Positions 1 to 40,723 of a DNA stretch of 40,723 nt are shown one piece after another. The notes under the pieces are model-generated. The model did no database searches. It had not been told where the DNA came from and saw only the letters and a program-made list of their open reading frames with translations. The stretch covers positions 1-40,723 of the forward strand of contig JACRHZ010000030.1 in assembly GCA_016220175.1 (NCBI GenBank). The letters run 5' to 3'. Each line of letters begins with the position of its first letter. The first letter of the stretch is position 1. A program made the translations under genes and the position numbers. Origin of the DNA: Candidatus Peregrinibacteria bacterium (GTDB lineage Bacteria > Patescibacteriota > Gracilibacteria > CAIRYL01).

Positions 1-74
1 GACTTTTTCTTTTCTAACATCCTCTCTATTTCCTCTCGCTCTTTGAAGCTGATTGGCTTGCGAACTTGTTTCAT
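1..74 (-). CDS. IS30-family transposase, N-terminal fragment
   Basis: The first 24 codons of a minus-strand gene run off the left edge, beginning MKQVRKPISFKEREEIERML. This matches the N-terminal HTH_38-type helix-turn-helix of IS30-family transposases, which typically reads 'hLsxeEReeIexlL' and binds the element ends. The DDE catalytic core lies outside the window, so activity cannot be judged. The family call rests on about 20 residues only. Confidence 0.55.
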   Translation of the reverse strand, partial: MKQVRKPISFKEREEIERMLEKKK

Positions 75-107
75 GTCTAGAAATAAAATATAAACTTATT
101 TTATCTC

Positions 108-140
108 TAGGGTGGTGCTTATAATTTTAGAATGTACGAT
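108..140. mobile_element. Possible terminal inverted repeat of the IS30-like element
   Basis: About 35 bases outside the transposase start lies a GGTGGTGCTTATAATTTTAG block. It resembles the GGTGxTGCACTTAxxxTTT pattern I recall for some IS30-family ends. The partner end is outside the window, so the element boundary is only inferred. Confidence 0.3.
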
Positions 141-232
141 GCTATTTTTAATTTTGCATTCCTTTTTGCTTTTCATTACACTTCAGTCCAGTACTTGTCT
201 TTTTCTATTTTTATTCTTTTTTCCCTTCTCCC

Positions 233-688
233 ATGGAAAATGAACATTCCGAAAATGCAGCATCCGCATCGCCTGGAAATTTTCGATATGCCGGATTTTG
301 GATTCGGTTCCTTGCTCTTTTGATCGATGGCATTATTATCGCAATCGTTTCTCGAATTCTTTTCGGAAGCCAAGTCTCAGCAACACCAGAGACTGGGGTA
401 AATTTTCAGATGAGTGGTCAGTTAAATGGGTGGCAAAATCTTGTTCATCTCATTTATTTCATTGGATTTTGGATTGCTCTTTCCGCTACACCGGGGAAGA
501 TGGCTTGCGGTCTTAAAATTATTTCACAAGATGGAAGCAAACTCCGTCCTGCTCAAGCAGTAGGGAGATATTTCGCAATGATTCTCAGCGGAATAATTCT
601 CTTCATTGGATTTTTGATGGCAGGATTTGATGACAGAAAACGTGCTCTTCACGATCGACTCGCAAAGACGTACGTAGTGCATAAGTAG
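233..688 (+). CDS. RDD family membrane protein
   Basis: This 151-residue protein has the RDD-family layout. A first membrane helix (about residues 21-45) carries the R-F/A-L-L-I-D-G motif, and there are two further helices (about 66-84 and 116-134). The C-terminal motif is FDDRKRALHDRLAKTYVV, where the D-R-L block is the family signature. RDD proteins are small integral membrane proteins; some are implicated in ion or proton exchange, most have no known role. The start ATG follows a T/C-rich stretch without a Shine-Dalgarno sequence. The last codon AAG and the stop TAG form the first six bases of a 14-bp tandem repeat, so the gene end is built into repeat DNA. It converges on the dciA-like gene. 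Confidence 0.8.
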   Translation: MENEHSENAASASPGNFRYAGFWIRFLALLIDGIIIAIVSRILFGSQVSATPETGVNFQMSGQLNGWQNLVHLIYFIGFWIALSATPGKMACGLKIISQDGSKLRPAQAVGRYFAMILSGIILFIGFLMAGFDDRKRALHDRLAKTYVVHK

Positions 689-735
689 GAATCAGGAAGT
701 AGGAATCAGGAAGTAGGAATCAGGAAGTAGGAAGG
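683..735. repeat. 14-bp tandem repeat, about 3.7 copies
   Basis: The unit AAGTAGGAATCAGG begins at 683, 697 and 711, with a partial copy at 725. Related GGAATTAGGAATTAGG-type runs occur at about 21776, 25764 and 29090, so this is a dispersed intergenic repeat. The first unit overlaps the last sense codon and stop codon of the RDD gene. Confidence 0.9.
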
Positions 736-749
736 CGATTAGCTAATAG

Positions 750-812
750 CGAAGAGCTAATAGCTAGGGGTTAGAAGTTACGAGCTCTTCGCTCTTAGCT
801 TTTAGCTCTTCG
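750..812. repeat. Long inverted repeat between convergent genes
   Basis: CGAAGAGCTAATAGCTA at 750-766 and TAGCTTTTAGCTCTTCG at 796-812 are reverse complements with one mismatch over 17 bp. The hairpin lies between the convergent RDD and dciA-like genes and touches the dciA-like stop codon at 813. It may work as a bidirectional terminator, though there is no clean T-tract. Confidence 0.7.
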
Positions 813-1145
813 TTACTTCACCATTCCCCGAATGTCCGCGATTGCGGCTTTGGGGAATGTTTTGTGCAAATGTTCGAGGAGCTCCATTTTTTCCAAAAAC
901 AGACGATTATTCCACGCAGATGAGGCAACATCGCAAAAAAGAAATTGATTTTGGATTTTCTTTGCGCATATTTTTTTTCCTCTTCCGATATTCTGTTCTC
1001 CAAAAATATCCCGAAGATATTTTTCTGCTTCGAGCAAAATTTCACTTGCCAAAGCATTTGAGTCAAGCTCTCTTTTTCTGGTAATCTTTGGGAGAATATG
1101 AGAGAGGCGCTCCATATCAGGGAATGAGAAATATGCGGATTTCAT
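813..1145 (-). CDS. DciA-like protein (DUF721)
   Basis: This 110-residue protein matches the DUF721/DciA fold. It has an N-terminal helix with 'ALASEILLEAEKYLRDIFGE', then a KH-like core in which 'CDVASSAWNNRLFLEKMELLE' corresponds to the family's 'VxSSAWAxEL' segment. A terminal 'IADIRGMVK' matches 'I.dIRf'. DciA is the ancestral bacterial loader or operator of the replicative helicase DnaB, replaced by DnaC in some lineages. The gene is divergent from the GH1 gene with only 21 bases between start codons. Its stop TAA is fused to the inverted repeat at 750-812. The role follows from the family; short size makes the match moderate. Confidence 0.65.
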   Translation of the reverse strand: MKSAYFSFPDMERLSHILPKITRKRELDSNALASEILLEAEKYLRDIFGEQNIGRGKKICAKKIQNQFLFCDVASSAWNNRLFLEKMELLEHLHKTFPKAAIADIRGMVK

Positions 1146-1166
1146 TTTATCGCGAATATACCTTCT

Positions 1167-2426
1167 ATGAAATCAGAAAAATTATCAGCGTTTCCAAAAG
1201 ATTTTCTCTGGGGAGCAAGTACTGCTGCATATCAAGTTGAAGGAGGTATTACCAATGATTGGTCGGAATGGGAACAAAAAAATGCAGAACGTTTGAGTCG
1301 AACTTGGAAAAAAGAATTCCCAAATCTTCGAGAAGAACTCCAAAAAATGGCAAAAGATCCAAAAAATTACATTTCGGGAAATGCTTGCGATCATTTTCAT
1401 CGATATGAGGAAGATTTTGATCTCATGAAATCGCTCGGAATAAATTCCTATAGATTTTCTATTGAATGGGCAAGAGTTGAACCAGAGGAAGGAAAATTTT
1501 CTGATGAAGCTCTTGCTCATTATAAAAAAGTAGTGCAGGCACTTACAAAAAGAAATATTCGCCCCATCGTCACATTGTGGCATTTTACGCTTCCCATTTG
1601 GATTCGGGATCAGGGACTGTGGGAATCAAAAAAAACAGGAGAATATTTTCTCAGGTATGCTGAGAAGGTGGTGCAAGCACTCTCGCCGGATGTTCAGTTT
1701 TGGGTAACGCTCAATGAACCAGAGATTTATGGAGGAATGGCATATCTTACGGCTCTGTGGCCACCGCAGAAAAGGAGCGTGTTTCGCTATCTTCGGGCAC
1801 GAAAAAATTTGATCTCTGCGCACAAAAAGGCGTATTTTCTCATTAAAAAAATCTCTCCAAATGCGAAAGTGGGGATTGCCCAAAATAATGTTCTTATGGA
1901 ACCGTACAAGAACAAACTCATCAATCGAATACTGTGCGCCATGTATCATTATTGGGGGAATGAGTCATTTCTTTGGAGAATTCGAGGAACATTCGATTTT
2001 TATGGGCTTAATTTTTATTTACGTTCACAAATTCACATTTTCTGGGGAAAAAATCACATCAAGGAAAAATCATCTGATATGAATTGGGAACTTTCTCCAG
2101 AAAGTATTTATCCGCTTCTGAAAAATTTTCAGAAATTTGGGAAACCAATTTATATTCTTGAAAATGGACTCGCGGATGCAGCAGATACGCATAGGGCATG
2201 GTATATTCGCAGTATTCTGAAATATGTGGAAAAAGCTATTCAAGAGGGAATAGATGTTCGGGGATATTTTTACTGGTCGCTTCTCGATAACTTTGAATGG
2301 GATAAAGGGTTTTGGCCGCGATTTGGACTTATTGAGATTGATTATAAAAATAATTTACAGCGTACCATTCGCAAAAGCGCCTATGAATATGCAAAAATAA
2401 TCAAAGAATATTCTGAGTTCCCATGA
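1167..2426 (+). CDS. Glycoside hydrolase family 1 (beta-glucosidase type)
   Basis: This 419-residue protein is a full-length GH1 retaining glycosidase. It opens with the family signature FPKDFLWGASTAAYQVEGG. The acid/base glutamate lies in TLNEPE (E184) and the nucleophile in YILENGLAD (E332). The C-terminal 'YFYWSLLDNFEWDKGFWPRFGLIEIDY' motif lines the aglycone site (quoted in part: SLLDNFEWDKGFWPRFGL). There is no signal peptide, so it probably acts in the cytoplasm on imported di- or oligosaccharides; the substrate cannot be read from the sequence. The stop TGA overlaps the next gene's ATG (ATGA), so it is translationally coupled to a secreted SLH-CAP protein. Confidence 0.95.
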   Translation: MKSEKLSAFPKDFLWGASTAAYQVEGGITNDWSEWEQKNAERLSRTWKKEFPNLREELQKMAKDPKNYISGNACDHFHRYEEDFDLMKSLGINSYRFSIEWARVEPEEGKFSDEALAHYKKVVQALTKRNIRPIVTLWHFTLPIWIRDQGLWESKKTGEYFLRYAEKVVQALSPDVQFWVTLNEPEIYGGMAYLTALWPPQKRSVFRYLRARKNLISAHKKAYFLIKKISPNAKVGIAQNNVLMEPYKNKLINRILCAMYHYWGNESFLWRIRGTFDFYGLNFYLRSQIHIFWGKNHIKEKSSDMNWELSPESIYPLLKNFQKFGKPIYILENGLADAADTHRAWYIRSILKYVEKAIQEGIDVRGYFYWSLLDNFEWDKGFWPRFGLIEIDYKNNLQRTIRKSAYEYAKIIKEYSEFP

Positions 2427-3601
2427 AAAATAACTTCCAAATTTTTTTTAAGATTTTTCTCATCTCACTTTTTTTCGTAACTCCAGTTCTTTCAGAAGCT
2501 TCGTTTCCTGATATCGAATCTCATCCTTATTCTGAGGCCATTCAATTTCTGCAAACTCGCGGCATTGTCACTGGATATGGAGATGGAACGTTTCGTCCGA
2601 ATGCACTCGTGAATCGTGCGGAATTTACGAAAATGTTAGTGGAAGCAAAACTCGGGAAAAATCCTCTTGAGGATGCGGAGAACTGCTTTTCCGATGTTTC
2701 AAAATCGGCCTGGTTCGCGAGCTATATTTGCTTCGCAAAAAATCAAAAAATTCTTCACGGGTATAGCGATGGAACATTTCGCCCAGAACAAAACATATCG
2801 GTTTTTGAAGCTGCAAAAATTGTGGTGAATACCTTTGCTCTTCCGCTCACATCTGAAGAATCTGAGAATTGGCATGAGCCCTATATCATATTGCTCGGAA
2901 AAGAGAAATATCTCCTCACTTCTTTTTCTGGAGGAGAAGATTTTGTGACTCGCGCAGAAATGGCGGAAGTGATCGAACGAGTTTTGGAAGAACGTCACGA
3001 CAAGGAATCTTTCACGGGTGAAGAATTTTTAAAAAAACATTGCCTCCCATTTCTGGAAGATCCAATCTTTCACGTCGATATGGAAAAAGTGAGGAAAGTG
3101 TGGCTCGAATGGATCAATGCCGAACGTGCAACGCAAAATCTTTCTCCGTACACGTATAATAATCAACTGAATAGAACCGCATTCCTCTGGTCAAAATTTT
3201 CTGCAGACCGCGGATTTATAGATCACAAACGTCCCGGACAAACGGCATATTATGACTACGCAATAATTTTGGAATGGTTTCGGAACTTGGGACTTGATTT
3301 TGAGAATGTTCATCGCGCCACATACTCAGAAAATATCGGATGGGGAATTCCATTTTCTTGCGATGCAACTGATTGCACTCAGGATATGATCGACCTCACT
3401 CGCTATACTTTTGATTTTTATAAAAACGAGAAGGGCAAAGAATATAAACCGCATTACGACAGCATAATGAACCCGTATTTTACCGAAATCGGCATGGGAA
3501 TTGCGGTAAATAGCGATCAGAAAGTTTTCATTACCACGCATTACGCTACAAAAATTATTTCAGGTCCCCTTCCGATATGTTCTGAAGAGCCTGTATCATA
3601 A
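2423..3601 (+). CDS. Secreted SLH-CAP domain surface protein
   Basis: This 392-residue protein starts with a signal peptide (basic MKNN, hydrophobic core to about residue 25). Two clear SLH repeats follow (about 31-70, 'GIVTGYGDGTFRPNALVNRA'; about 85-125, 'ILHGYSDGTFRPEQNISVFE') and a weaker third to about 190. SLH modules anchor proteins to cell-wall polymers. The C-terminal half (about 215-385) is a CAP/SCP-like domain with 'AERATQNLSPYTYNNQLNRT', the H of 'RGFIDHKRPG', 'YSENIGWG', and 'EIGMGIA' before 'THYA'. It is coupled to the GH1 gene by an ATGA overlap. Its 3' end overlaps the opposing aroE by 47 bases. The role is probably cell-surface, with ligand or activity unknown. Confidence 0.85.
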   Translation: MKNNFQIFFKIFLISLFFVTPVLSEASFPDIESHPYSEAIQFLQTRGIVTGYGDGTFRPNALVNRAEFTKMLVEAKLGKNPLEDAENCFSDVSKSAWFASYICFAKNQKILHGYSDGTFRPEQNISVFEAAKIVVNTFALPLTSEESENWHEPYIILLGKEKYLLTSFSGGEDFVTRAEMAEVIERVLEERHDKESFTGEEFLKKHCLPFLEDPIFHVDMEKVRKVWLEWINAERATQNLSPYTYNNQLNRTAFLWSKFSADRGFIDHKRPGQTAYYDYAIILEWFRNLGLDFENVHRATYSENIGWGIPFSCDATDCTQDMIDLTRYTFDFYKNEKGKEYKPHYDSIMNPYFTEIGMGIAVNSDQKVFITTHYATKIISGPLPICSEEPVS

Positions 3602-4379
3602 TCGATTCTGGAGCATTTTCTCCTGTCCAAATTTTAAATTGCGCCATTCCCTGAAAAAGAAACATTTTTTTCCCAGAAATTGTTTGAGCTCCAGATTTTT
3701 TCGCATCTTTCAAAAACTGAGTTTCTTCAGGCGTATAGACGACATCAAACGCCGTATGATGGGCTTTCCAAAAATAATTTGAAAGCGGAGAAATGCCTTC
3801 AAATTTTCCTCTCATCCCAATTGGAGTTGCATTCACAATGAGATCAAATTCATCAGGATCGCAATCAGAAATAGTCTTCCATTCGACCCCAAACTCCTCC
3901 GCGAGTTTTTTCGCTTTTTCTTCCGTTCGATTTGCGATAACGACTTTCTCTGCTTTGCTCTTGATCAAAGCATATATAATTGCCCGAGCAACTCCTCCTG
4001 CTCCAAGAATAAGCACTCGTTTTCCGCGAACATCATATTCTTCTTTCAGTGATTTCGAAAATCCAACCCAATCGGTATTTGTTCCGCAGATTTTTCCATC
4101 ATTCCAAAAGACAGTATTTACCGCACCGATTTTTTTCGCGGCTTCATCGATTAAACCAAGAAAAGGAAGAATACTTTCTTTGTGCGGAATGCTTACGGCA
4201 AGACCTTCAATTTTCCGTTCTTTTCGAAAATTTTCCTGAAAAAATTCTGCAAGTTTTTCCGGAGGAATTTCATACCGTTCAAAAACAGCATCGATTTTTA
4301 AATGCTGGAATGCAGCATTTTGCATTTCTGGAGACCGCGAGTGACCCGTAGGAAAGGCGAGAATACCGTAGTGCTTCAT
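3555..4379 (-). CDS. aroE: Shikimate dehydrogenase
   Basis: This 274-residue enzyme reduces 3-dehydroshikimate to shikimate with NADPH. Diagnostic features are the substrate-loop 'GHSRSP' near residue 13, the catalytic lysine in 'SIPHK' (K67) and aspartate in 'NTDWVGF' (D103). The NADP-binding loop is 'GAGGVARAI' (from about 126), followed by 'ANRTEEKA'. The length is normal. Its start ATG overlaps the stop of the GNAT gene (ATGA at 4376-4379), so it is the third gene of a mutS fragment-GNAT-aroE operon. The 3' end overlaps the convergent SLH-CAP gene. aroC at 35.6-36.6 kb belongs to the same pathway. Confidence 0.95.
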   Translation of the reverse strand: MKHYGILAFPTGHSRSPEMQNAAFQHLKIDAVFERYEIPPEKLAEFFQENFRKERKIEGLAVSIPHKESILPFLGLIDEAAKKIGAVNTVFWNDGKICGTNTDWVGFSKSLKEEYDVRGKRVLILGAGGVARAIIYALIKSKAEKVVIANRTEEKAKKLAEEFGVEWKTISDCDPDEFDLIVNATPIGMRGKFEGISPLSNYFWKAHHTAFDVVYTPEETQFLKDAKKSGAQTISGKKMFLFQGMAQFKIWTGENAPESIMIQALQNISEGDLK

Positions 4380-4801
4380 GAAGGAATATTTTTTATGAAA
4401 AAAACTTCTGTTTCTTTTTTGTTAAATTTAATTTTTCCGCATGAAGAAAATCCATTTTTTTTATGGAAAGAAAAAGAATTCCTATTGTCGTGTTCTGTTG
4501 AACTCAGCAAACATGAAAATTTTTCAGTTTTTATTTTTTTTTCTAAAAATTGAAGCAAAAAACTTCCAACTCCCTTGCGTTGCCACAAAGGATGAATGCG
4601 AATGAAATGAACAAATGGAAGTGTTCCCCAGAGCACACTGTAACACATGTACCCAATAATTTTCTTTGAATCTTTTGCGATAATGAGCTTCTTATATTTC
4701 TGGGTTTCCCGAAGAAATGCAGGGTGGGTTGGGATCCCAATGGCTGCATCAATTTCATGACATCTCACAATATCTGATGTTTTGGCAAATATAATTTTCA
4801 T
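4376..4801 (-). CDS. GNAT-family N-acetyltransferase
   Basis: This 141-residue protein has the GNAT fold: 'KIIGYMCYSVLWGTLPFVHFI' on the central strands, then the acetyl-CoA pyrophosphate loop 'HPLWQRKGVGSFLLQFLEKK' (R/Q-x-x-G-x-G/A). It ends with 'NSFSFHKKNGFSSCG', typical of the region that follows motif B. The acceptor substrate cannot be told. It starts six bases after the stop of the truncated mutS and overlaps aroE by four bases, so it is co-transcribed with both. Confidence 0.85.
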   Translation of the reverse strand: MKIIFAKTSDIVRCHEIDAAIGIPTHPAFLRETQKYKKLIIAKDSKKIIGYMCYSVLWGTLPFVHFIRIHPLWQRKGVGSFLLQFLEKKIKTEKFSCLLSSTEHDNRNSFSFHKKNGFSSCGKIKFNKKETEVFFIKNIPS

Positions 4802-4807
4802 AACTTT

Positions 4808-5998
4808 TTAATTTTCTTCGAGAAACGAAAGGATTTTCTGCAATTTTTTCCCGTGTACTCCGGCAAGAATTCGCTTGAGGTCGGGAAGTTTTTGAAGGGA
4901 ATTTTTGAGTGCCAAAAGATCTCGGGGATTTCCTCTTCCGCACGATATTTTTGCTATAAGTCGTTCCAAATCAGCAACATTTTTGAGAGATTTTTCCAAA
5001 TCCTCAAGAATTTCAGGATGTTTTGAAAGCTCTTCCACGGCATCGAGCCTTTCTTCAATGTGAGTTCGATCTTTGAGAGGACTTAGCATGGTTTGTCTCA
5101 ATTTTCTTCCACCCATTGCCGTCTCAGTTTCGTCCAAAAGCGATACAAGGCTTCCTTCCTTCTTGCCTTCTGCATCATAAAAAAGTTCCAAATGTTTTAT
5201 GGTTTCCGGATCAAGGGGAAGAAAATCTCCGGAATGGATGAGTCGAATATTTTTGAGATGAGGAACACTACTTTTTTGTGTCTCCTCCAAAAAAGTGAGG
5301 AGAAGTGAAGCTGCTCCTCTGCAGAGTTCTTTGTCCTCAAGCCCAAATCCTTTGAGATTTCGTGTTTGGAAGTGGCGTTCTAAATGCTCTTTCGGATTTT
5401 TTTGTGGGATTTGGCGAGATATAACCGGAAAATTCCGCATAAAATCTTCTTCAGAAAAAAGTTCTGGAGGAAGGATAATTTCTCGCGCTTCAAGTTTCAT
5501 AATTTCACGCCTCACTTCCTCAAAACCGCTTATTTCCCGCACGAAAAAATCTCCAGTGGAAAGATCCGCAATCGACAGTGCAAAATTAAAGTTCTCTTCA
5601 CAAACGGCTGCAATAAATTGATGCTCACGGGCTTCTAAAATCTGTTCAGAAAAAGTCGTTCCCGGAGTTATAACTCGCACCACTTTCCGTTCGAGAATTC
5701 CGGGGAGAGACTGGTCCGACACCTGTTCTGCAATCGCCACTTTTTCACCTGCTTTCAGAAGTTTTGCAATATAGTTTTCAGCAGAATGATGCGGAACTCC
5801 ACACATGGGAATAGGATTTTCTGAGTCCTTATGCCTTGCAGTGAGAGTTATTTCCAGAATTTGAGAAGCTTTTTTGGCATCATCTCCAAACATTTCATAA
5901 AAGTCTCCTAAACGGAAAAAAAGAAGAACATCAGGATACTCCTTTTTCATGTCGAGATATTGCCGTTGCATTGGGGTAATATTTTTTCCGATATCCAT
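4808..5998 (-). CDS. mutS: MutS N-terminal half, no ATPase domain
   Basis: The 396 residues match MutS domain I (mismatch binding; the Phe-X-Glu of GDFYEMF at F33/E35), domain II (about 110-240) and the first part of the lever/core domain III, up to 'LLALKNSLQKLPDLKRIL'. The clamp domain and the Walker ATPase domain V are absent: a TAA stop follows FLEEN, six bases before the next gene. Normal MutS is about 800-880 residues. I prefer ATG 5998 over the in-frame GTG at 6016, because the promoter at 6018-6046 would start transcription at about 6011. As it stands it may bind mismatched DNA but cannot hydrolyse ATP or signal repair; it may be a remnant, or half of a split gene. Confidence 0.85.
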   Translation of the reverse strand: MDIGKNITPMQRQYLDMKKEYPDVLLFFRLGDFYEMFGDDAKKASQILEITLTARHKDSENPIPMCGVPHHSAENYIAKLLKAGEKVAIAEQVSDQSLPGILERKVVRVITPGTTFSEQILEAREHQFIAAVCEENFNFALSIADLSTGDFFVREISGFEEVRREIMKLEAREIILPPELFSEEDFMRNFPVISRQIPQKNPKEHLERHFQTRNLKGFGLEDKELCRGAASLLLTFLEETQKSSVPHLKNIRLIHSGDFLPLDPETIKHLELFYDAEGKKEGSLVSLLDETETAMGGRKLRQTMLSPLKDRTHIEERLDAVEELSKHPEILEDLEKSLKNVADLERLIAKISCGRGNPRDLLALKNSLQKLPDLKRILAGVHGKKLQKILSFLEEN

Positions 5999-6017
5999 TT
6001 TCTGCGTGTCTAGCACT

Positions 6018-6046
6018 ATTGTATGCGGAGACGCTTCTGATCACAA
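6018..6046 (-). promoter_or_regulatory. Promoter of the mutS fragment-GNAT-aroE operon
   Basis: On the minus strand TTGTGA (6046-6041), a 17-base spacer and TACAAT (6023-6018) form a good sigma70-type promoter. The predicted start near 6011 gives a leader of about 13 nt to ATG 5998 and excludes the GTG at 6016. Confidence 0.7.
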
Positions 6047-6058
6047 ACGATTTTTTGT

Positions 6059-6331
6059 TTACGACGCTTTGTTTTCCGGAACTATTTCACGAGTATTTGT
6101 CAAAAAAGGAAAAATCACCCCTAATGTTTCCGGTTTTAGAGAAATGGAAAGGAGAAGGACTCCACCTAAGACAAAGCTCACTCCTGTCATAAAAAATACT
6201 AATAAAAAAAATCTTTTTTTTACAATCCAGTACGCTTGTTTTCGTATAGATCTCAGTTGGTAGGCAAAGAAAATAAAGTACCCACAAATGAGAAATACAA
6301 TCACCGACATGAGGAGTTTCCACCACATCAT
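6059..6331 (-). CDS. Small two-helix membrane protein, unknown
   Basis: This 90-residue protein has two predicted membrane helices (about residues 4-24 and 42-64) separated by a short basic loop (RSIRKQ...VKKR). I recognise no family. Its start overlaps the stop of the upstream PH-domain protein (ATGA at 6328-6331), so the two are translationally coupled and may work together in the membrane. Confidence 0.55.
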   Translation of the reverse strand: MMWWKLLMSVIVFLICGYFIFFAYQLRSIRKQAYWIVKKRFFLLVFFMTGVSFVLGGVLLLSISLKPETLGVIFPFLTNTREIVPENKAS

Positions 6332-7044
6332 ATTCGCATAAAATTAAGAATTTTCCGTCGTAAAGTGCGAAATGCTTTTCGCACGGGCCAAATATTTCGG
6401 AGAACAATATCTTCATTCGATCCCATTTCACTCGTGATGTGAATATCTCCTGAATTCAGGATAGTTTGCCAAAATCCTCGTTGCTCAAGGTCGATGGATT
6501 TAATTCGGTCGAGTCGAAATCGATTGAGGCCAAAGTTGAAAATTCCACGGTAATCTACCCTCCCTACTTCTTGTTTTGTAAAAAATACGATGTTGAGATT
6601 CCAGCTCAGGTAAAATTGCACGAGGAATGACGCAGTTATGAGGAGAAGCGTAGCCACAGACCAAATGAAGAGTTCTGTAGGAATGAGCTTAGAGGGAAGG
6701 AAGAAAAAAAGAAGAAAAAAAGGAAGTCCGATAATAAGCGTCACTCCACACCGGCAGAGGAAAAAAAGAGGATGTTCATTAAATGTTTCTGTGACTTCCT
6801 CCCGCGATTTTGGCGGATGTATTTCGAGGTCCAGGTTGCTCAGTTCTGGCACTTTGCTTTTAAGAACTTCTTGAAGTGGAAGGGGAACTTCTTCTTTTGG
6901 GGCACTTTTATCGATGGACTCAAGAAAATTAGTTTTTGTTATTGGAGTTTGGGAAAAATTCCGAGTCTTCAAACGCCCAAAGAATCTGTTGCGAAAAGCA
7001 GTACAAATGCCGAAAACGTCCCCACGGGAAGGAAGATTTTGCAT
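6328..7044 (-). CDS. Membrane protein with bacterial PH-like (bPH2) domain
   Basis: From ATG 7044 the protein is 238 residues. It has a cytoplasmic N-terminal segment, two close membrane helices (about residues 103-125 and 131-153), and a C-terminal bPH2-type domain. In that domain, 'VFFTKQEVGRVDYRGIF' followed by 'NRFRLDRIKSIDLEQRGFW' and 'LNSGDIHI' matches the YdbS/YdbT-like pattern 'nxrlxxxxGifxxxxxxipldrIqdVxvxqxxxgrxxgxGdixi'. An in-frame ATG at 7146 would add 34 residues of unconvincing sequence, so I prefer 7044, but the start is uncertain. It overlaps the small membrane protein downstream. Function is unknown. Confidence 0.65.
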   Translation of the reverse strand: MQNLPSRGDVFGICTAFRNRFFGRLKTRNFSQTPITKTNFLESIDKSAPKEEVPLPLQEVLKSKVPELSNLDLEIHPPKSREEVTETFNEHPLFFLCRCGVTLIIGLPFFLLFFFLPSKLIPTELFIWSVATLLLITASFLVQFYLSWNLNIVFFTKQEVGRVDYRGIFNFGLNRFRLDRIKSIDLEQRGFWQTILNSGDIHITSEMGSNEDIVLRNIWPVRKAFRTLRRKILNFMRI

Positions 7045-7146
7045 AAAAATCAGCAATAAGTATCTTTTGGAAGTGGAGGAGCCTTCTATTTTCCTCCTGG
7101 TTTTTAAAAAAGTAAAATTCCCTAACTGGAAAAACCATGTTTTCAT

Positions 7147-7175
7147 TTATCAAAATCATGAAAAAGTGTTATAAT
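7147..7175 (+). promoter_or_regulatory. Sigma70-type promoter
   Basis: TTATCA (7147-7152), a 17-base spacer and a consensus TATAAT (7170-7175) lie 19 bases upstream of ATG 7195, giving a predicted leader of about 13 nt. Confidence 0.6.
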
Positions 7176-7194
7176 TGAGGGAAATATCTTCTTT

Positions 7195-7554
7195 ATGTCT
7201 TCTATGAAACTCCTCCAAAATATAAAAAAATATTCAAAATATGTACTTTTAGAGTTCCGTTCGGTCAAGCAGAGAGTTTCTCGGCTCTTCTCTCTTCGAA
7301 GAAAAAAGGAATTTCCAGTGGTGGACACCTTACTTTTTTTCTGCGCCTTCTTTTTCCTGGGAGCATTTGTATTCCATATATTTGTGTTGTTTCTTTGGGA
7401 TACGCCAGAAAGAGCAAATTATGGCGATAAGAAAGCATTTCGGGAAGAAACTCTTCATGGAAGCGCCTCGGAGAATGAGAATGCTCCAAAATACATATAT
7501 TCAGCGCCAGAAGGAGTTTTGGGGGGAAAGGGGAATCAGAAGAAGGGAGAATAA
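7195..7554 (+). CDS. Small single-pass membrane protein, unknown
   Basis: This 119-residue protein has a basic N-terminal segment of about 40 residues, one membrane helix (about 43-68, rich in F and L) and a polar tail with many E, K and G residues. The positive-inside rule puts the N-terminus in the cytoplasm and the tail outside. I recognise no family. An alternative ATG lies three codons downstream (7204). The well-formed promoter just upstream supports expression. Confidence 0.5.
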   Translation: MSSMKLLQNIKKYSKYVLLEFRSVKQRVSRLFSLRRKKEFPVVDTLLFFCAFFFLGAFVFHIFVLFLWDTPERANYGDKKAFREETLHGSASENENAPKYIYSAPEGVLGGKGNQKKGE

Positions 7555-7904
7555 TTCTTGTTGTATATGCAAATTTCTCAACGAAATTGCGGATTTTTCA
7601 GATTTTCCTCAGTATGCGACCGTTTTTTGATGTATTGACATTTGTATTAAATTATGATTAAATATCTGCTCAAGTTTCTGACCCTATTCCCAATTTGGTG
7701 AATATGTCGTACTTGAATAACTCCTGACCTTTAACACTGTCGCTTATATTCAAAAAAATAAAGTATTATCTTCTTTAGGAGAAAGAATATAAACCATTTA
7801 TATTTTTCCTTCCTGAGAAGATATGCTTTGGAGAAGCAAATCTTCTCGTTCACAGCTCGGCGTTGCCACGTCGAGTTTTGCAACTCATGCATGAGGAGAG
7901 AATG
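7555..7904 (+). promoter_or_regulatory. Gene-free stretch: promoter and hairpin-rich leader
   Basis: TTGACA (7635-7640), a 17-base spacer and TTAAAT (7658-7663) form a promoter whose start near 7670 would give a leader of about 235 nt. The leader contains two clear hairpins: AATATAAA/TTTATATT (7786-7804) and GAGAAGAT/ATCTTCTC (7815-7847, with an inner TGCTT/AAGCA stem). An AGGAG Shine-Dalgarno (7894-7898) precedes the start codons at 7902/7905. The leader is AT-rich like the host, while the gene it serves is GC-rich. Bases 7555-7634 hold nothing I recognise. Confidence 0.5.
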
Positions 7905-9065
7905 ATGTTTAGAACTTGGCGAGTGCTTCTGATTGTCTTCGTAGCATCTTTCCTTGGATACATCGTCATGAAAACGATTGAGGGCGATGATCCGAAACCA
8001 CAACTCCAACAAATGGAGCAAGTAGCGCCTACTCCTACGATCACTCTGAACTGCCTGACCGAGGAGAAAGTTCAGAGCCTCATCGACCAGTTCAACTGGG
8101 ATCGTAAGGAGGAGCCCCTCGATCTCAATCTGTCTGAATGCGAAGTACTCGACTTGCTTGCCTACGATGACGGCAAGCGTGGAGTACTCAGGTGGGGATG
8201 GATGACGAGATTTCTCTCGGTGGCGTGGGTTCCGTTTGAGGCTTCGAGTGTCCCCGTCCTGCAGAACACGGTCACGAAGCTTGAACGGACGACTTTTCTG
8301 GAGCTTGTTTCCGACGAACAGATTCGAACGGCAACTCGCAAAGCAACGGTCTCTGTCATCGAGGGAAGCTGGGGGTATGAGCCTGGTCCATCCTACGACG
8401 TTAGACATGAAGTCCTCGACGCAAACGTGTGTCCTGCATTTGGGGATAATGAGGTGCTCTGCTCATGGGTAGAGTATCACTCCTGGTCGTTGCCGAACTT
8501 CCAGGTGCCGGATGCGATCAATTCACTGGTGAAGCGGATCAGGCCGCTCGTCATGGACATTGCCCGAAATCACCTCAAGGATCCCGCCAATCTAGCCGCG
8601 TTCTTTCAGACCAAGGGCGGGATTATAGTGAGTGAAGTTCGATCGGTCATCGAAACGGTCGAGATCCACGATCTCAAGACAGGGAAGGTGTTCACCGTAG
8701 AAGAGAAGAAATCGAGGTTCTTGAACTGGATCCTCAAAGGGCTCAAGGCTGGACAGGTTGTGCTCTCTTCCGAATTCCAGAAGACTTGGGCGGAAGCACG
8801 AGCCAAAGATAAGAGAAGCGATGAGATGTACGAGCAAGCCACAGACAAGAGCTCGGACGGGGAATGGTTCCAGGTGTGGAAGGAAGGGGAGGCGCTTCTG
8901 GACGAAGTTAAAACTCCGTCTCATTTCGTCACTCGGTTCCTCGGGAGGCGGTGGCAAGAGACCGCCGATGCATCCAATGAACAGGAGGCTAACGAGGCAA
9001 TTCAAACATGGCTAGAGTTCGGAAAAAAGCTCGAGATGCTCGTGAGAGTGAATCGGGCTGAATAG
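7905..9065 (+). CDS. Unknown membrane-anchored protein of foreign base composition
   Basis: From ATG 7905 the protein is 386 residues (ATG 7902 is one codon longer). AGGAG lies six bases before 7905, unusual in this window. An N-terminal membrane helix (about residues 6-22) leaves nearly all of the chain outside the membrane or in the periplasm. The body is charged and soluble, with three Cys and many W residues; no family is recognised. The gene is markedly GC-rich: 8521-8580 counts 33 of 60 G+C, against 18 of 60 for 9961-10020 in the adjacent carA. Codon choice (GAG, AAG, CTC) also differs from its neighbours. It has its own promoter, leader and terminator, which suggests a single-gene cargo acquired by transfer. 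Confidence 0.65.
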   Translation: MFRTWRVLLIVFVASFLGYIVMKTIEGDDPKPQLQQMEQVAPTPTITLNCLTEEKVQSLIDQFNWDRKEEPLDLNLSECEVLDLLAYDDGKRGVLRWGWMTRFLSVAWVPFEASSVPVLQNTVTKLERTTFLELVSDEQIRTATRKATVSVIEGSWGYEPGPSYDVRHEVLDANVCPAFGDNEVLCSWVEYHSWSLPNFQVPDAINSLVKRIRPLVMDIARNHLKDPANLAAFFQTKGGIIVSEVRSVIETVEIHDLKTGKVFTVEEKKSRFLNWILKGLKAGQVVLSSEFQKTWAEARAKDKRSDEMYEQATDKSSDGEWFQVWKEGEALLDEVKTPSHFVTRFLGRRWQETADASNEQEANEAIQTWLEFGKKLEMLVRVNRAE

Positions 9066-9131
9066 CGACAGACCATCACGGTCAGGAGGTGGCGCTCAGA
9101 GCATAGCGATATGTCTCAAAGCGCCCCTCGA

Positions 9132-9160
9132 AGACCCCCGCCGTACGGTAGGGGTCTTTT
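9132..9160 (+). terminator. Intrinsic terminator after the GC-rich gene
   Basis: AGACCCC (9132-9138) and GGGGTCT (9151-9157) form a stem around a loop that is itself partly palindromic, and TTTT follows. This is one of the cleanest terminators in the window and closes the GC-rich island. Confidence 0.85.
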
Positions 9161-9201
9161 CGCTATTGTAAAATCTTCCTGTAAATCTTCCAGAGATTTT
9201 A

Positions 9202-9230
9202 TTGCCCAAAACCTCTCCTTGCCCTACAAT
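9202..9230 (+). promoter_or_regulatory. carA promoter, predicted leaderless transcript
   Basis: TTGCCC (9202-9207), a 17-base spacer and TACAAT (9225-9230) sit only seven bases before ATG 9238. Transcription would therefore start at or within a base of the A of the ATG. This also argues against the in-frame TTG at 9202 as start, because it lies in the -35 box. Confidence 0.65.
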
Positions 9231-9237
9231 CTCGGGG

Positions 9238-10341
9238 ATGGAAAACGCTCCTCGAAACGCAAGGCTTCTACTTCAAGACGGTTTAGAATTTTCCGGAGAG
9301 CTGTTTGGATCCCGAAAAAATACTGATGGTGAGGTGGTCTTTACCACAGGAATGGTTGGATATGAACAATCTTGCACCGATCCAAGTTTTCGCGGACAAA
9401 TTCTTGTATTTACCTATCCCATGATTGGAAATTATGGTATTGCTTCCGAGGAACGGTGCGAATATGGAATTCTCAAAAATTTTGAAAGTGACGAACTTCA
9501 TGTGAAGGGAGTCGTAACCTCAGAATATTCACGCTCATTTTCCCATTGGAAAGGGAAACAATCTTTTGATGAATGGCTTCAGGAAAAGGGAATTCCCGGA
9601 ATTTCTGGTATAGATACGCGTGCACTCACAGAACATCTTCGGGAACATGGCTCCCAAAAGGGTCAAATTGTGCTTGAGGGAGAAAAAGCAAAACCTTTTG
9701 AGGATGTGGAAGATCCGAATCTTCGGAATCTTGTCGCGGAGGTATCCTGCAAAAAACCAAAAATTTATGAACCTCTGAGTCCGAGAGGAAAAACACTCAT
9801 AGTCTATGACACCGGTGTGAAAAATAATATCATCAGGTCATTTCTCGAAAGGGGAATTCGAGTAATTCGTCTTCCTTGGAATTATGATCTCACAAAAAGT
9901 ACTGAAAAATATGACGGAGTTTTTTTCGCGAATGGTCCGGGAGATCCGGCACTAATTTCAGAAGTTACCTCTCGCAACATTCTTTTCGCAATAGAAAAAA
10001 ATATTCCATTTTTTGGAATATGTCTTGGTCATCAACTTCTTGGACTAGCGATTGGAGGAAAAACAAAGAAGATGAAATATGGGCATAGAGGAGTGAATCA
10101 ACCTTGCCTGAATGTTCTCACGGGAAAGTGCGTAGTCACGAGTCAAAATCATGGGTTTATGGTGGAAGACGCTACTCTCCCAAACGGATGGGCTCTGTGG
10201 TGGGAGAATATTAATGATGGTACGTGTGAAGGGATTCGCCATAAAAAAGGGATGGCGTTCTCAGTACAATTCCATCCAGAAGCCACTCCCGGACCTGAAG
10301 ATACCGCGTATTTGTTTGATGAGTATATAAAGCTTTTATAG
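9238..10341 (+). CDS. carA: Carbamoyl-phosphate synthase small subunit
   Basis: This 367-residue glutaminase subunit releases ammonia from glutamine and passes it to CarB for carbamoyl phosphate (pyrimidines, arginine). The N-terminal CPSase_sm domain reads 'LLLQDGLEFSGELFG' and 'GEVVFTTGMVGYEQ'. The class I amidotransferase domain has the oxyanion segment 'ANGPGDP', the nucleophile Cys252 in 'FFGICLGHQ', 'SQNHGF', and the His-Glu pair in 'VQFHPEATPGPEDT'. All catalytic residues are present. ATG 9238 matches the usual CarA N-terminus. carB is not adjacent, which is unusual for this gene pair. Confidence 0.95.
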   Translation: MENAPRNARLLLQDGLEFSGELFGSRKNTDGEVVFTTGMVGYEQSCTDPSFRGQILVFTYPMIGNYGIASEERCEYGILKNFESDELHVKGVVTSEYSRSFSHWKGKQSFDEWLQEKGIPGISGIDTRALTEHLREHGSQKGQIVLEGEKAKPFEDVEDPNLRNLVAEVSCKKPKIYEPLSPRGKTLIVYDTGVKNNIIRSFLERGIRVIRLPWNYDLTKSTEKYDGVFFANGPGDPALISEVTSRNILFAIEKNIPFFGICLGHQLLGLAIGGKTKKMKYGHRGVNQPCLNVLTGKCVVTSQNHGFMVEDATLPNGWALWWENINDGTCEGIRHKKGMAFSVQFHPEATPGPEDTAYLFDEYIKLL

Positions 10342-10366
10342 AGGCAATAACAGATTATGAATAGCG

Positions 10367-10394
10367 GTAGAGACATTGCATGCAACGTCTCTAT
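10367..10394. repeat. GTAGAGAC-type palindrome, copy 1
   Basis: This 28-bp near-perfect palindrome is centred on TTGCATGCAA with GTAGAGAC/GTCTCTAT arms. It belongs to the same family as the perfect palindrome at 31119-31146. The hflX stop codon (TAG, 10393-10391) lies in its outermost bases. It sits between convergent carA and hflX and may also form a terminator-like hairpin. Confidence 0.85.
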
Positions 10395-11554
10395 GTATTA
10401 TTCATTATTAATGATGCAAATCGCTTTTTGTAAACATTTGTTTCTCGAGGATAAATCACTTCAGCTATTTTAGCTTTCAAAAGGTCGAAATTCGTTTTTT
10501 GGAGAGCAGAAACTGAGACCGGGGTCCGATCGGCGTAGCGGTTCATACATTCAGAAATATCTTCATATTTTGGAAGGCGATCAATTTTATTCAATACTAA
10601 AATTTGTGGTTTTGTCTCAATTTGGAGACCTTTTATAATATCATCCACAATCACAATTTTTCGTTCCCATTCGTCATCTGAAATATCAACAATATGTAAA
10701 AGAAGATCAGAATGAATGGTCTCAGAAAGAGTGGAAGTAAAAGCGGCAATAAGCTCTGGAGGGAGATCTGCAATAAAACCAATAGTGTCACTCACGAGTA
10801 CATTTTTAAAAACACTCGGAAGAAATAATTTTCCGATGCGAGTATCCAACGTAGTAAAAAGCGCATTCGCAATTTCGACATTTTGTTTTCTCGTGAGAGC
10901 TTTCATGACCGAGGATTTTCCAGCGTTCGTGTATCCAACAGCAGAAACAGTATAAAAATTTTGTCGGGCACGTCTTCCTCGCTGAAGATCCTTTGTCTTC
11001 TCAAGCTGCTTCAGTTTTTGAGAAATTCGGTGCTCTGCCGCCCGGAGATGTCTTTTCATAATTTCAGTATTTGTCTCTCCAATTCCACTTGTCCCAATAC
11101 CACCTCCTTGCCGTGAAAGCTGTGTTCCCATACCATAAATTCGCGGTCCCATATGTCGTATCTTTGCGAGTTCTACTTGAAGTTTTGCTTCCGCGCTTTC
11201 TGCATGAAGAGAGAAAATTTTTAAAATGAGATCCATCCGATCCCACACTTGAGTAGCATATGGAGCAAAAATTTCTGACAGTGTGAAAATTTGGCGCGGT
11301 TTTACGATATTGTTCAAAATCAAAAAATCAATCTGGTAGAAATCATATTTTCTGAGAATATTTTCTACAGTTTGTGGTGAAATAAAGAGTTGATAATCTG
11401 GGAGTCCCGAAAAAAAAATTCTGTCATGAATTTGAATCCCCCCAAGAGTTCGAAGAAGATTTTCGAATTCTTGGGCTCGATGCATTCTCTCGGAATCGGT
11501 GCATTCTGAAGGAATAAGATCAAAGATGAGAGCTTTTTTTTGAGGAAATGGCAT
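10391..11554 (-). CDS. hflX: Ribosome-associated GTPase HflX
   Basis: This 387-residue protein has the HflX N-terminal domain, including the glycine-rich linker 'RIYGMGTQLSRQGGGIGTSG'. A coiled-coil helix 'HLRAAEHRISQKLKQLEKTK' and a TrmE-Era-type G domain follow. G1 is GYTNAGKSS, G3 DTIGF and G4 NKID, with the switch I region at 'ALFTTLDTR'. HflX binds 70S/50S ribosomes and splits stalled ribosomes under stress. The gene stands alone on the minus strand. Its TAG stop lies in the palindrome at 10367-10394. Confidence 0.93.
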   Translation of the reverse strand: MPFPQKKALIFDLIPSECTDSERMHRAQEFENLLRTLGGIQIHDRIFFSGLPDYQLFISPQTVENILRKYDFYQIDFLILNNIVKPRQIFTLSEIFAPYATQVWDRMDLILKIFSLHAESAEAKLQVELAKIRHMGPRIYGMGTQLSRQGGGIGTSGIGETNTEIMKRHLRAAEHRISQKLKQLEKTKDLQRGRRARQNFYTVSAVGYTNAGKSSVMKALTRKQNVEIANALFTTLDTRIGKLFLPSVFKNVLVSDTIGFIADLPPELIAAFTSTLSETIHSDLLLHIVDISDDEWERKIVIVDDIIKGLQIETKPQILVLNKIDRLPKYEDISECMNRYADRTPVSVSALQKTNFDLLKAKIAEVIYPRETNVYKKRFASLIMNNT

Positions 11555-11696
11555 ACTTTTTCAAAAAAAATAATCACGCCCCTTTATTTGAATCACATTC
11601 CACTATGTACGTTTTGGCACACATATCAGAGTTTCTTCATCAAAATTCGAAAAAGGAAAAAAAGCCTCTGAAGTATACGTCTCCCCTTTTTGAATA

Positions 11697-11735
11697 GCAA
11701 AAAGCCCACCTCTTATGGAGGCAGGCTTTTTTTCT
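11697..11735. terminator. Bidirectional intrinsic terminator
   Basis: AAAGCC (11701-11706) pairs with GGCTTT (11724-11729), and the inner CCTC pairs with GAGG. A T-run follows on the plus strand and an A-run precedes, so it reads as a terminator both ways. It lies 16 bases beyond the HU-gene stop and probably ends that transcript. Confidence 0.8.
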
Positions 11736-11750
11736 GTTGCGTTCAAAAAA

Positions 11751-12026
11751 TTATCGAACTGCGTCCTTAAGATTCTTTCCTGCCTTGAAAGTTGGAAGTT
11801 TCATTGCAGGGATTTTAATCTTTTGGGTTGGGTTTCGTGGATTTACTCCAACTCGAGCGGCTCGATTTGAAATCTTATACGTTCCGAATCCAGTAACAGT
11901 TACTGATCGACCTTTCTTGAGTTCGCTTTTCACAAGCTCAAGAAAAGCATCCATAGCTGCAGTAGCAGCCTTCTTGGTAATACCAGCCGCAGTAGCGATG
12001 GAATTTACCATGTCTTGCTTTGTCAT
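11751..12026 (-). CDS. hup: HU-family DNA-binding protein
   Basis: This 91-residue histone-like protein has the HU/IHF fold. The helical dimer base reads 'MTKQDMVNSIATAAGITKKA'. The beta-arm follows 'VTVTGFGTYKISNRAAR', with the tip proline motif 'GVNPRNPTQKIKIPA', and the end is 'PTFKAGKNLKDAV'. It bends and compacts DNA. I chose ATG 12026 because it gives the canonical N-terminus; further in-frame codons upstream run into the promoter. It is monocistronic, between its own promoter and a strong terminator. Confidence 0.95.
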   Translation of the reverse strand: MTKQDMVNSIATAAGITKKAATAAMDAFLELVKSELKKGRSVTVTGFGTYKISNRAARVGVNPRNPTQKIKIPAMKLPTFKAGKNLKDAVR

Positions 12027-12058
12027 AGAAAAAGGGATAAAAGAATAAAACTGTGCAG

Positions 12059-12087
12059 ATTGTACTCGGCGAAACAAGAAAAATCAA
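12059..12087 (-). promoter_or_regulatory. HU gene promoter
   Basis: On the minus strand TTGATT (12087-12082), a 17-base spacer and TACAAT (12064-12059) give a predicted start near 12052 and a leader of about 26 nt without a Shine-Dalgarno. Confidence 0.65.
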
Positions 12088-12205
12088 GGAGAACTGCTTT
12101 TGTTCGTGGGAGCATTTTCTGAAGCCATTTTCTTCACTTCGTTTTCAAAAAATGTGTTCAGCATATTTTGTGTTTTTGCGCAGACGATTCAGATACATAC
12201 GAATA

Positions 12206-12233
12206 TTGAAAAAAAATATTTCAGGAGTACAAT
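12206..12233 (+). promoter_or_regulatory. Promoter of the RSH-EamA gene, leaderless
   Basis: TTGAAA (12206-12211), a 16-base spacer and TACAAT (12228-12233) end six bases before ATG 12240. The predicted transcription start is the start codon itself. Confidence 0.55.
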
Positions 12234-12239
12234 TCGACT

Positions 12240-15038
12240 ATGCATTTCGAGCAATTTCGTGAGGCAATTCAAAAAGACTCAAGGGGACTTCACTTTGACC
12301 GTATCAAAAAAGCATTTTTGTATGCGCAGAAAGCACACAAATCACAAAAAAGAGAGTCAGGTGCTCCATACATAATGCATCCCTTGAGTGTCGCTTTTCT
12401 TCTCTTTCAAAATAATGCGGATGAAGAAACCATTGTTGCTGCCCTTCTTCACGATACGATTGAAGATACTCCTTACACAGAAAAAGATATTCGTCGAGAA
12501 TTCGGGAGTGAGATATTGAGACTCGTGAAAGGCGTCACTAAATTTCCTAAATTTCATAAAAATAATGGCGAGCGTATTCATGGACCTATTGATATCCGGA
12601 CGGAAACCATCAACAAATGGCTCGTTGCTTTTAACAAAGATCTTCGTATTGCCCTTATTAAAATATTTGATCGTCTTCATAATATGCGGACAATTGAAGG
12701 ACTTTTCAGTGCAGAGAAACGCATTGTGAAATCTCAAGAAACGCTTGATGTTTTTGCACCGGTGGCACACATGCTTTCTCTCGGGGAAGTTCGCCTTGAA
12801 TTAGAGCAGATATCACTTTCACAAATTCTTCCTTCCGAGGAATTTCGGCAACTCAAAAAGAAAATTGAAAAGAGAGAAAGAAATATCTCGAAACTCATAT
12901 CACACCTCAAAAATAAATTTCATTGTCATAAAGATTTCCAGAAATTTATCATGAAGCCGTATCCAATTTCATACGCAAAAGTATACTTCAGGTCACACGA
13001 AGGCATGTCGGACGAAGAAATTTTAAAAAGCACAGTATCATGCGTAGTCATGTCACTCGAAGAATGTTATCAAGCGCTTTCATGTTTTCATGGTCATTGG
13101 AGGCAAAAAAAAGATTCATTTGCAGATTTTATTAATACCCCGAAAATAAATGGCTACAGGGCTCTCCACACGAAAATTATTCTCGAAGACGGACAGGAGG
13201 TTCAGCTCAGAATCATGACGGAGGAAATGATGCGATACTCTCAAAAAGGAGTAACTACCTTTTGTTTTTCAGAACGTGGAAAAAGACACGAAATCCCATG
13301 GATGAGTATGCTCCAGAAAGTACTCGCCGGAAATGCCGAAAAAAGTCAGGAGTTTTGGAAAGGAATTCAATCAGACCTACTCCAAAATTTTATTATTCTC
13401 CATGGTCCCCATGATCAAATTATTTCCCTTCCCAAGAGATCAACATATCTCGATGCCGCTTTTTCCTATTTGAAAGATAAGGCGGTTTTTGTAAGAGATA
13501 TTCTCGTGAATGGAGCAAAGGTTCCTCCCTCCACTTGTGTGGAAGATAAAGCACGGGTGGATTTTGTCCTCGACACAACGGAAAATGTAAAATATGAATG
13601 GCTGGAAGCAGTCGATACGTCTTTAAGCATGGAATACATCAAAAATGATCTTCGGAAAAGAAGTACTCTTGAAAAAAGAAATACAGGAAAAAGGCTTTTG
13701 CAGGAGAATTTTGATAGAAATAATCTCGGGAGTGTCCAGAATCTGAAAGATGAAAGAATTCTTAAAATTTTTCGTGATCTTGATATCCATGGAGTTTCTG
13801 ATCTTCTCGAACGTCTTGGAGAAGCGAGTATTTTCGCTGATGAAGTTGCAGATCGCATTCTTCGCGAACAGGGGGTCAAGATTAGCCACGATATTCCAAC
13901 GGTGCATCAACTTGCCTGCGTTGTTCATCATGATAAACTCGAGACATTTCTGCGTATTTTTGATGGAGTTCTTGAAAAAGTTCAACTGGAAAAAAAAGAT
14001 GGGAATTATTATTCGGTAAATCTCGCTATTACGGCTTCTCGTGAGCAAAAAAGACAACTGCTTCAGGTGGTAAAAAGAACTACTGATGTAAAAATTGATC
14101 GAAAAGATATTGTGGATGAATACAGTATTTTCCCGCTTTTTTTCCTTGGAATTATTAGTTGTATTTGGGCAGCGGGAAATGTGTTTTCCTATTTTCTTAT
14201 CCATACTGAGCATATCCATCCTTTCCTTTTTGCACTTGTACGCTTATGGACTATTTCTCTTCTCCTCGGAGGTATTGCTCTTACGAGGAGGAAGCTTGAA
14301 AATGCAGGAGATATTTCTACTCCATTCTCTGCATCCCCGTTTGGATTTCTCGCAGCAGCCATTTCTTTTACTGCTTTTACAGTATTTTCGTATTACACTC
14401 TTAGCTTTTTTACTCCTTCGGAGTATGTTCTTACTCTTTTTCCAAATTCCGTTATTGTGCTCTTCTCTTTATTTTTTGAACAAAGAATATTTCCATGGAG
14501 TCGAATCCTCCTCATTTCATTCCTCTCATTTGGGGGATATCTTCTTCTTTTTGGTGGAGGGGATTCGATCCCTATCGAGGGAAAATTAAGTGCGCTTTTT
14601 GGATGCCTCAGTTTTGGGGTATATACATATTTGAGCACCTATTTTCAAAGAAAACTTGGCATTCAATACCAGTATTTAAGGTTTCTTCTCATGATTTTCC
14701 TCTTTTCCTCACTCATTATTGCTGGAGTCTTCACGTTCATTGATTTCCCGTTTCCCACCGCGCGAGAACTCGAAATACTGGTACTTTATTCACTCTTCTT
14801 CCCCGGAATTGCGTATATTTTTTATTATTTTCTTATCTACAAGAATGGATACACGACGTACATGGTGTACAGTATTTTTGGATTTCTCATATTTTCATAT
14901 GTGTGGCAGGTAATATTTCTCAAAATACCACTCCAGACGCATGAGTTTTTTGCCAGTATCGTGTTTGGTCTTGCGGTGTATCTCGTAGCAAAAATTTATC
15001 CAAAACTCCACCATAAAGCCATAGATACTTCGTTTTAA
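12240..15038 (+). CDS. RSH-type (p)ppGpp hydrolase fused to an EamA-like membrane domain
   Basis: One open frame of 932 residues. The HD domain keeps the residues of RelA/SpoT hydrolases: H47 (PYIMHPL), H71-D72 and E75-D76 (LLHDTIEDT), D144 (IFDRLHNMRT). A synthetase-like domain follows (about 215-340; 'DFINTPKINGYRALHT'), but the positions expected for the Mg-binding Asp and the catalytic Glu read K/S (near 264) and Q (near 322), so pppGpp synthesis is unlikely. A TGS domain (about 383-445) and helical segments (to about 620) precede about ten membrane helices (about 630-922) in the two-times-five layout of EamA/DMT transporters. By family it should degrade (p)ppGpp; what the membrane part moves or senses is unknown. 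Convergence with the protease is not involved: both are plus strand. Confidence 0.85.
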   Translation: MHFEQFREAIQKDSRGLHFDRIKKAFLYAQKAHKSQKRESGAPYIMHPLSVAFLLFQNNADEETIVAALLHDTIEDTPYTEKDIRREFGSEILRLVKGVTKFPKFHKNNGERIHGPIDIRTETINKWLVAFNKDLRIALIKIFDRLHNMRTIEGLFSAEKRIVKSQETLDVFAPVAHMLSLGEVRLELEQISLSQILPSEEFRQLKKKIEKRERNISKLISHLKNKFHCHKDFQKFIMKPYPISYAKVYFRSHEGMSDEEILKSTVSCVVMSLEECYQALSCFHGHWRQKKDSFADFINTPKINGYRALHTKIILEDGQEVQLRIMTEEMMRYSQKGVTTFCFSERGKRHEIPWMSMLQKVLAGNAEKSQEFWKGIQSDLLQNFIILHGPHDQIISLPKRSTYLDAAFSYLKDKAVFVRDILVNGAKVPPSTCVEDKARVDFVLDTTENVKYEWLEAVDTSLSMEYIKNDLRKRSTLEKRNTGKRLLQENFDRNNLGSVQNLKDERILKIFRDLDIHGVSDLLERLGEASIFADEVADRILREQGVKISHDIPTVHQLACVVHHDKLETFLRIFDGVLEKVQLEKKDGNYYSVNLAITASREQKRQLLQVVKRTTDVKIDRKDIVDEYSIFPLFFLGIISCIWAAGNVFSYFLIHTEHIHPFLFALVRLWTISLLLGGIALTRRKLENAGDISTPFSASPFGFLAAAISFTAFTVFSYYTLSFFTPSEYVLTLFPNSVIVLFSLFFEQRIFPWSRILLISFLSFGGYLLLFGGGDSIPIEGKLSALFGCLSFGVYTYLSTYFQRKLGIQYQYLRFLLMIFLFSSLIIAGVFTFIDFPFPTARELEILVLYSLFFPGIAYIFYYFLIYKNGYTTYMVYSIFGFLIFSYVWQVIFLKIPLQTHEFFASIVFGLAVYLVAKIYPKLHHKAIDTSF

Positions 15039-15048
15039 TTTTTGCGCT

Positions 15049-15076
15049 AAGAAATTTTTCCTCAGAATTTCTTTTC
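15049..15076 (+). terminator. Terminator-like hairpin after the RSH-EamA gene
   Basis: AAGAAATT (15049-15056) and AATTTCTT (15066-15073) form an 8-bp stem with a 9-base loop, just 10 bases after the stop codon. The T-tract is short, so termination may be weak. Confidence 0.5.
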
Positions 15077-15174
15077 ATCTGAAACTCGCGGAATAAGAAG
15101 TAAGCGATCCTTTAGAAGATGGACTTTTTTCAAAGAAACTGTAATACTCCGCGGGTCTCTTATTTTGCTTGTGC

Positions 15175-16578
15175 ATGAATACTCCGCAAAAGTTTTTTGG
15201 GTTTTTGCTCCTGCCGATTCTCACATTTATTCTCGGAGTTGCGCTCTCGGGAGAGATATATCAGAACAAGCGTCCTAAAATTTACCTTCCTCAGGAACCA
15301 ATAGTTTCAGAGGCGCAGAAAATTGATACGCAGATTTTTTGGACAGCCCTTCAGCGATGGGAAGAAAGTGCTGAACCATCTGAAAAAGGAGCCGTTGAAA
15401 AATTTCGAACGACTATCGAAAAAACAATCGATATTCTGGAAAATACCCAAAAAGTAGATCTCAGCAAATTATGGGAGGCGCTTCAAGTTGTTGAAAACGA
15501 ATATGTGGATCCCGAAAAAGTTAACGCAAATACTCTTTCGGAATGGCTCGTAAGAGGTCTTATCTCAAGCTTGGAAGATGATTATTCGAGCTACATGTCG
15601 CGAGAAGAATCCCAAACTTTTGATGAAGAACTTGCCGGTGAGCTTGAGGGGATTGGTGCTGAGCTTACTATGAGGAATTCTCTTGTTACTGTTGTATCCC
15701 CTCTCAGAAACTCTCCAGCGGAACAAGCTGGAATTTTTCCGGAAGATGTAATTGCAACTGTTGACGGAGAAAGTGTTGATGGGATGACTCTTTTGGAGGT
15801 GGTAAACAAAATTCGAGGAAAAAATGGGACAAAAGTTGTTCTCGGCATACTCAGGAAAACAGAGACGAATATCCTCGACATTGAAATAACACGGAAACAC
15901 ATTGTGGTGGAAAGTGTAAAATTGGAAATGAAAAATGGAATTGCAGTACTTGAGGTGAGTCAATTTGGAGACCATACAAAGGAGGAGTTTGAAAAGTATC
16001 TCCGCGAAGCAATTGCTGGGAATCCTCGTGGAATTGTTTTGGATCTCAGATTTAATCCCGGGGGATATTTAGATAGCGCTGTCGACATGGTTTCATTTTT
16101 TGTAAAGGAGGGGAAAGTCGTGATTCAAAAAGAGCGCGCTCCCACAATTACGAATAGATTTGTAAATGGAAGGGTTCTTACAGATCTCCCGCTTGTGGTG
16201 CTCATAAATGGCGGATCCGCAAGCGCTGCTGAGATTGTTGCTGGTGCTCTCAGGGATCATAATCGCGCTATTCTTATTGGAGAAACAAGTTTTGGAAAGG
16301 GAACAGTTCAGGAAATTGTTCCGATGAGTGATGGGGCAAAATTGCGACTAACGGTAGCAAAATGGCTTACCCCGAATGGTCTTGATATTAGCAAAAAGGG
16401 AATCGAGCCCGATATTGCTCTGAAGAGAGAAATATCTGATTTCGAAACGAACAAAGATCCCCAAATGGAAGCGGCGTTAAAAATACTCAGAAGAGAAGCA
16501 AAACCAGAAGATTTTGAAAATGTTTCGGAAAACGCAAAAAAGTTATTTCCGGGAGAAGCATCAATATTGCCAAAATAG
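15175..16578 (+). CDS. ctpA: S41 family C-terminal processing peptidase
   Basis: From ATG 15175 (467 residues; an in-frame TTG lies two codons upstream) the protein has an N-terminal anchor helix (about 6-25), so it acts outside the membrane. A helical region is followed by a PDZ domain (about 155-240; 'GIGAELTMRNSLVTVVSPLR', 'SPAEQAGI', 'DVIATVDGESV') and the S41 protease core 'GIVLDLRFNPGGYLDSAV'. The catalytic pair is Ser350 in GGSASAAEI and Lys375 in TSFGKGTVQ, spaced 25 residues as in Prc and CtpA. It trims C-termini of secreted or membrane proteins. All catalytic elements are intact. Confidence 0.93.
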   Translation: MNTPQKFFGFLLLPILTFILGVALSGEIYQNKRPKIYLPQEPIVSEAQKIDTQIFWTALQRWEESAEPSEKGAVEKFRTTIEKTIDILENTQKVDLSKLWEALQVVENEYVDPEKVNANTLSEWLVRGLISSLEDDYSSYMSREESQTFDEELAGELEGIGAELTMRNSLVTVVSPLRNSPAEQAGIFPEDVIATVDGESVDGMTLLEVVNKIRGKNGTKVVLGILRKTETNILDIEITRKHIVVESVKLEMKNGIAVLEVSQFGDHTKEEFEKYLREAIAGNPRGIVLDLRFNPGGYLDSAVDMVSFFVKEGKVVIQKERAPTITNRFVNGRVLTDLPLVVLINGGSASAAEIVAGALRDHNRAILIGETSFGKGTVQEIVPMSDGAKLRLTVAKWLTPNGLDISKKGIEPDIALKREISDFETNKDPQMEAALKILRREAKPEDFENVSENAKKLFPGEASILPK

Positions 16579-16581
16579 AGG

Positions 16582-17157
16582 TCAACTTTTTTTCGCAAGC
16601 GTATACACTTGCTGAATCCACTTTTCGAGAATGGCGGGTGATCTTTTAAATTTTCGATCGAATACCCGAAATGTTTGAGTTTTTATGCCACAAAACCAGA
16701 ATCTTCCGATGGCCCAATTTTTTTTAAAGGGCATTCCAATGAGCCAATAAAACCACTTTGGACTATCGCACGTAATAAAAACTCGCGCAGTCTTTCCGAT
16801 GAGAAGTTTTTGAGGGAGGAGTTTATTTTGAGGTGTGTATTTATAGGCAAATCCAGGCGTAAAGTTTTGATCTACCCAATTTTTTAGAATAGCAGGAGCA
16901 TCAAACCACCAGAGCGGATGAATGATAATAAGTTCATCTGCCCAAGATATTTTTTTTTGCATTTCGAGTCGTGATTTGTCTTCAGGAATATTTCGAATAT
17001 CTTCGAATTTGAGAAAATCTTGTCTCCACTCGGTCTCATAAAGATTCAGAATTTCCACTTCATGAAAAGCTTCCTCCGATCCTTTTTGAAAGGCTTTCGC
17101 AATCCTATGAGTAAATCCTTTTGTACTCGGATGAGCAGTAACAATAAGTTTTTTCAT
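16582..17157 (-). CDS. NAD(P)H:quinone oxidoreductase-like flavodoxin-fold protein
   Basis: This 191-residue protein fits the NQO1/MdaB/KefF family. It shows 'KLIVTAHPSTKGFTHRIAKA' (FMN/FAD phosphate loop), then 'WADELIIIHPLWWFDAPAIL', with the PLWWF-P-A motif beside the flavin, and 'KNWVDQNFTPGFAYKY'. It probably reduces quinones or similar electrophiles by two electrons with NAD(P)H. It converges on the S41 protease with three bases between stops. It stands upstream of nothing in its own direction, so no pathway context is offered. Confidence 0.85.
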   Translation of the reverse strand: MKKLIVTAHPSTKGFTHRIAKAFQKGSEEAFHEVEILNLYETEWRQDFLKFEDIRNIPEDKSRLEMQKKISWADELIIIHPLWWFDAPAILKNWVDQNFTPGFAYKYTPQNKLLPQKLLIGKTARVFITCDSPKWFYWLIGMPFKKNWAIGRFWFCGIKTQTFRVFDRKFKRSPAILEKWIQQVYTLAKKS

Positions 17158-17205
17158 TGCAGAGAAAGATATTTCTGAAAAACGTTACCACACACATGAA
17201 GAGTT

Positions 17206-17733
17206 TTATGAACCTCTCTGCAGGGTGAGAAGAATGATGAAACAAGCAGTGAGCGAGAGAAAAAAGAGCACCATGAAGAGCGCTTTTCCAATTCTCGTCT
17301 GATGGAGTTTGTTCTTCAAAAATGTGACGGTTTGCTCCACTTCCATTTGAGAATTTTTTGATTCGAGGAGTGGAACTGAGTTTTTCAGTTCAGATTCCAA
17401 ATATCCCACTTGATGGTGCAAGGTGAGGAGGAGCTTTTCTTTTTCTGCAAGATTTTCTTTTGTTGCCTCCCACAGAATTTTATATTTATTTATGGAAGAC
17501 GCGTCAGAAGCCGTGTGTTGTGAATGAGACGCAATGCTCACTATGTGCGGATTTTGAATCTCATCTGTTGATTTAAGGTGCAAGAGATCGGATTTATGAA
17601 AAAACAACATTCCATTTTTGCGAACGGGATTCATTCTCCCCGATTTTACATGCCGATCCAATGTTCTTGTAGAAATCTCAAGAAAATTGGCCGCTTCTTT
17701 TCGTCCAAAAAGATTTTCTTCTGTGTCGATCAT
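17206..17733 (-). CDS. Tail-anchored HTH protein with coiled coil
   Basis: This 175-residue protein begins with a MerR/excisionase-type helix-turn-helix (about residues 8-54; 'GRKEAANFLEISTRTLDRHV' and a wing 'MLFFHKSDLLHL'). A heptad-rich coiled-coil segment (about 90-135) follows, and a C-terminal membrane helix (about 148-170) ends in a short tail. The layout suggests a DNA-binding dimer tethered to the inner face of the membrane. I know of no named family. It is 123 bases downstream of greA on the same strand and could be the last gene of the dnaG-rpoD-greA operon or have its own promoter. Confidence 0.65.
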   Translation of the reverse strand: MIDTEENLFGRKEAANFLEISTRTLDRHVKSGRMNPVRKNGMLFFHKSDLLHLKSTDEIQNPHIVSIASHSQHTASDASSINKYKILWEATKENLAEKEKLLLTLHHQVGYLESELKNSVPLLESKNSQMEVEQTVTFLKNKLHQTRIGKALFMVLFFLSLTACFIILLTLQRGS

Positions 17734-17856
17734 ATATGATAAGAAAAATTCTCGCCCATTGTTGCAAAAATTTGAGAAAATGAGAAGTCGTGATTCTGCA
17801 GATATGAATTCGCAAATAGCATCTTCCCGCGTCGCTTCAGGAAGGGGAAATGATCT

Positions 17857-18477
17857 TTATTTCAATTTCATGATGACATACTCAAATTTTCCTCCCGGAG
17901 CATTTACAATAATTGAATCTCCCTTCTTTTTCCCAAGAACCGCTGATCCAACAGGGGATTCATTCGAAATTCTTGCTGACATTGGATCCGCTTCAGTTGA
18001 TCCAACAATGGTATATTCTTCTTCTTCCTTGGTCTTGGAATTTGAAAGGACTACTGTCGATCCAATTCTCGCTACTCCGGCTTTTGCGGAAGCAATAATT
18101 TTCGCATTTTTTACCTTCTTCTCGAGCTCTAAAATACGACCTTCAATAAATGCTTGTTCATTTTTTGCTTCTTCATATTCGGAGTTTTCGGAAAGATCGC
18201 CGTACGAAATTGCTTCCTTCAACCTTCTCGCTACCTCTCGCCTCTTTTCCGTCGTGAGAAATTCAAGTTCCTGTTTTAAAGCGGAAAGTCCATCTTCCGT
18301 GATAAGAACAGCATCTTTTCCTACAGAATTTTCTGTGACTGAAGGAGCGAGAATATCCTTTGGCAATATGGACTTTGGAAGAACTTTTGGAATGAGCACT
18401 TTTTTTGGAGGTACTTTTTGAGGACGTGCAGATGATTTTGATTTTTTCGCACTTTTTACTGATTTTTTTGTGGTCAT
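17857..18477 (-). CDS. greA: Transcription elongation factor GreA with N-terminal extension
   Basis: The GreA homology starts near residue 53 ('DAVLITEDGLSALKQELEFL'). It includes the coiled-coil finger with 'ISYGDLSENSEYEEAKNEQA', which holds the acidic tip residues that stimulate RNA cleavage in backtracked polymerase, and the C-terminal FKBP-like domain ('VGSTEADPMSARISNESPVG'). GreA is usually about 158 residues; here 206, because of an extra Lys/Pro/Ser-rich N-terminal segment of about 50 residues. No better internal start was seen. The gene starts 30 bases after the rpoD stop and belongs to the same operon. Confidence 0.93.
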   Translation of the reverse strand: MTTKKSVKSAKKSKSSARPQKVPPKKVLIPKVLPKSILPKDILAPSVTENSVGKDAVLITEDGLSALKQELEFLTTEKRREVARRLKEAISYGDLSENSEYEEAKNEQAFIEGRILELEKKVKNAKIIASAKAGVARIGSTVVLSNSKTKEEEEYTIVGSTEADPMSARISNESPVGSAVLGKKKGDSIIVNAPGGKFEYVIMKLK

Positions 18478-18507
18478 AAAAAAGAAATAAAGAAAAAAAT
18501 CCTTAAA

Positions 18508-19980
18508 TTACATATTTTTTTTATGTTTTTCGGAAGACTTCAAAGTAGGAGAGAAATCTCTTCTTTTTTTGGTCATCATTTCAAGTTCTTGAAGAAGGTC
18601 AGATCCGGCGGGAGTATTTTTAAACGAAATAACTTTCCCTTTTTTTTGAGCGATATCTCCATCTTTAATTTTTACACTTGTTGGATGATCTCTGAGTTTT
18701 TGGAGAACTTTTGCTTCAATCTGACGAATACGTTCCCTGGTAACGCCAAACTCCTTTCCCACTTCTTCAAGTGTATGAGAAACTCCGTCGAGCAGTCCGA
18801 ATCTCATTTCGATAATCTTTCTCTCTCTTGGGGAAAGATACATGAGCATCGAATGAATATTCTCCTTCAAAATCTGTCGAGAAGTCGATTCTACCGGGGA
18901 AATACTATCACTGTCTTCAATAAAATCTCCGAGTTTCGAGTCTTCTTCCGCTCCAACAGGAGCTTCGAGTGAAACGATATCTTGAGATATCTTCAAGATA
19001 TGTCGCACTTTTTTCACCTCTAAATCCATTTCTGCCGAGAGTTCCTCAACGGTAGGATCTCGCCCAAGTTCCTGCATAAGCCTCCTCTTGGTATGGGTCA
19101 ATTTGTTGATGGTTTCCACCATGTGCACCGGAATTCTGATCGTACGAGCCTGATCGGCAATAGCACGCGTGATTGCTTGACGAATCCACCAAGTGGCATA
19201 CGTGGAAAATTTAAAACCGCGTTTATAGTCAAATTTTTCTACTGCTCGAAACAGACCGATATTTCCTTCCTGAATGAGATCCAGAAAAGAAAGTCCACGG
19301 CCGATGTATTTTTTAGAAATTGAAACAACAAGACGCAAATTCGCCTCGGCGAGATGTTGTTTCGCTGCGGCATCTCCCTTCTCAATGCGCTTTGCAAGAC
19401 TCACCTCTTCTTCTGCCTTGAGGAGCGGAACTCTTCCGATCTCAGAAAGATACATCCGAACAGAATCATTTGAAATTTCAGAAAGAGCAATTTGTTGCCG
19501 AGTGAGCGCTTCCTCTTCTGGCTTTTCCTCAGCCTCTTCAGGCTCTTCTCCCGGCTTTTCTTTCTCCGGCGCTTTTTCTTCTTCCTGAGCATCCTCAAAA
19601 AAATCGTAATCCGCATCTTCTTCTGTCTCTTCCATTTCCTTCTTTTCATCAAATACCTGCTCTTCATCTCCTTCTTCTTCTACTTTTTTCTTTTTTGCAG
19701 GTGCTTTTTTTTGTTTTTCCTCAGCTCCCAAAACTTGCTGAGAATCCCAAATAAGAGTATCTCTTACATCAATTACCTCAATTCCGAGCTCCAAAAAAAT
19801 AGTATAGACTTTATCGAGAAGATCGAGATCGTCTTCTGCATTCGGAATTGCCTTCATGAGCTCTTGTTGTGTCACAAAGCCATGAGAACGACCCTTTTGG
19901 ATAAGCTCTTGAACTTCAGGAGGAAATTCTCCAAGCTCTTCTTTCGTAGGTTGTCTGATAAAAGTGGTATGTTTGGCCAC
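18508..19980 (-). CDS. rpoD: Primary sigma factor RpoD (SigA)
   Basis: This 490-residue sigma70 has region 1.1 (about 1-80; '[20 protein letters not shown]') and region 1.2 ('[20 protein letters not shown]'). Region 2 holds '[20 protein letters not shown]' and the -10-melting '[16 protein letters not shown]'. Region 3 follows, then region 4 ('[20 protein letters not shown]'), the -35 helix-turn-helix. Between 1.1 and 1.2 lies a long run of charged residues, first Lys-rich and then mostly Glu (about 90-155). The gene starts 17 bases after the dnaG stop, the classical dnaG-rpoD order. Consensus-like promoters in this window fit its recognition helices. Confidence 0.97.
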
Positions 19981-19997
19981 AGAAGAAAGAAAAAAGT

Positions 19998-21770
19998 CTA
20001 AAAACGTGCGACAAGACGGGTGAGATCATGGAGTTTTTTCAGGAGTTCTTTTTCTAGGGTACTCCCTTTCGAGGCCTGTTTCAGCATTTGGGCCGCTTTT
20101 CTTTGTTCGTTCACAATGAGTGACTTGTTGAGCGTTTTTACTATTTTCCGGACAGTTTCTTCACGAGATTCTTCCGGAAGATGATCATTTTGTCCTTCAA
20201 AGAACAAAGTGATGAGTTCTATTTTTTTCGCTTCATCTTGAGGAAGTTTGCGTACAAGTTTCTCTGGGTCCAAAACGCCCGAAACATTGTACTCTTCCTC
20301 GAGAGAATTATAAAATCTTTTTTCGAGAGAATTTTCTCCAATGAGACCTATAAGGAGTCGATCGCGAATAATTGGAAAAAGCTCTGGAAAAGCACAAATA
20401 GCACCCACCAGATATGAAAAGGGAGATACTTTTTCGTGAGACAATATTTCTTCTTCGTCGGAAGAGGGATTTTTTTCTTTCCATCGTCTTTCAAGAGGGG
20501 ATTTTGCAAATTTTCCATATTCTTTTTGGAGAATCAGTTCGGATGTTTGGAGCCGTTCTGCTAATCTTTTGAGATAAAAGTTCTTCTCGATTTCGCTCGG
20601 AAAAAGAACGATAAATGAAAAAAATTCTTCAAGAATATTTTTTTGATCTTCCACATTTTCTGTGTTTTTTCCCTCAAAATTTTTTTCAAAAAGATACTCC
20701 ATTACCGGTTTTCTCTGACCGAGTGCCGAGATAAATTTTTCAGGAGCATTTCTGAGCGCTTCATCTGGGTCTTTTCCATCAGGAATTTCGAGAATAAAAA
20801 TGTGAGATCCTCCTTGAATTGCCGTTTGGATTCCGCGTTTTGTTGCCGCCACTCCTGCAGAATCGGCATCAAAAGCAAATACGATATTTTTGGTAAATCG
20901 GTGGATGATTTTGACGTGTTCTTCTGAAAGAGCGACGCCGCTTACTGCTACCGTATTTTCAATTCCCGCGTTATGACATGCAATCACGTCATAATACCCT
21001 TCGACCACAAGGCAGAAATCTGTTTTTTTTATGGCTTCACGAGCGAAATTCATGCCGTAGAGAAGAGAGCTTTTTTTATAAAGTTCTGTTTCAGGGGAAT
21101 TCAAATATTTCGGGTCGCCTTTTTCAAAAATTCGTCCTCCAAATCCGACAAGTGAGCCGTGGAGATCAAAAATAGGGAAAGTAATGCGTTTTCGGAATCG
21201 GTCATACACTTCCCCGGGAGTGTCGTCTTTTTGGCTCACAACGCCGACTTCTAACATTTCCTTATGCGAATAATTTTTTGAAAGCAAATATTTTTCGAGA
21301 GCGTGGAAGTCATCTTTTGCATATCCGATTCCAAACTTTGTGAGAACAGCTTCGGAAATATTCCGTTTTGCTACTTCCTCCTGTACGCGGACATTTTTTT
21401 GATAATTTTCTCGGAAGAAATTCTGGGTTTCTTCAAGGAGCGAGAGCATTCTGATTTTTTGGTCAGGAGACTCTGACTTTTTCGTGGAGTAAGAAGTGAG
21501 TTGAATTCCCGCCATATTTGCGAGAATTTTCAGCGCTTCCGAAAAATCGACATGTTCTATCTTTTCAACAAATGCAAACATATCGCCTCCGTTCTGGCAC
21601 GCAAAACACCACGCGAGTCCTTTTTCTGGACTGACAAGGAGTGAAGGAGCATGATCATTATGAAAAGGGCAGAGTCCTTTTAGGTTTCGTCCAGCCTTTT
21701 TGAGCGGAACATATTTTTCTACCACGTCTACAATGGAAAGCCGGGATTTAATGTCTTGGATTGCATCCAT
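19998..21770 (-). CDS. dnaG: DNA primase
   Basis: This 590-residue primase makes RNA primers for replication. The N-terminal CHC2 zinc ribbon has C34 and H37 (CPFH) and C55/C58 (CFAC). The Toprim core has the metal-binding Glu in '[10 protein letters not shown]' and the acidic pair in '[12 protein letters not shown]', with '[14 protein letters not shown]' and '[20 protein letters not shown]' in the catalytic body. The C-terminal part, which binds DnaB helicase, is present but diverged. It heads the dnaG-rpoD-greA operon. Its start is six bases downstream of a GGAATTAGG-type repeat, with the likely promoter about 130 bases further upstream. Confidence 0.97.
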
Positions 21771-21775
21771 AGGCA

Positions 21776-21812
21776 GTTAGGAATCAGGAATTAGGAATTA
21801 GGAGTTAGGAAT
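21776..21812. repeat. GGAATTAGG-type tandem repeat
   Basis: Seven-base units of the type TTAGGAA/TCAGGAA are repeated about five times just upstream of dnaG. They match the repeats at 683-735, 25764-25820 and 29090-29117. Confidence 0.8.
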
Positions 21813-21900
21813 GGGAAGTAATAAACAGGCACTCGAGATTCGAGATTCTCATGAGAAAAAATCAAGGAAACCATGTCAATCAAGATTAAGAGCAGAGGAG

Positions 21901-21930
21901 ATAGTAGCGGAAAAGGAGGAAAGATTGCAA
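21901..21930 (-). promoter_or_regulatory. Likely promoter of dnaG-rpoD-greA
   Basis: On the minus strand TTGCAA (21930-21925), an 18-base spacer and TACTAT (21906-21901) predict a start near 21894 and a leader of about 124 nt that runs through the tandem repeat. Confidence 0.5.
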
Positions 21931-21939
21931 AGGAAAAGC

Positions 21940-21966
21940 AAAAGAACCCACTTTTTACAAAATGGG
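21940..21966 (-). terminator. Possible rplL terminator
   Basis: On the minus strand CCCATTTT and AAAAGTGGG form a hairpin with one bulge, followed by TTCTTTTGCTTTT. It lies about 55 bases after the rplL stop and just upstream of the dnaG promoter. Confidence 0.45.
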
Positions 21967-22018
21967 AATCTTTCGCCTTCGGAAACGCTTATAGTTCCCG
22001 GAATCAAAACCTTTTCGC

Positions 22019-22429
22019 CTATTTGAGTTCTACTTCTGCGCCTGCATCTTGAAGTTTTTTCTGCATATCTTTCGCATCAGCTTCTTTTATGCCCTCTTTT
22101 ACTGCCTTCGGAGCACCATCAACGAGGTCTTTTGCCTCTTTGAGTCCAAGTCCGGTAATTTCGCGAACAACTTTGATCACGTTAATTTTTGCTTGTCCGC
22201 CAGATTTGAGGATGACATCAAATGTATCTTTTACCTCTTGAGCGTCACCACCTGCAGTGCCACCGCCGGCAGCAGCGACTGCGACTGGAGCAGCAGCAGA
22301 AACACCAAACTTGTTTTCCATGTGTTTAACTACTGCAGCAAGGTCGAGAACTGTGAGCTTCTCTACGAGCTCAAGAATTTTTTCTCCATCTTTAGAGAGT
22401 TCTGGGAGAGTTTTTGCATCGTTTGACAT
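22019..22429 (-). CDS. rplL: Ribosomal protein bL12 (L7/L12)
   Basis: This 136-residue stalk protein has the N-terminal dimerisation helices ('[20 protein letters not shown]'), an Ala/Gly hinge (about 49-64) and the C-terminal globular domain ('[20 protein letters not shown]', '[20 protein letters not shown]'). The C-terminal domain recruits translation GTPases. The length is near the usual 120-130. It follows rplJ after a 130-base, extremely AT-rich spacer and is probably co-transcribed with it. No Shine-Dalgarno is visible before its ATG. Confidence 0.97.
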
Positions 22430-22448
22430 GTTGAAATGAATAAAATGA

Positions 22449-22560
22449 TAAAAAAAATTTTAAATTTTAAATTTTAAATTTTAAAACAAATCTTAATTTT
22501 TAAGTTTTAAAAATTAGTATTTAGGATTTATTTTTACATTTTACATTTAAAATTTTAAAT
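22449..22560. repeat. AT-only repeat spacer between rplJ and rplL
   Basis: The spacer is nearly pure A+T and consists of repeated TTTTAAA/ATTTTAAA units, with a second block near the rplJ stop. It contains complementary A/T runs that can pair in RNA. No gene is seen in it; its left edge touches the last codon of rplJ. Confidence 0.75.
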
Positions 22561-23093
22561 TATCCGGCTATTTCCTCCTGTGCCCGCACTTGATCAAGCG
22601 CTCTCACAAATCCGCCAAGGAGATTTCTTCCAATTCCCACAAATCCGGAAAGAGGAGCCACGAGAGACCCCAAGAATTTTGCGAGAAGTTCTTCGCGTGA
22701 AGGAAGGCGAGAAAGTGTGAGAACTTCTAATGCGCTCATGAGTTTTTTGTCCATAATTCCAATGCTCATTTCGATCTTTTCATTCGTTTTTGCGAATTTT
22801 GCAAGAATTTTTGAAGAAATAATAGGATCTTGATATGAAAATGCGGCTCCAACTGGACCACCAATTGTTTCCTGAGTAAATCCGCTGATACCATTCGCTT
22901 CTGCGGCTTTTTGGAACAGTGTTTTTTTGGCAATGACGAATTCAACCCCATGCACACGGAGAGCTTTTCGGAGATCAGAGATTTCATTCACGGTGAGTCC
23001 CAAGTTCTTTGCAAATACTACGGATTTTGAACGTCCAAATTTATCGACAAGTCCGCTGAGAATTTCTTCTTTTTGTTGCCGTGTTACAGCCAT
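22560..23093 (-). CDS. rplJ: Ribosomal protein uL10
   Basis: This 177-residue protein anchors the L12 stalk on 23S rRNA. It shows 'RQQKEEILSGLVDKFGRSKS', 'LRKALRVHGVEFVIAKKTLF', 'IGGPVGAAFSYQDP' and the C-terminal helix that binds L12 dimers. I chose ATG 23093: it is preceded by AAAGGAGGTGAT, a near-perfect Shine-Dalgarno and the strongest in the window. The 86 further in-frame codons upstream run through the L10 leader and are not protein-coding. Expression is likely set by the leader/attenuator upstream. Confidence 0.97.
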   Translation of the reverse strand: MAVTRQQKEEILSGLVDKFGRSKSVVFAKNLGLTVNEISDLRKALRVHGVEFVIAKKTLFQKAAEANGISGFTQETIGGPVGAAFSYQDPIISSKILAKFAKTNEKIEMSIGIMDKKLMSALEVLTLSRLPSREELLAKFLGSLVAPLSGFVGIGRNLLGGFVRALDQVRAQEEIAG

Positions 23094-23130
23094 GATATCA
23101 CCTCCTTTTGCATTTGCTGCATATAAAAAA

Positions 23131-23159
23131 TAAAAAGTCTTTGTGCATTTCACAAAGAC
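23131..23159 (-). terminator. Attenuator hairpin upstream of rplJ
   Basis: GTCTTTGTG (23159-23151 on the minus strand) and CACAAAGAC (23145-23137) form a perfect 9-bp stem with a 5-base loop. TTTTTATTTTTT follows, all before the rplJ start. It would stop transcription when the L10 complex blocks the antiterminator. Confidence 0.85.
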
Positions 23160-23252
23160 CGTAATGAGGAGAAAATTCTTGATGAATCTTCTCTTATCTC
23201 TCGGTTGGTCTTTTTCCAGGCTTGCCAGGATGCCAACGGTCTTTGAGAAAGC
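23131..23252 (-). ncRNA. L10 leader (rplJ autoregulatory leader RNA)
   Basis: The transcript from the promoter at 23259-23287 begins near 23252. It carries the L10-leader core (AGACCGTTGGCATCC ... GACCAACCGAGAG), the mRNA site that mimics the 23S L10 site and binds the L10-L12 complex. CAAAGACCGT near its 5' end (23245-23236) is fully complementary to ACGGTCTTTG (23162-23153). The latter also forms one arm of the terminator hairpin, so antiterminator and terminator exclude each other. This is the layout of L10-leader attenuation known from Firmicutes. Confidence 0.8.
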
Positions 23253-23258
23253 GGGGAG

Positions 23259-23287
23259 AGTGTACGAGGATTTGGAGGGGAATGCAA
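23259..23287 (-). promoter_or_regulatory. rplJ promoter
   Basis: TTGCAT (23287-23282), a 17-base spacer and TACACT (23264-23259) on the minus strand place the start near 23252, directly at the L10-leader core. Confidence 0.65.
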
Positions 23288-23307
23288 GTTTTTTTGATTT
23301 TGTACTT

Positions 23308-24678
23308 TTATTTTGGTGGTTCTGGAAGGTATCGAAGTGTGTCAATAGCATGGCTCAACGCCGCAATAAAATCTGAAGCGCCTCTTTCTTCAGGAGAAAC
23401 TTCTTGCATTTTTAAGAATGTATCGACGTCTTTGAGGAGGACAGTAGTAGAATCAGAAATAATTTTCTTTACTTTTTCATTTCTTGCAGAATCTGAGGAG
23501 TTATAAAGTTCATCTGCGGAGTAGGCGGTAAGGGGAAGAAGGGCATGAGCGACAAAATTTATTCTCTTCGCTAAAACTGAAACATCTTTCCAGTTTTCTG
23601 GATCTTCGTCGCCTGGAAGCTTCATTTGATTTTCATTCCATCTTTTACAAATTGTATTTATTTCTTGAGGAAAAGTTGGCATTGCACTTTCTATTGTTGA
23701 GAGTGCTATTTCTATCATCTTATCTCGAATTTTCTTTGATGTTGTAAGGGCGTGCATGTTATGAAAAAAGCTGTCTATCGCTCCGTCAGTGTACCCAGCT
23801 CTCCCTGCTAGTTCCAGAAGGTTATTTTCAAAACCAGGTATTTTCTCTTGAGAAAGCATTTCAGATGTTTTGACGAAATCTTCAGCACAACGCAGAAGTA
23901 ATCGGCTTTCTTCAACTGGTTTCCCGGCTGAATCTATTAACTGACTTGGCTCTGTCTTCGACGCCCTTAGTATTTGCCTTAAAAGAACAATCCAGCTTGA
24001 ATCTTGTATTTCTCTATCGCCGGTTCTACCATTAATAGAAAATCGAATGCCAGATGTTCCATTTTTTGAATCATCAAAAACAGAAGTGGAAATAACGTCC
24101 ACCAAAGTAACTTCGCGAGTTTTTCCAGTAGGCAAAGCCTGACCCTGATTATCAGTTGTACATTCTTCAACAATGAGTTTTGTGGTTAGAGGGCAACCTG
24201 CACGCAGCAGTTCATAAGCGGTATCTCCGGGATGGTGATCTCCTATAAAAAATATTTCTTTATTATGCTGATAAAGCATTGGCACTTGCTGTGCAACCAA
24301 TGAGTCGCTTTCATTAGGATGTCTTTCGCCTCCGACGGCAAGCAAAAAATGAGAAGACTCAAAACCACTTCGTAATGCTTGGAGTGACATTATTCTTTTG
24401 TCGTTTCCTTGTGATTCATGTGGAAATGTTTTTGCATAAAAATCAAAATATTTCATACAAAAATCAGCAATTTTTCGCATTACTTCTTTCTTTTCTGGAA
24501 CTTGAAGTGCTTCTGACTGTTTATCTTCTGCGCCAAAAACATCATCAATTCCTATGACGCCTGCACGCAGAGCAATTATCGCGGCTGTAAACAACCCTCC
24601 AAGCCTCAAAGACTCTCTTCGAGTAATTTCTGAATTGATGCCTATTGGCGCTTCTCCTTCTCTCGGTCTTTCAAGCAT
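23308..24678 (-). CDS. Tat-signal exported protein of unknown function
   Basis: This 456-residue protein begins with a twin-arginine-type signal: 'ITRRESLRLGG' near residues 18-28 and a moderately hydrophobic stretch to about residue 44. This suggests export in folded form. The mature part is mostly helical and polar. Notable segments are 'LLAVGGERHPNESDSLV', 'KEIFFIGDHHPGDTAYELLR' with paired His, and 'LIVEECTTDNQ'. These could bind metal, but I recognise no family. It ends just upstream of the rplJ promoter. The base composition is like the host's. No tat genes are in the window to support the signal. Confidence 0.6.
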   Translation of the reverse strand: MLERPREGEAPIGINSEITRRESLRLGGLFTAAIIALRAGVIGIDDVFGAEDKQSEALQVPEKKEVMRKIADFCMKYFDFYAKTFPHESQGNDKRIMSLQALRSGFESSHFLLAVGGERHPNESDSLVAQQVPMLYQHNKEIFFIGDHHPGDTAYELLRAGCPLTTKLIVEECTTDNQGQALPTGKTREVTLVDVISTSVFDDSKNGTSGIRFSINGRTGDREIQDSSWIVLLRQILRASKTEPSQLIDSAGKPVEESRLLLRCAEDFVKTSEMLSQEKIPGFENNLLELAGRAGYTDGAIDSFFHNMHALTTSKKIRDKMIEIALSTIESAMPTFPQEINTICKRWNENQMKLPGDEDPENWKDVSVLAKRINFVAHALLPLTAYSADELYNSSDSARNEKVKKIISDSTTVLLKDVDTFLKMQEVSPEERGASDFIAALSHAIDTLRYLPEPPK

Positions 24679-24754
24679 ATTTTTAAAAATTATAAGTGGT
24701 CATAATAATACTTTTTTAAGTTTTGTCAATGAATTTATGGTGTTTCCGTGCAAG

Positions 24755-24838
24755 TCACGCCCTTTCAGCCGGGCTCGCCTGATCCCAGGTCGCCTTCTGG
24801 CGTGATTGAGATTGAGCCACGGTCATTCGTGGACGCAT
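24755..24838 (-). CDS. Possible 27-residue peptide
   Basis: ATG 24838 to TGA 24755 encodes MRPRMTVAQSQSRQKATWDQ plus seven residues, GC-rich, with GGAGG two bases before the start (too close for a good Shine-Dalgarno). It follows the 40-residue gene and a hairpin. It may be chance. Confidence 0.2.
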   Translation of the reverse strand: MRPRMTVAQSQSRQKATWDQASPAERA

Positions 24839-24872
24839 GACCTCCACAAAAAATAATTACAAATAGATTCAG

Positions 24873-24897
24873 GGGCGAGCGCGTTGCACTCGCCCCA
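24873..24897. terminator. GC-rich perfect hairpin after the 40-residue gene
   Basis: GGGGCGAG (24873-24880) and CTCGCCCC (24890-24897) form an 8-bp stem with a 9-base loop, 11 bases after the stop of the small gene. There is no T-tract on either strand, so it may stabilise the mRNA end or work with another factor rather than terminate alone. Confidence 0.55.
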
Positions 24898-24908
24898 AAT
24901 GCCCAGCC

Positions 24909-25031
24909 CTACTTCGACTTCTTCTTCAGCCATCTCCGTTGGGAGGCTTTAACCTCCACGTTTTTTCCGTGTTTCGCATTCTTTTTGTACCCCTTTGAGA
25001 CCTTGCCACGGCTCATCGATCCTTGTGCCAT
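24909..25031 (-). CDS. Small basic protein (40 residues), unknown
   Basis: ATG 25031 to TAG 24909 encodes a 40-residue protein with 15 Lys/Arg, no Cys, beginning MAQGSMSRGKVSKGYKKNAK and ending RRWLKKKSK. An AGAGGA Shine-Dalgarno lies eight bases before the start. Base composition (34 of 60 G+C at 24901-24960) is well above the host level. The charge pattern suggests binding to RNA, DNA or ribosome, but no family is recognised. It lies behind a consensus promoter, an inverted-repeat operator and a structured leader of about 232 nt. Confidence 0.55.
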   Translation of the reverse strand: MAQGSMSRGKVSKGYKKNAKHGKNVEVKASQRRWLKKKSK

Positions 25032-25263
25032 TGGGGGAATCCTCTAGAAGCAGAAGCCCATCATATACAGAGGGCATCTGCGTTTGAGAGGTGCAACGGT
25101 TTCCCGTGTCTATCACGAGAACAATGCACCTCAGGAGCTTTTATCCATTTTCGTTTTATAATCTTGTAAATGGCTAAAAACTGCTGAGGACATTATTCCA
25201 TGTGATTATTTCTCAAACACAGATGTCTCTATACTTCCAATGGTTTTAATGACCATATTTAGG
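25032..25263 (-). ncRNA. Structured leader of the 40-residue gene (or small RNA)
   Basis: Reading the minus strand from the predicted start, four hairpins follow one another: CTTCC/GGAAG with inner ATGGT/ACCAT; CCATTT/AAAATGG; GAGGTGCA/TGCACCTC (about 25090-25135) with inner CTCGTG/CACGGG; and GCCC/GGGC just before the start codon. Nothing else codes in these 232 bases. It could be a cis-regulatory leader or an independent small RNA. I saw no RNase P, tmRNA, SRP or 6S signature. Confidence 0.45.
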
Positions 25264-25269
25264 AAGCGC

Positions 25270-25314
25270 ATTATATATTTAAAATAAAAAATGTCAAGTA
25301 ATTATTATTACTTG
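25270..25314 (-). promoter_or_regulatory. Consensus promoter overlapped by an inverted-repeat operator
   Basis: On the minus strand TTGACA (25297-25292), a 16-base spacer and TATAAT (25275-25270) form a full-consensus promoter. The perfect inverted repeat CAAGTAAT-aata-ATTACTTG (25314-25295) overlaps the first bases of the -35 box, the position of a repressor site. The pilin gene ends 30 bases away at 25344. Confidence 0.7.
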
Positions 25315-25343
25315 TTAATTTTTTTAAAGTATCTCACTTCTCC

Positions 25344-25748
25344 TTAAAACCCTCCCACTTCCTGCCAACTTCTGATGGTCATTGCAGGAGAGACTTCTGC
25401 GATATCAATTTCTATTTTTCGCACCACGTCATCAGCAGTTCCAATCACTTGAATAGTTCGATCTTCATTTCCATCTCCCAAAACGGGAAGTATTTCACAC
25501 GAATCTCCACCAATAGGAAGAATTGTGTTTCCTGCATAATTCACATCTTCAGAGAGCTCCCAAAGTGCTGTTTCTGCACAAGCATCTGCAAGAGCTTTTG
25601 CCTTTGCTGATTTTTGTATCACCATACTCGTATCATTTGCCGTAACCGCCAAGGAAAGTACCGTTGACGCAATCGCGCCCGCGATAATCGCGCTGATAAC
25701 TGCGCTGATGACGACGATGTAGCCGGAAGGAGAGGAAGAGGAGGTCAT
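25344..25748 (-). CDS. PilX-like minor pilin-type protein
   Basis: This 134-residue protein has an N-terminal hydrophobic helix (about residues 9-35, Ile/Ala-rich) and then 'MVIQKSAKAKALADACAETA', the PilX_N-like pattern of residues after the helix. There are two Cys (in 'ADACAE' and 'GDSCEI') that may form a disulfide. It lacks the classical GFTLIE cleavage site. Position as the last gene of the pseudopilin cluster supports the call. It is separated from the PilW-like gene by a repeat-filled 135-base gap. Confidence 0.65.
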   Translation of the reverse strand: MTSSSSPSGYIVVISAVISAIIAGAIASTVLSLAVTANDTSMVIQKSAKAKALADACAETALWELSEDVNYAGNTILPIGGDSCEILPVLGDGNEDRTIQVIGTADDVVRKIEIDIAEVSPAMTIRSWQEVGGF

Positions 25749-25763
25749 GGGCAGGGAGGAGGA

Positions 25764-25820
25764 AGTAGGAATAAGGAAGTAGGAATTAGGAATTAGGGAT
25801 TAGGGATTGGGGATTGTGGA
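25764..25820. repeat. GGAATTAGG-type repeat drifting into TTAGGG units
   Basis: GGAAGTAGGAATAAGG units change into TTAGGGATTAGGGATTGGGG on the plus strand. The end has four G-tracts close together. It lies between two pilin-type genes. Confidence 0.75.
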
Positions 25821-25850
25821 TAAATGATTTTTATAAGTTCTTTATCTTTT

Positions 25851-25883
25851 GCTGATTACTGACAGCTGTCAGCTGACCGCCTA
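25851..25883. repeat. Palindrome-bearing repeat at the PilW-like stop
   Basis: CTGACAGCTGTCAG (25859-25872) is a perfect 14-bp palindrome. The element reads TAGGCGG... on the minus strand directly after the gene's own TAG. A related TAGGCGG...GTCAG...TCAGCA element follows gyrB at about 33465-33492. Confidence 0.65.
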
Positions 25884-26402
25884 CTACGGAGTTCTGACGT
25901 TTACGGAAGTTTCAAAATTTTTCGAGTAACTCAGTTCCGGATTTCCGGAAGTATTGATGTATGACAGCGTAAAACTCGCGCGGATTACTCCGGGAGTACT
26001 CAGTCGTGAAACATTTGCAAAATTCAAATTTGATGCTTCTACTTTTGAAGATGTCAAAATACTGACGGTGGGTGGAGCTCCTTCGCTGAGTACAATGCCA
26101 CCATTCGCAATCGAAAATAAAGTGGGATCATTGGCTGCAGTAAAATCATCCAAAAAAAGAGTGGCATTTTCAGCTCCCAAAATCGGAGTCGAAATTCCCT
26201 GTGCATTTCGTATTTCTTGCTCGATCAAATTCATGACATGCGTTCCTTGACTTTCCACCTCCGCAATAATTTGATTTTTCACGCGCGCATCGACGAGGAA
26301 AGAAAGGTAGGAAGACATTCCTATGAGAATTCCTCCCACAAGAAAGAGAGAAACAAGAACCTCGATAAGAGTAAAACCGGCAGTTTCACGGCGGATTTTC
26401 AT
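25884..26402 (-). CDS. PilW-like type IV prepilin
   Basis: This 172-residue protein has a classical prepilin signal: a short basic leader (MKIRRETA), the cleavage site G|FTLIE with Glu at +5, and a hydrophobic helix (about 9-30). The remaining domain is beta-rich ('AENATLFLDDFTAANDPTLF', 'VRASFTLSY'-type strands). It should be processed by a PilD-type peptidase and built into a type IV pilus or secretion pseudopilus. It starts six bases after the stop of the pilin-propeller gene, so they are co-translated. No assembly ATPase or platform gene lies in the window. Confidence 0.85.
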   Translation of the reverse strand: MKIRRETAGFTLIEVLVSLFLVGGILIGMSSYLSFLVDARVKNQIIAEVESQGTHVMNLIEQEIRNAQGISTPILGAENATLFLDDFTAANDPTLFSIANGGIVLSEGAPPTVSILTSSKVEASNLNFANVSRLSTPGVIRASFTLSYINTSGNPELSYSKNFETSVNVRTP

Positions 26403-26407
26403 AAACT

Positions 26408-27865
26408 TTAGATAGGCTTAATAACGGTAAATTCTCTCAATGCATGATTTGTGGCGGCAAATACGCGATTTTTAAAAGGATGATACGCTACCCCACTCAC
26501 TCCTTGAGGAAGATTCATGATCCCAAAAAGAAATGGATTTACTGGATTCGTAATATCCACCACCTGAAATTCATTATTATTCAGACTTGTTGCCAAGAAT
26601 GCGAATGTATTGTTATTTCCAAGAGCAATATCTTCTATGCTACTTTGCGCATTAAAAGCGCTTTTCCAAACAGGGAGTACTGGATTAGAAATATCGAGAA
26701 TTTCCAATTTTCCTCCTGCTCTTCCAAGAAGAAGATTGTCCCCAAATCCGGCGATGGTGAGACCATCATTATTTCCTGCCAAGTTGATTGCATTTACCAA
26801 ATACACCGGCGCTGCTGGATGAGAAATATCGACAACTTTTACTTCATTTGCATCGTCATAAGATGAAACATAAGCATAGTTTCCGATGACAACCACTTCT
26901 GAGTTTGCGCCATTTCCGAGGTCAGCAGATCCTAACTCTACTGGATGGGTTGGATCGGCAACGCTGATAATAAAAAATTCCTTTTCTACTCCGTCTTGAT
27001 TCCGCACCAAATACACAAGCGGACCAAAGGCAAATACTCCAAGTCCGTCAGCGGCTCCAGGGGCGTTGAAAGTTCCTACCACTTTTGGGACAACAGGATC
27101 TATCGGTTCCGAAATATCAATCACTTGGAGTTCGAAATTATCAAGATTGGATGTGACAAATACGTAATTTCCGGAAATAGCGATATTATTTACCCCTCCA
27201 AGAAGATTTGAAAGATGTGCTCCTACAGGAGCATCGGGGTTGGAAACATTTATAATAATAAAATCAGGATTCGCATTTCTCCTCACCATATAGGCATAAT
27301 TCCCCTGAGTTTGAATTTTCCATCCATCCTCAACTCCGTCATAGTCGATGGATACACCCGGCTTAGGAACTTTCCAATTATCGGGATCAATCGGAGGAAA
27401 GGTATCGTGCCTCCAATTCGAGAGATAGGTATCTAATGAAAGTGTTTTAATGTTTCCATGCGTTTCTTCCCATGTTACTTTTGAAGTTACTTGTTTTGTG
27501 TCGTCTGAAAGTGGAAGAACTTTTATTTCACGCGTAAAAATATCCGTTATATCGGATACTCCAGCAAACGACCAACTCCCAGCATTTATGGTAAGACCAT
27601 GCGTTCCATCTTCCAAATTAAAAAAATTCTCATCCCGAATATTTCGCAGGGCTTCTGTGCCTTCTTCCGCGATAAGAGTTGCCCTTGTCTTCATGCCAGA
27701 GGCAGAAATGCTTTTTTTCCCGAATGAAATCGGATCGATAAAAGCAGTAATGACGATTCCAAAAATCACAATCCCGAGGAGTACTTCCAAAAAAATAAGC
27801 CCCTCTACCTTACGAATGGATCGAGCCTTTTGCGCCGATGGTGATGATGTGGGTTTCATTTTCAT
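26408..27865 (-). CDS. Prepilin fused to a seven-bladed LVIVD beta-propeller
   Basis: The protein is 485 residues from ATG 27865 (ATG 27859 and TTG 27874 are alternatives). The leader is about 20 residues. The cleavage site is atypical, EG|LIFLE, but keeps Gly at -1 and Glu at +5, followed by a hydrophobic helix and a pilin-like domain to about residue 135. From about 165 to the end come seven repeats of about 42 residues, each with 'Y-x-Y/V-V...L-x-V/I-I-D-I-S-x-P-x-x-P'; examples are 'FELQVIDISEPIDPVVPKVV' and 'EVKVVDISHPAAPVYL'. They match LVIVD repeats and make a seven-bladed propeller. It may display a binding head on a pilus tip. Confidence 0.85.
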   Translation of the reverse strand: MKMKPTSSPSAQKARSIRKVEGLIFLEVLLGIVIFGIVITAFIDPISFGKKSISASGMKTRATLIAEEGTEALRNIRDENFFNLEDGTHGLTINAGSWSFAGVSDITDIFTREIKVLPLSDDTKQVTSKVTWEETHGNIKTLSLDTYLSNWRHDTFPPIDPDNWKVPKPGVSIDYDGVEDGWKIQTQGNYAYMVRRNANPDFIIINVSNPDAPVGAHLSNLLGGVNNIAISGNYVFVTSNLDNFELQVIDISEPIDPVVPKVVGTFNAPGAADGLGVFAFGPLVYLVRNQDGVEKEFFIISVADPTHPVELGSADLGNGANSEVVVIGNYAYVSSYDDANEVKVVDISHPAAPVYLVNAINLAGNNDGLTIAGFGDNLLLGRAGGKLEILDISNPVLPVWKSAFNAQSSIEDIALGNNNTFAFLATSLNNNEFQVVDITNPVNPFLFGIMNLPQGVSGVAYHPFKNRVFAATNHALREFTVIKPI

Positions 27866-28247
27866 TCGAAACAAACGTAAGAATTCCTGTAGCGTTCGGC
27901 AAGCCAGAAAATTCGGAAAATGTTACTTCGAGAACACCTTGAGGAGTAATATCTGAAGAAAGCTCAGAGACTTCATCAAAGCTCGCATCTCTCGTCTCAA
28001 AATCATTTCCTTTATAAATGGTCACTTTTCCCGGTTCTACTCTTATACTCCAATCGGAATCTTCTCTCGAAGCCTCAGCCAGTATTTGGGCACGTCTCAT
28101 GTTTTGTGCCACAACATTTGCCGCAAGTTCGAGATTGTTTCTTACCCGGATCATACTGTAGAGCGGTGATGCCATAAGGCTAATGATCGCAATAACAGTG
28201 ATAGAAATGAGCACTTCTACGAGCGTGAATGCGGGGGATTTTTTCAT
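27810..28247 (-). CDS. GspH/FimT-type pseudopilin
   Basis: From ATG 28247 (145 residues) the leader MKKSPA precedes the cleavage site A|FTLVE (Ala instead of Gly at -1, Glu at +5) and a hydrophobic helix. 'NNLELAANVVAQNMRRAQIL' is typical of the GspH/FimT family, followed by a beta-domain. I chose this start because codons further upstream run through the palindrome at 28301. The 3' end overlaps the pilin-propeller gene by about 56 bases in another frame. It is the first pilin gene of the cluster, 80 bases after the TrmB-like regulator. Confidence 0.85.
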   Translation of the reverse strand: MKKSPAFTLVEVLISITVIAIISLMASPLYSMIRVRNNLELAANVVAQNMRRAQILAEASREDSDWSIRVEPGKVTIYKGNDFETRDASFDEVSELSSDITPQGVLEVTFSEFSGLPNATGILTFVSNENETHIITIGAKGSIHS

Positions 28248-28300
28248 GCTTTTAGAGTATCGATATTGAGAAAGAAAATCCAATAAATAGATTTTTTTCG

Positions 28301-28328
28301 GAAGGCGACACGGCGCCGTGTCGCCTTC
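28301..28328. repeat. GAAGGCGAC palindrome, copy 1
   Basis: This is a perfect 28-bp palindrome with arms GAAGGCGACACGGC/GCCGTGTCGCCTTC. Its last two bases are part of the TrmB-like stop codon (TGA, 28329-28327). A second copy with one mismatch ends aroC in the same way (35539-35566). Confidence 0.92.
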
Positions 28329-29082
28329 ACTGCGCCACAAACGCTGTCGCCCCAAGCCACGCGAGATCAAAAATTGCCTTCATCGTTCTCGCGAGAGTTG
28401 GACTCTCGACAATGAGTCCCAAAAGTTCTTCTTTCTTGAGAGAAACGATTCCCACGGAATTTCCAAAAATAAGAATTTCATTTTCAAAAAGGAATTGATT
28501 TTTATTCACGAGGAGAATTTCAAAAAGATTCGGATCAAATTTTTTTGGGAGAAATTTTTTCAGAATATGCACATTTCCAATTGTATTTGGCGAAAGATAT
28601 CTCGTTTTAATTTTCTTCGAGAGTTTTGTGTGGAGATATTCTTTAAAAAAATCAGGGAAAAAAGTGAGCACCGTCTGGAGATTGCTGTACCCAAGGATTT
28701 CACCTTTTGCATTTAGTGACTCCGTAAACACTTTTTCCACGCCACTTCGTCCTTCATAAAATCTGATTTTCGGTTGAAAAGCGAGAATGCTTTTTAAGGA
28801 AAGAAGTTCAGGAATGAGATTTTTCGCGGTTTCAAGGTTCTCCTTCGCGAGGTGAAAAATTTGTTCTGGTGGTTCTGGTGCAAAGCACTTTGTCCCATTC
28901 TTATTGTACTGACTCATGAGGCGTTTTTTCAGAAGATTTTCAATAGTGTAATAGCATCCAACTCGATGTACTTCGGCTTTTTTTGCGATCACGGAAACAG
29001 GACCACCGTTTATTTCAAGCGCCGCAAGGTAGACTTTTGCTTCTTCAGCAGTGAGGCCGAGGCGTTGAAGGTCAGAAAGCAA
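28327..29082 (-). CDS. TrmB-family transcriptional regulator
   Basis: This 251-residue protein begins with the TrmB winged helix-turn-helix ('LGLTAEEAKVYLAALEINGG', 'VSVIAKKAEVHRVGCYYTIE'). A helical linker follows ('EQIFHLAKENLETAKNLIPE') and then an effector-type domain ('PKIRFYEGRSGVEKVFTESL', 'LGYSNLQTVL'). TrmB proteins are common in archaea and in CPR bacteria and often respond to sugars. It is encoded just upstream of the four pilin genes on the same strand and may regulate them; this is inference from position. The stop codon is supplied by the palindrome at 28301-28328. Confidence 0.85.
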   Translation of the reverse strand: MLSDLQRLGLTAEEAKVYLAALEINGGPVSVIAKKAEVHRVGCYYTIENLLKKRLMSQYNKNGTKCFAPEPPEQIFHLAKENLETAKNLIPELLSLKSILAFQPKIRFYEGRSGVEKVFTESLNAKGEILGYSNLQTVLTFFPDFFKEYLHTKLSKKIKTRYLSPNTIGNVHILKKFLPKKFDPNLFEILLVNKNQFLFENEILIFGNSVGIVSLKKEELLGLIVESPTLARTMKAIFDLAWLGATAFVAQ

Positions 29083-29089
29083 AGGAGGA

Positions 29090-29117
29090 ATAAAGAATAA
29101 GGAATCAGGAATTAGGG
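29090..29117. repeat. GGAATCAGGAATTAGGGG-type repeat
   Basis: A short copy of the GGAATNAGG repeat lies between the divergent TrmB-like and Cys-rich genes. The perfect palindrome TTGTAGAA-TTTT-TTCTACAA (29164-29183) follows about 50 bases later. Confidence 0.65.
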
Positions 29118-29308
29118 GAAAATATTTTAGAAGGCTACGATCCCATCGTCGCCCATCTTCGTGTTGTAGAATTTTTTCTACAAGAAATTACATGAATTTT
29201 ATCGCAAAATCAAGCCATTTTATAAGTTCCGGGTATTTCGAGGTATTGACAAAGGCGATGTGGCGTGGAAGCATTATTCAATTACGAATTCCAAATTACG
29301 AATTACGA

Positions 29309-30997
29309 ATGCAAAAAATCTGTGTTCATTGTTCGGCTTCATTCGAGATCACATCTGATGATTTGAAATTTTATGACAAAATTTCCCCAATTTTTGGAGG
29401 AAAGAAATATGGAATTCCGCCACCAACACATTGTCCCGATTGTCGAAGGCAAAGAAAATTTTCTTGGAGAAATGAACGGAATTTGTATCATCGAAAATGT
29501 GATCTCACAAAAAAGCAGATTATTTCGATGTATTCTTCGGATAAACCATACAAGGTATACGATCAGAGTGAATGGTGGAGTGACCGCTACGACCCATATC
29601 TTTATGGAAAAAGCTTTGATTTCTCCAGAACATTTTTTGAACAGTTCCGAGAGCTTTTTGATAACGTGCCTCGAATAAATTTAAACAATAAAAATCCTGA
29701 AAATAGTGAATATTGCAACTTTGCTGTGGACAACAAGAATTGTTATCTCCTTTTTGCTTCTGGGTGGAATGAAGATTCGTTTTGTTCAAATAGAGTTCTC
29801 AATGTAAAAAATGTTTGTGACTCATCAAGTGTAACCTATTCAGAACTGTGTTATGAAGCCATAGATTCTCATAATTGTTATAACTGTGGATGGATTCAAG
29901 ACTGTTCTCATTCATCTGACTGTTTTTTTGGATATGACTTAAAATCATGTCAACATTGCTTTGCATGTTATAGCTTGAATAATGCAAAGTACTGCATTGG
30001 AAACAAACAATTCTCAAAAGAAGAATATTTCGAAAAAATACGGTCACTAAAAAAAGATTTAAGAAATATCCACATTAGTTTTCAGAAAAAATTAAAGAAT
30101 GCAATTCGGAAATATGCAAATCTGATAAATATTGAAAATTGTTCGGGAGACAATATTTCACATTCAAAAAATTCCCATTTTTGCTTTGAGGTAAAAAATC
30201 TTGAGGATTCAAAATTTATATCTGATGGGACGGAGCTCAAAAATTGTTATGACACCAATAACGATGACCACTCAGAACTTGATTATGAAACAATAGGAGC
30301 TGATACCAATTATCATCAGTGTTTTTCCGATATTTGCTGGTTTAATTCCAATATTTTTTATTGCAGTTTGTGTTTTAATTCCAAAAATCTTTTTGGATGT
30401 GTCGGAATGAAAAAATCTGAATATTGTATTCTCAATAAGCAATATTCAAAAGAAGAATACGAAAAACTCGTTCCAAAAATTATAGAGTATATGATGAAGG
30501 ACGGAGACCCTTCGACGGGCTCAGGGTCGCTTCGCGAATGGGGCGAATTTTTTCCTGCGAGTGTTTCACCATTTGGGTACAACGAATCTGTTGCTCAGGA
30601 ATATTTTCCACTTTCGAAAGAAGAAGTGTTTGCGAAAAGTTGGAATTGGCATGAAGAAGAAAAGTCAGGAGAGAATTATTTGGGACCAAGAGTGGAAATT
30701 CCAGAAAACATCAAAGATGTAAGAGATGACATTTGCGAAAAAATCCTCATTTGCGAGGTAACCGGAAAACCGTACAAAATTATTCCGCAGGAACTGAAAT
30801 TCTACAAAGAAATGGGAATTCCAATTCCTCGAAAATGTCCTGATCAAAGGCATAAAGAGCGAATGGCGCTCAGAAATCCGAGAAAACTCTGGGAGAGAAG
30901 TTGTATGAAGTGCAAAAAAGAGATAAAGACAAGTTACGCGCCAGAAAGACCGGAGATTGTGTACTGTGAATCTTGTTATTTAAGAGAAGTCTATTGA
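29309..30997 (+). CDS. Cys-rich zinc-ribbon repeat protein (CPR family), unknown
   Basis: From ATG 29309 (562 residues) the protein starts with a zinc-binding module: 'ICVHCSASF', then 'HCPDCRRQRKFSWRNERNLY' and 'HRKCDLTKKQIISMY'. A related module ends the protein ('ICEVTGKPYKIIPQELKFYK', 'KCPDQRHKERMALRN', 'CMKCKKEI', 'YCESCY'). Between them lies a repetitive middle with units like 'NKNCYLL', 'SHNCYNC', 'LKNCYD' about every 20 residues, possibly a solenoid. Each half of the middle ends with 'YCI.NKQ.SKEEYEKL'. The same family is widespread in CPR genomes without known function. No signal peptide. Upstream codons run through an ATTACGAATT repeat and are not counted. Confidence 0.7.
   Translation: MQKICVHCSASFEITSDDLKFYDKISPIFGGKKYGIPPPTHCPDCRRQRKFSWRNERNLYHRKCDLTKKQIISMYSSDKPYKVYDQSEWWSDRYDPYLYGKSFDFSRTFFEQFRELFDNVPRINLNNKNPENSEYCNFAVDNKNCYLLFASGWNEDSFCSNRVLNVKNVCDSSSVTYSELCYEAIDSHNCYNCGWIQDCSHSSDCFFGYDLKSCQHCFACYSLNNAKYCIGNKQFSKEEYFEKIRSLKKDLRNIHISFQKKLKNAIRKYANLINIENCSGDNISHSKNSHFCFEVKNLEDSKFISDGTELKNCYDTNNDDHSELDYETIGADTNYHQCFSDICWFNSNIFYCSLCFNSKNLFGCVGMKKSEYCILNKQYSKEEYEKLVPKIIEYMMKDGDPSTGSGSLREWGEFFPASVSPFGYNESVAQEYFPLSKEEVFAKSWNWHEEEKSGENYLGPRVEIPENIKDVRDDICEKILICEVTGKPYKIIPQELKFYKEMGIPIPRKCPDQRHKERMALRNPRKLWERSCMKCKKEIKTSYAPERPEIVYCESCYLREVY
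30507..30527. repeat. Palindromic repeat inside the Cys-rich gene
   Basis: ACCCT...AGGGT around CGACGGGCTC is the TTCGACGGGCTCAGGGT element that occurs between genes in many CPR genomes. Here it lies in frame and adds residues DPSTGSGS to the protein near residue 402. A related CCCTGAGCGAGTCC element is at 31043-31070. Confidence 0.75.
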
Positions 30998-31052
30998 AAA
31001 AAACTATTGTAAATTATTGGGGAATTCAAAATACAAGATTCACCCTGAGCGA

Positions 31053-31070
31053 GTCCCGACTTGTCGGGAC
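31053..31070. repeat. Perfect inverted repeat GTCCCGAC-tt-GTCGGGAC
   Basis: This 18-bp palindrome, flanked by CCCTGAGCGA and GAGTCGAATGGG, is an intergenic repeat of the same wider family as the in-frame one at 30507. Confidence 0.85.
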
Positions 31071-31089
31071 GAGTCGAATGGGCGAGGGG

Positions 31090-31113
31090 TGTTATCTCAA
31101 AGAGGTCTATTAA
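31090..31113 (+). pseudogene. C-terminal remnant of a second Cys-rich paralogue
   Basis: Codons CYLKEVY-stop match the end of the intact gene 100 bases upstream (CYLREVY-stop), with differences at the nucleotide level. The preceding bases are repeat DNA, so only the tail of the copy survives. Confidence 0.6.
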
Positions 31114-31118
31114 AAACC

Positions 31119-31146
31119 GTAGAGACAAGGCATGCCTTGTCTCTAC
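31119..31146. repeat. GTAGAGAC-type palindrome, copy 2
   Basis: This is a perfect 28-bp palindrome with arms GTAGAGACAAGGCA/TGCCTTGTCTCTAC. It lies between the two Cys-rich remnants, six bases after the first. Copy 1 is at the hflX stop. Confidence 0.92.
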
Positions 31147-31166
31147 AAAAGCCTCATTTTTTATCT

Positions 31167-31211
31167 ATGCAAAAAACCTGCGCCAATTGTTCGGCTTCAT
31201 TTTTCGCTTGA
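31167..31211 (+). pseudogene. N-terminal remnant of a third Cys-rich paralogue
   Basis: MQKTCANCSASFFA-stop matches the start of the intact gene (MQKICVHCSASFEI). The nucleotide similarity runs from the ATG to the TTCGGCTTCATT block. A stop follows at once and the sugar-transferase gene begins 40 bases later. Confidence 0.7.
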
Positions 31212-31251
31212 AATCCAGTATCATCACTTCGTTTTTTCCGAAGAAAAATTC

Positions 31252-32634
31252 ATGAAAAAAGGAGACATTGCCATTCTACTTTTTCGCGTACCGCTTGATT
31301 TCGCGAGTGTTTCGGTGGCGTGGATTCTGGCCTATTTTTTAAGACCACTGACAGATCTCCTTCCATGGGTGCAATTTAATTTTGCAGCCGGAGATTTGCC
31401 CCTCTGGTCATTTTTTTTCCCATTTCTTGTTACTACCGCTTTCGCATTTGTTTTTCTCCTCTTTTTTCTCGGGTATTATCGATTTGATGAAAATTTTGAA
31501 CCCGTAAGAGAGATTTTTCGCCTTATTTTTGCGACATTTCTTTGGGGAATGCTCATTGTTGCCTGGTATGCGCTCTTTCGCCACGAACTTATTTTTTCTC
31601 GGGTCATGCTCTTTCAGGCAATGATATTTTCTGTTCTTTTTACTTTTTTTTCTCGAACTTTCTTGAGATGGCTTCAGATGATCTTTTGGAAAGCCGGAAA
31701 AAATCACAAAAAAATAATTCTTTTTGGCAATTCTCAGAGTGTCGCCACCATAAAATCTATTCTGCAAAAATTTCCGCAATTTGAAATTGTGGAGGAATTT
31801 TCAGAAAAAGAAATTCACGAACTTTCAAAAGGTCATTATGAAGCGGATGAACTCTGGAGATGTGAACCAAAAACTTCTGAAAACACTGCGCGAATATTGC
31901 AAGAAATATGTACAGAAAAACATCTCTTTTTTCGATTTGTTCCACAGGAAAATAACATGGCGTTTGCGCGCCTTGAAATTTCACTTTTTGGAAAAACGCC
32001 TCTTATTCTTGCGGTTCCTGCTCTGCCAAGAGTAGGGGACAGAGTCGGAAAGAGGATTTTTGATATTCTGGCGTCTCTTATCTTGGTTCTGCTGCTCAGC
32101 CCTATATTTCTTCTCGTGTCATTTCTTATTTTTGTGACATCGCGCGGCCCAATTTTTTATAAGAGCAAAAGAATTGGAGCTTATGGAAAATCGTTTATCA
32201 TGTGGAAATTTCGGTCAATGTATCCGAATGCGGATAAATTTAAAAAGCATCTTTCTTCAAAAAATCATCGTGATGGTCCACTTTTTAAAGTAAAAAATGA
32301 TCCGCGCATTACTCCAATTGGACGTTTTCTTCGCCGAATTTCGTTTGACGAACTCCCCAATCTCATGAATGTTCTTCGAGGAGATATGTCACTTGTGGGA
32401 CCACGGCCTCATCTTCCTGAGGAAGTGGAAAAGTATGAGGTTTCGCACAAAAGAGTTCTCATGATGAAGCCTGGAGTAACAGGACTTTCTCAGATTTCAG
32501 GAAGGTCAGATCTTCCTTTTGCTGAAGAAATACGTCTTGATATTTACTACTTAGAAAATTGGAGTTTTTGGCTTGATATCAAAATTTTACTAAAGACAGT
32601 GCTCGTCGTTTTGTCGAGGAAAGGAGCAGATTGA
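31252..32634 (+). CDS. Undecaprenyl-phosphate sugar phosphotransferase (WbaP/CpsE type)
   Basis: From ATG 31252 (460 residues) the protein has four N-terminal membrane helices (about residues 8-30, 48-72, 90-112, 118-135). A nucleotide-binding-like middle follows ('[20 protein letters not shown]') and then the C-terminal bacterial sugar transferase domain: '[19 protein letters not shown]', '[20 protein letters not shown]', '[19 protein letters not shown]', '[12 protein letters not shown]'. It moves a sugar-1-phosphate from a nucleotide sugar to undecaprenyl phosphate, the first step of exopolysaccharide or glycan building. Which sugar is unknown. It ends directly against comF with no bases between stops. 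Confidence 0.92.
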
Positions 32635-33288
32635 CTACTTCCCGTGTGCTACGACCATTCCCCAAATTTTCTCATATCCATGCGATTTGAGAACTTTCGC
32701 ACATTCCATCATGGTGTTTCCTGTGGTGAGGACATCATCGACGAGAATGATCGGTGTGAGTGGACTAATTTTCTGTGCAATTTTTGTGTTTAATAAAAAG
32801 GCACTTGCAATATTTTCTTTTCGATCTTCTTTCGAAAGATGTGATTGATGCGGTGTATTTCGAGTGCGTTTTATGAGTTCGTATACTTTTATTTCCCCAC
32901 AAAAAATTTCAGAAAAAATTTTGGCAAGAAGTGCACTCTGATTAAATCCACGTTCATTTTTCCGAAGAAAATGAAGAGGAACAGGCACAAAAATCGCATC
33001 TTTTTGGATGTCCCACTCACGTATGCGTTTTTCAAAAAGTGGTTGCACATCATCAAGAATTCCAGTCGCGAATTCAAATTTTATTTTTTTCACCGCCGAT
33101 TGAATCAGCATATTTTCCCATCCGCTACAAACAAACACTTTTTCGAAATACTCAAGATGGTATGGCGGTGGCGATTTTTCAAGAATTATTTTGTTGAGAC
33201 ACTCTTTGCAAATCCAAAAATCTTCTTTTCCGCATTGGAGACATTCAGGAGGAAAAAAGAAAGACATGAATTGAGAGAAAATCTTCAT
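32635..33288 (-). CDS. comF: ComF family phosphoribosyltransferase-like protein
   Basis: This 217-residue protein has the N-terminal zinc-finger of ComF (CLQCGK...CKEC), the middle 'AVKKIKFEFATGILDDVQPL', 'FVPVPLHFLRKNERGFNQSA' and the PRPP-binding motif 'PIILVDDVLTTGNTM'. ComF proteins take part in DNA uptake for transformation in several bacteria. The pilin-type genes 5 kb away could belong to the same process, but this is only suggestive. The protein is complete and of normal length. Confidence 0.92.
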   Translation of the reverse strand: MKIFSQFMSFFFPPECLQCGKEDFWICKECLNKIILEKSPPPYHLEYFEKVFVCSGWENMLIQSAVKKIKFEFATGILDDVQPLFEKRIREWDIQKDAIFVPVPLHFLRKNERGFNQSALLAKIFSEIFCGEIKVYELIKRTRNTPHQSHLSKEDRKENIASAFLLNTKIAQKISPLTPIILVDDVLTTGNTMMECAKVLKSHGYEKIWGMVVAHGK

Positions 33289-33427
33289 AATGGGTCAGAT
33301 AATAATTTTTCTCATGAATGAACATAGAGAAATTGCTTCTTTCATTATGATGATGGAGATACTGTCTTGCAGTCGAGAATCAGTATGACCTGCGGCTATT
33401 GGCTTCTAAATTAGTCAAATTAAAATG

Positions 33428-33458
33428 TTATCTGTCGACGAACCTCGACAACAGATAA
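33428..33458. repeat. Hairpin near the gyrB end
   Basis: TTATCTGT (33428-33435) and ACAGATAA (33451-33458) enclose an inner CGA/TCG pairing. On the minus strand CATTTTAATTTG follows, so it may terminate gyrB transcripts. A TAGGCGG-type repeat (33465-33492) touches the gyrB stop. Bases 33289-33427 hold nothing recognised. Confidence 0.55.
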
Positions 33459-33489
33459 GGTTTCTGCTGACCACTGACGACTCTTCCGC

Positions 33490-36641
<3,152 letters not shown>

Positions 36642-36762
36642 AGGGAAATGAAGAAGACGTTTAGAAGTATACGAGAAAATAAGAAGAATTAAAAATATCT
36701 TTCGAGGGCGAAGAAATGAGAGTAAGATGCAAATAATTTAGATTTTTTTATACTTTTTTATT

Positions 36763-37539
36763 ATGTTAACGAAAAGCAAAAAACATAAATTACTTTTAAA
36801 ACTGAAGGAATACCAGAAAATGTATTTCAATAACAAAATTACTGATCTTGATGAGTCTGGGACAAGATTAATGATTAACTTCTTTCTTACTGATGTACTC
36901 GGTTTTACCCCAATAGAAGAGGTGAAGACAGAATATATGATTAGAGGCACATATGCTGATTATGTAGTTCAGAAAAAAGGTGTTCGTCATTTTTTAGTCG
37001 AAGTAAAATCACTGTCACTAGAACTTTCGGATAAACACCTGAGACAAGCAATCAACTATGGGGCAAATGAAGGAATTGAGTGGGCGTTGCTTACTAATGG
37101 AAAAAACTTTGAATTGTATAAAATTCTTTTTAACAAGCCTATTGAATCAAAAAAAATATTCACCATTGATTTAAGTTCTCAAGAATTGATCAAGGACAAT
37201 GTAGAGATTTTACAATATTTGCATACGGAATCTGTTGCAAAAAAAGGCTTAGATCTTCTTTGGGCTAAGCATGTAGCACTAGATCCTGCAAGTGTCGCAA
37301 GCTTACTGTATGCTCCACCAATTATTAATTTCATCAGAAGGGCATTAAAAAAGAAGTATAAAAATAATGTCTCTCCCGAAGAAGTAACAACGTCAATTAA
37401 TCAAATCATTTGTGAAGCAATTCAGCTTGATAACGTAAAACACATCAAATTTAGAAAAGAAAGAAAGAAAAAAAATGGTAATAATGATGAGAAAAACGTA
37501 AACATACAAATTCCCTGCCAGCCGCCAAGCATTGAGTGA
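36763..37539 (+). CDS. HsdR-N-terminal-like nuclease-fold protein (standalone)
   Basis: This 258-residue protein matches the type I restriction HsdR_N_2 domain. After an N-terminal helical part come 'RLMINFFLTDVLGFTPIEEV', 'YMIRGTYADYVVQKKGVRHF', 'LVEVKSLSLELSDKHLRQAI' and 'ALLTNGKNFELY'. The D...E-x-K pattern (D of ADYVV, EVK) is that of PD-(D/E)xK nucleases. No helicase part and no hsdM/hsdS lie nearby. The tail is Lys/Asn-rich. It may be a solitary nuclease or a nucleic-acid-binding protein. A TATACT box sits eight bases before its ATG, again pointing to a near-leaderless transcript. Confidence 0.75.
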   Translation: MLTKSKKHKLLLKLKEYQKMYFNNKITDLDESGTRLMINFFLTDVLGFTPIEEVKTEYMIRGTYADYVVQKKGVRHFLVEVKSLSLELSDKHLRQAINYGANEGIEWALLTNGKNFELYKILFNKPIESKKIFTIDLSSQELIKDNVEILQYLHTESVAKKGLDLLWAKHVALDPASVASLLYAPPIINFIRRALKKKYKNNVSPEEVTTSINQIICEAIQLDNVKHIKFRKERKKKNGNNDEKNVNIQIPCQPPSIE

Positions 37540-37589
37540 AAAATCAAGTAGCAATCAAGATGATTTCTCCCGAAAAGGTCGGCTGTGAA

Positions 37590-37612
37590 CCACAAAGTGG
37601 AGCCTTTGGCTC
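37590..37612. repeat. Two contiguous mini-hairpins
   Basis: CCACAAAGTGG and GAGCCTTTGGCTC share one base and form two small stem-loops, between the HsdR-N gene and the iteron operator. No T-tract. Confidence 0.6.
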
Positions 37613-37633
37613 AGGCGACTCTCGATGGAATCA

Positions 37634-37719
37634 GTTGTCAATCTGGTTGTCAATTAAAATAATTTGGTTGACAATTGGTTGTCAATTAAATATAATGGAG
37701 TTGTCAATTAGTGGACAAC
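37634..37719 (+). promoter_or_regulatory. Consensus promoter within helically phased iterons
   Basis: GTTGTCAAT occurs at 37634, 37646, 37678 and 37700, with the variant GTTGACAAT at 37667. The start-to-start distances are 12, 21, 11 and 22 bases, that is one or two helical turns. The last copy forms an inverted repeat with GGACAAC (37713-37719). A perfect promoter lies within: TTGACA (37668-37673), 17 bases, TATAAT (37691-37696). A regulator bound to all copies would cover the promoter and start codon. Confidence 0.85.
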
Positions 37720-38778
37720 ATGATTTCAAAAACGAAAATACTCCAATTGGCTCAGAAAAGAGGAAAGATCAGAACTTCCGATATCGTGAAGGAATTTCAT
37801 GTTTCCCGGCAATATATTCATCGCTTGACGCAAGAACTGGTCGAAAATCACGCTCTTATCAAGATTGGAACAACAAGATCTGCTTTTTATGTTCTTCTGG
37901 AATACGCGAAGAAACATCAGAAAATATTTCCTTTCCGTTACGCCAAAACATTTCCAAATGTTGCTCTTCAGGAAGACAGGGTTTTTGAGCAAGTGAGGAC
38001 TGCATTTCCTCCATTCAAAAAGCTTCCAGAAAATATCCAAAGCATTTTTACCTACGGATTTTCTGAAATGCTGAATAATGCCATCGAACATTCTGAGTCA
38101 AAGAATATTCGTATAAAAGTCGCTCTTCAAAAGAAAATTTTATCATTTTGTATTGATGATGTTGGAGTAGGAGTTTTTCGAAATATCATGCAGAAGCGAA
38201 AATTGCACTCTGAACTTGAGGCAATCCAAGACCTTCTCAAAGGAAAAACGACAACGATGCCAAAATCTCACTCGGGAGAAGGAATATTCTTTACTTCAAA
38301 AGTCTGTGATCTGTTTATTCTTGAGAGTTTTGGACATCAGCTGATCGTGAATAATGAAATTCCCGATGTATTTGTGAGCACGGAGCAAAAAATAAAAAAT
38401 GGGACAAGAGTTGTATTTCAGATCAAAATTTCCTCACAACGCCACTTGAATGATGTTTTCAGTCTTTACACCAATATTGGCGCGGAGAGTGATTATGGCT
38501 TTGATAAAACGGAAATACGAGTGAAGCTCTACACAGTAAGTGGAATTCATATTTCCAGATCTCAGGCGCGGAGAATTCTTTCTGGTCTCGAAAAATTCAA
38601 AATCATCATCTTCGATTTTGAAAAAGTTCCCCTTGTTGGACAGGCATTCGCTGATGAAATTTTTCGCGTTTTTCAAAATAAAAATCCACACATACGTCTC
38701 GAAACAGAGAACATGAATGACGGCGTGAAATTTATGATTGAGCGTGCGAAAAATGAGGCAAAAATTCCAAAGTCATAG
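37720..38778 (+). CDS. HTH-HATPase-DUF4325 regulator
   Basis: The protein is 352 residues from ATG 37720 (GTG 37711 adds three). A DeoR-like helix-turn-helix (about residues 1-60; 'RTSDIVKEFHVSRQYIHRLT') leads into a GHKL/HATPase domain. That domain has the N-box 'FSEMLNNAIEHSESKNI', the G1 'DDVGVGVF' and a G2-like 'SHSGEGIFFTSKVCD'. A C-terminal DUF4325, STAS-like domain follows ('ISRSQARRILSGLEKFKIII', 'DFEKVPLVGQAFADEIFRVF'). This unites the parts of a SpoIIAB/SpoIIAA-like kinase and antagonist with DNA binding in one chain. It probably binds the iterons at its own promoter. No partner kinase or sigma factor is adjacent. Confidence 0.85.
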   Translation: MISKTKILQLAQKRGKIRTSDIVKEFHVSRQYIHRLTQELVENHALIKIGTTRSAFYVLLEYAKKHQKIFPFRYAKTFPNVALQEDRVFEQVRTAFPPFKKLPENIQSIFTYGFSEMLNNAIEHSESKNIRIKVALQKKILSFCIDDVGVGVFRNIMQKRKLHSELEAIQDLLKGKTTTMPKSHSGEGIFFTSKVCDLFILESFGHQLIVNNEIPDVFVSTEQKIKNGTRVVFQIKISSQRHLNDVFSLYTNIGAESDYGFDKTEIRVKLYTVSGIHISRSQARRILSGLEKFKIIIFDFEKVPLVGQAFADEIFRVFQNKNPHIRLETENMNDGVKFMIERAKNEAKIPKS

Positions 38779-38846
38779 ACATTTTCCAACCAAATTTTCT
38801 ACAACTCAAAAAGAGAGCACACTTGTAAACATGCTCCTGAAGAGAG

Positions 38847-38906
38847 ATCCCGGATATTTCTCGCTTCGCTCAAAATTCCGGGATGACACACGCTTCGCGT
38901 GCGTCA
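38847..38906. repeat. Two adjacent palindromes at the rpsJ end
   Basis: ATCCCGGA/TCCGGGAT (38847-38884) encloses a GCGAAGC-type inner stem. TGACACACGC-ttc-GCGTGCGTCA (38884-38906) follows without a gap. The second begins, on the minus strand, with the TGA stop of rpsJ; its one DNA mismatch becomes a G-U pair in that RNA. They probably end the tuf-rpsJ transcript. Confidence 0.85.
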
Positions 38907-39248
38907 CTTCTCCGTAATCATCTTCACCGAAACATCTACACCAGCAGGAAGGTGAAGATTGGAAAGCGCTTCGATGGTTTGTGGCGTCGCATCACTTAAA
39001 TCGATCAGTCTTTTATGTGTGCGAATCTCATACTGCTCGCGTGAATCCTTGTGTACAAATGTAGATTTATTGAGAGTTATTTTTTTAATATGGACTGGAA
39101 GCGGTACAGGACCAGCGATAATCGCCCCTGTTCGGGATACTGTTTCCAAAATAGTTCTGCACGCTTTGTCGATGACGGTGTGGTCAAAACTCTTCAATGT
39201 AATTCGAATTTTTTGAAGTTGAGGAGCGGTGGGGGATTTTGTAGCCAT
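38904..39248 (-). CDS. rpsJ: Ribosomal protein uS10
   Basis: This 114-residue protein shows the S10 signatures '[20 protein letters not shown]', '[20 protein letters not shown]' and '[20 protein letters not shown]'. S10 is part of the 30S head and also the NusE antitermination partner. In most bacteria it heads the S10 operon (rplC next); here it is followed by palindromes and a foreign gene, so it is separated from the rest of the operon. It lies 70 bases after tuf, with a hairpin between. Confidence 0.97.
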
Positions 39249-39283
39249 TTTTTTAAAGATCTAAAGAAAAAACAAATTTCTTC

Positions 39284-39310
39284 CTCCCTTCCAAAGAAAG
39301 CGGAAGGGAG
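39284..39310 (-). terminator. Hairpin between tuf and rpsJ
   Basis: CTCCCTTCC and GGAAGGGAG make a perfect 9-bp stem with a 9-base loop, directly after the tuf stop. GAAGAAATTTGTTTTTTC follows in the direction of transcription. It may be a partial terminator, lowering rpsJ expression relative to tuf, or an RNA-processing site. Confidence 0.6.
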
Positions 39311-39318
39311 ATAGAAGC

Positions 39319-40515
39319 CTATTTGAGAATTTTGGTAACAACTCCTGCTCCAACAGTTCGACCTCCTTCTCGAATAGCAAATTTTGTCTGATCTGTAAGA
39401 GCGATAGGGCAACCAAGTTTCACCGTCATTTTGATGTTATCTCCCGGCATTACCATTTCTACTCCGTCTGGAAGAGTGATTTCACCGGTAACATCTGTTG
39501 TTCGGATATAAAATTGAGGCTTGTATCCCTTAAAGAATGGAGTATGTCTTCCTCCTTCATCCTTGGAGAGTACATAAACCTCAGACTCAAATTCTGTATG
39601 AGGAGTAATTGAGCCCGGCTTTGCGAGAACTTGTCCTCGCTCAATTTCCTCACGCTCAATTCCTCGAAGCAGCACTCCCACGTTGTCTCCGGCCTGTCCT
39701 TGATCGAGAAGCTTTTTGAACATTTCCACTCCGGTAACCGTTACCTTGCGTGTCTCACGAATTCCAACGATCTCCACCTCATCATTTACCTTTACAATTC
39801 CGAGCTCAATTCGCCCAGTTGCTACAGTTCCTCGTCCTTTGATTGAGAAAATGTCTTCGATCGGCATGAGGAATGGCTTGGAAAGTTCTCGAACCGGAGT
39901 AGGAATATATGTGTCGAGAGCATCTGCAAGCTCCATGATACACTTTGTCGCTTCATCGTTATCTGGATTTTCAAGCGCCTTGAGAGCGGATCCTTTAATG
40001 AATGGAATTTCAGTTCCTGGGAATTCATATTTTGAGAGAAGTTCTCGAAGCTCCATTTCGACGAGATCGAGAAGCTCTGGATCATCCACCATATCCACTT
40101 TGTTAAGAAATACCACAATACATGGAACTCCCACCTGTCTTGCGAGGAGTATATGCTCTCTTGTCTGTGGCATTGGACCATCTGCAGCAGAACACACAAG
40201 AATAGCACCGTCCATCTGAGCTGCACCAGTAATCATGTTCTTTACGTAGTCAGCATGTCCGGGACAATCAACGTGCGCATAATGTCTCTTTGCTGTTTCA
40301 TACTCAACATGCGAAGTAGAAATAGTAATACCGCGTGCCTTCTCTTCAGGTGCATTGTCAATTTGATCAAAAGCTTTGGCAACATTTGTACCTCCAATTT
40401 TTTTTGAAAGGACTGTTGTGATGGCAGCAGTAAGAGTGGTCTTCCCATGATCTACGTGTCCAATTGTTCCCACGTTCACATGAGGCTTGGTTCGCTGAAA
40501 TACATTGTCAGCCAT
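39319..40515 (-). CDS. tuf: Elongation factor Tu
   Basis: This 398-residue GTPase brings aminoacyl-tRNA to the ribosome. It has G1 [10 protein letters not shown]3 DCPGHADY, G4 'NKVD', G5 'GSALKA', the switch region '[20 protein letters not shown]', and domains 2 and 3 of normal length ('[20 protein letters not shown]', '[19 protein letters not shown]'). It is complete. It has its own consensus-like promoter 35 bases upstream and is followed by rpsJ. The IS5-like element begins 86 bases upstream, where fusA would often be found. Confidence 0.98.
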
Positions 40516-40550
40516 AGAAGAATGAAAAAGGAATAAAAAAAGCAGGGGAG

Positions 40551-40579
40551 ATTCTACCAGGCGGTGCTCTAGGTGTCAA
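40551..40579 (-). promoter_or_regulatory. tuf promoter
   Basis: On the minus strand TTGACA (40579-40574), a 17-base spacer and TAGAAT (40556-40551) form a strong promoter. Its -35 box is only 21 bases from the end of the insertion element at 40601. Confidence 0.8.
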
Positions 40580-40600
40580 AAGAAATTTTGAATTTTGAAT

Positions 40601-40723
40601 GGCTTTGTTGCACAAATCATAATATAGAGACTCAGGAAAGAGCAATTTTCTTTTTCTAAGGTTTTCATACTATTTTGTAACTTTTTGGCATTCCGAGAGC
40701 AGTCATACTATTCAAAGCAGAAC
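40601..40723 (-). mobile_element. End of an IS5/IS903-like insertion sequence
   Basis: GGCTTTGTTGCACAAATC (40601-40618) closely resembles the IS903-type terminal inverted repeat, which starts GGCTTTGTTG. A transposase C-terminus reads toward it and stops 47 bases inside. The other end is outside the window. Confidence 0.7.
40665..40723 (-). CDS. IS5-family transposase, C-terminal fragment
   Basis: The last 18 complete codons, SALNSMTALGMPKSYKIV, end at TGA 40665. The 'LNxMTxLGMPxS' ending is common in IS5-family transposases. Together with the terminal repeat beyond it this supports an IS5-group element entering the window from the right. Catalytic residues are not visible. Confidence 0.65.
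   Translation of the reverse strand, partial: SALNSMTALGMPKSYKIV

Follow-up and report, generated by a model that had tools for sequence, protein, structure and literature searches.

A single reading frame in the 40,723-nucleotide window (the whole stretch of DNA analysed, from a Candidatus Peregrinibacteria contig, JACRHZ010000030.1) joins a predicted hydrolase-only RelA/SpoT-type protein (RSH) to an ACT-like domain and a ten-helix membrane domain that appears to be related to EamA transporters. The product is probably a membrane-anchored, SpoT-like long RSH whose hydrolase is tuned by the EamA-derived domain acting as a receptor. The fusion gene occupies positions 12240 to 15038 of the forward strand and runs uninterrupted for 932 codons from an ATG at 12240 to a stop at 15038 (932 aa), with AGGAG at positions 12223 to 12227 of the same strand, 12 nt ahead of the ATG, as a plausible ribosome-binding site judging by its sequence. 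The first-pass annotation had described one 932-codon frame linking an RSH to a membrane domain, and both the open frame and the relatives described below bear this out.

The window protein has the domain order of a long RSH (HD, RelA_SpoT, TGS, helical), with all domains encoded on the forward strand. The HD (p)ppGpp-hydrolase domain (positions 12312 to 12776) was identified by HD_4 (E = 1e-37; E = 5e-36 at residues 25 to 179 in the Pfam search of the window protein), by a table of its active-site residues, which are intact, and by Foldseek matches to SpoT and Rel structures. It is followed by a pseudo-synthetase domain (positions 12795 to 13274), with a Pfam RelA_SpoT match at positions 13041 to 13256 (residues 268 to 339, E = 1e-9). 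The NCBIfam model spoT_relA spans residues 25 to 564 with a score under its cut-off, and residues 18 to 544 align to Bacillus subtilis Rel (E = 8e-63). This alignment and the AlphaFold model place a TGS-like domain at positions 13386 to 13574, while the model and a weak RelA_AH_RIS match (residues 469 to 545) define a helical (AH/RIS) region at positions 13599 to 13874. The domains foreseen by the first-pass annotation were thus recovered by profile search in part: HD_4 and RelA_SpoT matched, EamA matched below its curated cut-off, and Pfam TGS did not match the window protein, although it matched four of 17 relatives. The AlphaFold model, confident in most places across the soluble part, arranges HD, synthetase-like, TGS and helical regions ahead of an ACT-type domain (residues 554 to 620) and ten helices (residues 631 to 923); the best Foldseek match to the whole model was full-length SpoT, which is hydrolase-only (7qpr, E = 4e-26).

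The survey of this architecture found both parts together, with a recurrent junction, as a form of approximately 920 aa in 43 of the 353 genomes surveyed from this class, spread over six families (the source genome is included, and one genome, G180, was counted by frame length only). A search of 380 genomes from the phylum returned full-length fused matches in this class only, at a strict cut-off that weaker fused forms elsewhere could escape, and two or more C-terminal hydrophobic helices were found in 0/80 soluble Rels drawn from many other phyla. Three architectures were distinguished: type A, to which the window protein belongs (RSH, ACT, ten helices, ~920 aa); type B (RSH, ACT-like, four helices and then ten helices, ~1,100 aa); and type C (RSH, ACT, four helices, ~780 aa). 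By profile comparison, type A resembles type B in its ten-helix part (98.6%, E = 1e-15) and type B resembles type C in its four-helix part (98.7%, E = 3e-16), so that the simplest series would lead from C through B to A. The ten-helix part of type B also matched the two stand-alone EamA-type proteins of the source genome of the window (77%, E = 2e-5). In the RSH tree, types A and B group together as a single clade (UFBoot 100, SH-aLRT 98) with type C outside it, and the two types occur together in several genomes, approximately 3 kb apart in G203. The RSHs with four C-terminal helices outside this clade include L046, L047, L048 and L108 to L118; most type C proteins retain both HD and synthetase residues and are predicted to be bifunctional, with L108 and L109 lacking the synthetase residues. 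One four-helix RSH (L098:7305-10616) continues for approximately 340 residues without predicted helices, to a total of 1,103 aa. Some genomes of the class translate TGA as an amino acid, which suggested the GTDB class Gracilibacteria and a Peregrinibacteria-like host, and a four-helix RSH from one of them (L040:4228-6570) has the HD changes E75 to D and D76 to N.

The window protein retains H47, H71-D72, E75-D76, D144, R145, N148 and T151 of the HD domain, whereas its synthetase domain has neither catalytic acidic residue: the Asp is gone (...EEILKSTVSCV...) and Q stands in for the Glu (...GQEVQLRIMTEEM...), in agreement with the residues listed in the first-pass annotation. The residue table extended both observations to the relatives. 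The catalytic and metal residues of HD are intact in 35/35 type A and 21/21 type B proteins, the exception at one position being the type A member L126, which has D at the H147 position, and HD is the best conserved part of the type A alignment (57% mean identity). The synthetase signature, on the other hand, is degraded in every fused member (complete in 0/56): the Asp is missing from the type A proteins, in most of which R, Q or K replaces the Glu, and some type B proteins keep the Asp or Glu yet have lost adjoining residues. Because the fusion and the synthetase loss both go back to a single clade, finding them together amounts to one event and not 56.

A mirror image of this pattern was found among other RSHs of the same genomes. 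The source genome encodes two proteins with an intact synthetase and a dead or missing HD domain (L002, 738 aa, on contig C11; L003, 386 aa, on contig C76), and six relatives that carry the fused protein (G011, G012, G023, G032, G041 and G049) show the same arrangement (L102 to L107 and L123 to L125). Together with the residue pattern across all 56 fused members, these partners give strong comparative support to the earlier proposal of hydrolase-only chemistry, and the window protein is accordingly best predicted to be a SpoT-like hydrolase-only RSH. It need not be the sole hydrolase of the cell. A divergent soluble RSH-like protein of approximately 1,007 aa on contig C56 of the same genome (L128:1323-4346) has intact HD residues and a degraded synthetase and is possibly a second (p)ppGpp hydrolase; the idea that the window protein is the only one was therefore rejected for this genome. 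On contig C76 (L003:1282-3602), the HD-less synthetase is followed, 26 bases on and on the same strand, by a protein of units that by eye appear to be PAS-like repeats. Elsewhere in the same order, a 662-aa soluble hydrolase-type RSH of G008 (L050) faces an HD-degenerate synthetase-type RSH approximately 1 to 2 kb away.

The first-pass annotation had placed the membrane tail where the usual regulatory domains would be, which held for the zinc finger but not for the TGS, helical and ACT domains, all of which remain. An ACT/RRM-like fold (beta-alpha-beta-beta-alpha-beta; positions 13899 to 14099) was modelled at pLDDT ~80 immediately ahead of TM1. ACT-domain structures were among the best Foldseek matches to this region (rmsd 2.0 to 2.7), with E-values that were not significant, and its sequence is weakly conserved (17% mean identity). 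In the model the membrane domain comes after ACT, and of the regulatory domains the zinc finger alone is missing. The zinc-finger motif (CCxP...HxxxC) was found in 0/76 membrane RSHs (0/35 type A, 0/21 type B and 0/19 type C), compared with 74/80 Rels of other phyla and 21/31 soluble RSHs of the class, and the synthetase partners L002 and L102 to L107 retain it. In known Rel/RelA proteins, ribosome binding involves RRM/ACT and the zinc finger. Loss of the zinc finger from the membrane RSHs and its retention in their partners suggest that the two activities may have parted, the hydrolase relocating to the membrane and the synthetase remaining ribosome-associated.

The membrane domain (positions 14130 to 15008) comprises ten helices in the model and by topology prediction, with positive charges predominantly inside (14 inside and 3 outside in the window protein), a positive-inside topology that is consistent in 35/35 type A members. 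Its kinship with EamA, claimed in the first-pass annotation, is discernible in the window protein and clearer in its relatives. The Pfam EamA match falls in the second half of the domain (positions 14583 to 14987, residues 782 to 916), with an E-value of 8e-4 for the whole protein and 1.9e-5 for the C-terminal part alone, and scores 20.2 to 25.4 bits, below the curated cut-off of 28.2. EamA was matched in 20 of the 35 members at E-values up to 0.1 (best 4e-9) and is the only Pfam family with many members matching; the next, TPT, belongs to the same transporter superfamily and was matched in two. These matches point to an EamA/DMT relative, weakly for the window protein and better for the family. 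The fold is less certain: the family profile reached YddG (5i20) in the PDB at an E-value of only 6.6, and the AlphaFold model, made without a family alignment, has pLDDT ~50 in the membrane part, too low to confirm the fold or two five-helix repeats and too poor for structural matching by Foldseek.

W643, R668, Y718 and Y729 are conserved in at least 33 of the 35 type A members; the window protein itself departs from its relatives at D646 (G), P647 (N), R811 (Q) and P858 (A). The membrane part appears to evolve mostly under purifying selection, with a dN/dS of approximately 0.10 to 0.12 in four of the five computable pairs and a relaxed value of 0.52 (dS 1.6) in the fifth, L059/L061. A search with the EamA domain taken from one type B relative returned only fused copies in 60 relatives, which fits a specialised domain and not a recently captured carrier. 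Two candidates for separated versions were rejected: an apparent stand-alone EamA gene in G004 was part of a fused gene cut by a contig break, and an apparent natural split in G057 was a 465-aa soluble hydrolase-type RSH with no EamA gene in its flanks.

Two known systems bear on how such a protein might work. In the hydrolase-only SpoT of Acinetobacter baumannii, the pseudo-synthetase is regulatory, and TGS, Core and RRM/ACT tune the HD site (PMC9974481); in Ks-Amt5, an ammonium sensor histidine kinase, a transporter domain became the sensor of a fused enzyme (PMC5764959). A. baumannii SpoT (7qpr) resembles the window protein in its active HD, pseudo-synthetase, TGS, helical and RRM/ACT domains and in forming the hydrolase arm opposite a separate synthetase. 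It differs in being soluble and in retaining a zinc finger; the window protein lacks this domain and continues after ACT into ten membrane helices. SpoT also belongs to another lineage, and the loss of synthetase was presumably convergent. Ks-Amt5 likewise puts a transporter fold to use as the sensor of a signalling enzyme, a role that would be analogous here, but combines an Amt fold with a histidine kinase in place of a DMT-type domain with an alarmone hydrolase. On these precedents we propose that a transporter-derived receptor tunes hydrolysis. The cytosolic HD domain would remove (p)ppGpp, and the synthetase domain, no longer catalytic, would serve as a regulatory scaffold. The ten-helix domain derived from EamA would respond as a receptor to a small metabolite or to membrane state, and might still act as a carrier. 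The direct joining of RRM/ACT to TM1 offers a short path from the membrane to the HD site, and a conformational change could pass along it through the attached ACT, so that the alarm would be switched off, or kept on, according to the membrane signal. Synthesis would fall to separate soluble RelA-like partners with dead HD domains. The fusion, its conservation, the residue and partner patterns and the predicted topology emerge from sequence comparison, whereas enzymatic activity, the sign of the regulation, a ligand and any transport are inferred. Coupling of hydrolysis to uptake or sensing is plausible. More tentatively, with the balance tilted somewhat against it, the protein could represent a new class of membrane receptor-enzyme, an EamA-fold transceptor that gates (p)ppGpp hydrolysis and is paired with soluble hydrolase-dead synthetases. 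If so, a symbiosis-prone CPR lineage would read starvation at the ribosome and relief from starvation at the membrane.

Other readings of the protein appear less probable. The membrane domain might be an anchor alone, placing (p)ppGpp breakdown at the membrane, for example near the translocon or sites of envelope synthesis, with no part in sensing or transport. Its far faster drift than that of HD (26% against 57% mean identity) is in keeping with this, as is the different, four-helix tail of the sister RSHs, which indicates that the kind of membrane segment is exchangeable. An anchor is nevertheless unlikely to be the whole explanation, as four helices or fewer would be enough and ten helices, the conserved W, R and Y residues and a dN/dS of approximately 0.1 exceed what it needs. 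We consider it somewhat more doubtful that the protein is chiefly a functional EamA transporter, exporting or importing, with the RSH part controlling transport and (p)ppGpp serving as its regulatory ligand. EamA/DMT proteins are mostly carriers, and the family signature positions, TM1 W and TM2 R, are kept; however, mere ligand binding would not call for the full metal and catalytic HD motif seen in 56/56 members, nor for HD to be the best conserved part. That HD acts on (p)ppApp, NADPH or another nucleotide, and not on (p)ppGpp, is improbable: small HD enzymes, namely a (p)ppApp hydrolase (7smg) and human Mesh1 with NADPH (5vxa), were among the Foldseek matches and a NUDIX gene adjoins some relatives, but the architecture is that of a long RSH, the SpoT and Rel structures were closest, and RelA-like synthetase partners are encoded in the same genomes. 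Finally, a frameshift, annotation error or assembly chimera joining two genes near position 14100 (between 14000 and 14150) can be dismissed, as nothing was found in its favour, the same junction recurs in 42 other genomes of this class, with colinear full-length matches free of stops in nearly all of them, and the helices and ACT align across the 35 type A proteins.

The receptor-tuned hydrolase that we favour combines elements that are individually familiar. Long RSHs are textbook soluble or ribosome-bound enzymes. PgpH, a 7TM-HD c-di-AMP phosphodiesterase, also unites membrane helices with an HD enzyme, one that degrades a nucleotide second messenger; it belongs to another HD family and has another membrane domain and another nucleotide. 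EamA/DMT transporters (PF00892; YddG, 5i20) share the ten helices, the Pfam match (20/35), the TM1 Trp and the TM2 Arg, but here the domain is fused to an RSH and shows little similarity to stand-alone EamA proteins from its genome. The type C RSHs of the class are similar in being long RSHs with ACT followed by membrane helices and no zinc finger, and differ in having four helices, a mostly intact synthetase signature and a position outside the A and B clade. Transmembrane RSHs are not mentioned in the 2011 RSH survey (PMC3153485), and amino acid binding to ACT/RRM is not to be equated with regulation of hydrolysis (PMC7058999). The first-pass annotation knew of no described RSH with a transporter-like C terminus; likewise, no RSH with an EamA or comparable membrane tail was found in the open-licence papers searched, where absence is not proof. 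Hydrolase-only RSHs and transporter-derived sensors are thus known, and their combination was not found described. In one conserved clade, alarmone hydrolysis appears to have been relocated to the membrane, beside a transporter-derived domain, and the starvation alarm of these cells may be switched off by something sensed there. This provides a handle on the regulation of the hydrolase, a long-open question for SpoT, and on growth timing in CPR bacteria that live on imported precursors, with the four-helix, fourteen-helix and ten-helix RSHs as natural variants for testing.

Beside the window gene no conserved partner gene was seen; it is flanked by an HU gene on the opposite strand on one side and a Ctp-type protease gene on the other. 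Within family f5, a NUDIX gene lies directly upstream on the same strand in 21/29 type A loci, an arrangement not seen outside f5. The NUDIX hydrolase gene at L033:7463-8083 is one example, with 20 further f5 type A loci alike, and in some f5 loci a calcineurin-like phosphoesterase is encoded past the NUDIX gene. Elsewhere in the window, positions 4808 to 6016 of the reverse strand appear by eye to encode a MutS-like N-terminal part of 402 aa without the ATPase, truncated or interrupted.
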